A program made the position numbers and the translations under genes. A stretch of 58,151 bases of DNA. Origin: Elusimicrobiota bacterium (GTDB lineage Bacteria; Elusimicrobiota; Elusimicrobia; UBA1565; UBA9628). Shown here in pieces: positions 1 to 58,151 of this stretch (position 1 is its first letter; the number at the start of each line of letters is the position of its first letter). Location of the stretch: contig JACPOW010000016.1 in assembly GCA_016191335.1 (NCBI GenBank), forward strand, positions 1-58,151, written 5' to 3'. The notes beneath the pieces were generated by a model that saw nothing but the letters and a program-made list of their open reading frames with translations, was not told the DNA's origin and did not search any database.

Positions 1-542
1 CCATGGGCAAGGGCCTGTCGGGAGGTTACGTTCCGTTGTCCGCCGTTCTGGCCTCGCGAAAAGTCATCGACCCCATCGCCAAAGGCTCCGGAGCGTTCAA
101 GCATGCGCAGACCTTTTCGCATTCACCGGCCATTTGCGCGGCCGGTTTGGCCGCCGTCAAGCATATCAAGCGCCATCGTTTGGTGGAACGCTGCGCCGAG
201 ATGGGCGCCGTGCTCCATAAGAAGATCGCCGCCCTGCGCGACCTGCCGGCCGTCGGAGATGTCCGCGGCCTCGGCCTGCTCGCCGGCGTCGAGTTCGTCG
301 CCGACAAGAAGACCAAGGCCCCCTTCCCGCGCTCGCTCAAGTTCGCCGAGGCCTTCGTCGCCGCGGCTCAGGACGCCGGGCTCATCGTCTGGCCCAACAC
401 CGGCCACGCCGACGGCGAGAACGGAGACCTCGTCATGCTCGCCCCCTCTTTCATCGTGACCGAAGCGGAGATCGACGAGATCGTCGCCCGCTTCAAGACC
501 GCGCTCGACCGCACACAGGAGAAGCTCAATGTCCACCGCTAG
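1..542 (+). CDS. Class III PLP-dependent aminotransferase, C-terminal part (5' end outside window)
   Basis: Only the C-terminal ~180 residues are inside the window; the open frame enters from the left edge and ends at TAG 540-542. The segment MGKGLSGGY carries the lysine (codon 9-11) that forms the Schiff base with PLP in fold-type I class III aminotransferases, followed by the FSHSPAICAAGLA and DVRGLGLLAGVEF blocks typical of the family. The in-frame ATG at position 3 is therefore internal, not the start. The end overlaps the next gene by 14 bases, so it belongs to the amine/amino-acid catabolic operon that follows. The substrate cannot be told from this part; omega-amino acids or diamines are plausible from context. 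Confidence 0.88.
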   Translation, partial: MGKGLSGGYVPLSAVLASRKVIDPIAKGSGAFKHAQTFSHSPAICAAGLAAVKHIKRHRLVERCAEMGAVLHKKIAALRDLPAVGDVRGLGLLAGVEFVADKKTKAPFPRSLKFAEAFVAAAQDAGLIVWPNTGHADGENGDLVMLAPSFIVTEAEIDEIVARFKTALDRTQEKLNVHR

Positions 543-2103
543 CGCCGCCCCGTTCAAGATCACCTACTCCTCCGCCAACGCGGACCTCACGCAGTTCCAC
601 AAGGACTTCGACGCGGCGCTGAAGCTCGCGCGCTCCAAGTCCGGCAAGAAGCACCCCCTTTGGATCGACTACAAGCCCGTCGAGTCCGCCTCCGAGCCCC
701 TGCCCGACTACTCCCCCATCGACGGCTCGCTGCTCAACAGCTTCGCCGCCGCGACGGCCGAGCACGTGGACCAGGCCTGCCGCTCCGCGAAGAAGGCGCA
801 GAAGGCGTGGGGCGCCCTGCCCTGGCAGAAGCGCGTGGAGATCATGCGCAAGGCGGCCGCCCTCATCCGGGAGCGCAAATACGAGATCGGCGCGGTGATG
901 AGCCTCGAGGTCGGCAAGAGCCGCATGGAGGCCATGGGCGACGCCGAGGAATCGGCCGACCTCATCGAGTACTACGCGAAGAACATCACCGACAACAACG
1001 GCTACGTCGTGCCGCTGGGCAAGCTCTCCCCCAACGAGAACACCCGCTCGGTCCTGCGCCCCTTCGGCGTCTTCGTGTGCATCGCGCCCTTCAACTTCCC
1101 GATGGCGCTGTCGACCGGCATGTCCGCCGCGGCCCTGCTCGCCGGCAACACCGTCGTCTACAAGCCCGCCCAGGACACCCCCTGGACCGGCCTGATGCTG
1201 TATGAGGTGTACCGCGACGCGGGCGTGCCCGTCGGCGCGTTCCACTTCATCACCGGCAAGGGCTCCGTCATCGGCGACACCTTCTGGAAGCACCCGTGCG
1301 TGGACGGCATCGTCTTCACCGGCTCCAAGGAGATCGGCATGAAGATGGTCAAGGAGTTCTCGGTCAACTGGCCCAAGCCCGCGCTGATGGAGCTCGGCGG
1401 CAAGAACCCGACCTACGTCTCCGAGACCGCGGACCTCGACATGGCGGCGGAAGGCGTGATGAAGTCCGCCTTCGGCCTGCAGGGCCAGAAGTGCTCCGCC
1501 TGCTCGCGCGTGTACGTCCACGAGAAGGTCTACGACGCCTACGTCGCCAAGCTCGTCGAGAAGACCAAGGCCATCAAGTGCGGCGACCCGACGGAGAAGG
1601 ACGTTTTCTTCGGCCCCGTCGTCAACGAGCGCGCGGTCAAGACCTTCGAGGGCGCGATCGTCTCCGCGAAGAAGGGCGGCAAGGTCCTCGTCGGCGGCGA
1701 GCGCCTGAAGGGCGGCGTCTTCGACAAGGGGCAGTTCGTCGCCCCGACCATCGTCGAGCTGCCGCTCGACCACGAGATCTTCATGCGCGAGCTGTTCGTC
1801 CCCATCCTCGCCGTCGGCAAGGTCACGGGCATCGACCAGGCCATCGCCGAGGGCAACCGCGCCGAGTACGGCCTGACCGCGGGCATCTTCACGGCGAACA
1901 AGGACGAGATCCAGAAGTTCTTCGACGAGATCGAGTCCGGCGTCTGCTACGCCAACCGCCGCACCGGCGCCACCACCGGCGCGTGGCCCGGCGTGCAGTC
2001 CTTCTGCGGCTGGAAGGGCTCCGGGTCGACCGGCAAGGGCGGCTGCGGACCGTACTACGTCACGCAGTTCATGCGCGAGCAGAGCCGCACCATCATGGAG
2101 TAA
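529..2103 (+). CDS. NAD(P)-dependent aldehyde dehydrogenase, P5C dehydrogenase (RocA)-like
   Basis: This 524-residue enzyme is a complete aldehyde dehydrogenase that should oxidise an aldehyde to the acid with NAD(P). The general base Glu288 sits in MELGGKNP and the nucleophile Cys322 in GQKCSACSR; the cofactor-binding FTGSKEIG motif is also present. The C-terminal TTGAWPGVQSF..GWKGSGSTGK block is characteristic of 1-pyrroline-5-carboxylate dehydrogenases rather than generic members. It lies between two class III aminotransferases, so it probably oxidises the semialdehyde that one of them makes (glutamate semialdehyde, succinate semialdehyde or similar; inference). The ATG at 529 overlaps the upstream gene's end, and the stop is 4 bases before the next gene. 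Confidence 0.9.
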   Translation: MSTASAAPFKITYSSANADLTQFHKDFDAALKLARSKSGKKHPLWIDYKPVESASEPLPDYSPIDGSLLNSFAAATAEHVDQACRSAKKAQKAWGALPWQKRVEIMRKAAALIRERKYEIGAVMSLEVGKSRMEAMGDAEESADLIEYYAKNITDNNGYVVPLGKLSPNENTRSVLRPFGVFVCIAPFNFPMALSTGMSAAALLAGNTVVYKPAQDTPWTGLMLYEVYRDAGVPVGAFHFITGKGSVIGDTFWKHPCVDGIVFTGSKEIGMKMVKEFSVNWPKPALMELGGKNPTYVSETADLDMAAEGVMKSAFGLQGQKCSACSRVYVHEKVYDAYVAKLVEKTKAIKCGDPTEKDVFFGPVVNERAVKTFEGAIVSAKKGGKVLVGGERLKGGVFDKGQFVAPTIVELPLDHEIFMRELFVPILAVGKVTGIDQAIAEGNRAEYGLTAGIFTANKDEIQKFFDEIESGVCYANRRTGATTGAWPGVQSFCGWKGSGSTGKGGCGPYYVTQFMREQSRTIME

Positions 2104-2107
2104 TGAG

Positions 2108-3433
2108 ATGCCCACGAAGATCGCGCCGGTGAAAGCGGACTACCCTCGCATCCTCGTCGCCCCGCCCGGGCCCAAGGCTCAGGCAGTCATCGCCAAGGAC
2201 AAGGAGTTCTCCTCGCCCTCCTATATAAAGGAGTACCCGCTGGTCATCGCCGGCGGCAAGGGCGCGATGGTCGAGGACGCCGACGGCAACCGCTACATCG
2301 ACTGGATGGCGGGCATCGCCGTCTCCTCGACGGGATATCAGCATCCCGCGGTGACGAAGGCGGTCGTCGAGGCGGCTCAGAAGTTCCTCCACATCTGCGG
2401 CACCGACTTCTACTACGAGGGCTTCAGCGACCTGTGCGAGGCGCTGGCGAAGTCCGCCCCCGGCGGCGGCAAGTGGCGGACCTTCCTGTCCAACTCCGGC
2501 ACCGAGGCCATCGAGGGCGCGGTCAAGCTCGCGCGCCATCACACGAAGCGCGCGGCGCTGATCTCGTTCCACAGCTCGTTCCACGGGCGCTCGTACGCGG
2601 CGATGTCGCTGACGACCTCGAAGGTCAAGTACCGCAAGGGCTTCGGCCCCCTGCTCCCCGAGATCCACCACCTGCCGTTCCACAACCCGTACCGGAACAC
2701 GACCGAGGAGTGCATCAAGGCGGCGCACGAGCTGTTCGCGACGCGGCTCGACCCGGCGGACTGCGCCGCGGTGATCATGGAGCCCCTGCAGGGCGAGGGC
2801 GGCTACGTGATGCCGTCGAAGGAGTTCCTGCAGTTCTGGCGCAAGTTCTGCACGGACCACGGCATCCTGCTGATCTTCGACGAGGTGCAGTGCGGCGCGG
2901 GCCGCACCGGCAAGATGTGGGCCGCGGAGCATTACGGCGTCGTCCCCGACGTCTTCGTCACGGCCAAGGGCATCGGCGGCGGCATGCCGATCGGCGCGAT
3001 CGTGGCCCAGGAGAAGGTCATGACCTGGCCGCGCGGCTCTCACGGCTCGACCTACGGCGGCAACCCCGTGGCCTGCGCGGCCGCGCTCGCCGTCATCGCG
3101 GAGCTCGAGGGCGGCCTCGCGGCCCACGCGACGAAGATGGGCGCGCGGCTGATCGCGGGCATGAAGAAGCTCCAGGCCAAGCACGACTGCATCGGAGACG
3201 TGCGGGGGCTCGGGCTCTTCGTCGGCGTGGAGCTCGTCGAGGACCGGAAGACCAAGGAGCCGGCGGGACAGCTCATGGCCGACCTCGAGCAGCTGGCCTT
3301 CACCAAGGGCCTCCTCCTGCTCGGCTGCGGCAAGTCCACGATCCGCGTCGCGCCCCCGCTCGTGCTCAACGAGTACGACGTGGACAAGGGCCTGGAGATC
3401 TTCGACGCGTGCCTGTCGGAGCTGACCGCGTGA
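2108..3433 (+). CDS. Class III aminotransferase, 4-aminobutyrate/omega-amino-acid type
   Basis: A complete 441-residue fold-type I PLP enzyme. Asp258 in LLIFDEVQCGAGRTG contacts the PLP ring nitrogen and Lys287 in VTAKGIGGGMPIGA is the Schiff-base lysine; SNSGTEAIEGAVKLAR is the phosphate-binding region. The N-terminus (PGPKAQAVIAKDKEF..) resembles the branch holding archaeal-type GABA aminotransferases and some PLP-dependent amino-acid racemases, so racemase activity cannot be excluded. It follows the aldehyde dehydrogenase by four bases, and its TGA overlaps the GTG of the CoA-transferase subunit, which indicates translational coupling. I infer removal of an omega-amino group (GABA or similar) before aldehyde oxidation. 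Confidence 0.88.
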   Translation: MPTKIAPVKADYPRILVAPPGPKAQAVIAKDKEFSSPSYIKEYPLVIAGGKGAMVEDADGNRYIDWMAGIAVSSTGYQHPAVTKAVVEAAQKFLHICGTDFYYEGFSDLCEALAKSAPGGGKWRTFLSNSGTEAIEGAVKLARHHTKRAALISFHSSFHGRSYAAMSLTTSKVKYRKGFGPLLPEIHHLPFHNPYRNTTEECIKAAHELFATRLDPADCAAVIMEPLQGEGGYVMPSKEFLQFWRKFCTDHGILLIFDEVQCGAGRTGKMWAAEHYGVVPDVFVTAKGIGGGMPIGAIVAQEKVMTWPRGSHGSTYGGNPVACAAALAVIAELEGGLAAHATKMGARLIAGMKKLQAKHDCIGDVRGLGLFVGVELVEDRKTKEPAGQLMADLEQLAFTKGLLLLGCGKSTIRVAPPLVLNEYDVDKGLEIFDACLSELTA

Positions 3434-4335
3434 AGAACAAAGTCCTCTCCATGAAGGACGCCGTCGCGTCCCTGGTCCACGACGGCGACACCGTCGTCAT
3501 CGAAGGGTTCACGCACCTGATCTGCTTCGCCGCCGGCCACGAGATCATCCGCCAGAAGAAGAAGAACCTCACCCTCGCCCGCCTGACGCCGGACCTCATC
3601 TACGACCAGATGATCCAGGCCGGCGTGGCCAGGAAGCTGATCTTCTCCTGGGCGGGCAACCCCGGCGTGGGGTCCCTGCACGCCTTCCGCCGCGCCGTCG
3701 AGGCCAAGCCCCCGACGCTCGAGATCGAGGAGTACTCCCACTTCGGAATGGTCTCCCGCCTCTCCGCCGGGGCGGCGAACCTCCCCTTCTGGCCGCTCAA
3801 GAACTACGAGGGCACCGACATCCCCAAGGTCAACCCGCTGATCAAGTCCGTCCAGTGCCCGTACACCGGCGAGACGCTGGCGACGGTCCCGGCGCTGCGC
3901 CCCGACGTCACCATCGTCCACGCCCAGCGCGCGGACAAGGGCGGCAACACCCAGGTCTGGGGCCTGATGGGCGTGCAGAAGGAGGCCGCCTTCGCCTCCA
4001 AGCGCGTCATCGTCGTCGTCGAGGAGCTCGTCGACGAGTCCGTCATCCGCCAGGACCCGAACCGGACCTTGATCCCCGGCCTGCAGGTGGACGCCGTCGT
4101 CGTCGAGCCCTTCGGAGCGCACCCGTCCTACGCCCAGGGCTACTACGACCGGGACAACGACTTCTACGTGGCCTGGGACAAGATCGCCCGCGAGGAAGCC
4201 TCGTTCAGAAAATACCTCGACGAGTTCGTCTACGGCGTCAAGGACCGCGCGGAATACATGGCGAAGAACGCCGGCCTCGCCGAGAAGCTCAAGGCCAAGC
4301 CCCAGGTCTGTGCGGGCGTCGACTACGGATATTAA
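3430..4335 (+). CDS. CoA-transferase family I, subunit A (glutaconate CoA-transferase / IpdA-like)
   Basis: A 301-residue alpha subunit of a heterodimeric CoA transferase, partner of the product of 5034-5771. Conserved blocks are HDGDTVVIEGFTHL, AAGHEIIRQ, FSWAGNPGVGSLH, VTIVHAQRADKGGNTQ and AHPSYAQGYYDRDNDFY. Start: GTG at 3430 gives the N-terminus KNKVLSMKDAV expected for the family and overlaps the upstream stop as GTGA; the ATG at 3451 would delete conserved residues. Relatives act on glutaconate or 3-oxoacids, or as ring-opening hydrolases in steroid breakdown (IpdAB). Beside aminotransferases I infer activation or cleavage of a keto- or dicarboxylic acid. Confidence 0.88.
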   Translation: MKNKVLSMKDAVASLVHDGDTVVIEGFTHLICFAAGHEIIRQKKKNLTLARLTPDLIYDQMIQAGVARKLIFSWAGNPGVGSLHAFRRAVEAKPPTLEIEEYSHFGMVSRLSAGAANLPFWPLKNYEGTDIPKVNPLIKSVQCPYTGETLATVPALRPDVTIVHAQRADKGGNTQVWGLMGVQKEAAFASKRVIVVVEELVDESVIRQDPNRTLIPGLQVDAVVVEPFGAHPSYAQGYYDRDNDFYVAWDKIAREEASFRKYLDEFVYGVKDRAEYMAKNAGLAEKLKAKPQVCAGVDYGY

Positions 4336-4948
4336 GGCCGCGCTCCGCCACCTGAAGAAGGCGGATCCGGTCCTGGCCCGCCACATCGAGGCCGTCGGCG
4401 CCTACGGCCTCGTGCCCAAGGACCAGGACACCTTCGAGTCCTTGGTCCAGTCCATCGTCTACCAGCAGCTCAACGGCAAGGCCGCCGCCACCATCCACGG
4501 CCGCGTCCTCGCGCTGTTCGGCGGCGCGGTGGGGCTCACGCCGAAGCGTCTCCTGAAGATGCCCGAGGCGAGGCTGCGCGGAGCCGGGTTGTCGGGCAAC
4601 AAGCTTCTGGCCATGCGCGACCTCGCGGAGAAGTGCCTCAGCGGCGTCGTGAAGCCGCGCAAGGAGCTCGAGGCCCTTCCCGACGACGAGATCATCGCCC
4701 GCCTGACTGAGGTGCGCGGCATCGGCGTCTGGACCGTGCAGATGTTCCTGATGTTCAAGCTCGGCCGCCCCGACGTACTGCCGAGCGGCGACTTCGGCGT
4801 GCGCAAGGCCTTCGGCCTTCTTTACCGCAAGAGCCCCAAGCTCCCCCCTCCCTCCGCCGTAGAGAAGCACGGGAAGCTCTGGGCTCCGTACCGCACCGTC
4901 GCCAGCTGGTACCTGTGGCGCCGCCTCGACACCGTCGGCCAAGGCTGA
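4310..4948 (+). CDS. DNA-3-methyladenine glycosylase II-like base-excision repair glycosylase (HhH-GPD)
   Basis: A 212-residue helix-hairpin-helix glycosylase that removes alkylated bases from DNA. Visible features are FESLVQSIVYQQLNGKAA, the helix-hairpin-helix LTEVRGIGVWTVQMF (residues ~132-146) and the catalytic aspartate Asp161 in LPSGDFGVRKAF, matching the AlkA catalytic Asp position. There is no iron-sulfur cluster cysteine motif, which argues against MutY or Nth. The start is GTG at 4310, 26 bases inside the CoA-transferase A gene. It lacks the extra N-terminal domain of E. coli AlkA, as in the short AlkA-like family. Its place between two CoA-transferase subunit genes is odd. Confidence 0.88.
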   Translation: MRASTTDIKAALRHLKKADPVLARHIEAVGAYGLVPKDQDTFESLVQSIVYQQLNGKAAATIHGRVLALFGGAVGLTPKRLLKMPEARLRGAGLSGNKLLAMRDLAEKCLSGVVKPRKELEALPDDEIIARLTEVRGIGVWTVQMFLMFKLGRPDVLPSGDFGVRKAFGLLYRKSPKLPPPSAVEKHGKLWAPYRTVASWYLWRRLDTVGQG

Positions 4949-4966
4949 CTGTTTCCGGTAACAGTC
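4947..4966. repeat. Small hairpin at the end of the DNA glycosylase gene
   Basis: Inverted repeat GACTGTT-N6-AACAGTC beginning inside the TGA stop (4946-4948). There is no run of T after it, so termination is uncertain; it may act with the larger palindrome downstream. Confidence 0.4.
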
Positions 4967-4975
4967 GCGACTATT

Positions 4976-5007
4976 GATAATCACTATTCCCGGGAATAGT
5001 GATTATC
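4976..5007. promoter_or_regulatory. Perfect 32-bp palindrome upstream of CoA-transferase subunit B
   Basis: The 16-base arm GATAATCACTATTCCC is followed directly by its exact reverse complement. It covers the -35 region of the promoter whose -10 box TAAAAT is at 5022-5027. It is AT-rich compared with its surroundings and is not followed by a T tract. An operator for a dimeric regulator fits better than a terminator, although RNA copied from it could also form a long hairpin. Confidence 0.6.
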
Positions 5008-5021
5008 GTCCGGAAAAACGC

Positions 5022-5027
5022 TAAAAT
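5022..5027 (+). promoter_or_regulatory. -10 box (TAAAAT), leaderless-type promoter of CoA-transferase B
   Basis: TAAAAT ends 6 bases before the ATG at 5034, so transcription would begin at or next to the start codon. No Shine-Dalgarno sequence is present. The -35 region lies in the palindrome 4976-5007. Confidence 0.5.
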
Positions 5028-5033
5028 GGCGGC

Positions 5034-5771
5034 ATGACCGCCACGACCACGGCTTCGACCGACTATACCCTCAACGAGCTCATGTGCGTGCTGGCCGCGC
5101 GCGAGATCGGCGACGGCGACGTGGTGTTCGTGGGCATCGGCCTGCCGAACCTCGCCTGCAACCTGGCGCGCGCGACGCACGCGCCGAACATGACCTTGAT
5201 CTACGAGTCGGGCGCCGTCGGCGCCGTGCCGGACCGGGTGCCGCCGTCGATCGGCGACCCCGCGCTCGTCACCGGCTCGCTGATGGTCACGTCGATGTCC
5301 GACATCTTCCAGAGCTTCCTGCAGAACGGCAAGATCCAGATCGGCTTCCTCGGCGGCGCGCAGGTGGACAAGCGCGGCAACATCAACACGACGGCCGTCG
5401 GCCCCTACGCCTCGCCGAAGGTGCGCCTGCCCGGCTCCGGCGGCGCCTGCGAGATCGCCCAGCACGCCCAGCGCGTGCTCATCGTCACCAAGCTCGACAA
5501 GCGCGCCTTCCCCGACAAGGTGGACTTCATCACCTCCAACGGCAAGCGCGTGAAGAAGGTCATCACCAACATGGGCATCCTCGAGCCCGACGAGACGGGC
5601 GAGCTGACCTTGACCGCGCTGTACCCCGGCGTGACCTTCGAGAAGGTGCAGGAGAACATCGGCTGGGCGCTCAAGAAGGCGCCGCGGCTCGCCGAGGTCG
5701 CGCTCCCGACGGCCAACGAGATCGACCTGCTGCGCAACACCCTCGATCCGAAGCGCCTCCACATCAAATGA
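5034..5771 (+). CDS. CoA-transferase family I, subunit B
   Basis: The 245-residue beta subunit that pairs with the product of 3430-4335. Family I beta subunits carry the glutamate that forms the glutamyl-CoA thioester; the candidate is Glu58 in LIYESGAVG. Other conserved blocks are GDGDVVFVGIGLPN, MSDIFQSFLQNGKIQIGFLGGAQVDKRGNIN (partly shown here as GGAQVDKRGNIN) and VITNMGILEPDETGELTL. It has its own promoter region with a perfect palindrome, unlike the A subunit, which is translated within the upstream operon. Its TGA overlaps the next ATG. Confidence 0.88.
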   Translation: MTATTTASTDYTLNELMCVLAAREIGDGDVVFVGIGLPNLACNLARATHAPNMTLIYESGAVGAVPDRVPPSIGDPALVTGSLMVTSMSDIFQSFLQNGKIQIGFLGGAQVDKRGNINTTAVGPYASPKVRLPGSGGACEIAQHAQRVLIVTKLDKRAFPDKVDFITSNGKRVKKVITNMGILEPDETGELTLTALYPGVTFEKVQENIGWALKKAPRLAEVALPTANEIDLLRNTLDPKRLHIK

Positions 5772-6523
5772 AGGCGCTCGCCCTCGCCCTCCTGCTGCCG
5801 GCGCTCGGGGCCCGCGCGGAGGTCCGCGAGATCAAGTCGATGTCCGAGATCACGGCCGACATCCGGCCGACGACCTTGCTCGTCCTCGACCTCGACAATA
5901 CCCTCGTCGAGCCCGTCGGGAACATCGGCTCGGACCAGTGGTACGACTACGTCGTCAAGGCGCTGCGGCGCGACGGCCTCGACCCGGACGCCGCCGAGAA
6001 GCGGGCCGGGGAGCTGTGGACCCGCCTGCTCGGGACGGTGAAGGTGAAGCCCGTCGAGGACCTCACGCCGATCCTCATCCGCGAGGAGCAGAAGCGAGGG
6101 GTCAGGATCCTGGCGCTGACCGCCCGCGGGCCCGAGGACGCGGCGGCGACCTTCGCCCAGCTCAAGGCGATCGGCGTGGACCTGGAGAAGAGCGCGGTGG
6201 CCAAGGACGACCTGGCCTTCGCGCCGAAAGGGCGCTACAGCCGGGGCGTGTATTTCGTCGGGGACGGGCCGGAGAAGGGCAAGGCCCTGCTCGCCTTCCT
6301 CGAGAAGATCGGGCTGCGCCCGACGCGCGTCGTCTTCGTCGACGACAAGCCGCGGCACGCGAAGAGCGTGGACACGGCGATGACGGCCGTGGGCATCCCC
6401 TGCGTCGCGTTCCGCTACGGGGCCGCCGACGAGAAGGTCCGAGCCTTCAACGAGGTCATGAGCGAAGCGTCCGACAAGGCGAGCGCCGAGATGCTCTTTC
6501 ACGGCCGGGAGACGGTCAAATGA
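5768..6523 (+). CDS. Secreted HAD-superfamily protein, DUF2608-like
   Basis: A 251-residue protein with a short signal peptide (MKALALALLLPALGARA) followed by a haloacid-dehalogenase fold. HAD motif I is DLDNT, with Asp41 and Asp43 as nucleophile and acid/base; motif II is probably ALTARG, and motif III/IV is VFVDDKPRH. The overall pattern resembles the DUF2608 family of exported HAD proteins, presumed phosphatases of unknown substrate. ATGA overlaps join it to the genes on both sides, so it is probably co-transcribed from the CoA-transferase B promoter. The substrate is unknown. Confidence 0.75.
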   Translation: MKALALALLLPALGARAEVREIKSMSEITADIRPTTLLVLDLDNTLVEPVGNIGSDQWYDYVVKALRRDGLDPDAAEKRAGELWTRLLGTVKVKPVEDLTPILIREEQKRGVRILALTARGPEDAAATFAQLKAIGVDLEKSAVAKDDLAFAPKGRYSRGVYFVGDGPEKGKALLAFLEKIGLRPTRVVFVDDKPRHAKSVDTAMTAVGIPCVAFRYGAADEKVRAFNEVMSEASDKASAEMLFHGRETVK

Positions 6524-7116
6524 CCACCATGACCTCGAAGCTTCCGCTGTCCTTCCTGCGCGTTCCCCCGGAATGGTCGCGCGCCGCCGAGCGCGGCCGC
6601 GTCGCCCTCTACCTCTCCTCGTGGCTGACGTTGCCGACCGCGGTGTGGCTCGTCGTCGCCGACGAGCTCAAGCTGCTGGCCGCCGGCGTGATCGGCGCGG
6701 CGCTGATGCCGCTCGTCCTGCAGATGATCCTCCTGCCCGGACACCTGCTCGCCCGCCGCCACGGGCGCTTGTACGCCCTCGGCGCGGCGGTGATGACGGC
6801 CGGCGCCCTGTGCGCCTGGACCTGGGCCGCCGCCTCCCCCGTGCTTGAGCGGGAGCATCTCCCCTTCCTGCTGCGCCTGCTCTGGGCCTACTGCGTCGCG
6901 GTGCTGCCGCTGGCCCTGATGGCCGCGGCCGACGAGGACTCGTTCGTCGCCTTCGTCGGCGCCGCGCAGACCCAGCTCGGCGTCCTCGCCCTGGCCGCCG
7001 CGCAGGCCGCCTCCCTCCCCCTCCCCCCGAAGCACGCCGCACTCGCCTTCCTCGCCGCCGTCTCCGCCTGGGCCGTCCAACGCGCCTGGCTCCAGGCCCA
7101 TCCCCCGAAGAGGTAA
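6520..7116 (+). CDS. Multi-spanning inner-membrane protein of unknown function
   Basis: 198 residues with five or six hydrophobic helices (roughly 26-46, 49-72, 80-103, 113-133, 140-163 and 170-188) and short charged loops. No catalytic motif was recognised. The start ATG overlaps the previous TGA (ATGA). It sits between the HAD-like gene and the EttA gene; the spacing to ettA is 5 bases with an AGAGG ribosome site, so all three may share a transcript. Confidence 0.7.
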   Translation: MTTMTSKLPLSFLRVPPEWSRAAERGRVALYLSSWLTLPTAVWLVVADELKLLAAGVIGAALMPLVLQMILLPGHLLARRHGRLYALGAAVMTAGALCAWTWAAASPVLEREHLPFLLRLLWAYCVAVLPLALMAAADEDSFVAFVGAAQTQLGVLALAAAQAASLPLPPKHAALAFLAAVSAWAVQRAWLQAHPPKR

Positions 7117-7121
7117 ACGAC

Positions 7122-8815
<1,694 letters not shown>

Positions 8816-8816
<1 letters not shown>

Positions 8817-10285
8817 TGGCGGAGGCCTATCCCGCGGCGCTGGCGCTGCTCCTCGCGGCGTGGCTGGCGCTGCTCCCGGGGGCACTGGGACGCCTGCGGG
8901 AGCGCGCGGGCTTCCTGCTCGGCGCGGTCCTGCTCGCGGCCCTCGCCCTGCGGCTCGCCGCGGGCGGCAGCCATCTCGTCTACAACGACGAGTTCGAGCA
9001 CCTCGACATCGCGCGCCACCTCGCGTCCTCGGGGCGGTTCGTGGAGACGCTCGCGGGAGGGCTCCCCGGCTACGACGTGGTCGCGCGCCCGACGTGGCCG
9101 GGCGGCCATCACGTGGCCTTGGCCGCGTTCATGAAGCTCGGAGGAGGAGCCTTCCTCTGGAGCGCGCTGCTGTCCTCGCTGTCCGTCCTGTTCGTGTTCT
9201 GGGCCGCCCTCGAGCTGTGCGACGACGAGCGCGGGGCGTTGGCGGCCGCGTTCACCTGGGCCGTCCTGCCGCTGGCGGTCCGCTACGGGCGCGCGACCGA
9301 CCTGACCAGCTCGTCGGTCTTCTGGGTCGCCGCCTCGCTCGCCGCGCTGCACGCCCGGGAGAAGGAGCCGCGGCTGAACGCCTTCGCGGCGGTCACCCTC
9401 GCCTACGCCGTCCAGGTCCGCCCCGAGAACGCGTTGCTCATCGGGTACGCCGCGCTGATCCGGGCGCCCCTCGCCGTCTATGCGCCCGCGCTCATAGGCG
9501 CCTTCATCCCCGCCTCGATCGCGCTCGCCAACCGCGCCGACGCCCTCCCCGGCTACTCCGCCGCCACGACCGCGCCGCTCTCCCATCTCGCGCGTCAGCT
9601 CGGGCCGAACCTCGCCTTCCTCGCCTCAAGGGCGGAGTTCCTGCTCCTCCTCGTCCCCGCGGCGCTCGCCGCTGTCACGAGGCGTCCCGCCGCCCGCCTC
9701 GCCGCGCTCTCCGCCGCGTTGTTCCTGCTGTACGGGTGCTTCTTCCGCGGGCGCTTCGACACGGGCACGGAGGACCGCTACGCGCTGTCCATCCTGCTCC
9801 CGCTCGCCGTGGCGTCCGCCCCCGTCCTCGCGGGCGCCGCCATACCCGCCGTCCTGCTCGCGGCGGGGCTCGCCTTCGCCGCGCCGGCGCCGCCCGAGGC
9901 CGAGCACGAGGCCTCGCGCCGGTTCCTCGAAAAGTCCGCGCGCCTGATACCCGAGAGGTCCTTCGTCGCCGCGTTCAACCCTCCGTTCGTGCGCGAGGTC
10001 GCGGGGCGCCCCGCGGCCGCGCCGTTCCTGCTGCTCGAGGACCTGCCCGCCTTCGAGGCCCGGCGCGCGAGCGTCGGCGCGGACCCGCGGCTGGTGCTGT
10101 ACAAGGATTGGGCCTGGAGGTCGCGTCCGGAGGACGCGGCGCGGCTGGAGAAGGCCCTGGGCGCGGGCTACGACGCGTCCGCGCTGGCCGACAACGGCCT
10201 GGACTCGCTGGTCCTTCTCACCCCAAGACCTCTCGAGCGACGATCAGGCTCTGCACCTCGGTCGTCCCCTCGTAGATCTCGGTGA
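8816..10285 (+). CDS. GT-C-like polytopic membrane protein, probable lipid-linked-sugar glycosyltransferase
   Basis: 489 residues with about ten hydrophobic helices. The first large loop contains YNDEFEH (residues 56-62), resembling the acidic metal/donor-binding motif in the first extracytoplasmic loop of GT-C enzymes such as the GT39/GT83 families; the soluble tail starts near residue 360. No donor or acceptor can be inferred. ATG 8816 overlaps the ettA stop. The last 68 bases overlap the convergent acyl-CoA dehydrogenase gene, and the final ~25 residues are Arg/Pro/Ser-rich antisense-like sequence, so the natural stop may have drifted downstream. No terminator separates the two. Confidence 0.72.
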
Positions 10286-11357
10286 CCCGCACGTCGCGGT
10301 AGTACCGCTCGACCGGGAACTCGCGCACGAAGCCGTTGCCGCCGTGGATCTGCACGGCGTCGAAGCAGGCCTTGTTGGCGATGCGCGAGGCGAAGGACTT
10401 CGCCATCGACGCCTCCATCGTGCATTTCTCCCCGTTCGCGAGCCTGGACGCGGCCCGGTAGACGAGCAGGCGCGCCGCGGCGATGTTGGTCGCCATGTCG
10501 GAGATCTTGGCCTGGGTGAGCTGGAACTCGGCGAGCTTCTTGCCGAACTGCTTGCGCTGCTTCGCGTAGGAGACCGCCTCCTCGAGCGCGGCCTGGGCGA
10601 TGCCGACGGCCTGCGCGGCGATGCCGATGCGGCCGGAATCCAGCTGGCTCATCGCGATCTTGAAGCCCCCGCCGACCCCGCCGAGCAGGGCGCTCTTGGG
10701 GATCCTCGCGCCGTCGAAATTGATCTCGCGCGTGTCGGAGGCGCGCAGGCCCATCTTCTTCTCCTTCTTGCCGACGGAGAAGCCGGGCATGCCCTTCTCG
10801 ATGAGCAGGCAGGTGATGCCGCGGGAGCCCGCCTCCTTGTTCGTGGACACGAAGGTCAGGAACACGGTGGCGAAGCCGCCGTTGGTCACCCACGACTTCG
10901 TCCCGTTGACGAGCCAGTGGTCGCCCGCGTCCACGGCCGAGGTGGACAGGGAACCCGCGTCGGTCCCGGCGCCGGGCTCAGAGAGGGAGTACGCGCCGAT
11001 CCACTCGCCGGAGGCGAGCTTGGGCAGGTACCGCTTCTTCTGCTCGTCGGTGCCGTGCTTGGCGATCGCCGCGCAGACGAGCGAGTTGTGCACGGTGGCG
11101 CAGACCTGGAACGAGGCGGAGCCGCGCGCGAGCTCCTCCATCGCGGCCGCGTAGGCGAGAGGGTCGACGCCCAAGCCGCCGAACTCCTCGGGAACCGACA
11201 GCCCGAAGAAGCCGAGCTCGGCGCCTTCCTTGTAGACCGCGGGAGGGATCGCCTCGTGCTCGTCCCACTCCAAAGCCCCGGGCTTGAGGCGCTTGTCGGC
11301 GAACGCCCGCGCGGAGTCGCGCAGCATCGTCATCGATTCGGTGAAATTGAAGTCCAT
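10218..11357 (-). CDS. Acyl-CoA dehydrogenase, short-chain (butyryl-CoA) type
   Basis: 379 residues, a complete FAD-dependent acyl-CoA dehydrogenase that introduces a 2,3-double bond. The signatures GAYSLSEPGAGTDAGS and QFGKKLAEFQLTQAKISDMA are present, and the catalytic base is Glu363 in EIYEGTTEVQ, the position used by short- and medium-chain enzymes. It resembles butyryl-CoA dehydrogenases, but glutaryl-CoA or other substrates are possible. It follows the 3-hydroxybutyryl-CoA dehydrogenase gene by one base on the same strand, so the pair forms a beta-oxidation/butyrate operon read from the promoter at 12223. Confidence 0.92.
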   Translation of the reverse strand: MDFNFTESMTMLRDSARAFADKRLKPGALEWDEHEAIPPAVYKEGAELGFFGLSVPEEFGGLGVDPLAYAAAMEELARGSASFQVCATVHNSLVCAAIAKHGTDEQKKRYLPKLASGEWIGAYSLSEPGAGTDAGSLSTSAVDAGDHWLVNGTKSWVTNGGFATVFLTFVSTNKEAGSRGITCLLIEKGMPGFSVGKKEKKMGLRASDTREINFDGARIPKSALLGGVGGGFKIAMSQLDSGRIGIAAQAVGIAQAALEEAVSYAKQRKQFGKKLAEFQLTQAKISDMATNIAAARLLVYRAASRLANGEKCTMEASMAKSFASRIANKACFDAVQIHGGNGFVREFPVERYYRDVRVTEIYEGTTEVQSLIVAREVLG

Positions 11358-11358
11358 G

Positions 11359-12216
11359 TTATTTCTTGGGGTACTCGTAGAAGCCGGAGCCCGATTTGAC
11401 GCCCAGCTTCCCGTCGGCGACCATCTTCCGCAGGAGCTCCGCCGGCTTGTACTTCACGCCGCCGAAGCCCTTGTCGAGCACCTCCATGATGGCCAGGCAC
11501 ACGTCGAGGCCGATGTAGTCGGCCAGCGCGATGGGGCCCATCGGGTGCGCCATGCCGAGCTTCATGATGGTGTCGATGTCCTCTTTCGTGGAAACGCCTT
11601 CCTGGAGGCACAGGATCGCCTCGTTGATCATCGGCATGAGAACACGATTGGAAACGAAGCCGGGGAAGTCGTTGGCCACGGCCGGGATCTTGCCGAGCTT
11701 GACCGTGAGCGCCTTGACCGTCTCGGTCGCCGCGTCGGAGGTCTTCTTGCCGCGGATGATCTCGACGAGCTTCATGACCGGGACGGGGTTCATGAAGTGC
11801 ATGCCGATGACGCGCGACGGATCCTTCAAGGACGCCGCGATGTCGGTGATGGGCAACGACGAGGTGTTCGTCGCGAGGACGGCCCCCGGCGCGCCGTGGG
11901 CCTCGAGCTCCTTGAACACGGCGGTCTTGATGTCCAGGCGCTCGGGGACGGCCTCGACCGCGAGCTGGAACCCGGCGGCCTCGGCGATGGAGGTCGCGGT
12001 CTTAAGACGCGCCAGCGCGGCGTCCTTGTCGGCCGCGGTCAGGCCGCCCTTGGCGACCTGGCGGTCCATGTTCTTCGTGATCGTCGCCACGGCCTTGTCG
12101 GCGAGCTCCTTCTTCGCCTCGACGAGGGTGACGGAAAAGCCTTTCTGGGCGAAGACGTGGGCGATGCCGTTGCCCATCGTGCCTCCGCCGACGACGCAGA
12201 CGCGGGTGATGTCCAT
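11359..12216 (-). CDS. hbd: 3-hydroxybutyryl-CoA dehydrogenase
   Basis: 285 residues. It interconverts 3-hydroxyacyl-CoA and 3-oxoacyl-CoA with NAD(P). The Rossmann motif is VVGGGTMGNGIAHVFA near the N-terminus; GMHFMNPVPVMKLVEII is the family signature with the catalytic His, and VLMPMINEAI..GMAHPMGPIALAD (shown in parts) belongs to the helical C-terminal dimer domain. It is first in a two-gene operon with the acyl-CoA dehydrogenase. The start ATG at 12216 is preceded at 6 bases by TAGACT and has no ribosome site. Confidence 0.93.
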   Translation of the reverse strand: MDITRVCVVGGGTMGNGIAHVFAQKGFSVTLVEAKKELADKAVATITKNMDRQVAKGGLTAADKDAALARLKTATSIAEAAGFQLAVEAVPERLDIKTAVFKELEAHGAPGAVLATNTSSLPITDIAASLKDPSRVIGMHFMNPVPVMKLVEIIRGKKTSDAATETVKALTVKLGKIPAVANDFPGFVSNRVLMPMINEAILCLQEGVSTKEDIDTIMKLGMAHPMGPIALADYIGLDVCLAIMEVLDKGFGGVKYKPAELLRKMVADGKLGVKSGSGFYEYPKK

Positions 12217-12222
12217 GGGCCG

Positions 12223-12228
12223 AGTCTA
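12223..12228 (-). promoter_or_regulatory. -10 box (TAGACT), leaderless-type promoter of hbd
   Basis: Read on the minus strand, TAGACT is 6 bases before the ATG of hbd. There is no Shine-Dalgarno sequence and no clear -35. Confidence 0.4.
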
Positions 12229-12297
12229 TCAAATGGCTAGGCCTTTTGCCGCTCGTCCAGGGACCGGACGGCCCACGGGGAAGGCCGCCCCGTGAAC

Positions 12298-12303
12298 TAG
12301 AAT
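12298..12303 (+). promoter_or_regulatory. -10 box (TAGAAT), leaderless-type promoter
   Basis: TAGAAT lies 7 bases upstream of the ATG at 12311. There is no recognisable -35 at 17 bases and no ribosome site. Confidence 0.42.
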
Positions 12304-12310
12304 AAGCTCG

Positions 12311-13597
12311 ATGAACACTATCCTTCTCACCGTCGCGATGGCGTTCGTTCCCCCCACCTTCGCCGGCGTCGTCGCCGCCCCGCGGCTGACCGGCGCCCTC
12401 GGCGGATTCGCCGGCGTCCCGACGCTCGGCGGCGCGGCCCCCGCCCTCGCCGCGCCGTCCTTATCCGCGCCCCTCTCGCTCGCCGCCCCGTCGCTGTCCG
12501 CGCCCGCGAAGGCGGAGACGCCCCGCCTGATGCTGCCGACCGCCGTCCCCGCCTTGCCCGCCATCCCCGCCTTGCCCTCTTTGGCGAACCTCCCGTCCGC
12601 CTCCGCCAAGGCCGAGCCGTCCTCGAAGTCCCTCGACGACTCCGCGGCCGAGGCCAAGGCCCTGTTCGACGGCGGCCGCGCCGCGGCGCCCGGCGAGGGC
12701 TGGACCCTCGACGCCTTCACGGGCGACGGCGGCGCGCCGATCCAGTACAAGTCGCGCGAAGGGACGGGCGGCGGCCGGGCCCGGGTGTACGCCGGCGGCC
12801 TCGCGCTCAACGAGAGCTTCGAGCCCCTGTTCGCCCGCGCCGAGAAGCCCGCCGGCAACGAGCTCTTCCTCTGGACGCGCGGCCACGCGCCCTCCGCCTG
12901 GCTCGCGACGAAGTCCCCGATCGACGCCGACGCCCGCGACCTCGCGCGCGCCGTGCTCATCGCGGCGAAGGACTCCCCCGGAGGCAAGGTCGAGCTCGCC
13001 CTGCACTCCTTCGGCACCCTCGTCTTCCAGCGCATGGTCCAGCTCCACGCGGAGCCCGCCGTCGCCGCCGCGCTCAAGGCCCTCTCCGGCTCGCGCGTGT
13101 TCCTCCTCCACGCGACGACGCACTTCGAGGGCAGCGAGAAGAAGGCCGGCCCCGATTTCGAGCGCATGAGCCAGGCCACCCGCGCCGTCGTCGACTGGCT
13201 CAACGCCGGCGACGCCACCGCCGAGCTGTGGGAGGCGACGGCCCGGATGAACCCGTTCCTCGCGCCCGCGATCGCCGCCTGGCTCGAGACCTGGAGCTTC
13301 CAGCGCGGCCAGGTCATCGCGCTGGCCTCGAAGGACGCCGCCGGCATGATGCTGGCCGACCTCAAGGAGCCGTGGGACAAGGCCGAGCTCGTCCACGCCG
13401 ACGGCGACAAGCTCCTGAACTGGGAGAGCGCCAAGGTCCTCTTCGAGCGCCTCGGCATCGAGGCCCCCAAGGACGCGCCGCCGTCCGGCACCGTGCTGAA
13501 GGAAAAAACCGGACGCTTCCGCGCCCGCATCGTCTCCGGCGACCACTACTTCCCGCTCAAGAAGCGCGACGAGCTGGCGAAGCTCCTCAAGCCGTGA
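12311..13597 (+). CDS. Secreted alpha/beta-hydrolase-like protein with Ala/Pro-rich N-terminus
   Basis: 428 residues. An N-terminal signal peptide (MNTILLTVAMAFVPPTFAG) is followed by ~90 residues rich in Ala, Pro, Leu and Ser. The remainder looks like an alpha/beta hydrolase: the nucleophile elbow is probably ALHSFGTLV (Ser233), and the C-terminal SGDHYFPL (His412) would supply the catalytic histidine; an acidic partner is likely at LVHADGDKLL. Lipase or esterase activity is inferred. The next gene starts inside its stop (GTGA), and that gene is also an alpha/beta hydrolase, so the two probably act together. Confidence 0.65.
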   Translation: MNTILLTVAMAFVPPTFAGVVAAPRLTGALGGFAGVPTLGGAAPALAAPSLSAPLSLAAPSLSAPAKAETPRLMLPTAVPALPAIPALPSLANLPSASAKAEPSSKSLDDSAAEAKALFDGGRAAAPGEGWTLDAFTGDGGAPIQYKSREGTGGGRARVYAGGLALNESFEPLFARAEKPAGNELFLWTRGHAPSAWLATKSPIDADARDLARAVLIAAKDSPGGKVELALHSFGTLVFQRMVQLHAEPAVAAALKALSGSRVFLLHATTHFEGSEKKAGPDFERMSQATRAVVDWLNAGDATAELWEATARMNPFLAPAIAAWLETWSFQRGQVIALASKDAAGMMLADLKEPWDKAELVHADGDKLLNWESAKVLFERLGIEAPKDAPPSGTVLKEKTGRFRARIVSGDHYFPLKKRDELAKLLKP

Positions 13598-14736
13598 GCC
13601 TCCCCCGCGCCTACGCCTTCCGCGTCGACCTCCCCCGCGAGCCCGGGATCGTCGAGGCCGAGCTCGCGGACCTGACCACCACCGGCAAGACGCTCACGGA
13701 GGACGCTCTCCACATCGCGCCTCCCAAGGCCTTATGGACGAAGGTGACCAAGGCGGTGCCCGGCACCTTGGTGACCGGGACGCTCGCGCCCGAGAACCGC
13801 GCGCGCTTCCTCCTGCGCGTGCCCCGCGACTGGAACGGGCGCCTCGTCGTCGCCGCCGCCTCGGGCATCACCGACGATAGCACCTACGACCTGTACTTCT
13901 CCGACTTCCTCCTCTCCAAGGGCTACGCCTTCGCCGCGACCGACAAGGGCGTGCGCCGCGCCCTGATCGACGGCGACACCGTGGTCATGCCGATGACGCC
14001 GGAGAGCTCGGTGCGGCGCTGGGCCTCGCGCCTGGAGACCTTGGCGGAAACGGCGAGAGAGCTCATCCTTCGCCGACACGGCTCGTCGCCCGAGCGCGTC
14101 TACGCGGTCGGGCTCTCCAACGGCGGCTTCCTCGCGCGCCGCGCCGCCGAGATGGGGTTCGTGGACGGCGCCGTGGACATCTCGGGCGTGATGTGGCGGG
14201 CCGACAAGGGCAACCTCATGCGCGAGCTCCCGGCGCTGCTGCGCGCCGTGGCGAAGGACCCCTGGGACCAGGACGCCGTCGCCCGCGCCGGCTTTCCGCG
14301 TGTGGACGCGAAGTGGAAGCCGCTGTGCGACCTGTACAAGCTCGTGTACTGGGAGTCGTCGCTCGGCATCTTCATCAGCGACCTCGATCCCTCGTACGCG
14401 GGCGCCGTCGCCGATTACGACCTCGACTCCCGCCCCGCCGCCCTGGCCGCCATCCGCGAGTTCGAGAACACCGGCGACCTGAAGGCCCCGCTGATCTCCA
14501 TCGCCGGCCGCCGCGACTACCTGATCCCCTGCGCGGGCCACGCCGAGGCCTATCGCGACCTCGTGCGCTCGAAAGGGAAGGCGGAGTTGCACCGCCTCGT
14601 CTTCGAGGACGACGCCGCGCACATCGACACCAACGCGGACATGTTCCCCTTCGTCACGCCCCTCATGCCCCGCGCCCACGCCGCCTTCGACGAGCTCGTC
14701 GCCTGGGTCGAGAAGAAGACCGCCCAGCCGGCCTAG
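13594..14736 (+). CDS. Alpha/beta hydrolase, possible hydroxybutyrate-oligomer or tannase-type esterase
   Basis: 380 residues starting at GTG 13594, overlapping the upstream TGA. The nucleophile motif is VGLSNGGFLARRAAE (Ser175). Downstream SIAGRRDYLIPCAGH and EDDAAHIDTN supply a likely aspartate and histidine to complete a triad. No signal peptide is evident. The layout (long N-terminal beta region, then GLSNGG) recalls tannase/feruloyl esterase and 3-hydroxybutyrate oligomer hydrolases. The convergent gene is 3-hydroxybutyrate dehydrogenase, so release of 3-hydroxybutyrate from oligomers is a reasonable hypothesis, not a demonstrated function. Confidence 0.7.
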   Translation: MSLPRAYAFRVDLPREPGIVEAELADLTTTGKTLTEDALHIAPPKALWTKVTKAVPGTLVTGTLAPENRARFLLRVPRDWNGRLVVAAASGITDDSTYDLYFSDFLLSKGYAFAATDKGVRRALIDGDTVVMPMTPESSVRRWASRLETLAETARELILRRHGSSPERVYAVGLSNGGFLARRAAEMGFVDGAVDISGVMWRADKGNLMRELPALLRAVAKDPWDQDAVARAGFPRVDAKWKPLCDLYKLVYWESSLGIFISDLDPSYAGAVADYDLDSRPAALAAIREFENTGDLKAPLISIAGRRDYLIPCAGHAEAYRDLVRSKGKAELHRLVFEDDAAHIDTNADMFPFVTPLMPRAHAAFDELVAWVEKKTAQPA

Positions 14737-14744
14737 CGCCTCAC

Positions 14745-14774
14745 TGGTGCCAGGCCTACCGATGTTTGCGTTGG
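14745..14774 (-). repeat. REP-like repeat copy (inverted relative to the copies at 16405-16480)
   Basis: Its reverse complement matches positions 16448-16477 at 29 of 30 bases, including the core GGTAGGCCTGGCACCA. It contains the GTAG tetranucleotide common in REP elements. It lies between the convergent ends of the esterase and bdhA genes, a usual REP site. Confidence 0.7.
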
Positions 14775-14793
14775 GTTTAGATCGGGCTCTGTC

Positions 14794-15576
14794 TTACTGG
14801 GCGGTCCAGCCACCATCCACGGTCAGCGCCGCACCTCGCATCTGGGACGCCGCGTCGGAGCACAGGAACACGACCATTCCGCCGATCTGATCCGGGGTGG
14901 CGAACTCGTGGGACGGTTGCTTCTCGGCCAGCAGCTTCGTCTTCGCCTCGGCCTCGGTCATGCGGTCGCGCGCCGCGAGCGCGTCGATCTGCTTCTGAAC
15001 CAGCGGCGTCAGCACCCAGCCGGGGCAGATCGCGTTGCAGGTCACTCCGGTCGGCGCCGTCTCCAGGGCGACCGTCTTGGTCAGGCCGATGAGGCCGTGC
15101 TTGGCGGCGACGTAGGCGGCCTTGTGCACCGACGCGACGAGGCCGTGCGCCGAGGCGATGTTGACGATGCGCCCCCAGCCGCGCTTCTTCATCCCCGGCA
15201 GGGCCGCGCGGATGGTGTGGAAGCTCGAGGACAGGTTGATCGCGATGATGGCGTCCCACTTGTCCGCCTGGAACTCCTCGACCGGGGCCAGGTGCTGGAT
15301 GCCGGCGTTGTTGACGAGGATGTCGACCTTGCCCAAGGTCCGCTCGGCCGCCATGATCATCGCGGCGACCTCCGCCGGCTTGCTCATGTCGGCGTCCTGA
15401 TAGGCCGCGGGCGCCCCGGACAGACGCTCGAGCGAGAGGCGGATGGCCTCGATCTCCTTCGTGTCGCCGAAGCCGTTGATCATCACCGACGCGCCCTGCT
15501 GCGCTAGCGCCTTGGCCACGCCAAGGCCGATTCCGCTCGTCGAACCCGTCACCACCGCCGTTTTGCCCTTTAACAT
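14794..15576 (-). CDS. bdhA: D-3-hydroxybutyrate dehydrogenase (short-chain dehydrogenase)
   Basis: 260 residues. It interconverts 3-hydroxybutyrate and acetoacetate with NAD. The cofactor motif is TGSTSGIGLGVAKAL, NNAGIQH is the conserved stabilising segment, and the catalytic pair is Tyr155/Lys159 in YVAAKHG after Ser in NIASAHGL. The pattern NNAGIQHLAPVEEF..WDAIIAINLSSSFH is specific to the hydroxybutyrate dehydrogenase branch. Start: ATG 15576 (MLKGKTAVVTG) rather than the upstream ATG 15603, because the -10 box TACAAT lies between them and the family begins here. It links hydroxybutyrate use to acetoacetate and hence to the CoA-transferase. Confidence 0.92.
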   Translation of the reverse strand: MLKGKTAVVTGSTSGIGLGVAKALAQQGASVMINGFGDTKEIEAIRLSLERLSGAPAAYQDADMSKPAEVAAMIMAAERTLGKVDILVNNAGIQHLAPVEEFQADKWDAIIAINLSSSFHTIRAALPGMKKRGWGRIVNIASAHGLVASVHKAAYVAAKHGLIGLTKTVALETAPTGVTCNAICPGWVLTPLVQKQIDALAARDRMTEAEAKTKLLAEKQPSHEFATPDQIGGMVVFLCSDAASQMRGAALTVDGGWTAQ

Positions 15577-15582
15577 GGGCGT

Positions 15583-15588
15583 ATTGTA
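15583..15588 (-). promoter_or_regulatory. -10 box (TACAAT), leaderless-type promoter of bdhA
   Basis: Read on the minus strand, TACAAT ends 6 bases before the ATG at 15576. There is no ribosome site between them. Confidence 0.48.
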
Positions 15589-15618
15589 TATCAGATGGCG
15601 CACTTCATGACGCCAGAC

Positions 15619-16362
15619 CTAGCGGCGTTGAGAATACCGGGTCACCGAGCTGGGCGAAAGGTGCAGCCACCCTGCCACAGCGCTCAAAGTGTGACCCCGC
15701 GTGATGGCCTCCTTCGTCAGCCGGGAGCGAACGGAGGTCAACAGCGGACGACGCGCAGAGGAACGCAGTTCACCGAGCGAAACGCCGAATTCCAGGCTTA
15801 TTCTTTGTCCAAGCTCCTCCAATTCTTCTTTGGACCCGGCGAGAGATCTCTTCAGATCCAGGATTTCCTCTTCCGACGGCGCCAGCCATGGATCGAAATC
15901 CGTGATGGCGTCATCCTCGCCTGGGTCGGGCTGGAGCCGCGCGCTCGACCAGGGCCAATCTCTGACTTTCTTGACGAGGCCGGCGCGAACCGGGTTCTGA
16001 TGGATATATCGGATCAGAGCCGCGAGATATGCCTCATCGGCGCAAATGATGGCCCGGTGCCGAGCCTGAAATAGATGGCCCTCGCGGTCGAGGCGCCTAT
16101 TGAATCCGCACGCATACCCGGTGAGGAATCTGTGCATGATCGACGATAGCAGGGTGTTTCCCACCTGGAGCGCCAAATGGAAATGGTTGCTCATCAGGCA
16201 GTAGGCCAGGACTCGAGCCTCGGATTGACGCACGATGCACTCAAGAGATTCGAGAAATCGAACTCGGTCCTGGTCGTCCGCGTAGATGGCGCGCCCATCC
16301 ACGCCTCGCGCCATCACGTGGTACACTGCGCCGGAATAGTGGATTCTTGCTCGTCGTCCCAT
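15619..16362 (-). CDS. REP-associated tyrosine transposase (RAYT, Y1_Tnp family)
   Basis: 247 residues from ATG 16362 (MGRRARIHYSGAVYHVMARG). The HUH metal motif is SNHFHLALQ (His60, His62) and the single catalytic tyrosine is Tyr119 in IRYIHQNPVRAG; WPWSSA follows, as in TnpA_REP proteins. These enzymes nick single-stranded REP hairpins by a 5'-phosphotyrosine intermediate and are usually single-copy domesticated genes, not insertion sequences. A C-terminal helix-turn-helix-like segment (SAVAGWLHLSPSSVTRYSQ) may bind DNA. Its codon use is more mixed than that of its neighbours, suggesting acquisition. Matching repeats lie at 14745 and 16405-16480. Confidence 0.9.
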   Translation of the reverse strand: MGRRARIHYSGAVYHVMARGVDGRAIYADDQDRVRFLESLECIVRQSEARVLAYCLMSNHFHLALQVGNTLLSSIMHRFLTGYACGFNRRLDREGHLFQARHRAIICADEAYLAALIRYIHQNPVRAGLVKKVRDWPWSSARLQPDPGEDDAITDFDPWLAPSEEEILDLKRSLAGSKEELEELGQRISLEFGVSLGELRSSARRPLLTSVRSRLTKEAITRGHTLSAVAGWLHLSPSSVTRYSQRR

Positions 16363-16404
16363 ATATAACAGACGATTTCCCCCCCAAAAAAGTTGCATCT
16401 CCCT

Positions 16405-16480
16405 ATCGGCAGATCTGGCACCAACGCAATTATCGGCAGGCCTGGCACCAACGCAAACAACGGTAGGCCTGGCACCAATT
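16405..16480 (+). repeat. Three tandem REP-like units, 27-bp period, upstream of kamA
   Basis: Three units begin CGGCAGATCTGGCACCAACG, CGGCAGGCCTGGCACCAACG and CGGTAGGCCTGGCACCAATT at 16407, 16434 and 16461. They sit between the divergent RAYT and kamA genes, and the third unit runs up to the kamA -10 box. An inverted fourth copy is at 14745-14774. Confidence 0.75.
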
Positions 16481-16483
16481 TTC

Positions 16484-16489
16484 TATAAT
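16484..16489 (+). promoter_or_regulatory. -10 box (TATAAT) of kamA
   Basis: A consensus TATAAT ends 5 bases before the kamA ATG at 16495, immediately after the last REP unit. No ribosome site is present, so the transcript is probably leaderless. The repeat array occupies the -35 region. Confidence 0.55.
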
Positions 16490-16494
16490 GGGCC

Positions 16495-17856
16495 ATGGCC
16501 AAAAAAGTCAAGGCGGACGCGTCCCGGCAGCCGTTCCAGTACCCCCTCAAGCGGGAGTTCAAGGAACCGGACTGGACGCGCCTGCCGGGCTATAAGGGCG
16601 TCACGAAGGAGCAGTGGGAGTCGGCGCTGTGGCAGCGCCAGCACTCGGCCAAGAACCTCAAGGACCTCAAGGACGCGTTCGGCCCCTTCCTGAGCGACGA
16701 GCTCGCCGAGGAGATCGTCAAGGACCAGAGCGAGAAGGCGACGATGTCGCTCCTCATCCCGCCCCAGATGCTCAACACGATGAACGAGAAGGATCTCAAG
16801 AACGATCCCGTCCGCCGCTACATGATCCCGATCGTCTCCGACCGCCACCCGGAGTGGCCGAACCACCCCAAGGCGAGCCGCGACAGCCTGCACGAGTCCG
16901 AGATGTGGGCCAGCGAGGGCCTGACGCACCGCTACCCGACCAAGGTGCTGGCGGAGATGATCGCCACCTGCCCTCAGTACTGCGGCCACTGCACGCGCAT
17001 GGACCTCGTGGGCAACTCCGTGCCGCAGGTGACCAAGCACAAGTTCGAGGGACAGCCCAAGGACCGCTACGCCGCGATGCTCGACTACCTGCGCAAGACG
17101 CCGTCGGTGCGCGACGTGGTCGTCTCCGGCGGCGACGTGGCCAACGTGCCGATCGCCCAGCTCGAGGCGTTCCTGATGGAGCTGATGGACATCCCCAACA
17201 TCAAGGACATCCGCCTCGCGACGAAGGGCCTGCAGGGCCTGCCCCAGCACTTCCTCCAGGACGACGTGCTCAAGGCGCTCGAGCGAATCTCCAAGCGCGC
17301 CTGGGCGCGGGGCATCGACATCGCCGTGCACACGCACGTCAACCACGCCCAGCAGGTGACCCCGCTCGTCGGCAAGGCCGTGCGCAAGCTGCTCGAGATG
17401 GGATTCCGCGACGTGCGCAACCAGGGCGTCCTGCTGCGCGGCGTGAACACCACCCGCCAGGACCTGCTCGAGCTGTGCTTCATGCTGCTCGACCACGCGA
17501 AGATCATGCCGTACTACTTCTACATGGCCGACATGATCCCCAACTCCGAGCACTGGCGCCTGTCCATCGCCGAGGGAATGAAGCTCCAGCACGACATCAT
17601 GGGCTACCTGCCCGGCTTCGCGACTCCGCGCGTGACCGTGGACGTGCCGTACGTCGGCAAGCGCTGGATCCACCAGCTCGCCGATTACGACAAGGTCAAG
17701 GGCATCTCCTACTGGACCAAGGGCTACCGCACCGGCATCGAGGCCGACGACGAGGACGCGCTGACGCGCCGCTACGAGTACCTCGACCCCGTGTACACCT
17801 TGCCCGCCGAGGGCCAGGAGTACTGGCGCAAGGAAGCCGCGGCCCTAGCGCGCTGA
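16495..17856 (+). CDS. kamA: Lysine 2,3-aminomutase family radical SAM enzyme
   Basis: 453 residues. The radical SAM cluster motif CPQYCGHC holds Cys159, Cys163 and Cys166 (CxxxCxxC). From the C. subterminale enzyme, two aspartates hold the substrate's epsilon-amino group; the aligned Asp346 (MADMIPN) and Asp383 (VDVPYVGK) are both kept at the same 37-residue spacing, whereas glutamate 2,3-aminomutases carry Lys and Asn there. Lys389, six residues after Asp383, is the likely PLP lysine (seven in the reference). I therefore infer L-lysine to beta-lysine. No EF-P or beta-lysine acetyltransferase gene is adjacent; catabolic aminotransferases lie elsewhere in the window. Confidence 0.87.
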   Translation: MAKKVKADASRQPFQYPLKREFKEPDWTRLPGYKGVTKEQWESALWQRQHSAKNLKDLKDAFGPFLSDELAEEIVKDQSEKATMSLLIPPQMLNTMNEKDLKNDPVRRYMIPIVSDRHPEWPNHPKASRDSLHESEMWASEGLTHRYPTKVLAEMIATCPQYCGHCTRMDLVGNSVPQVTKHKFEGQPKDRYAAMLDYLRKTPSVRDVVVSGGDVANVPIAQLEAFLMELMDIPNIKDIRLATKGLQGLPQHFLQDDVLKALERISKRAWARGIDIAVHTHVNHAQQVTPLVGKAVRKLLEMGFRDVRNQGVLLRGVNTTRQDLLELCFMLLDHAKIMPYYFYMADMIPNSEHWRLSIAEGMKLQHDIMGYLPGFATPRVTVDVPYVGKRWIHQLADYDKVKGISYWTKGYRTGIEADDEDALTRRYEYLDPVYTLPAEGQEYWRKEAAALAR

Positions 17857-18300
17857 GCCGAAGTAGAACCTCACGCCGATCCCTCCGTCGGCGTCCACCC
17901 CGCCCGTCGGCGTCATGCGGAAGACCGGGCCGGCCTCGGCGAAGAACTCGATCGGCTGGCGCGTGATGCGCCAGGTCAAGCCCGCGATGGTGCGCACGCC
18001 GAACTCCGCGTCGCGGCGGGTCTCCAGGCGCGGGCCGGCGCCGACGTAGACGCCGAGCTTGCCTTCCTCGGGCTGGGGCAGGAGGTTCCACATGTGGTAC
18101 AGGACGTCGCCCCACATCACGGTGTCGCCGCTGAAGCCGACGCCGACGTCGAGCGCGATGTCCCGGTCGAGCCACAGCTTGGCCGTGCCGCCGATCGGGT
18201 CGCCCGCGATGATGCCGATCCCCACCTCTTTGACGGGAGTCTCCGCCGCGGCCCCGGAGGCCGCGGTCGCGAGCGCCAGCGCGATCAAGATGTTCTTCAT
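17845..18300 (-). CDS. Small exported, predicted outer-membrane beta-barrel-like protein
   Basis: 151 residues with a clear signal peptide (MKNILIALALATAASGAAAE). The mature part is alternating hydrophobic/polar strands rich in Gly and aromatic residues, ending in GIGVRFYFGSAR; FYF near the C-terminus resembles a barrel-closing strand, although the last residue is Arg rather than Phe. The function is unknown. The start ATG has a good ribosome site (GGGGGGAT) and a TATAAT at 18326-18331 with a normal ~25-base leader, unlike many genes here. The 3' end overlaps kamA by 12 bases. Confidence 0.68.
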   Translation of the reverse strand: MKNILIALALATAASGAAAETPVKEVGIGIIAGDPIGGTAKLWLDRDIALDVGVGFSGDTVMWGDVLYHMWNLLPQPEEGKLGVYVGAGPRLETRRDAEFGVRTIAGLTWRITRQPIEFFAEAGPVFRMTPTGGVDADGGIGVRFYFGSAR

Positions 18301-18386
18301 AATCCCCCCTGATTTGCGACAACGGATTATAGCCCCTGTTGCCGGAGCGCGACCATCAAATCATCCCTAAATCACGCCGCGTCCTC

Positions 18387-18415
18387 TTGTTCGGCGCGAC
18401 GGCCGGAGGTACACT
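18387..18415 (+). promoter_or_regulatory. Promoter of otsA: TTGTTC-N17-TACACT
   Basis: The -35 TTGTTC (18387-18392) and -10 TACACT (18410-18415) are separated by 17 bases. The start codon follows at 18421 (GTG) or 18424 (ATG), so any leader is at most a few bases. Confidence 0.5.
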
Positions 18416-18423
18416 GAGCCGTG

Positions 18424-20169
18424 ATGAACGAACTCCAGCCGCTGCTCCTGACGGTGGCCGCCTTGCTCGCGACCGTGCTCGCGTCGCGCGTCATCGTGCG
18501 CCGGCAGGTGCGGCGCCTCGCGGACTGGCTGAGGCTCTCCCGCACCGGAGAGCCGCCCCCCCCGCCCCCCACGCGCGCCGGAGCGTTGATGAACCCCTTG
18601 ATCCGGGAGGCCGAGGCGCTGGCCAAGGACCTGGCCAAGGCGCAGGAGAGCGCGGTCCAGGAGGCGCGCCTGAGGTCGCAGGCCGACGCGCTCTGGACGG
18701 CGGAGCGCCTGCGCGGGCACGTCCACGCGAAGCTCGCCGGCCGGCCCCTGGTCGTCGTGGCCAACCGGGAGCCTTACCGCCACGCCCATAGCGGGTCGAA
18801 GATCGAGGTCGTGATGCCCGCGAGCGGCCTGGTGACGGGCCTCGAGCCGCTGCTGCGCGCCTGCGGCGGGACCTGGATCGCCCACGGCGACGGGGACGCC
18901 GACCGCGAGACCTCGGACGAGAACGGCCGGCTGAAGGTGCCCCCGGAGAACCCTCAGTACGCGCTGCGCCGCGTGTGGCTCAGCGACGAGGAGGACAAGG
19001 GCTTCTACTCCGGTTTTTCCAACGAGGGCCTCTGGCCGCTGTGCCACATCGCGCACACCCGCCCGGTGTTCCGCCCCGACGATTGGGCGCGCTACCGCGA
19101 GGTCAACGCCAAGTTCGCCGAGGCCGTGTTCGAGGAGATCGAGGGGCAGACCGAGCCGTGCGTGCTCGTGCAGGACTATCACTTCACCTTGCTCCCGAGC
19201 CTGATCAAGGAGCGCCGTCCGGACGCGCGCGTCGCGCTGTTCTGGCACATCCCCTGGCCCAACCCCGAGGCCTTCGCCATCTGCCCATGGCAGAAGGAGC
19301 TCCTCCACGGGCTCCTGGGCGCGGACCTCATCGGCTTCCACACGCAGGACCACTGCAACAACTTCCTCGACACCGTGGACCGCGTGCTCGAATCGCGTGT
19401 CGACCGCGCCCGGTTCGCGGTCAAGCGCGCCGGGCACGAGACTTTGGTCAAGCCCTTCCCCATCAGCGTCGCCTTCCCGGAGACCCCGGCGCGGGAGCCG
19501 GCGGCCGCGGCCCGCGCCGCGCGGGAGAAGGTCCTGCGCGCGGCCGGACGGGAGGACGAGTTCATCGCGGTCGGCGTCGACCGGCTCGACTACACCAAGG
19601 GCATCCTGGAGCGCTTCCGCGGGGTGGAGCGGATGCTCGACCTCTATCCCGAGTACCAGGGGCGCGTCGTCCTCTTCCAGATAGGCGCGCCGAGCCGCAT
19701 GGCGCTCGCGGGCTACCGGGACTTCGGGGAGGCCGTCGCGGCGGAGGCCGCCCGCATCAACGCGCGCTTCAAGGGGCCGCCGCCGATCGTCGTGCTCTCG
19801 CGCCACCATAGCCATGACGAGCTCAAGCCGTACTACCTGGCCGCGGACGCCTGCCTGGTGACGTCGCTCCACGACGGGATGAACCTCGTGGCCAAGGAGT
19901 TCGTCGCCGCGCGCGAGGACGAGCGCGGCGTCCTGATCCTGAGCCGCTTCGCCGGCGCCGCGCGGGCGCTGCGCGACGCCCTGATCGTCAATCCCTACGA
20001 CGCCGACGCCGTCGCGGAGGCGCTGCGGACGGCGCTCGCGATGAAGCCCGACGCGCAGTCCCTGCGCATGGTCCGGCTGCGCCGCGAGGTGAGGGAGAAC
20101 AACATCTACCGCTGGTCGGCCAACCTCATCACCGAGCTGGCCGCCGTGCGCCTCCCGGCGGGCGTTTGA
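18424..20169 (+). CDS. otsA: Trehalose-6-phosphate synthase (GT20) with N-terminal membrane anchor
   Basis: 581 residues. It makes trehalose 6-phosphate from UDP- (or ADP-)glucose and glucose 6-phosphate. Family motifs are VVVANREPY near residue 118, [27 protein letters not shown] (Asp386 onward) and [13 protein letters not shown]. Unusually, it begins with a hydrophobic helix ([19 protein letters not shown]) and a charged linker of ~90 residues, so it is probably tethered to the inner membrane. GTG 18421 would add one Met. No phosphatase (otsB) is fused or nearby. Role: osmotic or stress protection (family knowledge). Confidence 0.9.
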
Positions 20170-20175
20170 AAGCGC

Positions 20176-20181
20176 TATCAT
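20176..20181 (+). promoter_or_regulatory. -10 box (TATCAT), leaderless-type promoter
   Basis: TATCAT ends 5 bases before the GTG at 20187. There is no ribosome site and no -35 at the right distance. Confidence 0.38.
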
Positions 20182-20186
20182 GAGGC

Positions 20187-21116
20187 GTGCGCCGCGAACT
20201 TGCCCTCGTCGTTTGCCTGTTTTCGAGCGCCTGCGCCGGCGGCGCCGAATGGCGCCGTGACCAGGACCTGGGCGGCCGCGCCCTGAGCCGCGGGCGGCTG
20301 TCGGAGGCCGAGCCCGCGCTGAACGCGGCGCTCTCCCGAGCCGAGGCCTTCGGCCCGGAGGACCCGCGCCTGGCCGCCTCGCTCAACTCGCTCGGCGACC
20401 TGCGCATGGCCCAGGGCGCGCCGGCCAAGGCCGAGAAGCTGTACCGCCGCGCGCTGGCGATCATGGAGAAGCGCTACGGCCCGGACGCGCCGGAGACCGC
20501 GGCCGCGGTGGCCTATCTCGCCGACGCTTGCGCGGCCTCCGGCAAGGACGTCGACGCGGCGAGGCTCCTCTCGCGGGCCCTGGCGAGCGCCGAGAAGGAC
20601 CCCAAGCGCCACGCCGAGGCCGCCGCGCGGCTCACCGAGCTCGCCGGCCTCCAGCGCGCCCGCGGACGCGACGACGAGGCGGCCGCGGCGTACCGGCGCG
20701 CGCTCGCGGTCACGGAGGCGGCGCTCGGCCCGGAGAACCGCTTCACGGCGGACCGCCTCACGGACCTGGCCCTCTTCCATCACGCGCGGGGAGACTACGC
20801 CGAGGCCGACGGGTACTACCAGCGCGCGCTGGCGGTGAAGGAGAAGGTGCTCGGCCCGGGCCATCCGGAGACGGAGGCGGCCCTGAACGACCTCGCCCTG
20901 TTCCTCGAGGCGCAGGACAAGCTCGACGAGGCCGAGTCGTTCTACGCCCGCGCCCTCGCCCAGCTCGAGCGGGCGCACGGGAAAGGGAGCCCCCGCCTCG
21001 CCGCGACGCTCGGCCACTACGCGCATCTGCTCCGGCGGCGCGGCCGGACCGCGCAGGCCGCGGCGCTCGAGGCGCGGGCGCGCGCGCTGCTGCCCCGCCC
21101 CAAGGCGCGGCCGTGA
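20187..21116 (+). CDS. TPR-repeat protein, probable lipoprotein
   Basis: 309 residues from GTG 20187. The N-terminus LALVVCLFSSACAGG looks like a lipoprotein signal with Cys at about residue 16, although the residue at -3 is Ser, so the lipobox is imperfect. The rest is about five tetratricopeptide repeats of the 42-residue kinesin-light-chain type, each with AEKLYRRALAIMEK- or AYRRALAVTEAAL-like helices. It should be a protein-protein scaffold. Its stop overlaps the histidine kinase start (GTGA), so the two are probably co-translated and may act in one sensing complex. Confidence 0.8.
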   Translation: MRRELALVVCLFSSACAGGAEWRRDQDLGGRALSRGRLSEAEPALNAALSRAEAFGPEDPRLAASLNSLGDLRMAQGAPAKAEKLYRRALAIMEKRYGPDAPETAAAVAYLADACAASGKDVDAARLLSRALASAEKDPKRHAEAAARLTELAGLQRARGRDDEAAAAYRRALAVTEAALGPENRFTADRLTDLALFHHARGDYAEADGYYQRALAVKEKVLGPGHPETEAALNDLALFLEAQDKLDEAESFYARALAQLERAHGKGSPRLAATLGHYAHLLRRRGRTAQAAALEARARALLPRPKARP

Positions 21117-22603
21117 AGACCCCGAACCTGCGCACCCAGCTCGTCCTCGCCTCGGGGCTGGTCTGGGTGTACTCCCTCGGCGTCGGCGCCTCGTACTGGC
21201 GCCAGAGCCGGGCCCACGGGCGGCTCGAGGCGGCCTTCCATCAGGGGCTCGCGGTGCTCTCCTCGCTCCCTCGCCTGCGCGACGAGCTGCGCCGGGTCGA
21301 CCAGAGCGGGGACCAGTACCTGCTCTCCGGCCAGCCCGCGTGGCTCGAACGCCGCGAGGAATCCCTCGACCGCGTGCGGGAGGCCCTGCGCGAGCTCGAG
21401 GAATCCTCCGCCGACCCCCGCGACCGCGCCACGATCGCCGAGGCGGACCGGCGCCTGACCGCCTACCTCGCGGAGCGCAGCCCCTGGATCTCCCGCCGCC
21501 GCGCCGGCCGCCTCTCGCCCGCCGACGCCTCGCGGGCGACGCGGCGCGCCCGGGAGCTCGACGCCGTCGCCGAGCCGCTCAACGAGCTCAAGAACGTCAA
21601 TGTCGCCGACCTCCGGGCCCGGCGCCTCGAGACGGAGGAGGCCTCCCGCTCCGCCCTGCGCCTCATCCTCCTCGCCGGCGCGGCCGCCGCGGCCTTCGTG
21701 GCGGTGATGCTCTCGCGCGCCTTGATCGGGCCCGTGGCGACGCTGCGGGAGAACGCCCGCGGGTGGACCCTCGGGAAACCCTGGGACTTCCCCCCGCCGC
21801 GCGGCGCCGGCCCCGAGGTCTCCGACCTCCACGAGACGATGGGCGAGATGGCCAAGCGCCTCAACGCGCAGTTCGAGCGGGAGGCCGAGCTCGGCAAGCT
21901 GAAAGGCAGCCTCGTCTCGATGGCCAGCCACGAGTTCAACAACGCGCTGAGCGTGCTCGGGACCACGGTCAACCTCCTCAAGCAGACCGAGGCGTCGAAG
22001 CCCGAGGGACGGCGCGCCGATTATTACCTGATCGTGGAGACCAACCTGAGGTCCCTGTCGCTGGCCACGCGCAACCTCCTCGACCTCGGCCTGCTCGAGT
22101 CGGGCCGCTTCGCGGTACGCCCTCACCGCGCGGACCTCGGCCTGGTGCTGTCGGCCGCCGCCAAGGCGCTGCAGCCTCTCCACGAGCGCAAAGGGCTGCG
22201 CTTCACGCTCGACATACCCGCGGGAACGCCCGCCGCCAAGGCCGACCCCGAGGCCCTGGTGATGGTCGCGACGAACCTCGTCGGCAACGCCGTCAAGTAC
22301 GCGCCCGAGGGCGGGCGGGTCGACGCGGGCGTGTCGGTCGAGGCGGACGGGCGCCTGCGGGTCTACGTCGCCGACGACGGCATCGGCATCGCCCCGGAGG
22401 ACCGGGAGGCGATCCTGACCGGCCACCGCACCGAGCAGGGGCGCCAGACGGCTCCCGGCTTCGGCGTGGGGCTCGTGCTCGTCAAGAAGATCCTCGACGC
22501 GCACGGGACCAGGCTCGAGATCGAGGGCGCGCCGGGAAAGGGCTCGCGCTTCTCCTTCACCTTGCCTCCCTGGACCGACGCCGGCGAAGACCTGTTCACC
22601 TGA
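21113..22603 (+). CDS. Membrane-bound sensor histidine kinase
   Basis: 496 residues from GTG 21113. Two membrane helices (about 10-25 and 183-203) flank a ~150-residue helical periplasmic domain like CHASE3/four-helix sensors (LRDELRRVDQSGDQYLLSGQ), followed by a HAMP-like segment, a dimerisation/phosphoacceptor helix with His273 in MASHEFNNALS, and an ATPase domain with N box NLVGNAVKYAP, G1 VADDGIGI and G2 PGFGVGLVLVKKI. The EFNN after His is a variant of the usual ELRTP. The stimulus is unknown. Its end overlaps the convergent single-domain response regulator by 8 bases; that protein may be its partner. Confidence 0.88.
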   Translation: MKTPNLRTQLVLASGLVWVYSLGVGASYWRQSRAHGRLEAAFHQGLAVLSSLPRLRDELRRVDQSGDQYLLSGQPAWLERREESLDRVREALRELEESSADPRDRATIAEADRRLTAYLAERSPWISRRRAGRLSPADASRATRRARELDAVAEPLNELKNVNVADLRARRLETEEASRSALRLILLAGAAAAAFVAVMLSRALIGPVATLRENARGWTLGKPWDFPPPRGAGPEVSDLHETMGEMAKRLNAQFEREAELGKLKGSLVSMASHEFNNALSVLGTTVNLLKQTEASKPEGRRADYYLIVETNLRSLSLATRNLLDLGLLESGRFAVRPHRADLGLVLSAAAKALQPLHERKGLRFTLDIPAGTPAAKADPEALVMVATNLVGNAVKYAPEGGRVDAGVSVEADGRLRVYVADDGIGIAPEDREAILTGHRTEQGRQTAPGFGVGLVLVKKILDAHGTRLEIEGAPGKGSRFSFTLPPWTDAGEDLFT

Positions 22604-22994
22604 GGGAGGCGGAGCCGGACAGCGCCTCCGCGATCGCCTCCAGCAGGTGACGCCGGTCGATCGTCTTGTTCAGGAAGCGCGTGCCGCCGGCCTTCAGGTG
22701 GCGGCGGTAGTCGGCGCCCGAGCTCGAGGCGGTCAGGAAGATGATCGGCGTGTCGGCGAAGTGCGGGTCCGCGCGCAGGTCCCGGCACAGCTCGAAGCCG
22801 CCCTGCTCGGGCATGTTGATGTCGAGCAGGATCAGGTCGGGGTCGATCGCCGCGACCTGCTTGACGGTCCACTCGCTGCCGTACAGCGCGGTCACGCGGT
22901 AGAGCTGGCTCAGGGAGCGCTCCATCGTCGTGAGGAAGTCGGACTCGTCGTCGATGACGATGATCTTCGGGCGGTCGTCGGGTTTCTTGTTCAT
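22596..22994 (-). CDS. Single-domain response regulator (CheY-like)
   Basis: 132 residues, receiver domain only. Acidic pocket IDDE (residues 14-17), phosphoacceptor Asp58 in LILLDINMPEQGG, Thr in FLTAS, and Lys in FLNKTID. Start: ATG 22994 (MNKKPDDRPK); a longer form to 23036 would add an unlikely 14-residue tail. With no output domain it probably passes phosphate on or binds a partner. It is convergent with the histidine kinase. Confidence 0.85.
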   Translation of the reverse strand: MNKKPDDRPKIIVIDDESDFLTTMERSLSQLYRVTALYGSEWTVKQVAAIDPDLILLDINMPEQGGFELCRDLRADPHFADTPIIFLTASSSGADYRRHLKAGGTRFLNKTIDRRHLLEAIAEALSGSASLR

Positions 22995-23063
22995 CTCGGG
23001 GATAGGGTACCCCCGCGCGGCGCGGCAGGCCACCAAATTTCCGCCAAATTCCGGCGGGGCCGG

Positions 23064-23762
23064 CTAGGGCTCGAAGCGGTAGCCGAGGCCGGGCACGGCG
23101 ACGATGCGCTCGCCGATCCGGGCCCCGATCTTGCGGCGCAGCGTGGAGACGTGCACCCCGATCGTGTGCGGATCGGAGTAATCCGCCGGATCGTAGCCCC
23201 AGACCGACTCTAAAAGGAACGGGACCGAGACCACGGTCCCCGCCTTGCGCAGCAGGACCGTCAGGAGGTCGAACTCCTTGCGCGTCAGGCGCACGCGCTT
23301 GCCCGAGACCGTGACCGTGCGCGCGAGCACGTCGAGGACGAGGCCGTGGGCCTTGAGGCGGTCGCCGAGCTCCTCGGGGGCCGCGTAGCGGCGCAGCACG
23401 GCCGCGACCTTGGCCAGCATCAGGGCCGGCGCCACGGGCTTGGGCAGGTAGTCGTCGGCGCCCTGCTCGAGGCCGTCGGCCTGGTCCGCCGAGCCCTTGT
23501 GCACGCCCGACATGAGGACGACCGGCACGCGCGCGGTCGCCTTGTCGGCGCGGAGCTTGGCGAGCAGGGACAGCCCGCCGCCGCCGGGCATGGAGACGTC
23601 CGACAGCACGAGGTCGGGGAGGTCCGCGACGGCGGCCGCGAACGCCTCGCGCCCGCCCGAGACGCGCTGGACCTCGTAGCCCTCCCCCGCGAGGACGTCG
23701 CCGTACACGCGGCGCATGTCGGCGTTGTCGTCCACGAGGAGGATCCGGCCTTTGGAGGGCAT
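23064..23762 (-). CDS. OmpR-family response regulator
   Basis: 232 residues: receiver domain (VDDN at 10-13, phosphoacceptor Asp55 in LVLSDVSMPG, Lys in YLPKPVAP) then a winged-helix DNA-binding domain (residues ~135-232) with RLTRKEFDLLTVLL and HVSTLRRKIG and a C-terminal hairpin PGLGYRFEP. It regulates transcription. It is divergent from a histidine kinase operon, and a strong inverted repeat overlaps both promoters, suggesting autoregulation. Its ATG follows TATAAT by 6 bases, so its mRNA is probably leaderless. Confidence 0.9.
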   Translation of the reverse strand: MPSKGRILLVDDNADMRRVYGDVLAGEGYEVQRVSGGREAFAAAVADLPDLVLSDVSMPGGGGLSLLAKLRADKATARVPVVLMSGVHKGSADQADGLEQGADDYLPKPVAPALMLAKVAAVLRRYAAPEELGDRLKAHGLVLDVLARTVTVSGKRVRLTRKEFDLLTVLLRKAGTVVSVPFLLESVWGYDPADYSDPHTIGVHVSTLRRKIGARIGERIVAVPGLGYRFEP

Positions 23763-23768
23763 GCGCGT

Positions 23769-23797
23769 ATTATACGGAGCGCTGACGCCGCTGACAA
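23769..23797 (-). promoter_or_regulatory. Promoter of OmpR-type regulator: TTGTCA-N17-TATAAT
   Basis: On the minus strand, the -35 TTGTCA (23797-23792) and consensus -10 TATAAT (23774-23769) have the ideal 17-base spacing. The ATG follows the -10 by only 6 bases, which implies a leaderless mRNA. Confidence 0.75.
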
Positions 23798-23809
23798 TGC
23801 CCGCATTGT
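23794..23809. promoter_or_regulatory. Inverted repeat operator candidate between divergent two-component genes
   Basis: ACAATGC-CC-GCATTGT, seven-base arms with a two-base centre. It overlaps the -35 boxes of both divergent promoters and extends outward with one mismatch (TGACAATGC / GCATTGTGA). It is well placed for simultaneous control of the regulator and the kinase operon. Confidence 0.6.
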
Positions 23810-23834
23810 GACCGCCGGGCTCCGCCGTTAAACT
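23806..23834 (+). promoter_or_regulatory. Promoter of histidine kinase operon: TTGTGA-N17-TAAACT
   Basis: The -35 TTGTGA (23806-23811) and -10 TAAACT (23829-23834) are 17 bases apart, followed by a 19-base gap containing the ribosome site GGGAGGA before ATG 23854. This transcript therefore has a leader. Confidence 0.6.
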
Positions 23835-23853
23835 GTGAGGGAAGGGAGGACGA

Positions 23854-25149
23854 ATGAACGATCAGATCCTGGACCCCACCGCGCTCGCGATCCTGATGAC
23901 GGCCGCCGTCGTCGCGACGGTCTTCACGGTCGTCCGCCTCCGCGCGCTGCTCGCCGAGAAGGAAGCCGCCCGGGCCGAGCTCGAGCGGCGGGTGTCGGCG
24001 CAGGGAGACGACCTCTGGACGGCCAACGCCCATCTGAGGGTGGCGGCGCTCGGCCGCCGCGAGGACGGCCGCCGCATCCAGCTCTACCGGCGCATCTTCG
24101 CGGAGCTCCCCGTCGGCCTCGCGGTCCTGCGCGTCGACGACCCGGGCGACCCCGAAGGCTGGCTCATCGTCGAGCTCAACCCCTCGGGACTGCGCCTGGC
24201 GGGCGCCGCGGCGGAGGACCCGGCGGGGACGCGCCTGCTCGACTTCGCGCCGGACCTCCGCGGCGGCGAGCTGACGCGGGCCTGCGCGGAGGCACTGCGC
24301 CTCGACCGCACCTTCGAGCTCCCGGACTTCTCCAGCGAGCGCGTCCCCGGCGCCCGTTTCGCGCTCAGCGTCTTCTCCCTCGGCGCGCCGTTCGTCGGCG
24401 TCGCCTTCGAGAACGTCACCGCGCGCAAGGCCGCCGAGGAGGCGCTGGCGCGCTCCAACGCCGACCTCTCCGAGTTCGCCTACGTCGCCTCGCACGACCT
24501 CCAGGCTCCGCTGCGCAAGATCGCGGCCTTCGCCGAGCAGCTCGGGCTGCGGCTCGCGACGCAGAGGGACCCGACGGCGCAGGACTACCTCGCGCGCATC
24601 CGGCGCTCGGTCGCCGGCCTGCAGGGCCTCATCGAGAGCCTGCTGGAGCTCGCGCGGGTCGACGCGAACACCGAGGAGCCGCGGGAGGTGAGCCTGGCCG
24701 GCGTCGCGGGCGAGGTGCTCGAGGACCTCAAGGAGACGATCGACGGCCTTCGCGCGAAGGTCGAGGTCGGAGACCTCCCCGCCGTCATGGGCGACCACGC
24801 CCAGCTCCGGCGGCTGCTGCACAACCTCTTGGGGAACGCCCTGAAGTTCACCTCGCCCGGCCGCGCGCCGCGGGTCCGCCTGCGCGGCGGCCAGCGCGAG
24901 GACGGCCTGTGCGAGCTCATCGTCGAGGACGACGGCGTGGGCTTCGACATGGAGTTCGCCGGCCGCCTCTTCCAGCCGTTCACGCGGCTGCACAGCCGCA
25001 AGGAATTCCAGGGCAGCGGCATGGGCCTGGCGATCTGCCGCAAGATCGCCGAGCGCCACGGGGGCGCCATCTCGGTGCAGAGCTCCCCCGGGCGCGGGAC
25101 GCGCGTCACCGTCGCCTTCCCCGCGGTCCGCGAAAGGGCGCTCGTCTGA
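23854..25149 (+). CDS. Sensor histidine kinase with PAS-like domain
   Basis: 431 residues. One N-terminal membrane helix (about 10-30), a short coiled segment, a PAS-like domain (~75-200), the phosphoacceptor helix with His214 in YVASHDLQAPLRKI (bacteriophytochrome-type subgroup) and an ATPase domain with N box NLLGNALKFTSP, G1 VEDDGVGFDM and G2 GSGMGLAICRKI. It starts a signalling operon of kinase, hybrid kinase and receiver, and has a good GGGAGGA ribosome site. The ligand of the PAS domain is unknown. Confidence 0.88.
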   Translation: MNDQILDPTALAILMTAAVVATVFTVVRLRALLAEKEAARAELERRVSAQGDDLWTANAHLRVAALGRREDGRRIQLYRRIFAELPVGLAVLRVDDPGDPEGWLIVELNPSGLRLAGAAAEDPAGTRLLDFAPDLRGGELTRACAEALRLDRTFELPDFSSERVPGARFALSVFSLGAPFVGVAFENVTARKAAEEALARSNADLSEFAYVASHDLQAPLRKIAAFAEQLGLRLATQRDPTAQDYLARIRRSVAGLQGLIESLLELARVDANTEEPREVSLAGVAGEVLEDLKETIDGLRAKVEVGDLPAVMGDHAQLRRLLHNLLGNALKFTSPGRAPRVRLRGGQREDGLCELIVEDDGVGFDMEFAGRLFQPFTRLHSRKEFQGSGMGLAICRKIAERHGGAISVQSSPGRGTRVTVAFPAVRERALV

Positions 25150-25160
25150 GGGAGGATGCC

Positions 25161-26627
25161 ATGGATCAGAGAGTCAGCATCTTATTGATCGAAGACGACC
25201 CCGACTACACGATGCTGATCAACGTGTACGTCAACGAGGCCTGCGGCGACGCCGTGAAGTACCTCATCGAGAGCGCCGTCAGCCTGCAGAGCGGCCTGGA
25301 CCTGCTGTCCCGCCAGGAGTACGACATCGTCCTGCTCGACCTGATGCTGCCCGACAGCCGCGGGCTCGACACGCTGGACCGGATCCGCGCCAAGGCGCCC
25401 AGCATGCCCGTCGTCGTGCTGACCAACCTCGACCACGACGACCTCGGCATCGAGGCGATCGCCCGCGGCGCCCAGGATTTCCTGTCCAAGAACAAGCTCG
25501 ACGCCGGGCGGCTGCGCCACGCGATCGGGTTCGCCCTCGCGCGCGACCGCCTGTTCCTCCAGATGGAGCACCTCATCGAGGGGCTGCCCGACGGGATGCT
25601 CATCGTCGACCGCAGCCGCATGGTGCGCTACGCCAACGCCGCGGCCCTGGCCCTGTTCGGGCGCAAGCGGGACCAGCTCGTGGGGCGGCTGTTCGAGCAC
25701 GCCCTCTCGCCCGAACGGGCCGTGGAGATCAAGCTCCCCGGCGCCCCCGGCGCGGAGCGCTCCGCCGAGATCCGCGCCGCCGAGATCGAATGGAAAGGCT
25801 ACCCGGCCTGGGTCGCCACGGTCCGCGACGTCAGCGAGCTCAAGAAGCTCGAGCAGGTGCGCGCCGAGGTCAAGGAGAGGCGCCACACCGACGGCCTCAA
25901 GGACCAGCTCCTGAGCACCGTGGCCCACGAGCTGCGCACGCCGCTGAGCGTGGTCAAGGCCGTCATCGGGACCTTGCGCGACCACCTCGCCGGCCCGCTG
26001 ACCCAGGACCAGGCCGACCTCGTGGGGACCGCCGACCGGCACATCGGCCGGCTCACCCGCCTGCTCAACAACTTCCTCGACCTCACGCGCCTCGAGTCGC
26101 GGCGCTCGCGCGTCAACCGCCAGCCGCTCGACCCCCTGGCGCTCATCGTCGAGGTGTGCGAGGGCGTGCGCCTGGCCCACCGCGGCCGCTCCGTGGTGCT
26201 GAGCGTCGAGCTCCCTAAGCGGCTGCCCGAGGTGAAGGTGGACGCGGACATGATCGCGCAGGTCCTGGGGAACCTCCTCGACAACGCCCTGCGCTACGCG
26301 CGCGGGCGCGTGACCGTGAGGGCCAGGGCGTCCGGGGACGAGGTCGAGGTCTCCGTCGTCGACGACGGCCCGGGCATCCCGACCGAGAAGCTCGCCCTGC
26401 TGTTCGACAAGTTCGTCCAGCTCGACCGCCCGAAGGGAGGCGAGGGCTACAAGGGGACGGGCCTCGGGCTCGCGATCTCGCGGGAGATCATGACGCTCAA
26501 CGGCGGCCGCATCTGGGCCGACAACGCGCCAGGCCGCGGCGCCTGCTTCCGCTTCACGCTGCCTTTCGCGTCGAAGGCGGAGGCCGCCCCGGCGGAGGAG
26601 CTGACCCATGCCCAGCCCGGAGATTAA
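25161..26627 (+). CDS. Hybrid protein: receiver domain - PAS - histidine kinase
   Basis: 488 residues and soluble. Residues ~5-125 are a receiver domain (IEDDPD at 10-15, Asp60 in VLLDLMLPDSRG, SKNK for the conserved Lys); ~135-235 a PAS domain (EGLPDGMLIVDRS..YANAAALALFG); then a kinase core with His256 in VAHELRTPLS and ATPase motifs NLLDNALRYARG, VVDDGPGIP and GTGLGLAISREI. The N-terminal receiver marks a kinase that is itself controlled by phosphorylation. It starts at ATG 25161 behind a GGGAGGA ribosome site, 11 bases after the upstream kinase. Confidence 0.9.
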   Translation: MDQRVSILLIEDDPDYTMLINVYVNEACGDAVKYLIESAVSLQSGLDLLSRQEYDIVLLDLMLPDSRGLDTLDRIRAKAPSMPVVVLTNLDHDDLGIEAIARGAQDFLSKNKLDAGRLRHAIGFALARDRLFLQMEHLIEGLPDGMLIVDRSRMVRYANAAALALFGRKRDQLVGRLFEHALSPERAVEIKLPGAPGAERSAEIRAAEIEWKGYPAWVATVRDVSELKKLEQVRAEVKERRHTDGLKDQLLSTVAHELRTPLSVVKAVIGTLRDHLAGPLTQDQADLVGTADRHIGRLTRLLNNFLDLTRLESRRSRVNRQPLDPLALIVEVCEGVRLAHRGRSVVLSVELPKRLPEVKVDADMIAQVLGNLLDNALRYARGRVTVRARASGDEVEVSVVDDGPGIPTEKLALLFDKFVQLDRPKGGEGYKGTGLGLAISREIMTLNGGRIWADNAPGRGACFRFTLPFASKAEAAPAEELTHAQPGD

Positions 26628-26979
26628 GACCAGGAAGGTGCTGATCGTCGACGACGAACGGGACCTCGTCGGCCCGCTGGCCTTGCGGCTCAGGTCCCTG
26701 GGCCGCTTCGAGGTGGCCGTCGCCTACGACGGCGCGGACGGCCTCGAGAAGGCGGCCGTGTTCCTTCCCGACGTCGCCCTCATCGACCTCTCCATGCCCA
26801 AGCTCGACGGCTGGGCCCTGTGCGCCCGCCTGCGCGAGGACCCGCGCACCCGGGGCATCAAGCTCGTCATCATGACCGCCTGGCTGTCGCCGGACCTGGG
26901 GCGTCACGCCCTGGCCGAGGGGGTCGCCGACCTCCTCATCAAGCCGTTCGAGGACGAGGACCTCCTGAGGGCCTTGTAA
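26608..26979 (+). CDS. Single-domain response regulator
   Basis: 123 residues. Receiver fold with VDDE (15-18), phosphoacceptor Asp60 in VALIDLSMPKLDG, Thr in IMTAW and Lys in LIKPFEDED. Its start lies 20 bases inside the hybrid kinase gene, so the two are translationally coupled and probably form a phosphotransfer pair. No output domain. Confidence 0.86.
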   Translation: MPSPEIKTRKVLIVDDERDLVGPLALRLRSLGRFEVAVAYDGADGLEKAAVFLPDVALIDLSMPKLDGWALCARLREDPRTRGIKLVIMTAWLSPDLGRHALAEGVADLLIKPFEDEDLLRAL

Positions 26980-27034
26980 GTTCACTCGTTGTTTGGAGGC
27001 GCGCGCGGGCGCCGCGGGCTACGCTATGGACGAG

Positions 27035-27706
27035 ATGCCGCGTATATTGAGCGTCGAGGACGACCCCGACTTCCAGCATCTGATCTCGATCGCGCTGCGC
27101 AACCAGGGCTTCGAGGTCCATTACGCCTTCACGGGCCCCGAGGGCGTCGAGAAGGCCCTGTCGCTGAACCCCGACCTGATCCTCCTCGACATGATGCTCC
27201 CGGGCTTCAGCGGGACGGAGGTCGTCAAGCGGCTCGCGAAGAACAAGGCGACGAGCGACATCCCGGTCGTCGTGCTCACCGCCTACCCCACCGACGCCAA
27301 TTTCTTCGAGAGCCAGATCAAGGCGCTGGGCGCGGTGGATTATCTGCGCAAGCCCGTGAACATGGAGGAGCTCGTCAAGGTCATGCGGCGCCTGCTGTCC
27401 GCGCGCAAGGCCAAACCGCCGTTCGCGGTCTGGAAGCGCGGCGTCTTCCGGATCATGCCCGAGTCGAGATCCGTCTGGATCGGCGGGACCTTGGTCGCCA
27501 ACCTCGCGCCGAAGCGCTTCGAACTGCTCTTCCATCTCCTGCAGTGCGACGGCCCCGTCCCCTGGGAGGAGCTCCTGCGCAACATCTGGGGACGGGACGG
27601 GACGAAGAACGACCTCGAGAAGGCGGTCCAGCGCCTGCGCGCCGACCTCGGCGCCGAAGGCTACCGTCTGGCCACGACGCGCGACGGCTATCGCCTGTCG
27701 GTCTGA
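27035..27706 (+). CDS. Response regulator with divergent OmpR-type DNA-binding domain
   Basis: 223 residues from ATG 27035 (ATG 27026 would add three residues; a TTG further up is unlikely). Receiver: SVEDDPD (6-12), Asp52 in LILLDMMLPG, Thr in VLTAY, Lys in LRKPVN. The C-terminal ~95 residues look like a winged helix (APKRFELLFHLL, DLEKAVQRLRADLG, TTRDGYRLS), but RLR replaces the usual V.HIRRLR. A TACGCT at 27020-27025 could be the -10 of a leaderless promoter. It follows the kinase-receiver operon by 55 bases. Confidence 0.82.
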   Translation: MPRILSVEDDPDFQHLISIALRNQGFEVHYAFTGPEGVEKALSLNPDLILLDMMLPGFSGTEVVKRLAKNKATSDIPVVVLTAYPTDANFFESQIKALGAVDYLRKPVNMEELVKVMRRLLSARKAKPPFAVWKRGVFRIMPESRSVWIGGTLVANLAPKRFELLFHLLQCDGPVPWEELLRNIWGRDGTKNDLEKAVQRLRADLGAEGYRLATTRDGYRLSV

Positions 27707-27713
27707 AAATCGG

Positions 27714-27719
27714 TAATAT
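27714..27719 (+). promoter_or_regulatory. -10 box (TAATAT), leaderless-type promoter of rfbC
   Basis: TAATAT ends 6 bases before ATG 27726. No ribosome site and no clear -35. Confidence 0.4.
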
Positions 27720-27725
27720 GAACCG

Positions 27726-28280
27726 ATGCCCCTGACCTTCAAGCCTTACGGCGGACTCGACGGCCTGCTGGTCGTCGAGGGCCCCTTCTTCCCCGACGAG
27801 CGCGGGTACTTCTTCGAGGCCTTCCGCGCCGACGAGTGGGCCAAGGCGGGCCTTCCGCCGCTGGTGCAGGACAACCTGTCGCGTTCGAAGAAAGGCGTCG
27901 TGCGGGGCCTCCATTATCAGGTCCCCCCGCAGGCCATCGGCAAGCTCGTGCGCTGCGCCCGGGGACGGATCTTCGACGCGGTCGTCGACCTGCGCCGCGC
28001 GTCGCCCACCTACGGGAAGTCGGCCTCCATCGAGCTCGACGACGCCGGGAACCGCATGTTCTGGGTGCCCGCCGGCTTCGCCCACGGCTTCTGCGCCCTC
28101 TCGGAGAGCGCGGACGTGACCTACAAGGTCACCGGCTACTGGAGCAAGGCCGTCGACGCGGGCATCCGCTGGAACGACCCCGCGCTCGGCATCCAGTGGC
28201 CCGTCTCCGCGGCCGAGGCCCTCGTGACCGCCAAGGACGCGGCCCTGCCCCTGCTCGCCGACGCCGCCAGCCCCTTCTAG
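27726..28280 (+). CDS. rfbC: dTDP-4-dehydrorhamnose 3,5-epimerase
   Basis: 184 residues, single cupin domain. It epimerises dTDP-4-keto-6-deoxyglucose on the way to dTDP-rhamnose. Motifs: DERGYFFEAFR, QDNLSRSKKGVVRGLHYQ with the catalytic His63, PAGFAHGFCALSESADVTYKVT with the tyrosine region, and IRWNDPALGI with the partner aspartate. rfbA, rfbB and rfbD are not adjacent. It is followed by an unknown gene and an epimerase-like gene, all overlapping, which suggests a surface-polysaccharide or glycan context. Confidence 0.93.
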   Translation: MPLTFKPYGGLDGLLVVEGPFFPDERGYFFEAFRADEWAKAGLPPLVQDNLSRSKKGVVRGLHYQVPPQAIGKLVRCARGRIFDAVVDLRRASPTYGKSASIELDDAGNRMFWVPAGFAHGFCALSESADVTYKVTGYWSKAVDAGIRWNDPALGIQWPVSAAEALVTAKDAALPLLADAASPF

Positions 28281-29356
28281 TGTCCATCGTCCCGACCTTG
28301 CTCATCGAGCAGGTCCGCCAGGCGGCGCCCTTCCTGTTCGCGGGCCCCGAGCCCGACGGCCCCTCCCGCCGCTACCTCCGCGTCCTGCGCGCCTACGACG
28401 GGCGGGAGCTCAACGCCCTGGAGTACTACGAGCTGTGCCTGTGCGCGCACTGGGCCACGGCGGGCAGCTTCGTGCCCACCGACGTCGACAACGGCATCCG
28501 CTGGAAGCATTGGCAGGACGTCCAGCCCGGCCTCGTCGAGGAGCAGGCGAAGCTCGTGCTCGAGTCGCTGACCTGGGACTACGCGCCGGTCACGGCCAAG
28601 ATCACCGGCGAGGGCGAGCGGCGCCTCTCGACGCACGAGGGCACCTGGTTCTCCGTCGCCGTCGGCGCCTACGCCGCCTGCCTCGAGGCGCGCCCCGCCC
28701 TGGCGACCATCGTGCTCGACGCGATGCGGACCGAGGCGGAACGGGAGGACAAGGCCTACGCCGCGAGCGCCGGGCCGCTCGACCTGCTCAAGTCCTCCGC
28801 TTTGATCGCCCACAACTTCGGCGACCTCGACCGCGTCGTCGACCAGTGGGAGCTCAAGCCGGGCGACCCCCTGCGCGTCTCGCTCTACGACGCCGCCAAG
28901 CCCGGCTCGCCCTTGTTCGGCGGCGCCCTCGGCCGCGCGGGGCTCATCCACCAGAAGCACATGGGCGCCGACAACCACCGCCACTACCCGTTGCGCGCCG
29001 CCAAGGGCCTGCGCAAGTCCGGCGACCTCCTGCTCCCGGTCGGGCCGTTCTTCGACGACTGGGGCCGCCGCGTCGGCCGCCACCCGTCGCTGACGCCCGA
29101 CGAGGTCGCCGAGGCCGTGCGCGCGCTCACCGACGGATGGACGCGCATGCACGAGCCCGCCGGCTACGCGCGCGCTCTGGCGGGCCTGCTCGAGGTGTTC
29201 CCCGGCGGCCGCCGCGCGCTGGGCAAGCTCCTCCCCGCAAAGGACCAGCGCATGCTGGAGGCAGGTCCGCTGAAAGCCGCGATGGACGTTCCGCAGGTCC
29301 GCTTCGAAGCTCAGTGGGCCAACAAGGTCGCCAAGGGCCGCTCCGCGGCGGCATGA
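28280..29356 (+). CDS. Conserved-looking protein of unknown function
   Basis: 358 residues from GTG 28280, which overlaps the rfbC stop by one base. I do not recognise the family. It is soluble, mostly helical, rich in Trp and Tyr at the N-terminal half (NALEYYELCLCAHW; GIRWKHWQDVQPGL; TWDYAPVTAK), with a His-rich HQKHMGADNHRHYPLR segment at ~225-240 that might bind metal. No signal peptide. Translational coupling to rfbC and the downstream epimerase-like gene argues for a role in nucleotide-sugar or glycan metabolism, but that is only context. Confidence 0.65.
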   Translation: MSIVPTLLIEQVRQAAPFLFAGPEPDGPSRRYLRVLRAYDGRELNALEYYELCLCAHWATAGSFVPTDVDNGIRWKHWQDVQPGLVEEQAKLVLESLTWDYAPVTAKITGEGERRLSTHEGTWFSVAVGAYAACLEARPALATIVLDAMRTEAEREDKAYAASAGPLDLLKSSALIAHNFGDLDRVVDQWELKPGDPLRVSLYDAAKPGSPLFGGALGRAGLIHQKHMGADNHRHYPLRAAKGLRKSGDLLLPVGPFFDDWGRRVGRHPSLTPDEVAEAVRALTDGWTRMHEPAGYARALAGLLEVFPGGRRALGKLLPAKDQRMLEAGPLKAAMDVPQVRFEAQWANKVAKGRSAAA

Positions 29357-30309
29357 AAGTCCTCACGCTCGGGGGCACGCAGTTCATCGGCCGGCACATC
29401 GTCGACGCATTGCTCGCGGACGGACATTCCGTGAGCGTCCTGGCGCGCGGCAAGACGCCCGACGCCCTCCCCCCTCAGGTCGAGCGCCTGAGAGGAGACC
29501 GAGACGAGGGCGCGGCGGGCCTGGGAGCGCTGAACGGACGCGCCTGGGACGCCTGCGTCGACGTCAGCGGTTATACGCCGCGTCAGGTGCGGCCCAGCGC
29601 CGAGGCTCTGCGCGGGATCGTCAGCCGCTATCTGTTCATCAGCACGGGAAGCGTCTACGGCGACGCGAAGCAGCGGCCCGTGACCGAGACGAACTCCACG
29701 ATGACGCCCGCGGCCGAGGATGTCACGGTGATCGACGGCGAAACCTACGGCCCCCTCAAGGTGACCTGCGAGCGCATCGTCCGGGACATCTACGGGGACA
29801 AGGCGACCATACTGAGGCCGCAGATCGTGGCGGGGCCGCACGACCCCAGCGGCCGCTTCACCTACTGGACCAAGCGGGCGACGCTCGGCGGGACGATGCT
29901 CGCCCCCGGCGACGGGACCGACCATGTCCAGGTCATCGACGGGCGCGACCTGGCGCGCTTCGCGCGCAAGGCCCTCGAGGAAGGCATCGCGGGCACCTTC
30001 AACATGGCCGGCCACCGCGTCACCTGGAAGGGATTCATCGCGGCGCTCGGAGCGAAGGACCCCGTGTGGGTGCCCAAGGAGGTGCTCGAAGGCGTCGACT
30101 CCTCCGAACTGCCCTTATTCCGTCCGGAGAACGGGACTTACGCCGGCTTGATGGATGTCAGCAACGCGAAGGCCGTCGCGGCCGGGCTGAGGCTCACCGA
30201 CCTCGAGGTCACCGTCAAGGACACACGTGCCTGGCTCGCCGGCGTGGACTGTCCACTCGCATTATCCCCCGGGCGCGAAGCGGAGCTGGTCAGGAAATCG
30301 CGTCGCTGA
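29353..30309 (+). CDS. NAD-dependent epimerase/dehydratase-like protein (extended SDR)
   Basis: 318 residues from ATG 29353 overlapping the upstream TGA. Rossmann motif LGGTQFIGRHIVDAL with a GGTxFxG variant typical of the atypical SDR group (plant CSP41-like), a Ser/Thr in FISTGSVYGD, and YGPLK supplying Tyr and Lys. GTFNMAGHRVTWKGF and TYAGLMDVSNAKA fit the C-terminal substrate domain. It could be a sugar epimerase or reductase or a non-catalytic nucleotide-binding member; the operon with rfbC favours a nucleotide sugar. It is closed by an intrinsic terminator. Confidence 0.8.
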   Translation: MKVLTLGGTQFIGRHIVDALLADGHSVSVLARGKTPDALPPQVERLRGDRDEGAAGLGALNGRAWDACVDVSGYTPRQVRPSAEALRGIVSRYLFISTGSVYGDAKQRPVTETNSTMTPAAEDVTVIDGETYGPLKVTCERIVRDIYGDKATILRPQIVAGPHDPSGRFTYWTKRATLGGTMLAPGDGTDHVQVIDGRDLARFARKALEEGIAGTFNMAGHRVTWKGFIAALGAKDPVWVPKEVLEGVDSSELPLFRPENGTYAGLMDVSNAKAVAAGLRLTDLEVTVKDTRAWLAGVDCPLALSPGREAELVRKSRR

Positions 30310-30345
30310 CCGTGACTATCCACACGATTCACAGGCGAACTCCTT

Positions 30346-30369
30346 AAAACTGTTGTTGACAACAGTTTT
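30346..30369. terminator. Bidirectional intrinsic terminator
   Basis: AAAACTGTTG-TTGA-CAACAGTTTT: perfect 10-base stem and 4-base loop, with T runs on both strands. It lies between the convergent epimerase-like gene and the export operon and should stop transcripts from both sides. Confidence 0.8.
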
Positions 30370-30387
30370 CGATCGGCTCGAGGCTGA

Positions 30388-31665
30388 TCACTCGTAGTGA
30401 AGCGCCTCGACGGGGTCGAAGCGAGAGGCCTTCCAGGCCGGATACAGAGCGAACAGGAAGCCGGTGCCGAGGGCGATGAGCAAGGCCCCGCCGACATGGA
30501 GCAGGCTGATCTCGAGCATGCGGTCCTCCTTCGGCGCGAGGTACCAGATGCCGAAGATGCCCAGGCCCGTGCCGCCCAGGCCGCCGATGACGCCCAGCAT
30601 CATCGCCTCGACGACGAACTGCCAGACGATGTCGGCGCGCGTGGCGCCGAGCGCGCGGCGTATGCCGATCTCGCGCACGCGCGAGAAGATGGTCGCGAGC
30701 GTCACGTTCATGATGCCGATGCCCGAGGCGAGGATGGCGACGATGCCGATGATCATGATGGAGACGACGAACTCCCGCATCTGGCTCAAGGCGCTCTGCA
30801 TGATCTCGCGGTAATCCTTGACCTCGAAATCCGGCTCCCCCCGGTGGCGGGCCAGAAGCAGGACCTTGATGCGGCGGATGTAGGCGGTGGCCGTCGCGGC
30901 GTCGCCGGTGTCCACGCTGATGGACTCGATGACCTCGGGGTTGCGCTGGTAGCGCGGGATCAGGAAGCGCTGATAGGCGGTCGCGGGGACGAGGACGACG
31001 CCCTGGCCGCCCCAGGAGCGGCCGAACCATCTAGGGTCCTTGTCGCGGGGCGGCTCCTTGACGACGCCGACCACCGTGAAGAGGTGCTCTCCGAGGAGGA
31101 TGCGGCGGCCGAGAGGGTCGCGGCGGGAGATGTGCTTGGTCAGGGCCTGCTCCGGCCAGTACTTCGCCCAGAAGGGCTTCTTGATCCAGCCGCCGGTCTG
31201 GACGAGCACCGCCACGCGGGCGGCGGCGGCCACGTCCCGCTCGTTGATGAGGCGGCCGCGCAGGGAGTACACCCAGTCGCGCTTCCCCCATTCCGGGGTG
31301 ATCCCGCGGGCGCGGATGCCGTCGTTCGTGAAGTCGTCGAGGCGCATGCGCGTGCCGTAGCTCGTGATCACCGGCGAGACCATGAACAGCTCGGGGTACT
31401 GGCGGCGGATCTCGAGGGCGTCACCGTAGGTGAGCCCCGGGGAGAGCCCCTTGGACTTGTAGTTGTTCTTCTGGGTGACCTCGATGCGGCCGGGGCCGGC
31501 GAGGCGCAGGGCGTCGTTGTAGCGCTTCATCATGCCCGCGGTCTGGGAGAAGGTGAAGAGCATGGCCGCGATGCCGATGGCCAGCGACAGGCTCGTCATC
31601 GCGGAGCGCGTCTTGTGGGCGCGGATCTCGACGAGCGCGGAGCGTCCCAGCTCGGAGATCTTCAT
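30388..31665 (-). CDS. ABC exporter permease, MacB/FtsX type (second permease)
   Basis: 425 residues. One N-terminal helix (~20-40), a large extracytoplasmic MacB-type domain (~45-295), then three C-terminal helices beginning at VSIMIIGIVAILASGIGIMNV; the FtsX signature REIGIRRALGATRADI and terminal ALYPAWKASRFDPVEALHYE are present. Start ATG 31665 overlaps the upstream permease stop. It is last in a TolC-adaptor-ATPase-permease-permease operon and about as similar to its neighbour as expected for two halves of a heterodimeric MacB-like exporter. Substrate unknown: peptides, lipids or antibiotics. Confidence 0.88.
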   Translation of the reverse strand: MKISELGRSALVEIRAHKTRSAMTSLSLAIGIAAMLFTFSQTAGMMKRYNDALRLAGPGRIEVTQKNNYKSKGLSPGLTYGDALEIRRQYPELFMVSPVITSYGTRMRLDDFTNDGIRARGITPEWGKRDWVYSLRGRLINERDVAAAARVAVLVQTGGWIKKPFWAKYWPEQALTKHISRRDPLGRRILLGEHLFTVVGVVKEPPRDKDPRWFGRSWGGQGVVLVPATAYQRFLIPRYQRNPEVIESISVDTGDAATATAYIRRIKVLLLARHRGEPDFEVKDYREIMQSALSQMREFVVSIMIIGIVAILASGIGIMNVTLATIFSRVREIGIRRALGATRADIVWQFVVEAMMLGVIGGLGGTGLGIFGIWYLAPKEDRMLEISLLHVGGALLIALGTGFLFALYPAWKASRFDPVEALHYE

Positions 31666-32933
31666 TCGGCCTTGAGCGCCTCGACTGGGTCGAGCCGGGA
31701 GGCCCGGTAGGCGGGGATGAAGGCGAAGGCGGCGCTGACCAGCGAGGCCAGCCCGATGCCCGCCGCGCACTGGAGCCAGGTGATCTGGGCGATGTCGCGC
31801 GAGCCGCCGAGGCCGGAGAGCCACCTCACGCCGCCCAGCCCCAGGCCGACGCCCGCGACGCCGCCGGCCGCGCCCAGCATCGCCGCCTCGAAGAGGAACT
31901 GGGCGAGGATGTCCGCGCGGGAGGCGCCGATGGCGCGGCGCACGCCGATCTCCCGCACGCGCGCGAAGATGGTGGCCAAGGTCACGTTCATGATGCCGAT
32001 GCCGCCGGCGAGCAAAGCCACGACTCCGAGAGCGAGGCCGGCCTTCACGTACTTGCGCATCTCCTCCATCTTGTTCTCGATCTCCTCGCGGTCGTCCTTG
32101 ACCTCGAAGTCCTCCTCGCCGCGGTGCCGGCGCTTGAGGATGGCCTCGATCTGGCGCCGACGGGAGGCGAGGGTCTTGACGTCGCCCGTGTCGACGCGGA
32201 TCTCGTCCACCGAGTCCGGGCCGCCGCCCCCCATGGAGAGATGCTGCTGGAAGGCGGTGAGCGGCACGATCGCGTTGGGGGTGTTCCAGCTCTCCCAGCG
32301 CGGGTCCAGGTCGCGCGGCGGCGGGGACAGCACGCCGACGACGGTGAACACCGCGTCCTCGAGGCGCACCTGCTGCCCGAGGAGGTCGCGGCGCTTGGCG
32401 AAGCCCTCGTAAGGGTCTTCCTGGTCCCAGAACTTGGCCCAGAAGGGCTTCTTGAACCAGCCGGCGGGCTCGACCATGACCGCGACGCGGGAGCGCTGCG
32501 CGACGTCCCAGTCGTTGATGAAGCGGCCGCGCAGCTTGAACACCCAGTCCCGGCGGCGGAACTCCGGGATGGAGCCGTCGACCTTGACCCCGCTGATCGA
32601 GGTCTTGCCGTGCACGAGCCGCAGCCAGTTGCTGGAGACCGGCGCGACCATGTACAGGTCGGGCAGCTCGCGGCGCAGGGCCTGGGCGTCGCCGTAGGTG
32701 AGGCCCTGAGAAAGCCCTTTCGACACGTAGTTGCGCTTCTTCTCGATCGTCAGCCGTCCCGGCCCCATCAGCTCCAGGTTCTTCTCCAGGGCCTCCTTCA
32801 TGCCCTGGGTCTGGGCCATGGTGTAGAGCAAGGAGGCGACGCCGACGGAGACGGCCGCGAAGGAGAGCGCGGAGCGGAACTTGTTGGCGTATATCTCGCG
32901 CGCGCCGGCCCGTACGGCCTCGCCCGCGTTCAC
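31662..32933 (-). CDS. ABC exporter permease, MacB/FtsX type (first permease)
   Basis: 423 residues from GTG 32933, overlapping the ATPase stop as GTGA. Topology as in the downstream permease: one helix, a ~270-residue extracytoplasmic domain (GRLTIEKKRNYVSKGLSQG; RDWVFKLRGRFINDWD), then three helices with GGIGIMNVTLATIFARVREIGVRRAIGAS. The two permeases share many aligned blocks (GDA-LRR-PEL/PDLYMV, KKPFWAK, FTVVGV), indicating gene duplication into a heterodimer. Confidence 0.88.
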   Translation of the reverse strand: MNAGEAVRAGAREIYANKFRSALSFAAVSVGVASLLYTMAQTQGMKEALEKNLELMGPGRLTIEKKRNYVSKGLSQGLTYGDAQALRRELPDLYMVAPVSSNWLRLVHGKTSISGVKVDGSIPEFRRRDWVFKLRGRFINDWDVAQRSRVAVMVEPAGWFKKPFWAKFWDQEDPYEGFAKRRDLLGQQVRLEDAVFTVVGVLSPPPRDLDPRWESWNTPNAIVPLTAFQQHLSMGGGGPDSVDEIRVDTGDVKTLASRRRQIEAILKRRHRGEEDFEVKDDREEIENKMEEMRKYVKAGLALGVVALLAGGIGIMNVTLATIFARVREIGVRRAIGASRADILAQFLFEAAMLGAAGGVAGVGLGLGGVRWLSGLGGSRDIAQITWLQCAAGIGLASLVSAAFAFIPAYRASRLDPVEALKAE

Positions 32934-33586
32934 GCCAGCGCGCCGTCCTTGATGCGGATGACGCGGCCGGCGGCGGCGCCGATGGCGGGGTCGTGGGTGA
33001 CGAGGACGACGGTCATGCCCTCGGCGTTGAGCTCCTTGAAGAGGGCCAGGATCTCGACGGAGGACTTCGAGTCCAGGTTGCCCGTGGGCTCGTCGGCGAG
33101 CAGGAGGGCGGGCTTGTTGGCCAGGGCGCGCGCGATGCCGACGCGCTGGCGCTCGCCGCCGGAGAGCTGGAGCGGGGTGTTCTCCGCCTTGCGGCCGAGG
33201 CCGACGCGCGTGAGCAGCTCCTTGGCGCGGGCGCGGCGCTCCTCGACCCCCTGGCCGGCGTAGGCCATGGGCAAGGCGACGTTCTCGAGGGCCGACAGAC
33301 GCGGCAGCAGATTGAAGGCCTGGAAGACGAAGCCGATGCGGGCGCGGCGCAGGCCGGTGATCTCGGCGTCGCTCAGGCGCGCGGTCTCGGCGCCTTCGAG
33401 AAGATATTTGCCGCCGGTGGGGCGGTCGAGGAGGCCGAGTATGTTGAGGAGAGTGGACTTGCCGCACCCGGACGGGCCCATGATGGCGGTGAACTCGCCT
33501 TGGGAAACGGAGAAAGTGACTCCTTTGAGCGCCTGATATCCGCCCTGGTAGACCCGAGTCAGACCGTCGACGGTGATCGAGTTCAC
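32930..33586 (-). CDS. ABC transporter ATP-binding protein, MacB/LolD type
   Basis: 218 residues from GTG 33586. Walker A GPSGCGKST, Q-loop VFQAFNLLPRLSALENV, signature LSGGERQRVGIARAL, Walker B LLLADEPTGNLD, H-loop THDP. The length and the FNLLPRLSA segment match the MacB/LolD subfamily that powers mechanotransmission through FtsX-type permeases. Both ends overlap neighbours by four bases (GTGA), so it is made in fixed ratio with them. Confidence 0.92.
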   Translation of the reverse strand: MNSITVDGLTRVYQGGYQALKGVTFSVSQGEFTAIMGPSGCGKSTLLNILGLLDRPTGGKYLLEGAETARLSDAEITGLRRARIGFVFQAFNLLPRLSALENVALPMAYAGQGVEERRARAKELLTRVGLGRKAENTPLQLSGGERQRVGIARALANKPALLLADEPTGNLDSKSSVEILALFKELNAEGMTVVLVTHDPAIGAAAGRVIRIKDGALA

Positions 33587-34506
33587 GACTTGGGCTTGTC
33601 GTCCGGCTTCTCGGTGAGGAGCTTGTCGCCTTCCTTGACGCCCTCGAGGACCTCGACGTCCATCTCCGAGCGCAGGCCGAGCTTGAGCGGGGTCTTCTTC
33701 GGCTTGCCCTCGGCGGCGGCGACATAGCCGAACTCCTTGCCGCCTTCCTCGAAGACGCCGGACAGCGCGAGCTTGAGGACCTTCTTGCGCGAGTCGAGCA
33801 GGCCGTCGACGCGGGCGGTCATGCCGGGCTTCAGCCGCGCGTCGCTCTTGAGCAAGGTCACCTCGACCTTGAAGTTCTTGAGGTTGTTGTTGTCCTTCTC
33901 CGCCTGCGGCGAGACCAAGGTGACCTTGGACGGGAAGTCCTGGCCGGGAAGGGCGTCCACGGTGACCTTCACGTCCATGCCTTCCTTGAGCTTGAGGATG
34001 TCCATCTCGGAGATCTTCATCTTGACCACGAGGCGCGACAGGTCCGCCACGGTCATCAGGTAGGTCGGCGTCTGGGACTCCATGAGGCCGGTGACGTACT
34101 CCCCGAGCTTGGAGAGGCGGCCCTCCTGGGAGTTGTTGGAGCTCCGGTCCTGGTAGCGCATGACGACGCCGTCGATGGGCGCGGTCAAGGTCGTGGGCAC
34201 GTAGGCCTCGGCCTCGGTGCGGCCGGGCTGGATGACGGCGAGCTTGTCGCCCTTGCGCACGCGCGCTCACTCGTCCACGAACAGTTCGATGACGCGGCCG
34301 GACACCTTGGAGGCCACGTCCACGAAGGTCTTCGGCGTCAGCTCGCCGGAGTCCATGAAGTGGAGCTCGATGTCCCCCCGCTCGACCTTCACGGTGCCGG
34401 GGCCCGCGTCCTCCGCCTTGCCCTTGTATTTCTTCCAGCCGGCGGCGCACAGCAGGACGACGACGAGGACGATGACGAGCGCCTTCGACGATCTCAGGTT
34501 CACCAT
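33583..34506 (-). pseudogene. Periplasmic adaptor (HlyD/MacA-type) gene interrupted by in-frame TGA
   Basis: Frame 34506-33583 encodes an adaptor of ~307 codons: an N-terminal membrane anchor (SKALVIVLVVVLLCAAGW), lipoyl-like half-motifs (KVSGRVIELFVDE and RKGDKLAVIQPG), a barrel and a C-terminal domain ending GVKEGDKLLTEKP. Codon 80 (34269-34267) is TGA, exactly between VDE and ARVRKGD where relatives usually have Gly (V.EG..V.KGD); GGA to TGA would be one base change. Both sides are in the same frame, so this is a nonsense codon, not a frameshift. A GTG at 34260 might restart translation but would lack the export anchor. Flanking genes are intact and overlapping. Either a recent mutation, a sequence error or read-through. 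Confidence 0.8.
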
Positions 34507-35792
34507 AGAGGATCTCCCACCGCGCGCTTGTAGCGGGCGCGGTCGATGAAAATGTCGTGCAGGGCCAGGGCGCGCTCGACGCGGGCGTTGAGGTAGTCGT
34601 TCTGCGCCTGGTTCATGCGGATCGCGTCGGCCGCGCCCTGCTGATACTGCCGCCCCACCAGCTCGAGGGACCGCGCGGCGATCTCCTCCTTGAGGAGGGC
34701 GACCGTGTAGGAGCTGGAGACGCGCTCCAGGTTGATGTACGCGTTGTACACCTCGGACTTGACCGTCCGCTCGGCCGAGCGGCGCGCCGCCTCCGCGCGG
34801 CGCTGCTGCGCCCGCGCCGAGGAGACGGCCCAGCCCTGGGTGAAGCCGTTGAAGCCGACGGGCAAGGACAGGGAGAGCCCCACCTGGTGGTTCGGGTTGG
34901 GCGAGGCCGTCCCCGCGCCGGCGGCGTAGCGCGTCCGGGTCCAGGTCGCGTCGGCCTTGAGGCTCGGCAGGACGCCCAGGACGGCCTGTTGGACGGCGAC
35001 CCGCGCCTTGTCGAGGTCCTCCCGGGCTTGGACGACCTCGGGCCGCAGTTCGAGGGCGCGAACGAAGTCCGCCTCCACGAGCGGCATGTCCGTGGCGCCC
35101 GCCGTGAGGTTCAGGATCAGCGCCGCTTCGGCCAAAGCGCCTCGGTCGATCAGGGCGTTGAACTCGACGAGAGCCTTCTTTCGCTCTGCCTCGGCGGAGA
35201 TGATGCGCAGCTCCGAGGAGCGCCAGTCGGTCTCACTCTTGAGCAGGTCGGCCAGGCTCTTCATCCCGTTCTTGTACAGGTCGAGGGACTGCTCGTACTG
35301 CTTCTTCTGGTCGCGCAAGTTCTGCTGTGCGACGCCGAGCAGTTCGGTCTTCGCGTCGAGAGTGTAGAAGGCGGAGATCGCGGCGAACGCGCGGTCCTGG
35401 CGGGCCGCGTTCCAGGCGGCGCGCGCCGCGCGCCGGGCCATCGCCGCCGCGCGCGTCTTCTGCAGGTCCTCGAAGCTGTTGAACAGGTTCCAGTTGGCCG
35501 TCGTCACCGCCTGACCCAGGCGCGGGGCGAAGCGTCCCTGCTCGTAGCGATAGGAGGCGAGCGGGTCGTGGCCGTACGGGTACTGGGTGTAGGAGAAGCC
35601 GAGCGTGGGAAGGACCATGGCGGAAGCCTGGCCTTTGAGAGCCGCGTCCGCCGCGTTGAACGCGTCCTCGGCCGAGCGCACCTCGGGGGAGGTCGCGAGC
35701 GCGGAGGCCGTATAGGAGGAGATGGTGAAGCCGTCGGCGAGGGCCGGAGAGGGGAGCAGCGCCAGGACGGCCAGGGCGAAGGAGAGTTTCAT
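34500..35792 (-). CDS. Outer-membrane efflux channel protein, TolC family
   Basis: 430 residues with signal peptide MKLSFALAVLALLPSPALA. Two repeated OEP halves made of long helices and short strands: SPEVRSAEDAFNAADAALKG.. and RPEVVQAREDLDKARVAVQQ.., the hallmark of TolC-like trimeric channels. It is first in the export operon and overlaps the adaptor start by 7 bases. The -10 TAGAAT at 35811-35816 gives a short leader of about 10 bases. It should carry the substrate of the MacB-like pump across the outer membrane. Confidence 0.9.
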   Translation of the reverse strand: MKLSFALAVLALLPSPALADGFTISSYTASALATSPEVRSAEDAFNAADAALKGQASAMVLPTLGFSYTQYPYGHDPLASYRYEQGRFAPRLGQAVTTANWNLFNSFEDLQKTRAAAMARRAARAAWNAARQDRAFAAISAFYTLDAKTELLGVAQQNLRDQKKQYEQSLDLYKNGMKSLADLLKSETDWRSSELRIISAEAERKKALVEFNALIDRGALAEAALILNLTAGATDMPLVEADFVRALELRPEVVQAREDLDKARVAVQQAVLGVLPSLKADATWTRTRYAAGAGTASPNPNHQVGLSLSLPVGFNGFTQGWAVSSARAQQRRAEAARRSAERTVKSEVYNAYINLERVSSSYTVALLKEEIAARSLELVGRQYQQGAADAIRMNQAQNDYLNARVERALALHDIFIDRARYKRAVGDPLW

Positions 35793-35843
35793 CTCGGGAG
35801 CGGACGGCCTATTCTAGCATTCCGCCGACGGGGTGTTCGACCC

Positions 35844-35855
35844 TGACCCGGGTCA
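35844..35855. promoter_or_regulatory. 12-bp palindrome TGACCCGGGTCA in the divergent promoter region
   Basis: A perfect palindrome between the TolC operon (minus) and the aminotransferase gene (plus), near the -35 region of the TolC promoter. It is an operator candidate. The remainder of this 199-base gap holds only the two promoters. Confidence 0.4.
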
Positions 35856-35959
35856 TAGGCCCTTGGGCCTCCCGCGGGGCTGGGCGGACCGAACGCGAAT
35901 GATCAGACCAACCTGCGCGACCACGGCAAAAAGCCTTAACGTCCCCCGGCCGGAAAAGC

Positions 35960-35965
35960 TAAAAT
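35960..35965 (+). promoter_or_regulatory. -10 box (TAAAAT) of the putrescine aminotransferase-like gene
   Basis: TAAAAT is preceded by TTAACG with an 18-base gap and followed by a 26-base leader with the ribosome site AGGAGA before ATG 35992. This is a conventional, leadered promoter. Confidence 0.5.
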
Positions 35966-35991
35966 GCGGCTTCGTCAGGAGAACGATCCGC

Positions 35992-37344
35992 ATGGGACAG
36001 AATCTCAAAGCCGCGAAAGCCGAATCCGCCTGGGTGCTCGACCTCATCGCGAAGAAGAAGCTCACCCCCGCCGAGAAGAAGAAGGTCATCGGCGAGTCGG
36101 TCAAGTACTGGGTCGACCACGTCAACGAGGGCTTCCTGAAATACCGGAAGTCCGTCAGCACCGACTACACGGCCGTCGAGTGGGAAGACGACGGCGCGGT
36201 GTTCCGGGACATCAACGGCAAGGAATTCATCGACATGCTCGGCGGCTTCGGCGTCTACGTCACCGGCCACCGCCACCCCAAGGTCCTCAAGGCCGTCATG
36301 GACCAGCTCGGCCGCCAGGGCATCCACTCGCAGGAGCTCATCGACCCCCTGCGCACCTATCTCGCCCACCTCGTCTCCCTCATCACGCCCGGCGACCTGC
36401 AGTACGCCTTCCTGACCAACTCCGGCACCGAGTCGGTCGAGGGCTGCCTGAAGATGGCCGTCCTCACCACCGGCCGCCACAAGTTCATCGGCGCCATCGG
36501 CGGCTTCCACGGCAAGAGCATGGGCTCCCTCGGCGGCACCTCGAAGGCCGTCTTCCGCGAGCCGTTCCTCCCCCTGCTCAACTGGTCGCACGTGCCCTAC
36601 GGCAACGTCGACGCGCTCAAGACGATGATGGAGTCCTGCGACTTCTCCGGCGACCGCGTCGCCGCCGTCGTCCTCGAGCCGATCCTGGGCGAGGGCGGCA
36701 TCGTCGTCGCCCCTCCCGGCTACCTCGCCGCCGCGCGAGCGCTGTGCGACAAGTTCGGCGCGATGCTCATCCTCGACGAGATCCAGTCCGGCATGGGCCG
36801 AACCGGCAAGATGTTCGCCTGCGAGCACGACGGCGTGGTCCCCGACCTGATGGCGCTCGGCAAGGGCTTCGGCGGCGGCATCATGCCCATCGGCGCGGTC
36901 GTCGGCACGGCCAAGACCTGGGAGAAATACATCGACAACCCGTTCCTGCACACGACGACCTTCGGCGGCAACCCCCCCGCGTGCGCGGCGGCCATCGCCA
37001 CCATCAACGTGCTCCTCGACGAGGACCTCCCCCGCCAGGCGGCGGAGAAGGGCGCGTACATGCTCAAGCAGCTGAACGCCCTCGCCGAGAAATACCCTCG
37101 CATCCTCAAGCTCGCGCGCGGCCGCGGCCTCATGCTCGGCATGGAGTTCATGGACAACGACCTCGGCTACGAGGTGGCCAAGCAGCTGTTCGGGCGCAAC
37201 ATCCTGATCAGCGGCACCTACATCAACGCCCGCGTCCTGCGATTGGAACCCGCGCTGACCATCAGCCGCGCCCAGCTCGACACCTTCCTCGGCGCCCTCG
37301 AGGAATCACTCAAGGCCGTGGCCAAGGCGCGCGGACTGAAATGA
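35992..37344 (+). CDS. Putrescine (diamine) aminotransferase-like, class III
   Basis: 450 residues. It resembles E. coli putrescine aminotransferase along its length: VNEGFLKYRKSV, IHSQELIDPLRTYLA, FHGKSMGSLGGTSK, FREPFLPLL, ILDEIQSGMGRTGKMFACEH and FLHTTTFGGNP. The PLP lysine is Lys291 in ALGKGFGGG. The expected reaction is transfer of an amino group from putrescine or cadaverine to 2-oxoglutarate, giving an aminoaldehyde (family knowledge). The aldehyde dehydrogenase at 529 could take the product further, but the genes are 34 kb apart. Start ATG 35992 is set by AGGAGA seven bases upstream. Confidence 0.88.
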   Translation: MGQNLKAAKAESAWVLDLIAKKKLTPAEKKKVIGESVKYWVDHVNEGFLKYRKSVSTDYTAVEWEDDGAVFRDINGKEFIDMLGGFGVYVTGHRHPKVLKAVMDQLGRQGIHSQELIDPLRTYLAHLVSLITPGDLQYAFLTNSGTESVEGCLKMAVLTTGRHKFIGAIGGFHGKSMGSLGGTSKAVFREPFLPLLNWSHVPYGNVDALKTMMESCDFSGDRVAAVVLEPILGEGGIVVAPPGYLAAARALCDKFGAMLILDEIQSGMGRTGKMFACEHDGVVPDLMALGKGFGGGIMPIGAVVGTAKTWEKYIDNPFLHTTTFGGNPPACAAAIATINVLLDEDLPRQAAEKGAYMLKQLNALAEKYPRILKLARGRGLMLGMEFMDNDLGYEVAKQLFGRNILISGTYINARVLRLEPALTISRAQLDTFLGALEESLKAVAKARGLK

Positions 37345-38927
37345 TCGGTCTCGTCCTGCTCGCCGCCGTCTCCGCGTCGGCGGCGGAAGGCTCCTTGGTG
37401 CTGTCCCGCCCGGCGAAGGCCGTCCTCAACGAGCGCATCGAGCTCAAGCCCATCGCGGGACACCACTTCAACGTCGAGGCGCCGCAGAAGTGCGGCAAGA
37501 ACAAGGCCGACGAGGTGACGCCGCGCGTGTTCCGCTGCCGGCTCGCGTCGTCGGGAGAGGTCGAGGTCGTCGCCAGCGTCTGCGACGACGCCAAGACCTT
37601 CTGCCGCCAGGAGCGTTTCACCGTCTCGGTCGCCGGCAAGAAAAAGGACGCCCAGCGGACGAAGGTCGAGCCCAAGCCTCACGCTTTCGCTCCGGGCTTC
37701 CTCGTCAACGAGCCGGGCAAGGCGGTGACCTTCGCCCGCCGCGCCCACGAGCCGATCTTCGTCCACTTCTACGGCATCTGGTGCCCGCCCTGCAACATGC
37801 TCGAGGAAGGCGTGTACCCGACCGAGACCTTCCAGAAGGCCGCCGAGGGCTTTCAGCTCCTGGCCCTCGACGCCGACGCCGAGCTGTCCTGGGACTGGAA
37901 GGCCCGCTTCAAGGTCGGCGGCTACCCGACCCTGCTCGTCCTCGACGAGCGCGGCCAGGAGGTCTCCCGCGCCGTCGGCTACCGCTCCCCCGAGGCGCTG
38001 GCCGCCTTCCTCGCCGAGTCGCGCCGCCTTCTCGACGAGCCCATCGAGGTCGCCGCCCTCGCGGTCGCGAAAGCCGGCCCGGAGGAGGACGGCCCGCGCC
38101 GCGCCCGCGTCGCCCGCTGGCGCCTGGAGCGCGGCGAGCCCGCCGAGGCCCTCGCCGCCGCCGCCAAGGCCCCCGCCGCCCGGCGCGAGTCTTTGCTCGC
38201 CGCCAAGGAGATCGCGTCCAAGTCCGATGACGCCGCGGGGCTTCTCTCCGCTCTGACCGCGCTCACCTCCGAGTATCCCGACGACGCGGAGTTCACTGAT
38301 TGGGCGAGCGACCTCCTCGAGCGCGACCGCCCCACCGGCGAGGCGCTGTGGGGCGCGGTGCGGGCCTCCGTCGCGCGCTGGGCCGTGGACCCCAAGCTCA
38401 GCGAGCACGGGCTGGTCCCCGGCGACATGTTCGCCTCCGAGGCCTCCTTCCTGGAAACCTTGGGCAAGGAGGACCTCGCGAAGAACGCCTGGTCCCACGC
38501 CGCCGAGGCCTACGGCGCCGACGCCAAGGCCTCCAAGCTCAAGCTCGCGCGCGGCGCGAACCTGGAACGCGCCTACTGCCTCGCCAAGGCCGGCCGCCTC
38601 GACGAGGCCCGCAAGCTGTACGACTCGCTCGTCGGCGCCTACCCCGACGAGTTCACCTTCCAATACGGCTACGCGCGGCTCCTGTTCGAGCAGAAGGAGC
38701 TCCCCGCCGCCTTGATCTCCGCCCGCGCCGCCGTCAAAGCCGGCTACGGCGACAACTGGCTGCGCGCCGTCGCCCTCGAGGCGAAGGTCCTCAAGGCGAT
38801 GGGCCTGAAGGAAGAGGCGGCGAAGTCCTTGGACGCCGCCCTGGCCGAGGCCGCCGCGCCGAAATCCGCTGCGGTGCGCACGCACCGTTATCTCGCGGAA
38901 TTGCGGCGCCTACGCGCCGACCTCTGA
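37341..38927 (+). CDS. Exported thioredoxin-fold protein with TPR-like C-terminus
   Basis: 528 residues, ATG 37341 overlapping the upstream TGA. Signal peptide MIGLVLLAAVSASAAE; residues ~20-105 resemble a DsbD-alpha-like immunoglobulin domain with three cysteines (KCGKNK, FRCRL, VCDDAKTFC); ~115-230 a thioredoxin domain with active site GIWCPPCNMLEEGVY (Cys148, Cys151) and cis-Pro in VGGYPTLLVLDE; ~240-528 helical TPR-like repeats. It probably reduces or shuffles disulfides in the periplasm with a protein-binding tail. No DsbD transmembrane part is present, so its electron donor must be elsewhere. Confidence 0.83.
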   Translation: MIGLVLLAAVSASAAEGSLVLSRPAKAVLNERIELKPIAGHHFNVEAPQKCGKNKADEVTPRVFRCRLASSGEVEVVASVCDDAKTFCRQERFTVSVAGKKKDAQRTKVEPKPHAFAPGFLVNEPGKAVTFARRAHEPIFVHFYGIWCPPCNMLEEGVYPTETFQKAAEGFQLLALDADAELSWDWKARFKVGGYPTLLVLDERGQEVSRAVGYRSPEALAAFLAESRRLLDEPIEVAALAVAKAGPEEDGPRRARVARWRLERGEPAEALAAAAKAPAARRESLLAAKEIASKSDDAAGLLSALTALTSEYPDDAEFTDWASDLLERDRPTGEALWGAVRASVARWAVDPKLSEHGLVPGDMFASEASFLETLGKEDLAKNAWSHAAEAYGADAKASKLKLARGANLERAYCLAKAGRLDEARKLYDSLVGAYPDEFTFQYGYARLLFEQKELPAALISARAAVKAGYGDNWLRAVALEAKVLKAMGLKEEAAKSLDAALAEAAAPKSAAVRTHRYLAELRRLRADL

Positions 38928-38935
38928 CGGAAGCT

Positions 38936-38955
38936 GGCTATCCTCAAGGATAGCC
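38936..38955. terminator. Hairpin between convergent genes
   Basis: GGCTATCC-TCAA-GGATAGCC: perfect 8-base stem and 4-base loop in the 44-base gap between the thioredoxin-TPR gene and the convergent giant gene. A second GC hairpin (GCGC..GCGC) follows. There is no T tract, so termination by this element alone is uncertain. Confidence 0.45.
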
Positions 38956-38971
38956 GCGCGCGAAAGGCGCG

Positions 38972-41900
38972 TCAGAACATGTCGTGGCGGGGCGGCCAGT
39001 CGTCGCGGAAACGCGGGTTGCTGGGGCCGCGAGGGAACGAGGGCGACGACGAAGGGGCGGCCGACGACGTGGAGCCGGGGTGGATGTCGGGGACGCTCCC
39101 CTTCGGCTCGGCGGCGCGGCGGCTGAAGAACGGGTCGCGCGCGTAGGCGATGGCGCGCAGGGCCGCGGCGGTCTTCATGGGCCGGGTCTGGTTGGTCAGC
39201 ATCTCCTGCAGCTTCGAGGGCTTGGGCGAGCCGTCGGCGTTGAGGCCCTGCGAACGCGAGTACTCCTCGAACTTGCCGCTGCGCACCAGGACGCGGGCCC
39301 AGGCGTCGGGCGAGTTGAAGTAGGCCTGCTCGTTGACGCTGGCGATGTCGCCCGGGGACTGGTCCATCAGCTCCTCGAGAGGCGCGAGCGTGTCCGCGCC
39401 GCCGGAGAGCTGGGCCGTCACGACGTACGCGTAGAGGATCGGCCAGGAGGAGCCCAGGCTGTAGTCCTTCACCCCGCGCGCGTCGAGGTAGCGCTTCATC
39501 GCGTCGCCGAGGCCGATCGTGAGCCCGAGGCGGGAGACCATGGCGGCCCAGGCGCGCGACATCTCGTAGCCGGTGCGCGAGTAGCTCGTCTGCGTCTTCA
39601 TCATGTTGTGCAGGCGGGCGAGGGCCTCGGGGCTCGTCTCGGTCTCGCCGGCGAGCTTGAGGGCGGCCTGGCGCACGGGCTCGGCGCTGTTGGTGCCCCG
39701 GAAGGTGGTGTCGCGGAATATGCGCTGCAGCTCCTCGGTCCGGCCGAGGCGCTTCATCAGCGCGAGATAGGAGTCGGCGTCGGTCTTCGCGTGGTCGAGG
39801 TCGGCGGGCATGCCGATCGCGCCGAGGGCGCGGTTGGCCGCGTCGGTGATGTCCGTGGTGCGGCCGCCCTTGATCTGGGCGGCGCGGTGCATCGCCTCGC
39901 GCGTGGCGGCGAGGCCGAGCCGGGCGTAGATGGCCGACAGCGCCTGCACGAGCGCGTTGTGCACGGGGACCTCGTAGTGGGAGGTGCCGGTCACGCGGCG
40001 GGCCATGTTCTCGAGCACCTGCACGTCTTCGGCTCCGCCGAAGCGCTCCAGGATGAGGGCGGCGGTCATCGCCAGCGGCCAGTCGGCGCCGACCTCGTTG
40101 GTGACCTTCGGCGAGGACCAGGTGTTCTCCGCCGGGGCCTCGAGGGCGTCCGTGCCCCACTTCTTCGCCTCGATCCAGCCGCGGGCGGTCGCCGCGTCCG
40201 ACGGCTGCGCCAGCATGGCGTAGCCCTCGGCCGCGGCGATCCGGATCGCGTGGCCGTCGCGCTGGTTCTCGGAGATGCGCGACTGGTCGATGACCCGCAT
40301 CATCAGCTCGCGGGTCTTGGCCATCTCCCGGATCTGATGAGGAGTCCCCTTCGCGGCGGGCGCGTCGCTCACGGCGGCGGCGACCTTCGCCCCCGCGGAG
40401 AGCGCCGGCGTCTCCTTGCGGATCTCGAGCCAGATCTGGGTGCCCTCGGGGCCGGTCTTGAAGCCCATGCGCGCGCCCGGGATCGCCGCGAGGCGGCGGT
40501 ACAGGTCGAGCAGGTTGTGGTCCCAGAGCAGGCGCGCGCTCAGGTTGAGGTTGTCGGCCTTCTGCTGGGCGGCGAGGTAGGACTCGGGCGCCGCGCCGCT
40601 GAAGTGCATGACCAGGGACTTCTGGTCGTCGGCGGACAGCTCGTAGGCGCCGGCGACGGCGACGCGGATGGCGTCCGCGTCCACCTTCGCCGTCACGGTG
40701 ACGGGGGCCGGGACGCCGGCCTTCGTCGCCTGCTCCTTGGCGAGCTTGACGACCTGCTTGAGCCAGCCCTCGCCCTGGCCGGAGGCCGGGGTGTCGAGCG
40801 CCTGGATCACGCTCTCGTCCCACCCGGCGGCCTTGACCGAGGCGATGACCTCCGCCGTGATCGCGCGGGTCGCCGCGTCCTTCTTCTTGGAGTTGTTGTG
40901 CTCCGCGACGACCGCGGCGGAGTTCACGGAGAGCCCCGCGCCCGGCGCGAGGAAGGCCTTCGTGCGCTCACCGGCCGTCGAGGCCGAGGCCGCGGACGCC
41001 GTCTCTTTAGGAGGCAGCGCCTTGCGCATGAGCTGGTCGAACAGGTTCTCGGACGGCTCCTCGGCGTCCACGCCGCCGGACAGGCGCTCGATGAGGGAGA
41101 AGAGCTCGGCCGCGACGGCTTCGGACGCGCCCTGCACCGTCGTGCGCGCCGTGTTCTTCTCCGGCTTCTTGCTGGCCTCGAACGTGATCTTGCCGCCGGC
41201 GTAGGTCACCTTGATCGCCGCGCCGCGGACGTCGTTTTTGCCCGCTTCGGCCTCCTTGAGGATCCACTGAGCCATCGGGTCGATGATGTTCTTCTCGATC
41301 GCCGCGGTCATCGGACGCGCGCCGTACAGCGGGCTGTAGCCGTCCACCGCGAGGAAGTCGATCACCGACTGGTCGAACGAGATGTCGGTGTCGTGCCGGT
41401 CGGACAGGAGCTGCTGGAACTCCTTGAGCTGGATCTTCGCGATGAGCGCGATGTCCTGCGGCCGCAGGCGGTTGACGCGGATCCACTTGTTCTTGGACAG
41501 CGGGTCCTCGTCCAGGCGGTTCAGGAACTCCGGCCGGAACCGCTCCTTCAGGGCGGCGCCGACCATGAGGTCGATCTCCTCGTCCCAGAGCTTGTTGACC
41601 TCCTCGACGGTCGGCAGCGGCTTGGCCGACGGGTCCACGGGCTTGCCCGCGGCGACCGCGGCGTTGTGCTCCTCGATCCGGGCGAGCATCTTCGCGTACT
41701 TCTCGCCGTCCACGCCGGACATGCCGGAGTTGGAGGTCATGATGATGACGGTGTTCTTGAAGTCCACGGTCCGGCCCTGGCCGTCCGTGAGGCGGCCGTC
41801 GTCGAGGATCTGGAGCAGGACGTCGAACACCTTCGGATGCGCCTTCTCGACCTCGTCGAAGAGCAGGACGGAGTAGGGCTTCTTGCGCACGGCCTCGGTG

Positions 41901-44900
41901 AGCTGGCCGCCCTCGCCGTAGCCGACGTAGCCGGGAGGCGAGCCGGTCAGGCGCTGGGCCGTGTGCTCCTCCATGTACTCGGACATGTCCATGCGGACCA
42001 TGGCCTCGGGGTCGTTGAACAGGAAGCGCGCGAGCTCCTTGGCGAGGTAGGTCTTGCTGACGCCGGTCGGACCGGTGAGCAGGAACTTGCCCATCGGCCG
42101 GTTCGGGTTGGAGAGGCCGGCCTTGTTGCGGCGCACCGCGTTGGCGATGGCCGTCAGCGCGGGGCCCTGGTTGACCACGCGCTTGCCGATCTCCTCCTCC
42201 ATCTTCGTGTAGCGGGCGGCGTCGTCCTCGCCCAGGTTGAGCTGGCCGGAGGCGATGCCGGTCTTGGCGGCGATCACGCGCTTGACGACCTCGGTCGTGA
42301 CCTTGCCCGAGCCGCCGGCGACGGCGTCGCGCTCGGCGTACAGGGATTCGGCCTTCTTCACGAGGCCGGCGACCTTGTTGTACATGTCCACGGGCAGGGC
42401 CAAGGTGGAGGCGATGCCCTTGTCGATGAGGGCCTGACGGGCCTCGTTGACGGCCACGACGAGCTCGCCCCACGTCTCGCGCAGGTCGAGGGTGATCGCG
42501 GCGCGCAGGTTGTCCGGGCGGGAGAGCTCGGCGGCGTCCTGCACGGCCTTGATGGACTTGTCCGGGTTGAAGTTGGTCTTGTCGAACTGGTCGGTGAGCT
42601 TGGCCGCGTCGACGAGCGCCTGGTCGGGGATGACGGCGTCGTGCAGGGCCTGCAGCCAGGACTTCATCGCGCGGAGGATGGAGGTCGTCTGCGCGACCGT
42701 CGGCTCCTCGACGTCGATCTTCTCGAAGCGGCGGCGGAACGCGTCGTCGCCCTCGATGAACTTCTTGAACTCGGAGCGGGTCGTCGTCGCGATGACCGAG
42801 ATCTTGCCGTCGCGAAGCGGGCCCTTGAGCACGTTCGCGATCTTCTGCCCCGAGTTGTCGAGGAAGAACTTCTGGATCTCGTCCATGAGGACGATGATGT
42901 CGTTGCCGCGCGACGCGTTGCCTTTGTTGAGGCGCGGCAGCAGGTCGAGGATCGCCGACAGCATGCCGACGGGGTCGTCCTGGGTCAGGATCTTGTTGAT
43001 GTCGAGCTCGACGAGCCAGCGGCCCTTGAGCCGCTCGAACTGGAGGAACGCCTGGCTGTCGGCCGCGGTGGCCGCCTCGGCGTCCTCGATCATCTCGGCC
43101 AGGCCCTCGGGCACGGCCGTCTTCCCCACGCCGGCCTCGCCGATGAGGATGACGGAGTTGCGCATGCCGCGCGGGCTGGTCACGATGGGCAGCATCCGCT
43201 TGATCTCGTCGCCGCGCCCGACGACGGGCGGGCGCTTGTCCTCGGGGTTGCGCGCGAGGGGCTTGAGCATGACGCTGAGCAGCTGCACCTGCTTGTCGGT
43301 CAGCTTGCTCTTGCCGTCGCTGAGCGTGACGTTCTGCAGGTACTCCTGCCAGGCCTGCGCCGGGTCGCGGCGCGCGACGACGGGAGCGACGGGCTCGGGC
43401 TCGGCGGCGGCGACGGCCGCGGCGGAGGGCTTCAGCTCCGGCGCGCCGGGCTGCTCCTGGAACGGGCGGATGGAGGAGGCGCCCGAGTGCGGGGCCGCCG
43501 TCTCGTCGACGAGCATCTGCAGGGTCACCGCCATGTCGGCGCCCTGCGGGACCTCGAGCAGAGCGGAGCGCTCGGAGCCGCGGAAGTTCGGGTTCACGAG
43601 CTTGAGGCGGCGGACCTCGGCGTAGTCCTTGATCGACTCCTCGGTCGCGCCCTCGCGGAAGTCGACGAGGATGGCGCGCTGATGGTCGTAGGTCTGGGCG
43701 TCCGGATAGGGCTCGGCGTCCTCGGTCATCTTCGCGGCGACGTTCGGGTGGACCTTCACGGCCTCCACGGACGCCTCGGCGGCGACCTCGGGGGCCATGT
43801 CCAGGGCCGACTGGGAGCCGGGAGCGACGATGGTGTACATGTCGCCGTGGCGGTACACGGCGCTCTGGCCGTGGCGGGCCAGCGCGGCGCGGATGTCGGC
43901 CTCGGAGGTCCCCTCGACGAACTTCACGAGGAGCGCGTTGACGGCGAACTCGGCCTTGCCGTGGGTGGTGACCTTCGCGGGGAGCGTCGGCTTGGCGGGC
44001 GGCGCGGGCGCGGGCTCCACGACGGGCTCGGGAGCGACGGCGGCGGCGGCCGCGGCGGCGCGGGCGCTCAGCGCGGCCATCGCGTCCTGGTTGACGCTGA
44101 CGGACAAGGTGAACGCGCTGCGGGCGACGCGCATCGCCATGTCGGCGACGGCCGCGGATTCCATCAGGAGCTCGTAGACGATCCGGCCCATGCCGTCGTG
44201 GGACACGGAGACGGAGTCGTGGCCCAGGGCGTGGATGAACGCGCGGGCGGCGGCCTCGTCCACGGCGTGGAAGACCGCCTCGACCTTGGTGTAGGTCGGG
44301 TTGTCGCCGCGGATCTTGGAGAGGGCTTCGGCGTCGGAGGCGTCGCCGAAGTAGGCGACGACGGCGCGGTGGGCGCGGATGGCGCGCGTCGCCGGCACGG
44401 CGCGGAACACCCGCGCGGCGCGGGCCGCGTCCTCGTCGGACTGGAAGGTCAGCTTGGTGGAGGCGATGAAGCCCATGCCGTGTCTGTCGCTGATCGTCTC
44501 CCGCGACCGGAGACCGGGCAGGTCCTCCGACATGTCGCTCATGAACTCGCCGTACTGCTCGTCGGTCATCGGGTCGGAGAACTCCACGACGAGGACATGG
44601 CCGGGAAGCGAGTCGTCGGAGGTCACGGCCTTGCCGGCGCCGGGGGCGCGGGCCGGGGCGAAGGGATGCTCCCCTTCGATGAGCGCGGGCACGGCGGCCG
44701 GCACGGCGGGAGCGGGCGCCTGGGCGGCGGGCTCGAGCGGGAGCTCGACCTGGGCGGGATCGGCGGCGGGCTCCTCGGCGGCGGGAGCTTCCGCGGCGGG
44801 CGTCCGTCCGCGGGTCAGGAGCAGGTTGTGGACGAAGCGGGAGACGACGACGGTCTTCACCTCGGCCTCGTCGGCCAGGGCGCGGGCGAGCTCGGCGGCT

Positions 44901-47512
44901 TCGGCGGCGGAGCGGAGGGTCGTCTCGACGACGGTCTGCCCCTTCATCTCCTTGGGCGACGACAGCGCGCGGAAGGCGCGCATCGCGGCGGGGTGGTTGG
45001 CGTACACGGCGCGCACGCGCGCCTGCGGGTAGCCGCTGTTGAGCTTGACCTTCTCCGTCCAGGACGCGGCGCGGACGGCGGGGTTCGTCGAGACGGGCTC
45101 CGCCCTCGGCAGGACCATCGCGTTCCTCAGCTCGGGGTTGACGAGCATCGACGCGACCGAGGCGTCGCGGGCGATGCGGCGCGCCAGCAGATGGATGTCG
45201 GAGGCCATGGCGAGGGTCGCCCGGTAGGTGCGGGGCTCCGCGCCGGCGACGGGGACCAGGCCCTCGAACACCCGCTGGACGTCGGCCTCGGTCGCGCCCT
45301 CGGCGAGCGTGACCACGACGGAGTTGCGGGACAGGTCCGGATCGGGCGTCACCTTGTCCATCGGATCGGGGCGGGCGTCCGCGGGCGCGTCGCCGATGGA
45401 CGGGGCGCTCAGCAGGCGTGACAGCAACGACGGCTTCACGGCGCCGCCGCCCTGGGACTTCTCCTTGTCGGCCGCCTTCATCGCGTCCTTGAGCTTGCCC
45501 TGCTGGTGCTTGTTGTCCCAGCGCGAGAAGATCTCGTGCTCCTTGAACCATTTGCGCAGGCGCTCGTAGAAGGGGGCGTTGCGCGGGTCGGCGAGGACGG
45601 CCTTGATCTTCTCGAGGGAGTCCTCGGGCATGGCCTTCTCTTTAAGGAACTCGGCGGCCTTGTCCGGGTACTCCTTCATCAGGGCCTCGAGCTTCTGGTC
45701 GTCGGAGAGCGCGCGGAACTCCTCCTTGGCCATCATCTCGTCGACCAAGGTCTCGAGGGCGTTCTTCATCGCGTGCTCGGTCTCGTAGGCCGAGACTTCG
45801 CTCTCCAGACCGAGGTCCTCGGCGATCTGCACGATCACCGCGCTCCACTGGCTCATCAGCTCCATGAGGTCCTGGACGGCGGCTTCGGAGCGGACCTTCT
45901 CGCGGATGCACCAGTAGTCGTACGAGCAGGGCAGGGCGAGGAACAGCAGGGGCAGCGCCAGGGCGAAGTTGAAGTAGGCCGCGGCGTAGAAGGCCGCGAG
46001 CGCCGTGAAGGTCACGGTGTTGGCCAAGGTGTTGATGCCCTTCTGGGTGCGCACGCCCATGAAGTCGGCCAGCCAGGTCAGGACGTTGGCCGGACCCTCG
46101 TAGAGGCGGCGGTACATGCCCTGGTAGCCGCGCTCGACCTTCGGGTTGAAGATCCACTTGGCGTAGAAGCGCTCCGGCAGGACGCTGGCGAGGATCTTGC
46201 CGCCGTCGAGCTGGGGCAGGGGCAGCATGTTGAACGCGGCGAGCGCCAGGTTCATCTTCCACAGGCCCGCGGCCACGAGGGCCAGCACGCCGCCCGCGGG
46301 CAGCAGCGCCGCGGCGCCGAACGCGAGGCCCGCGATCAGGAGGTTCGTCGCGGGACCGGCCGCGGCGACCCAGAAGGCGTTGCGCGCCGAGCGCGGCCCG
46401 CCGAACGGGGAGGTCAGGTTGTTGAAGTCGGCGTCCACGGGCTTGCCCGCGCCGAGCAGGATCGGGAACGGGAGCAGGACGCTCGAGATCGCCAGCGACA
46501 GCGCCGGGACGATCACGGTCTTGACCGCGTCGATGTGGACGAACGGGTTGAGGCTGTGGGAGTGCGCGTGCTCCGCGGTCTTGTCGCCGAGGCGGTGCAG
46601 CACCGCGATGTGCGCGACCTCGTGCGCCAGGACGGAGACGACGAGCCCCACGCCGAGCGTCAGCACGGGCACGGCGCCGTAGGAAACCGCCACGGCGACG
46701 GCGGCGATCACGGAGAGCGGAGCGACGATCTTCGCCCAGAGAGGGGTGCCCTGCTTCTCGCGGATCTCGCCGACGCGGCGCGCCGCCTCGGGAGTCGGGA
46801 TCGAGTAGTCGTTGATGATCGCGTTGGAGCGCGCCGACGCCTTGGAGAGCCCGGAGGCGTGGGAGTGCCCGTGGCCCTTCGCCGCGGCGGGCGCGTCGGT
46901 CACGCCGTCCTTGCGGTTGGCGGCGCCATCAAAGATCTCTTGGCCGGAACGGCCAAGGAACGGAAGGTACTTGGCCAAGGCGGCGCGCACGCCGGACTTC
47001 TTCGGCCCCACCCAGCGCGGACCCGCGTCGGCGGCCGTCTTCTTGTCCGTCTTGACCCAGCGCGGACCCGCCGCGGGCGGCGCGGGCTGCTTGGAGTTCC
47101 CCACCCACCGTGGCCCGTCGTCCTTCTTCGGCGCCGGCGCCTGCGAAGCGGGCTCGATGGGCGCGCTCGGCGTCTTCGCCGGCTGTTGCGCGCCCTGGCG
47201 TTCGTCGGCGTTCGCCGCCGCGGGGCGGGGCAAAGCGAGGGCCGTCGGAGCCGCGGCGGGAGATTCCGTGGCATTACCGATCGCCGGGACGAGGTTCGCG
47301 GAGCCGAGAGAGAGGTTGGTCGGAAGAGCGGAGACGCCGCCGAGCGTCGTGGGCGCGAAGTTCGCGCGCGCGGCCTGTCCGGCCTCGGCCGCCTGGCCCG
47401 CGCGGAACGTCTGCGCGGCGACCGGCGTCACGGCGGTCGTCACCATCAGCGCCCCGCTCACGATCACGGCCACGACGGACTTCAAAGCCTTGGTGTTGCG
47501 CAACGATGCCAT
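38972..47512 (-). CDS. Giant fusion: M50 intramembrane metalloprotease - ferredoxin-like repeats - ClpB/ClpC-type AAA+ unfoldase - helical C-terminus
   Basis: 2846 residues. In order: signal peptide or anchor (1-34), Ala/Pro-rich linker with three GPRWV repeats (133, 149, 164) and a His-rich KGHGHSHASG stretch; M50 site-2-protease-like domain with five or six helices, zinc motif HEVAH (297-301) and partner Asp436 in PQLDGGK; helical region (~560-720); about six ferredoxin-like modules (~732-1355) such as LLVKFVEGTSEADI; Clp D1 with Walker A Lys1464 and Walker B Asp1544-Glu1545; D2 with GPTGVSKT (Lys1820), Asp1886-Glu1887, pore loop GYVGYGEGG and RPEFLNRLDE; helical-repeat tail (~2330-2800). 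ATPase residues look intact, except that D1 lacks a clear aromatic pore loop and D2 Walker A has Ser for Gly. Strong ribosome site AGGAG. Processing of membrane proteins is inferred. Confidence 0.88.
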   Translation of the reverse strand: MASLRNTKALKSVVAVIVSGALMVTTAVTPVAAQTFRAGQAAEAGQAARANFAPTTLGGVSALPTNLSLGSANLVPAIGNATESPAAAPTALALPRPAAANADERQGAQQPAKTPSAPIEPASQAPAPKKDDGPRWVGNSKQPAPPAAGPRWVKTDKKTAADAGPRWVGPKKSGVRAALAKYLPFLGRSGQEIFDGAANRKDGVTDAPAAAKGHGHSHASGLSKASARSNAIINDYSIPTPEAARRVGEIREKQGTPLWAKIVAPLSVIAAVAVAVSYGAVPVLTLGVGLVVSVLAHEVAHIAVLHRLGDKTAEHAHSHSLNPFVHIDAVKTVIVPALSLAISSVLLPFPILLGAGKPVDADFNNLTSPFGGPRSARNAFWVAAAGPATNLLIAGLAFGAAALLPAGGVLALVAAGLWKMNLALAAFNMLPLPQLDGGKILASVLPERFYAKWIFNPKVERGYQGMYRRLYEGPANVLTWLADFMGVRTQKGINTLANTVTFTALAAFYAAAYFNFALALPLLFLALPCSYDYWCIREKVRSEAAVQDLMELMSQWSAVIVQIAEDLGLESEVSAYETEHAMKNALETLVDEMMAKEEFRALSDDQKLEALMKEYPDKAAEFLKEKAMPEDSLEKIKAVLADPRNAPFYERLRKWFKEHEIFSRWDNKHQQGKLKDAMKAADKEKSQGGGAVKPSLLSRLLSAPSIGDAPADARPDPMDKVTPDPDLSRNSVVVTLAEGATEADVQRVFEGLVPVAGAEPRTYRATLAMASDIHLLARRIARDASVASMLVNPELRNAMVLPRAEPVSTNPAVRAASWTEKVKLNSGYPQARVRAVYANHPAAMRAFRALSSPKEMKGQTVVETTLRSAAEAAELARALADEAEVKTVVVSRFVHNLLLTRGRTPAAEAPAAEEPAADPAQVELPLEPAAQAPAPAVPAAVPALIEGEHPFAPARAPGAGKAVTSDDSLPGHVLVVEFSDPMTDEQYGEFMSDMSEDLPGLRSRETISDRHGMGFIASTKLTFQSDEDAARAARVFRAVPATRAIRAHRAVVAYFGDASDAEALSKIRGDNPTYTKVEAVFHAVDEAAARAFIHALGHDSVSVSHDGMGRIVYELLMESAAVADMAMRVARSAFTLSVSVNQDAMAALSARAAAAAAAVAPEPVVEPAPAPPAKPTLPAKVTTHGKAEFAVNALLVKFVEGTSEADIRAALARHGQSAVYRHGDMYTIVAPGSQSALDMAPEVAAEASVEAVKVHPNVAAKMTEDAEPYPDAQTYDHQRAILVDFREGATEESIKDYAEVRRLKLVNPNFRGSERSALLEVPQGADMAVTLQMLVDETAAPHSGASSIRPFQEQPGAPELKPSAAAVAAAEPEPVAPVVARRDPAQAWQEYLQNVTLSDGKSKLTDKQVQLLSVMLKPLARNPEDKRPPVVGRGDEIKRMLPIVTSPRGMRNSVILIGEAGVGKTAVPEGLAEMIEDAEAATAADSQAFLQFERLKGRWLVELDINKILTQDDPVGMLSAILDLLPRLNKGNASRGNDIIVLMDEIQKFFLDNSGQKIANVLKGPLRDGKISVIATTTRSEFKKFIEGDDAFRRRFEKIDVEEPTVAQTTSILRAMKSWLQALHDAVIPDQALVDAAKLTDQFDKTNFNPDKSIKAVQDAAELSRPDNLRAAITLDLRETWGELVVAVNEARQALIDKGIASTLALPVDMYNKVAGLVKKAESLYAERDAVAGGSGKVTTEVVKRVIAAKTGIASGQLNLGEDDAARYTKMEEEIGKRVVNQGPALTAIANAVRRNKAGLSNPNRPMGKFLLTGPTGVSKTYLAKELARFLFNDPEAMVRMDMSEYMEEHTAQRLTGSPPGYVGYGEGGQLTEAVRKKPYSVLLFDEVEKAHPKVFDVLLQILDDGRLTDGQGRTVDFKNTVIIMTSNSGMSGVDGEKYAKMLARIEEHNAAVAAGKPVDPSAKPLPTVEEVNKLWDEEIDLMVGAALKERFRPEFLNRLDEDPLSKNKWIRVNRLRPQDIALIAKIQLKEFQQLLSDRHDTDISFDQSVIDFLAVDGYSPLYGARPMTAAIEKNIIDPMAQWILKEAEAGKNDVRGAAIKVTYAGGKITFEASKKPEKNTARTTVQGASEAVAAELFSLIERLSGGVDAEEPSENLFDQLMRKALPPKETASAASASTAGERTKAFLAPGAGLSVNSAAVVAEHNNSKKKDAATRAITAEVIASVKAAGWDESVIQALDTPASGQGEGWLKQVVKLAKEQATKAGVPAPVTVTAKVDADAIRVAVAGAYELSADDQKSLVMHFSGAAPESYLAAQQKADNLNLSARLLWDHNLLDLYRRLAAIPGARMGFKTGPEGTQIWLEIRKETPALSAGAKVAAAVSDAPAAKGTPHQIREMAKTRELMMRVIDQSRISENQRDGHAIRIAAAEGYAMLAQPSDAATARGWIEAKKWGTDALEAPAENTWSSPKVTNEVGADWPLAMTAALILERFGGAEDVQVLENMARRVTGTSHYEVPVHNALVQALSAIYARLGLAATREAMHRAAQIKGGRTTDITDAANRALGAIGMPADLDHAKTDADSYLALMKRLGRTEELQRIFRDTTFRGTNSAEPVRQAALKLAGETETSPEALARLHNMMKTQTSYSRTGYEMSRAWAAMVSRLGLTIGLGDAMKRYLDARGVKDYSLGSSWPILYAYVVTAQLSGGADTLAPLEELMDQSPGDIASVNEQAYFNSPDAWARVLVRSGKFEEYSRSQGLNADGSPKPSKLQEMLTNQTRPMKTAAALRAIAYARDPFFSRRAAEPKGSVPDIHPGSTSSAAPSSSPSFPRGPSNPRFRDDWPPRHDMF
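46996..47120 (-). repeat. Three tandem ~15-codon repeats encoding GPRWV motifs
   Basis: The motif (D/A)GPRWV followed by a Lys/Pro-rich tail occurs at residues 133, 149 and 164 of the giant protein, between signal peptide and protease domain. Codons differ between copies, so the repeat is kept at protein level. It may be a binding or sorting linear motif. Confidence 0.6.
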
Positions 47513-47567
47513 TGGTTCTCTCTCCTGAGTACCACCACAACGCGCTTCTCTATATAAGGGCAGGAGA

Positions 47568-47594
47568 ATTATATGGCGTGTTGATCTGTATCAA
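47568..47594 (-). promoter_or_regulatory. Promoter of the giant gene with overlapping inverted repeat
   Basis: Minus strand: TTGATA (47594-47589), 15 bases, TATAAT (47573-47568). The -35 is part of TTGAT-N4-ATCAA (47581-47594), a possible operator. A second AT-rich TTATAT box lies around 47550. The leader (~50 bases) ends in the ribosome site AGGAG nine bases before ATG. Confidence 0.5.
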
Positions 47595-47734
47595 TAGGTC
47601 CCGATGGCCCAAAAGGCCCGTCGATTAAGGCCCACATTTTCGCGGGCCCAATGGGTGGAGGCGCCTAGGACCTAGCGCGCGGCGCTGGGCTCGTCAGCCG
47701 AGCGTAACGTCGAGGAGGCGGCGCCGGAGCGGTG

Positions 47735-47995
47735 CTACGCCTGGAGGCGGAGGATGACGCGGATGCCCGCGAGGTTGACCTTCTGCTCCATCCACCCGCG
47801 TATGTCGCGGAGACGGTTCAGGTCGAAGTCGTTGTACAGGCGCTGCCGCCCGCGGGTGCGGGACGGGCGCAGCAGGCCGTGGCGCTCGATCCAGCGCAAC
47901 GTCCAGATCGGGATGCCCGTCAGACGCGACGCGGCCCCGATCGTGTAGACCGGGGTCGCGGTCGTGCGCTTGACCGGGCGGTAGAGCCTACCCAC
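47735..47995 (-). CDS. MerR-superfamily regulator, HspR-like
   Basis: 86 residues from GTG 47995. The winged helix-turn-helix YTIGAASRLTGIPIWTLRWIERHGLL is followed by RTRGRQRLYNDFDLNRLRDI and VNLAGIRVILRL; the VNLAGI segment is the mark of HspR, the repressor of dnaK/clpB heat-shock operons. It is shorter than typical HspR (~110-130) and lacks a tail. It lies directly upstream of the Clp-domain giant gene on the same strand, and its start overlaps a 50-codon gene. Control of the giant gene is therefore likely but inferred. Confidence 0.8.
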   Translation of the reverse strand: MGRLYRPVKRTTATPVYTIGAASRLTGIPIWTLRWIERHGLLRPSRTRGRQRLYNDFDLNRLRDIRGWMEQKVNLAGIRVILRLQA

Positions 47996-48140
47996 GAGGG
48001 GGCCTTCTGAGCTTGCGCGGGCGCGAGCCGAGGGACGCCTCGAGGCGCGGGGCCTCCGAGCGGATCTTGACGTAGGGCGTCCAGGTCGCGGTTCTCTTCA
48101 CGAACATCCAGGGCATCAGGTCCTTGGCGATCATCGGCAT
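47988..48140 (-). CDS. Small basic protein of unknown function (50 residues)
   Basis: An open frame of 51 codons from ATG 48140 (or ATG 48134, which is better spaced from the GGAGG at 48142-48147). The product is basic with a Trp-rich N-terminal half (KDLMPWMFVKRTATWTPYVK) and an Arg/Pro tail. Its TAG stop overlaps the start region of the HspR-like gene, so they form a two-gene operon. No family recognised; the ribosome site and coupling argue that it is real. Confidence 0.5.
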   Translation of the reverse strand: MPMIAKDLMPWMFVKRTATWTPYVKIRSEAPRLEASLGSRPRKLRRPPRG

Positions 48141-48179
48141 GACCTCCGGGGAGCGTCTGGCGCTGCAAGCTCCGTGTAT

Positions 48180-48198
48180 ATATCAGCTTAGCTGATAT
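48180..48198. promoter_or_regulatory. 19-bp inverted repeat operator candidate
   Basis: ATATCAGCT-T-AGCTGATAT, perfect nine-base arms, in the 128-base gap between the HspR-like operon and mgtE. A further CTGATA half-site lies at 48214-48219, 22 bases (two helical turns) from the one at 48192. It overlaps the AT-rich -10 region for the HspR-like operon (TATATA). Confidence 0.55.
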
Positions 48199-48256
48199 TT
48201 GTCAATAGGTAATCTGATAGATATTGTCATGGGGTGCGGCGCGCGCCCGCTTTTGT

Positions 48257-48262
48257 TAGGAT
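48257..48262 (+). promoter_or_regulatory. -10 box (TAGGAT), leaderless-type promoter of mgtE
   Basis: TAGGAT ends 6 bases before the GTG at 48269. The TTAGGA between could also serve as a weak ribosome site. Confidence 0.38.
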
Positions 48263-48268
48263 TTAGGA

Positions 48269-49630
48269 GTGAAGACGCTGCAGATCTATCTCGCCGATCT
48301 CAAGGAGCTCCTCGAGGGCCGCGACTTCGTGTCCGCCCGCACGCTCCTCAAGGAGCTCAGCCCGATCGACCTCGCCGACGGGTGGGACCACTTCGACGCC
48401 GACGAGCGCGTGGCGATCTTCCGGCTGAGCACGCGGCAGAAGGCGATGCAGCTCTTCGAGGAGCTGGAGAGCGAGCAGCAGGCCGCGCTCGTGGGCAGCC
48501 TGCAGCGCCAGGACGCGCAGGAGCTGCTCAGCGACCTGGACCCGTCCGAGACGAGCCGCATGATGCGCGACCTGCCGCAGCCGCTCGTGCGCCAGTTCAA
48601 CTCGATCATGAAGAAGGGCGGGCAGTAGTGCGTCCAGCAGTACCTCCAGTACCCCCCCGAGTCGGTCGGCGCGCTGATGCGCGGCCGCTACGTGACGCTC
48701 GACGAGAAGTGGACGACGAAGGCCGCGGTCGAGCGCATCCAGTACAGCACGCGCCTGCGCCGCATCGAGGAGACGCACCTCGACACGCTGATGGTCGTCG
48801 ATTCGAAGAACCACCTGCGCGGCGTCGTCGGCCTCAAGTCGCTCGTCGTCGCCCCGAACGACATGCTGGTGCGCGACCTGATGGACCCCGCGCCGCGGAC
48901 GCTGACGCCGCACCTCGACCAGGAGGAGGCGGTCAAGCTGTTCACGAAGTACAAGCTCAAGAGCGCGCCGGTCCTGGACCCGGAAGGCGCCCTGCTCGGC
49001 GTCGTCGTGTACCGGGACATCTTCGCCATCGCCCGCGAGGAGACGGAAGAGGACTTCGCGAAGATGGCCGGCTTCGCCCGGCCGCGCACGCGCACCGTGG
49101 TGCGCAGCGCCGCCCTGCGCCTGCCCTGGCTCGTCATCACCTGCCTCGGCGGAGTGCTGGTCTCCCACGTCATCAAGAACTTCGAGCAGACGCTGTCGCA
49201 GATCATCGCGCTGGCGAGCTTCTCCCCCCTCATCGCGGGCATGGGCGGCAACGTCGGCTCCCAGACGGCCACCATCATGGTCCGCGGCCTGGCCACCGGC
49301 GAGATCGGCCGCGACGAGGAAGGCAAGGCCATCCTGCACGAGGTGCTCATCGGGCTCCTGCTGGGGATCAGCTACGGCATCGTCGTCGGGGCGCTCGCGG
49401 CCTTCGTGTACCACGCCCGCTACGGCTGGTCCTTCGGGCTCGTGGTCGGGCTGGCGATGACCTTCTCGATGACGGTCGCGTCCTGCATGGCCTCGATCGA
49501 GCCCTTCGTCCTGCGCCGCTTCGGCGTGGACCCCGCCACCGCGACGGGGCCGATGATCACGACGACCACCGACCTGCTCAGCAACGCGTTCTACTTCACG
49601 CTCGCGAGCTGGCTACTCCTGAAGCACTGA
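48269..49630 (+). pseudogene. mgtE: Magnesium transporter MgtE interrupted by in-frame TAG
   Basis: The frame 48269-49630 (454 codons) matches MgtE length (~450). Codons 1-119 are the superhelical MgtE N domain (LLKELSPIDLADGWDHF..LLSDLDPSETSRMMRDLP). Codon 120 (48626-48628) is TAG. The same frame continues with CVQQYLQYPPESVGALM, the conserved link into the CBS pair (YVTLDEKWTTKAAVERI; LMDPAPRTLTPHLDQ), and five helices with the MgtE signatures GMGGNVGSQTATIMVRGLA and DPATATGPMITTTTDLL. One base change (GAG, AAG or CAG to TAG) explains it. ATG 48677 might yield a CBS-channel fragment without the N domain. Mg2+ gating would be affected. Confidence 0.85.
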
Positions 49631-50266
49631 TCAGCCGCGGCGCGAGGCGAGGACGGCCTCGAAGTCGGGGCCGGGCTCGGCCTTGAGGTCGTACCCCAGG
49701 TCGAGGTGGAGGGTGTGGGCGTGGAGCATGAGGCGCTTGGCTCCGCCGACCGGGCGCGGAGGCGGGCCGTAGCGGGGATCGCCCAGGACGGGATGGCCCT
49801 CCGAGCTGAAGTGGGCGCGGATCTGATGCTTGCGGCCGGTCAAGGTCTCGACGCGCAGCAGGGTCGCCCCTCCGAGAGGGCGCTCGACGCGCCAGCGCGT
49901 GACCGCGCGCTTGCCGTCGGGGGCGGGCGCCACGCGGCCCGAGCTGAACTCGCGCAGCGGCTTATCGATCTCGCCGGAGCCGGTCATCGTCCCGAGGACG
50001 GCCACGAGGTACTCCTTCTTCGCGCGCCTCTCCTCGAACTCCTTGGAGAGCAGGCGATGGGTCTCCGCGTCCTTGGCGAACACGAGGATGCCGCTCGCGT
50101 CGAGGTCGAGGCGGTGGACGGTGAAGATCTTCTTGCGCAAGCGCCGCTCGATCTCGACGTTGACGGCGATGCCGATCTCGCCGCGTCCAGGGATGGTGGG
50201 CAGGCCGACGGGCTTGTTCACCGCGACGATGCGGTCGTCCTCGAAGATGATGGGCGTCTCGATCAT
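49631..50266 (-). CDS. RNA pseudouridine synthase, RluA family
   Basis: 211 residues from ATG 50266, overlapping the upstream stop (ATGA). Catalytic Asp54 in HRLDLDASGILVFAK, plus NKPVGLPTIPG and the C-terminal GRKHQIRAHFSSEGHPVLGDPRYG, all standard for RluA-type enzymes that convert uridine to pseudouridine in rRNA or tRNA. There is no N-terminal S4 domain, so it resembles the short RluA/RluE-sized group; the target site is unknown. The gene directly abuts the convergent mgtE end. Confidence 0.92.
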   Translation of the reverse strand: MIETPIIFEDDRIVAVNKPVGLPTIPGRGEIGIAVNVEIERRLRKKIFTVHRLDLDASGILVFAKDAETHRLLSKEFEERRAKKEYLVAVLGTMTGSGEIDKPLREFSSGRVAPAPDGKRAVTRWRVERPLGGATLLRVETLTGRKHQIRAHFSSEGHPVLGDPRYGPPPRPVGGAKRLMLHAHTLHLDLGYDLKAEPGPDFEAVLASRRG

Positions 50267-51813
50267 CTCGCCCCCGTGACGCGCGCCCAGGCGGCGGCGG
50301 GCTCGAGCGCGCCCTTGCCCGCGATGACGAGGTTGAGGAACTCCCACGCGGCCTCGGGGCGGCCCGTGACGGCGGCCGCCTCGTAGGCGGCGCCGGCCAA
50401 GGTCCCCTTCAGGTACGGCGCGCCCTCGCCGCCGAAGCCGCCGCGCGCCCACGCGCGGCCGCCGTCGAAGGAGCTCATGATGCCCGCGTGGACGGTGCCG
50501 GCCCGGCCGGCGCGGACCTCGTCGAGGCCGACGAGCTCGACGGCGCGCAGGACCTCGACGGCGACCGCGGCGATCTCCGCCCCGTACTTCGTCGAGACGA
50601 AGCCCTCGTCCTGCAGCCAGTGCACGTACTCGTGGGAGAACAGCGGCCGGTAGTTGGCCGCGAGGTCGGGCAGACGGCGCCAGTCGGGCTTGACCATCAG
50701 GCGGATGCCGAAATCGGAGCGGAAGTGGCCGTCGGGGATGCCGATATGGTCGGGATGGTCCTTGTAGGTGGTCGCGGAGTGCCAGTACATGCGGTAGCCG
50801 TTCGTGCGCCCGAGCACGTCCGCCTTGTAGGCGGCGTCGACCCCGCGCCCGAGCTTGGCGGCGATCACCGGGAACTCCGCGGCGGCGAGCGCGGGGATGG
50901 TCCGGGCGACGAGGACATGCTCGTTGACCGGCGCTTCGCCCGCGCCGAGCCCTTCCGCGACGGCCTTCCTCCAAGGGGTGCGGCGGACGGCGACGCCCTC
51001 GCGCGCGAGGACCAGAGGATACAGCCCCGGGATGCGGGAGGCCAGCGCCGAGAGGCCCGAGCGCAGCGCGGCCCCCGCGCCCGCGGGCACCGTCGCGTTC
51101 CACTCGACGACGCCCGCCTTCGAGACCACGAAGAAACGCCCGGCCTCGCCGGCCGCCGCCTCGACCTCCTCCGGGGTCGGATAGGCCGTGGCGGCTCCCG
51201 CGCGCGGGACCAGGCGCCAGCGGCCGTCGGGGGCGAGCAGCAGCAGCCGCGACTCGCCGCCCTCGGCCAGGGCGCGCAGGCCCTCCAGGGTCGGCGCGTC
51301 CTCGACCGCCGCGAGCTTCCCGGCCGCGGCCTTCGCGGGCTTGCGCGCGGGCGAGAGCAGGCGCAGGAACGAGCCGCGGCCCGCCGCCGCGGGCGCGGAG
51401 AAGACCCCGTCGCCGAGCGCGGCGGGGGCGCCGAGCTGGGCGCGCGCGTTGAAGTCCGCCTCGGCCGCGCCGGCCGCGTCGCCCGAGGCCAGCTTCGAGA
51501 CGTCGAGCGCGGGCGCGGCCAGGGACTTGATCAGGAGAGGGCGCGGCTCGGCGACGGCGGGCTTGACCGCCGCCGGGAGCGGGACGGCGAGAGCGGGGGC
51601 CGCGAAAGGGACGGCGAGCGGCGCCGGGGACAGGCCCGTCAGAGGGACGAGGGAGTTCGACGCCAGCTGGAGCGGGACGGCGCCGAGGGGCGAGACGACC
51701 GACGGCGACGCGCCCAGGTTCCCCAGCTCGGGGACGACCTCGACCCGCGCCGTCCCCGCGCGGGCGGGCGCGGCGAGGGCGACGGCCAGGACGGCGGAGA
51801 GGCGGGCGCTCAT
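50263..51813 (-). CDS. Secreted protein with HExxH zinc-protease-like motif and Ala/Pro-rich N-terminus
   Basis: 516 residues from ATG 51813; a longer frame to 52110 would run antisense through a response regulator and is rejected. Signal peptide MSARLSAVLAVALAAPARAG, then ~150 residues rich in Ala, Pro, Leu, then a folded region. LFSHEYVHWLQDEG (HEYVH, 394-398) looks like a gluzincin-type metal site; a downstream acidic helix (YGAEIAAVAVEVLRAVE) may give the third ligand. A conserved aromatic block YRMYWHSATTYKDHPDHIGIP precedes it. Protease activity is inferred only from the motif. Confidence 0.7.
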   Translation of the reverse strand: MSARLSAVLAVALAAPARAGTARVEVVPELGNLGASPSVVSPLGAVPLQLASNSLVPLTGLSPAPLAVPFAAPALAVPLPAAVKPAVAEPRPLLIKSLAAPALDVSKLASGDAAGAAEADFNARAQLGAPAALGDGVFSAPAAAGRGSFLRLLSPARKPAKAAAGKLAAVEDAPTLEGLRALAEGGESRLLLLAPDGRWRLVPRAGAATAYPTPEEVEAAAGEAGRFFVVSKAGVVEWNATVPAGAGAALRSGLSALASRIPGLYPLVLAREGVAVRRTPWRKAVAEGLGAGEAPVNEHVLVARTIPALAAAEFPVIAAKLGRGVDAAYKADVLGRTNGYRMYWHSATTYKDHPDHIGIPDGHFRSDFGIRLMVKPDWRRLPDLAANYRPLFSHEYVHWLQDEGFVSTKYGAEIAAVAVEVLRAVELVGLDEVRAGRAGTVHAGIMSSFDGGRAWARGGFGGEGAPYLKGTLAGAAYEAAAVTGRPEAAWEFLNLVIAGKGALEPAAAWARVTGAR

Positions 51814-51820
51814 TCCCCCG

Positions 51821-51826
51821 AGCATA
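51821..51826 (-). promoter_or_regulatory. -10 box (TATGCT), leaderless-type promoter
   Basis: On the minus strand TATGCT ends 7 bases before ATG 51813. The CGGGGGA between could also be read as a weak ribosome site. Confidence 0.35.
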
Positions 51827-51863
51827 ACAGCCGTGCGGAGGCCGCGCCAGGGGTCGAAAGACC

Positions 51864-51869
51864 TATAAT
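51864..51869 (+). promoter_or_regulatory. -10 box (TATAAT) of the response regulator-permease operon
   Basis: Consensus TATAAT, 7 bases before GTG 51877, with no ribosome site at usual spacing. It implies a leaderless mRNA. Confidence 0.52.
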
Positions 51870-51876
51870 AGGAAGC

Positions 51877-52245
51877 GTGAAAGGAGCGAAGGTCCTGGTG
51901 GTCGACGACGAGCGGGCGAGCCTCGAGATCCTCTTGCGCTGCCTGCGCCAGAAGGGTCACACGGGCGTCGGCGCCGACAGCGCCGAGGAGGCCGCGCGCG
52001 CGCTGGCCGCGGGAGCCTTCGACCTGGTCCTCCTCGACCATGTCCTGCCGGGGCAGACCGGGATGCAGGCCATCCCCCGCCTGCGCGCCCTGACGCGCGC
52101 GCCGATTCACATCATGAGCGGCTACTCCGACGACGAGACCCGCCGCGACGCCGTGCTGCTGGGAGCGTCGGGCTTCATCCCCAAGCCCATCGAGTTCGAG
52201 GCCGTGTCCTCCCTGCTCGAGTCCCTGCCGGAGCGCCCGGCGTGA
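51877..52245 (+). CDS. Single-domain response regulator
   Basis: 122 residues from GTG 51877. Receiver domain with VDDE (9-12), phosphoacceptor Asp54 in LVLLDHVLPGQTG, Ser in IMSGYS and Lys in FIPKPIEFE. No output domain and no kinase beside it. Its TGA overlaps the GTG of the purine permease gene, an unusual pairing that may mean post-translational or transcriptional control of purine uptake; this is context only. Confidence 0.85.
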   Translation: MKGAKVLVVDDERASLEILLRCLRQKGHTGVGADSAEEAARALAAGAFDLVLLDHVLPGQTGMQAIPRLRALTRAPIHIMSGYSDDETRRDAVLLGASGFIPKPIEFEAVSSLLESLPERPA

Positions 52246-53528
52246 CGTTGCCCACCGCCTCCGAGCTCAAGCGCGAGGCGCTCGCCGGCCTGACCACCTT
52301 CTTCACGATGGCGTACATCGTCGTGGTCAATCCCGCGATCCTCTCCGCGCCGGGCACGGGCATGCCCTTCTCCGGGGTGCTCACCGCGACCGTCCTCCTG
52401 TCCTTCCTCATGACCTTGCTGATGGGAGCGTACGCGCGCCTGCCGTTCGCCGTCGCGCCGGGCATGGGCATCAACGCCTTCTTCACCTACTCCCTCGTCC
52501 TCGGCATGGGCGTTCCGTGGCCGGCGGCGCTCGGCGTCGTGTTCTGGGCGGGCGTGCTGTTCGTGCTCATCTCGGTCACCCCGCTGCGCGTCAAGCTCGC
52601 GGAGGCGATCCCCGACGGCCTGCGCACCGGCGCGGCCGCGGGCATCGGCCTGTTCCTGGCCTTCATCGGCTTCAAGAACGCCGGGATCGTCGTCTCCGAC
52701 CCGGCGACGATGGTGCGCCTGGGCACGCTCGACCGGAAGGCGTTCCTGGCGCTCGCGGGCGGCGCGCTGACGATCGCGCTGATGCGCCGCAGGAGCCCCT
52801 TCGCGTTCCTCGCGGGCATCTTCGGCGTGACCTCCGCCGCGTGGGGGATGGGGCTGATCGCCGTGCCGCCGGCCCTGCTGTCGCCGCCGGATTTCACGAG
52901 CGTCTTCCTCAAGCTCGACATAGCGGGAGCGCTGAAGCTGTCCTTGTTGCCGGCGATCGTCTCCTTGCTGTTCACCGACCTGTTCGACTCGATCTCGACC
53001 TTCGTCGGCGTCGCGCACGCCACCGGCCTCGTCGACGAGAAGGGCAAGCCGCTGCGTCTGAAGGAAGGGCTCGTGGTCGACGCCTTCGCGACGATGGGCG
53101 CCGGCCTCGCCGGGACCTCGTCGGGGACGGCCTACATCGAGAGCGCGGCGGGCATCGAGATGGGCGGGCGCACGGGCTGGACCGCCTTCTTCTGCGCGCT
53201 CGCCTTCCTGCCCTGCTTCTTCCTCGCCCCGGTCGCCGGCATGGTGCCGGCCTACGCCACCGCGCCGGTGCTCGTGATCGTCGGCGCCTTGATGTTCCGC
53301 AGCGTCGCGCGCATCGATTTTTCGCGCATCGAGGACGCGGTCCCCGCCTTCCTCACCATCGCGCTCATCCCGCTGACCTTCTCCATCACGCAGGGCATAC
53401 TCTGGGGCTTCGTCTCCCACGCCGCGCTGTACGCGCTGTGCGGCCGCCGCCGCGATGTCTCCGCCGGCACCTGGGCCACCGCCGCGCTCTCCGCCGGCCT
53501 GCTCCTCCTCGACCACGCCCGCTGGTAG
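52242..53528 (+). CDS. Purine permease, AzgA-type (NCS2 superfamily)
   Basis: 428 residues from GTG 52242, about 12-14 membrane helices. The N-terminal block LTTFFTMAYIVVVNPAIL, the PFAVAPGMGINAFFTY motif and TDLFDSISTFVGVAHATGL followed by AGTSSGTAYIESAAGIEMGGRTG are characteristic of AzgA-like adenine/guanine/hypoxanthine:H+ symporters. It should import purine bases. It is translationally coupled to the upstream receiver protein and ends 4 bases from a convergent gene. Confidence 0.9.
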   Translation: MTLPTASELKREALAGLTTFFTMAYIVVVNPAILSAPGTGMPFSGVLTATVLLSFLMTLLMGAYARLPFAVAPGMGINAFFTYSLVLGMGVPWPAALGVVFWAGVLFVLISVTPLRVKLAEAIPDGLRTGAAAGIGLFLAFIGFKNAGIVVSDPATMVRLGTLDRKAFLALAGGALTIALMRRRSPFAFLAGIFGVTSAAWGMGLIAVPPALLSPPDFTSVFLKLDIAGALKLSLLPAIVSLLFTDLFDSISTFVGVAHATGLVDEKGKPLRLKEGLVVDAFATMGAGLAGTSSGTAYIESAAGIEMGGRTGWTAFFCALAFLPCFFLAPVAGMVPAYATAPVLVIVGALMFRSVARIDFSRIEDAVPAFLTIALIPLTFSITQGILWGFVSHAALYALCGRRRDVSAGTWATAALSAGLLLLDHARW

Positions 53529-53532
53529 GGCG

Positions 53533-54219
53533 CTACTTCCAGCCCGTGCACTTGCGGTAGACGGCGTCGTACGGGTCCGGGCGGTCGAGCTTCTCCTGGG
53601 CGGCCTTGTGCTCGGCCTCGAAGCGGTCGTAGATGGGGTCGACGACCTTCGCGACGTCCTCCTTGAGATGCTCGGCGGCCGTGGCGAAGTCGGCGGCGAC
53701 CACGGGGTCGAAGCGCGTCGGGATGTGGTCGGAGGCCATCAGCGCGCGCTCGAGCCGGCCGGCGAGGGCCACGGCCAGCTCGCGCGCCACGCGGCCGTGG
53801 CCGCGTTCGTGCTCGAGCACCGCCTGGTGCTCGCAGGACCCCGGCGCGTATTCTCGCGGGATGTGGATGATGTCCGAGGAGACCGCGACCTCGAGGATCA
53901 CGTCGTCGAACCAGGCGTAGACCGCCTTCGTCCCCTTCGCGGTGCTGAAGCGGGTGTGGGTCGCCAGGCTATGCTTGATCGTGGTGAGGCCCTGGGTCTT
54001 CAGGTCGCTGCCGGCGGCGCCCGGCAGGCGCGAGATCTCCTCGCGGCTCAGGTCATGACGGAGCTCGGACGGGACCGCGGTCGTCTGGACCTTGAAGCGG
54101 TGGAAGCGGCTGCGGCCGGGCACCGGGCGGCCGGGCGTCTCCGGCGCGGGGAGCTCGAGCGTCGACGGAGCGCAGGCCGCGGACAGGAGCAGGGCGGCGG
54201 CGAGCGCCCGCGCCCTCAA
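53533..54219 (-). CDS. Probable lipoprotein with HExxH motif (DUF922-like)
   Basis: 228 residues from TTG 54219, which overlaps the upstream TGA. The N-terminus ARALAAALLLSAACAPS is a lipoprotein-like signal (Cys16). The motif LEHERGHGRVARELA (HERGH, 137-141) in a helix and the beta-rich region before it (YAWFDDVILEVAVSSDIIHIP) recall DUF922, a family of predicted zinc-dependent proteases. CEHQAVLEHE adds possible metal ligands. The TTG start is inferred from the coupling and the signal peptide; no ATG or GTG gives an intact signal. Confidence 0.7.
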   Translation of the reverse strand: MRARALAAALLLSAACAPSTLELPAPETPGRPVPGRSRFHRFKVQTTAVPSELRHDLSREEISRLPGAAGSDLKTQGLTTIKHSLATHTRFSTAKGTKAVYAWFDDVILEVAVSSDIIHIPREYAPGSCEHQAVLEHERGHGRVARELAVALAGRLERALMASDHIPTRFDPVVAADFATAAEHLKEDVAKVVDPIYDRFEAEHKAAQEKLDRPDPYDAVYRKCTGWK

Positions 54220-55025
54220 AGCGCCGCCTCGAGGGCGGCGAGCGCCGACAGCCAGCGCTCCTCGCGCGAGACGTCCTCGAAGGAGTCGTAGTGGAGCTCG
54301 CCCGACGGGGCCTTCGCCAGCACGCCGCGCGCCCCTTTGCCGCGCAGGGCGCCCGGGGCGCGGGAGGCGAGCTCGGCGGCCAAGGTCCGGAAGTTCAGCT
54401 CGGCGCTGTAGCTCATCTTGGCCCCGAGCGCGGTGTAGTCGAACTCGGAGGCGAGGATGCGCACGCGCCGCGCGGGCGCGGCGAAGAGCATGTCGATGAA
54501 CGGCGTCCTCTTCTCCTCCCGCACCTGCCGCGTCTTCTCCTTGGCGCCCATCAGCGGCAGGCCGGTCGCCAAGGTCGCGCCGAGGCGCACGGATTTCTCC
54601 GCGAGCGACGGTCCCTCGGTCACGGTCTTGAGGCCGCTCTCGCCGACCGCGCCCGCCGACAGGACCTTCAGGTGGGTCCAGACCAGGCGCGAATGCTCGG
54701 CGTTGCCCCGTCCGGACAGGATGTCGAAGCCGTCCCCGGAGAGCTCCGCCTTGGTCACGACGACCGGCGGAGGCGGCTCCTCGAGGAGGCTGACCGGCAC
54801 CGCGACGGCGGGCTGGCCCGCGGCGGACAGCTCGGCGGCGAGGGCCTCGGCGTCCTCCGCCGGGGAAGGCTCGGCGATGATGCCCCACGCGCGCCGCACG
54901 GCCGGCAGCCAGCTCTCCGCGGGCAGGGCGGACCTCCTGGCGAGCGCCGCGGCGACGACGCGAGGGTCGAAGCGCGCGGGCGCGCGCAGCAGGACGGCGT
55001 GGGGAGGACGGGCCCCGCCGCTCAC
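54216..55025 (-). CDS. Protein of unknown function in a two-component operon
   Basis: 269 residues from GTG 55025, overlapping the regulator's TGA as GTGA. No family recognised. The N-terminal ~85 residues look like a small alpha/beta domain (PPHAVLLRAPARFDPRVVAAAL; GQPAVAVPVSLLEEPPPPVV), followed by a beta-rich region (KAELSGDGFDILSGRGNAEH; VRILASEFDYTALGAKMSYS) that might bind a nucleotide or membrane. No signal peptide. It is co-transcribed with an OmpR-type regulator upstream and a lipoprotein downstream. Confidence 0.65.
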   Translation of the reverse strand: MSGGARPPHAVLLRAPARFDPRVVAAALARRSALPAESWLPAVRRAWGIIAEPSPAEDAEALAAELSAAGQPAVAVPVSLLEEPPPPVVVTKAELSGDGFDILSGRGNAEHSRLVWTHLKVLSAGAVGESGLKTVTEGPSLAEKSVRLGATLATGLPLMGAKEKTRQVREEKRTPFIDMLFAAPARRVRILASEFDYTALGAKMSYSAELNFRTLAAELASRAPGALRGKGARGVLAKAPSGELHYDSFEDVSREERWLSALAALEAAL

Positions 55026-55726
55026 TTCGGCGGGATCAGCGCGTAGCCGCGGCCGGAGACGCTGACCAGCCACTGGTCCGACTTCCAGCCGAGCTTGAGC
55101 CGGATGCGGCGCACGTGGACCTCGACGGTCTTGAGCGCTCCCTCCGACGGGGCCTCGACGCCCCACACCTCGCGGTACACCTCGGCGCGCTCCGTCGGCT
55201 TCGGCGTGCGGCCGGCGAGGAAGTAGAGCAGCTCGAACTCCTTGGGCGTCAGGTGCTGGTACTCCTTGCTCCCGAGCTTGACGAGCTTGCGCGGATAGTC
55301 GAGGCTCAGGGCGCCGACCGTCACCGCCGCGGGCGGCTCGGCGCGCTCCTCGCCGGCGTTGCGGCGCAGCAGCGCGCGCGCGTAGGCGAGCAGGCGGGCG
55401 CTCTTCACCGGCTTGGTCAGGTAGTCGTCGGCGCCCATGTCGAGGCAGGCGATGTCCTGGCCTTCCTTGTCGTTGCCGGTGAGGATGATGATCGGGATGC
55501 GCGCGGTGGCCGCGTCCTGCTTGAGGACCTGGCACACCTCGAGGCCCTTCATGCCCGGCATGATCAGGTCGAGGATCACCAGCTCGGGCATCTCCTTCTG
55601 CACGGCGAGGATGCCGGCCTTGCCCGACGGAGCCTGGAGCACCGAGTAGCCCTCGAGGGCCAGCACGTCGCCCACAGCCTTGCGGAAGGACGCGTCGTCG
55701 TCTACGAGAAGGACCTTCGGTGCCAT
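55022..55726 (-). CDS. OmpR-family response regulator
   Basis: 234 residues. Receiver: VDDD (8-11), Asp53 in LVILDLIMPGMKG, Thr in ILTGN, Lys in YLTKPVKS. Winged helix at ~135-234: HLTPKEFELLYFLAGR, VEVHVRRIRLKLG and a final hairpin SGRGYALIPPK. Its start codon is only 24 bases from that of the divergent histidine kinase, its probable partner. The ATG is 6 bases after TAAAAT, so the mRNA is probably leaderless. Confidence 0.9.
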   Translation of the reverse strand: MAPKVLLVDDDASFRKAVGDVLALEGYSVLQAPSGKAGILAVQKEMPELVILDLIMPGMKGLEVCQVLKQDAATARIPIIILTGNDKEGQDIACLDMGADDYLTKPVKSARLLAYARALLRRNAGEERAEPPAAVTVGALSLDYPRKLVKLGSKEYQHLTPKEFELLYFLAGRTPKPTERAEVYREVWGVEAPSEGALKTVEVHVRRIRLKLGWKSDQWLVSVSGRGYALIPPK

Positions 55727-55750
55727 GCCGAGATTTTATATAAAAGAAGC
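55727..55750. promoter_or_regulatory. 24-bp divergent leaderless-type promoter with shared palindrome
   Basis: The whole gap between ATG (minus, 55726) and GTG (plus, 55751) is 24 bases. Its centre TTTTATATAAAA (55734-55745) is a perfect 12-base palindrome that supplies -10 boxes for both directions: TATAAA 6 bases before the GTG and TAAAAT 6 bases before the ATG. The -35 boxes must lie inside the opposite coding regions. Confidence 0.6.
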
Positions 55751-56548
55751 GTGGAACACACGCCCTTCGCGCTCGCCGTCCTGTGCCTGGCGGCCGGCCT
55801 CGCCGGGGGCTACGCGCTGGGGCGGCGCCGGCGCCGCGCGCGCGCCGAGGCCCACCTGCCGGACGAGGACCGCATCGCCTGGCTCCAGCGCCTCTCCACC
55901 ATCGGGCAGATGATGTCCGGCGTCGTCCACGAGGTGCGCACGCCCCTGGCCACCGTCATCCTGACCGCCGAGCACGCCCAGCGCGTCCTCGACAAGGGCG
56001 GCGACCCGCGCCCCCAGCTGGCCACCATCCTCGGCGAGGCGGACCGCGCCGTCGAGATCCTCTCCGACATCCTCGACTTCGCCAAGCCCTCCCCCCTCGA
56101 GCTCAAGCCCCTGCCGCTGGCCCCGCTGATCAAGGCGGCGCTCGAGCCGATCTGGATCCGCTTCGACGAGCGCGGCGTCGACGTCTGGCTCGAGGTGCCC
56201 GAGGACCTCGTCGTGCGCGCCAGCCAGCGCCACTTCCACCAGGTCATCACCATCGTGCTCATGAACGCCCTCGACGCCCTGCCCTTCGGCGGGCGCCTCG
56301 AGCTGATCGCCAGGCGCGACGGCGGCACGGTGCGCGTCGCCCTGAAGGACAACGGCGTGGGCATCGACCCCGTCGCCCTCAAGGGGCTGTTCGCGCCCTT
56401 CGCCACCGGCCGCGCGGAGCGCGGCGGCACCGGCCTCGGGCTCAACGTCGCGCGCTGGATCATGACCAAGCACGGCGGCGACGTGGCCATCACGAGCGAA
56501 GGCACGGGCAAGGGCACGACCGTCACGCTCACTTTGCCGGCGGCCTAA
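55751..56548 (+). CDS. Sensor histidine kinase, short membrane-anchored type
   Basis: 265 residues from GTG 55751. One N-terminal helix (FALAVLCLAAGLAGGYALG) then a poly-Arg stop, the phosphoacceptor helix with His60 in GVVHEVRTPLATV, and an ATPase domain with N box VLMNALDALPFGG, G1 LKDNGVGIDP and G2 GGTGLGLNVARWI. NtrB-like kinase core; no extracytoplasmic sensor domain, so it probably senses membrane state or a partner. It is divergent from its likely regulator gene (55022-55726). Confidence 0.9.
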   Translation: MEHTPFALAVLCLAAGLAGGYALGRRRRRARAEAHLPDEDRIAWLQRLSTIGQMMSGVVHEVRTPLATVILTAEHAQRVLDKGGDPRPQLATILGEADRAVEILSDILDFAKPSPLELKPLPLAPLIKAALEPIWIRFDERGVDVWLEVPEDLVVRASQRHFHQVITIVLMNALDALPFGGRLELIARRDGGTVRVALKDNGVGIDPVALKGLFAPFATGRAERGGTGLGLNVARWIMTKHGGDVAITSEGTGKGTTVTLTLPAA

Positions 56549-56557
56549 GCCGGCAAA
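56533..56557. terminator. Hairpin spanning the kinase stop codon
   Basis: TTTGCCGGC-N7-GCCGGCAAA with the TAA stop (56546-56548) in the loop. Strong nine-base stem, but no long T run afterwards. A -10-like TATCAT for the next gene starts at 56561. Confidence 0.45.
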
Positions 56558-56590
56558 TGCTATCATCAACGCCGACGAATTGGAGGCAGC

Positions 56591-57010
56591 ATGGCTTTTT
56601 ACCGTAAGAAGCGCCGGAAAGTGGGCCCGAGCAAGAACGATCAGAAGGTCCGCCGCGCGCAGAACGCCGAGGACCAGGAGCGCGCCGCCGGCACCCTCTC
56701 CACCCGCTTCCCCTCCCTGCGCTCCCTGCGCGTGAAGGTCTCCATCGCCACCCCCCAGGGCGTCGTCCTCGAGGAGTCCGAGGAGACCTACGGCCCCAAC
56801 GACCCCTTCTTCCTCGAGGCGGACTGCCCCGGCTCCTGCGGCTCGGGCTCCTACGACTTCGCCGTCCTGATCGCGCAGTCCCTGGAGAACCTCCAGGAGC
56901 GCGGCTCCGCCCAGATCGTCTGCGCCGAGCCCTCGTACAGCGGCGCGGCCGGCGCCGTCTGCGGCTGCATCGCGAAGTGCGAGTTCCTCGCCGAGGTCAC
57001 GCCCTCATGA
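56591..57010 (+). CDS. Small Cys-containing protein of unknown function
   Basis: 139 residues, good ribosome site (TTGGAGG) before ATG 56591. The first ~30 residues are very basic (AFYRKKRRKVGPSKNDQK), the middle predicts strands (LRVKVSIATPQGVVLEESEE), and the C-terminal part has cysteines in DCPGSCGSGS, IVCAE and VCGCIAKCEF that could bind a metal or form disulfides. The basic start is not a signal peptide, so it is probably cytosolic and may bind nucleic acid. It is coupled (ATGA) to the next small gene. Family not recognised. Confidence 0.65.
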   Translation: MAFYRKKRRKVGPSKNDQKVRRAQNAEDQERAAGTLSTRFPSLRSLRVKVSIATPQGVVLEESEETYGPNDPFFLEADCPGSCGSGSYDFAVLIAQSLENLQERGSAQIVCAEPSYSGAAGAVCGCIAKCEFLAEVTPS

Positions 57011-57246
57011 GCGAGGATCTCCAGGCCGAGCTCGCGCGCCTGCGCGCCGAGAACGAGACGCTCAAGAAGGCCGGCGCGCGCGGCATCTCCCTCAAGGTGA
57101 GCCAGAAGGGCGCCGTCAGCCTGTACGGCATGGGCCGCTTCCCCGTCACGCTCTACAAGGAGCAGTGGCTGAAGATCCTCGAGATGTCCGACGTCATCCG
57201 CGCCTTCATCGCGGACAACGCCTCCGCGCTCAAGGAAAAAGAATAG
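57007..57246 (+). CDS. Small protein with N-terminal coiled coil
   Basis: 79 residues from ATG 57007, overlapping the upstream TGA. Residues 1-22 (MSEDLQAELARLRAENETLK) are a short leucine-heptad coiled coil; the remainder, LKVSQKGAVSLYGMGRFPVTLYKEQW.., is a compact beta-hairpin and helix, a layout seen in small conserved bacterial proteins of unknown role. It probably works with the Cys-rich protein encoded before it. Confidence 0.65.
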   Translation: MSEDLQAELARLRAENETLKKAGARGISLKVSQKGAVSLYGMGRFPVTLYKEQWLKILEMSDVIRAFIADNASALKEKE

Positions 57247-57536
57247 TGCGCCGGGCCGTCCTCCTCTCCCTGCTCCTGCTGGGCGCCTGCGCCTCGCTCG
57301 AGAAGGAGGACCAAGCCTTCCTCGAGGGCGACCGCGCCCACTCCGCCGCGTCGAAGAACGACACCGGGAGCTGCAAGCCCTGGTTCGTCTCCCCCGAGAA
57401 GGACTGGGGCCAGGGCGCGCCGCGTCACTCCTGCTGGCACCGCCTGTGGGAGGTCCCCGCGGCGATCGTCGCGACCCCCATCGCCATCGCCATCGTGACG
57501 GCGCCCATCTGGGTGCCGATCGTCGTCCTCAAATAA
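57246..57536 (+). CDS. Small lipoprotein of unknown function
   Basis: 96 residues from GTG 57246, sharing one base with the upstream TAG. Lipobox LLLGAC (Cys at ~14) after a short signal. The middle has two further cysteines (SCKPWF, HSCWHRLW), and the C-terminus is a hydrophobic stretch (AIVATPIAIAIVTAPIWVPIVVL) that could be a second membrane contact. It ends the three-gene run of small proteins. Function unknown. Confidence 0.62.
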   Translation: MRRAVLLSLLLLGACASLEKEDQAFLEGDRAHSAASKNDTGSCKPWFVSPEKDWGQGAPRHSCWHRLWEVPAAIVATPIAIAIVTAPIWVPIVVLK

Positions 57537-57539
57537 CGG

Positions 57540-57710
57540 TCAGCCGAGGAGCCGGGCCACCGCTCCGGCGAGCAGCGCGTCGAGCCTCGCCTTCTGGGCG
57601 GGCGTCAGCTTCGCCTTGTCGAGCGTGAGGATCTTCCCGGTCGCGGGGTCGTACAGGGACCCGTCGCGGATCCCCCCGTCAAAGCCGGCGTCCACCGCGG
57701 CCTCGTCGCG
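57540..57710 (-). CDS. C-terminal fragment of an unknown protein (cut at a sequence junction)
   Basis: The frame ending at TGA 57540-57542 reads back as DEAAVDAGFDGGIRDGSLYD.. with YDPATGKILTLDKAKLTPAQ and a hydrophobic helix end; codon use matches the local genes. Upstream of about 57710 the same frame is antisense to a recombinase and no longer looks like protein coding. I therefore call it a truncated 3' part; the real N-terminus is missing. Confidence 0.5.
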   Translation of the reverse strand, partial: RDEAAVDAGFDGGIRDGSLYDPATGKILTLDKAKLTPAQKARLDALLAGAVARLLG

Positions 57711-58151
57711 CGTCTGCTCTTCTGGCTGCGAGAGGAGGGTCTGGCCCCACGGACTGTTGCCCGGCATATCGCCTCCCTGCGGGGTCTCTTCCGGTACCTG
57801 CTGGCACAGGGCCATGTTCATGAGGACCCTACCGCGCACCTGGAGGCTTCGAGTCCATGGGCCCGATTACCGGGGGTGTTGAGCCAGGACGAGGTGGGGC
57901 ACCTGTTGGCAGCGCCTCCCACGGGCACTGATCCAGGCCTCCGTGACAAGGCGATGCTGGAGGTGCTGTACGCGGCTGGCCTGCGGGTGTCGGAGCTGGT
58001 GACCCTCCGCTTATCCGATGTAGATCTGGAGGTGGGCTATGTCCGCTGCCAAGGAAAGGGCTCCAAGGAGCGCGTGGTTCCCTTGGGGGCGGAGGCCCAG
58101 AAGTGGGTCCGCCTCTACCTGTCCTCGGCAAGGCCGGTTCTCGCAAGGGGG
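57711..58151 (+). CDS. xerD: Tyrosine recombinase XerD-like, fragment (5' cut at junction, 3' beyond window)
   Basis: From 57711 the plus strand reads FWLREEGLAPRTVARH, then RGLFRYLLAQGHVHEDPTAH, LPGVLSQDEVGHLLAAP, LRDKAMLEVLYAAGLRVSEL (the box I arginine is in AGLRVSEL), VTLRLSDVDLEVGYVRCQGK and GSKERVVPLG. This is the second half of the core-binding domain and the start of the catalytic domain of XerC/XerD enzymes. The first ~60 residues are absent, and the frame simply runs into the neighbouring gene's antisense. Codon use (GCA, CCA, TTA, GTA) is less GC-biased than in the rest of the window, so it probably comes from another source. Confidence 0.72.

Follow-up and report, generated by a model that had tools for sequence, protein, structure and literature searches.

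A conserved fusion of a site-2 protease core with a two-module Hsp100-type ATPase in the Elusimicrobiota

Domain architecture and comparison with known systems

How site-2 proteases (S2Ps) gain access to folded membrane substrates, and how their cutting is coupled to extraction, has usually been studied with separate proteins such as YqgP and FtsH, and Derlin with p97 forms another pair of separate proteins for studying intramembrane cutting and extraction. The M50B S2Ps SpoIVFB and MJ0392 are characterized by an HExxH helix and by GPxxN and DGG motifs, and SpoIVFB has a C-terminal, cytosolic regulatory (CBS) domain located under the cytosolic ends of TM4-6 (passages of PMC11486902). FtsH combines a membrane-anchored AAA+ ATPase and an M41 metalloprotease in one chain, and the class I Hsp100 proteins ClpB and ClpC contain two AAA+ modules with Walker motifs, a pore loop and a D2-small domain. 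In Bacillus subtilis, the rhomboid YqgP, an intramembrane protease, cleaves MgtE and acts as an adaptor of the AAA protease FtsH for the degradation of MgtE, the two proteins together serving membrane protein quality control (PMC7231995).

We analysed a stretch of 58,151 nucleotides from an Elusimicrobiota bacterium (hereafter the window), which is the entire contig (C101) of a 3.66-Mb draft genome with 135 contigs. The original prediction that a single polypeptide joins an M50 protease to a two-ring Clp unfoldase was borne out. The frame is uninterrupted over 2846 amino acids and both parts are under purifying selection (features in Table 1).

Table 1. Positions of the parts of the fusion gene, and of its divergent neighbour, in the window; residues are those of the fusion protein (P0001).
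Feature	Position	Strand	Basis or remark
Whole gene, 2846 aa (P0001)	38972..47512	-	without internal stop; homologues
Leader, residues 1-34, signal-peptide-like	47411..47512	-	resembles leaders of other long frames in the genome
Linker, residues 35-255, Ala/Pro-rich, with GPRWV repeats and a His-rich stretch	46748..47410	-	translation
M50/S2P membrane core, residues 256-530	45923..46747	-	Pfam, motifs, hydropathy
HEVAH zinc motif, residues 297-301	46610..46624	-	H, E, H invariant in 15/15
LDGGK motif, residues 435-439	46196..46210	-	D436 invariant in 15/15
Helical domain, residues 531-690	45443..45922	-	AF2 mean pLDDT 71-90 over residues 548-667
Fast-evolving middle region, residues 721-1345	43478..45352	-	dN/dS, repeat profile
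AAA+ module D1, residues 1425-1690, Walker A 1458, Walker B 1544	42443..43240	-	Pfam, motifs
AAA+ module D2 and small domain, residues 1781-2090	41243..42172	-	Pfam, motifs
Alpha/beta domain, residues 2208-2366, fold perhaps GHKL-like and degenerate	40415..40891	-	structural match weak, pLDDT modest
HEAT-like alpha repeats, residues 2415-2790	39143..40270	-	AF2, Foldseek
mgtE neighbour (CBS and MgtE), divergent	48677..49630	+	candidate substrate only

The M50 core consists of an extra helix (TM1), the HExxH helix, the GPxxN helix, the DGG helix and a C-terminal hairpin or long helix, in this order, and the HEVAH and LDGGK motifs start at residues 297 and 435, where they had been predicted. Pfam Peptidase_M50 (PF02163) matched the protein at 27.4 bits, a thin margin over the cut-off of 27.2, and scored 41.8 (P0004), 28.9 (P0002) and, below the cut-off, 22.0 bits (P0003) in relatives; profile matches of the core in the PDB were 3b4r (E 7e-8) and 8vjl, i.e., SpoIVFB (E 8e-4). 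As in site-2 proteases, HExxH and the distal D of the DG motif lie in hydrophobic helices, and their catalytic residues do not vary across 15/15 rows. The ATPase part was matched by AAA_2 (212 bits) and ClpB_D2-small (60 bits), and it has the two AAA+ modules, Walker A, Walker B and D2-small domain of class I Hsp100/Clp proteins. Walker A reads GEAGVGKT at residue 1458 (D1) and GPTGVSKT at 1814 (D2), and D2 also contains the pore motif GYVG (1861), Walker B (1886) and RPEFLNR (1993); these motifs had been assigned to residues 1464-1950 and are all present, but the AAA+ region extends to about residue 2090. The top Clp match in NCBIfam was ClpB (TIGR03346) with 492 bits, far under the equivalog cut-off of 1232, and Pfam revealed no Clp_N domain (16 families matched at E 0.1) and no Peptidase M41 in the protein.

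By the profile, domain and motif tests that we ran, the fusion protein is neither ClpB, ClpC nor FtsH. It differs from SpoIVFB and MJ0392 in having a leader and an Ala/Pro-rich linker ahead of the core, and its C-terminal partner is a two-module ATPase with repeats instead of the CBS domain of SpoIVFB. Unlike ClpB and ClpC, it lacks both Clp_N, in place of which it has a membrane anchor, and the ClpP loop, it has its own stretch between the TSN motif and RPEF, and it belongs to a separate clade. In contrast to FtsH, the protease is an M50 enzyme within the membrane and N-terminal to the motor, and there are two ATPase modules; whereas YqgP and FtsH are two proteins, a rhomboid and FtsH, the fusion combines an S2P and a Clp motor in one chain. 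The phylum also has short S2Ps that stand alone (about 210 aa); they matched the M50 profile at 118-141 bits among the matches listed and have neither the helical domain nor the fusion. By analogy, we infer that the protein works like a membrane AAA protease, in an architecture that would be new.

Between the helical domain and D1, a subtilase-propeptide-like unit of about 65 residues recurs (730-794, 821-891, 973-1064, which is weak, and 1192-1257) that is related to the fervidolysin N-propeptide family: the last unit region, scanned alone, scored 22.6 bits against a cut-off of 21, and the family was matched in 3/6 rows at E up to 10 (best 6e-5). An iterated profile detected 0 to 11 copies per sequence in 18 sequences, four of them (one weak) in the window protein, and a PDB profile search with the repeat region found nothing useful. 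The fast change of these repeats and their variable copy number suggest that they may serve substrate recognition. For the C-terminal part (residues 2126-2790), AF2 gave a mean pLDDT of 69, and the model shows alpha repeats behind an alpha/beta domain that is predicted with modest confidence; Foldseek of this model returned no match with E < 1e-3, and GHKL kinase regions (RetS, CheA) and HEAT/ARM proteins, among the best hits, lend weak support to the folds named in Table 1.

Conservation and constraint of the fusion

An alignment of the M50 core plus helical domain was searched against 340 Elusimicrobiota genomes, with at most four first-look candidates scored per genome. This revealed 25 strong matches (298-795 bits) in 24 genomes; the remaining ones reached at most 141 bits among the matches listed and were mostly frames of about 210-260 aa. 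In 20 of the 24 genomes with the long M50 module, the frame continues into an AAA+ Walker A: 18 have both sites, and two (G044 and G232) have the first only, their contigs ending beyond it. In three (G017, G035, G047) the contig stops before the AAA+ part is reached, and in one (G010) the frame is broken into four pieces that follow each other in the correct order. All 20 members that are long enough to show it have M50, helical domain and AAA+ in this order. In G223 the fusion sits inside a frame of 5022 aa, and G003 has a second M50 plus AAA+ frame (G003:C68) with masked stretches. The tail is not always in the fusion's own frame: in G003:C68 it lies in another one, and in G022 the HEAT-like tail occupies a separate, overlapping frame of 1338 aa.

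A C-terminal alignment, for which at most three first-look candidates were scored per genome, matched 26 of the 340 genomes. No working unfused copy was found with the two alignments in these 340 genomes, including the inspected places that lack an M50 part: six of the latter are open at the 5' contig end (G004:C88, G012:C240, G017:C28, G232:C77, G035:C127, G047:C108), G057:C87 is a weak, 5'-open match of 32.7 bits, and G005:C52 (with the same match as L043), from a genome with another, full-length copy, is a fragment that follows a stop and starts in D2 past Walker A. Beyond the inspected places there are three short frames (G006:C47, 401 aa; G005:C11, 158 aa; G025:C98, 330 aa). Homologues that always encode the M50 and Clp parts separately, which the original prediction had named as an observation that would refute it, were thus not what the 340 genomes contained.

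In a draft of 135 contigs, one could suspect that two genes were joined by misassembly or by a frame that is open by chance, given that GC-rich frames can be long by chance and that the frame of G010 comes in four ordered pieces. However, in the assemblies of 20 genomes a single frame runs through both parts, dN/dS being low in each, and these homologues already refute an artefact, the probability of which we regard as negligible; two separate genes are ruled out on the same grounds. In a phylogenetic tree, the AAA+ regions of 16 fusion proteins formed one clade against 11 outgroup Clp rows, the outgroup being small and long branches being flagged. Six peptide patterns were also scanned over 84,980 species genomes in a scan that was not exhaustive, and among the best 80 loci kept, seven are from Elusimicrobia, whereas the other 73 match the Clp part only (query residues about 1413-2138). 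Our literature search found no description of an M50-Clp fusion, in line with the earlier statement that no characterized fusion of a site-2 protease with ClpB or ClpC is known, and the main text of PMC11573180 gave no hit for M50 or Clp. These results support the conclusion that an S2P core and a two-module Hsp100-type ATPase form one polypeptide and are conserved as a fusion.

Pairwise comparison with three relatives showed that the M50 and AAA+ parts are constrained and that most of the intervening region is not. The dN/dS was 0.09-0.27 in M50, 0.09-0.29 in the helical domain, 0.11-0.45 in D1 and 0.16-0.24 in D2, compared with 0.34-0.64 in leader plus linker, 0.66-1.05 in residues 701-1250 and 0.22-0.45 in residues 1251-1420. 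At the S2P site, all of the 15/15 sequences compared share the two H and the E of HExxH, the N of GPxxN and the D of DGG; the Walker A lysines and the Walker B aspartate and glutamate of both D1 and D2 are invariant in 16/16. Judged by these residues, the protease and both ATPase modules look catalytically active. The residue preceding the lysine in Walker A of D2 is S in the window protein and G in the other 15 of the 16 members.

ClpA and ClpC have a ClpP loop of the [ILMV]GF type, located behind sensor 1 in D2, and a ClpC-like protein of the same genome (L001) has SLGF at this position. No ClpP-docking loop was found in the 16 fusion proteins, in which the 51-164 residues between the TSN motif and RPEF contain no [ILMV]G[FLY]; the fusion motor is therefore probably not a partner of ClpP. 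Hsp100 motors without this loop normally release their substrates, which would agree with an S2P core that is chiefly an anchor and substrate receptor, while the Clp motor extracts substrates for release or for another protease and cleavage is uncoupled from pulling. The absence of the loop from 16/16 members counts for such a division of labour, as does the action of YqgP as an FtsH adaptor independently of its own proteolysis (PMC7231995), but a mere anchor would not need the H, E, H, N and D that all 15 sequences preserve, and we consider this explanation unlikely.

Leader and membrane topology

A signal-like leader, mostly with an A-x-A-type end, was recognized by eye in 20/20 complete N-termini. 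If leader and TM1 both spanned the membrane, the S2P core would be inverted or the ATPase would be periplasmic, and the periplasm is not known to contain ATP. Since the catalytic residues of M50 and of both ATPase modules are invariant, the ATPase part is probably cytosolic. Several charges in the loops of the M50 core agree with the orientation usual for S2Ps, in which the C-terminal side is cytosolic, as in SpoIVFB. K/R residues number three to seven just ahead of TM1 (14/15 rows) and 6-11 behind DGG (15/15 rows); there are none from TM1 to the HExxH helix in the 14 rows in which this loop was measured, and the loop joining the GPxxN and DGG helices has no more than one. Two loops do not help, as K/R outnumber D/E in only 4/15 rows in the loop after the HExxH helix and in 0/15 in the loop after the last hydrophobic stretch of the core.

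Behind the helical domain, 13/16 rows show a further hydrophobic stretch, hairpin-like in most and by hydropathy a single segment in about five (L039, L129-L132); a single crossing at this place would flip the side of the membrane. We examined 14 S2P loci and obtained a frame for 13, nine of which begin directly at the HExxH helix (motif at residue 18-26), whereas two are longer with an upstream part that is not hydrophobic by eye and two (L031, L032) are long M50 frames of another kind. TM1 is hence an addition that need not span the membrane, and it could be re-entrant. A full membrane helix at residues 327-356 was rejected, because HExxH and DGG would then face opposite sides. An AF2 model of residues 228-700 from six sequences was poor in the membrane part, with a pLDDT of 51 for the M50 region.

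The alternative that the leader is a true signal peptide and TM1 a membrane span, with the AAA+ part in the periplasm or the S2P inverted, draws on the leader in all 20 N-termini, on the hydrophobicity of TM1 and on the two loops that are not net positive in most or all rows; conserved ATPase sites in a compartment lacking ATP and the 6-11 K/R following DGG speak against it, and it appears quite improbable to us.

To search for similar leaders in the host genome, we used a profile of 17 leaders, comprising 15 of the fusion's complete N-termini and two others. It matched nine places at E < 0.003, including the fusion gene and an M50-S8 gene, two genes whose leaders had been used to build the profile. 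With the limit relaxed to E 1 there were 17 places, and 13 of these lie in frames of at least 795 aa. Eleven places were inspected and ten of them scanned with Pfam, L217 being left out as its frame looked spurious by eye. Among the matches are an ATP-grasp fusion (L208, E 1e-7), the FtsH that the host genome also encodes (L215, weak at E 0.07, in which two more hydrophobic segments follow, 68-86 and 439-468) and a PQ-loop protein that carries a uridine-kinase-like and an adenylate-kinase domain (L216, weak at E 0.09). Placing such a leader before an ATP-using domain appears to be a habit of the host genome, two of these three matches being weak. The paradox of a signal peptide ahead of an ATPase that needs the cytosol, which had been raised from the outset, is real, and it is softened rather than solved by the other leader-headed, ATP-using fusions and by the S2P frames that begin directly at the HExxH helix. 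The M50-S8 gene of the same genome (L136) encodes leader, M50 (Pfam 42.6 bits) and S8 (95.7 bits); a propeptide-like stretch before its S8 domain was read by eye and is not detected by the repeat-unit profile.

The combination of unrelated enzymes behind similar leaders in one genome, together with a frame of 17,755 codons in G048 that strings many enzymes, raises the question of whether the fusion could be a polyprotein that is cut after synthesis, or a set of separate enzymes on one string with no joint mechanism. The Elusimicrobiota are reported to be rich in proteins of over 5000 aa (PMC11573180), and the tail of G022 in another, overlapping frame would also agree with this. Against it stand the order of M50, helical domain and AAA+, kept in 20/20 although the intervening repeats vary in number, and the single clade of the 16 AAA+ regions (with the long branches flagged there); we think that such a bookkeeping arrangement is rather unlikely.

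Proposed mechanism and candidate substrate

The explanation that we favour, tentatively and at somewhat less than even confidence, is a membrane-anchored, ATP-driven protein-remodelling protease, an S2P-Hsp100 machine that would work like the YqgP-FtsH pair. The S2P core would be embedded in the inner membrane, its active site close to the cytosolic face, and the helical domain, the propeptide-like repeats, the D1-D2 motor and the HEAT-like tail would hang in the cytosol, where repeats and tail might recruit membrane-protein substrates. AAA+ rings are usually hexamers, and a chain threaded by an Hsp100 ring enters at the D1 face and leaves at the D2 face. The motor, presumably a hexamer, may grip the cytosolic part of a substrate and thread it from the D1 side to the D2 side; as the membrane is on the N-terminal side, this would be a pull away from the membrane. 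The S2P core could clip a transmembrane helix during its dislocation, or the motor could remove the product after the cut; the core may either clip the pulled helix or serve mainly as a receptor. The product would be delivered to the cytosol, not to ClpP. Because the protease is N-terminal to the motor, the geometry does not readily suggest an FtsH-like route into the protease, and the motor would more naturally dislocate or strip its targets (membrane proteins or products of the S2P) than drive substrates into the protease. The cytosolic side, the hexamer, the pulling direction, the coupling of protease and motor, and the substrate are all inferred.

Several observations count against this explanation. 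SpoIVFB with Pro-sigmaK has reportedly been seen as a tetrameric species, compared with the usual hexamer of AAA+ proteins; both leader and TM1 look membrane-spanning; and Walker A of D2 in the window protein has the unusual S. The two loops that are not net positive, the single hydrophobic segment behind the helical domain in about five rows, the weak leader match of the FtsH with its two later hydrophobic segments, and the loci lacking mgtE belong here too.

Regarding the substrate, mgtE is located divergently upstream in six of the nine loci of the same genus with at least 4 kb of upstream sequence (the window, L119, L039, L044, L122 and L120) and is missing from this place in the other three (L040, L042, L124); outside the genus, it was found in none of nine loci with at least 1 kb upstream. 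As the YqgP-FtsH pair acts on MgtE and mgtE adjoins the fusion gene, MgtE might be a substrate of the fusion, which we offer as a lead only; conservation of gene order among close relatives explains the adjacency as well.

A wider reading, possible but doubtful in our view, is that a single chain uses ATP to dislocate membrane proteins, MgtE included, and cuts them within the bilayer, as one product of a wider Elusimicrobiota programme in which a shared N-terminal leader heads giant fused membrane proteins combining proteases, chaperones and ATP-using enzymes. Its members would be the M50-Clp, M50-S8 and M48-MFS fusions, the leader-FtsH, a Bat-type fusion and the multi-protease frame of 17,755 codons in a relative. 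A natural covalent fusion that is conserved over a bacterial class with its active sites intact would make the coupling of cutting and extraction testable in one chain, and the similar leaders before many fused proteins point to a little-noticed building style for membrane proteostasis machines in uncultured bacteria.

On the plus strand, the long frame 38984-45421 is most probably a shadow frame of the kind that GC-rich genes usually produce. Rfam gave no match in the window at gathering thresholds, and a scan for promoters and terminators near the start of the fusion gene revealed one promoter-like and two terminator-like sites.

Further features of the fusion members

A hydrophobic, mostly hairpin-like stretch C-terminal to the helical domain was found in 13 of the 16 aligned fusion rows (L039, L040, L042, L122, L124, L126 and L128-L134, at the equivalents of window-protein residues 690-735), and across these 16 rows it is absent from the window, L044 and L119. 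Cysteines 529 and 535, where the membrane core ends, are both invariant (15/15 members). In G022, another genome of the phylum, a frame with the HEAT-like tail starts, overlapping, where the 1830-aa fusion frame stops, and it represents either a separate gene or a frameshift.

Leader-headed and other long frames

The leader profile search and Pfam scans revealed that many long frames of the host genome (G000) begin with signal-like leaders resembling one another (E 7e-13 to 0.09), in which a hydrophobic stretch is often followed by SPG...Y.A.AQ. These frames lie on contigs C89, C31, C91, C68, C112, C32, C17, C106 and C135 (loci L136 and L207-L216); two of them, 978 and 5601 aa long, have no Pfam match.

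One leader-headed frame (L211) joins domains of aerotolerance genes that are usually separate, its BatA match of 22.8 bits being below the family cut-off. At L136, the locus with the leader-M50-S8 fusion, a further frame combines a signal-like start and numerous hydrophobic segments with Peptidase_M48 (47 bits) and MFS (43 bits) domains. The 615-aa frame at 50263-52110 of the window showed no Pfam match at E 0.001.

Coordinates and content of the frames
Frame	Location	Length	Content
Leader-headed	G000		M50-S8
Leader-headed	G000		FtsH
Leader-headed	G000		PQ-loop, kinase, adenylate kinase
Leader-headed	G000		ATP-grasp
Leader-headed	G000		PspA fusion
Leader-headed	G000		Rce1-like
Leader-headed	G000		S8, glycogen-type enzymes
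Leader-headed	L211:244-9894	3217 aa	BatA, VWA, TPR, DUF58
M48-MFS	L136:476-5332	1619 aa	
Window frame	window 50263-52110 (-)	615 aa	signal-like start (inside frame), Ala/Pro-rich stretch, HEYVHW motif
Fusion and tail	G022:C12 (L176:8337-17622)	1830 and 1338 aa	fusion frame; overlapping frame with HEAT-like tail
Giant	G048:C5 ~8767-62031 (L137-L140)	17,755 codons	

A giant frame in a relative

In the relative G048, a single open frame contains PLD-like, S8, M48, glycosyltransferase, DUF885, nuclease-like, M50, AAA_2, M14, full ClpB, met-zincin and M48 domains, with about 240 residues from the M50 to the AAA_2 module.
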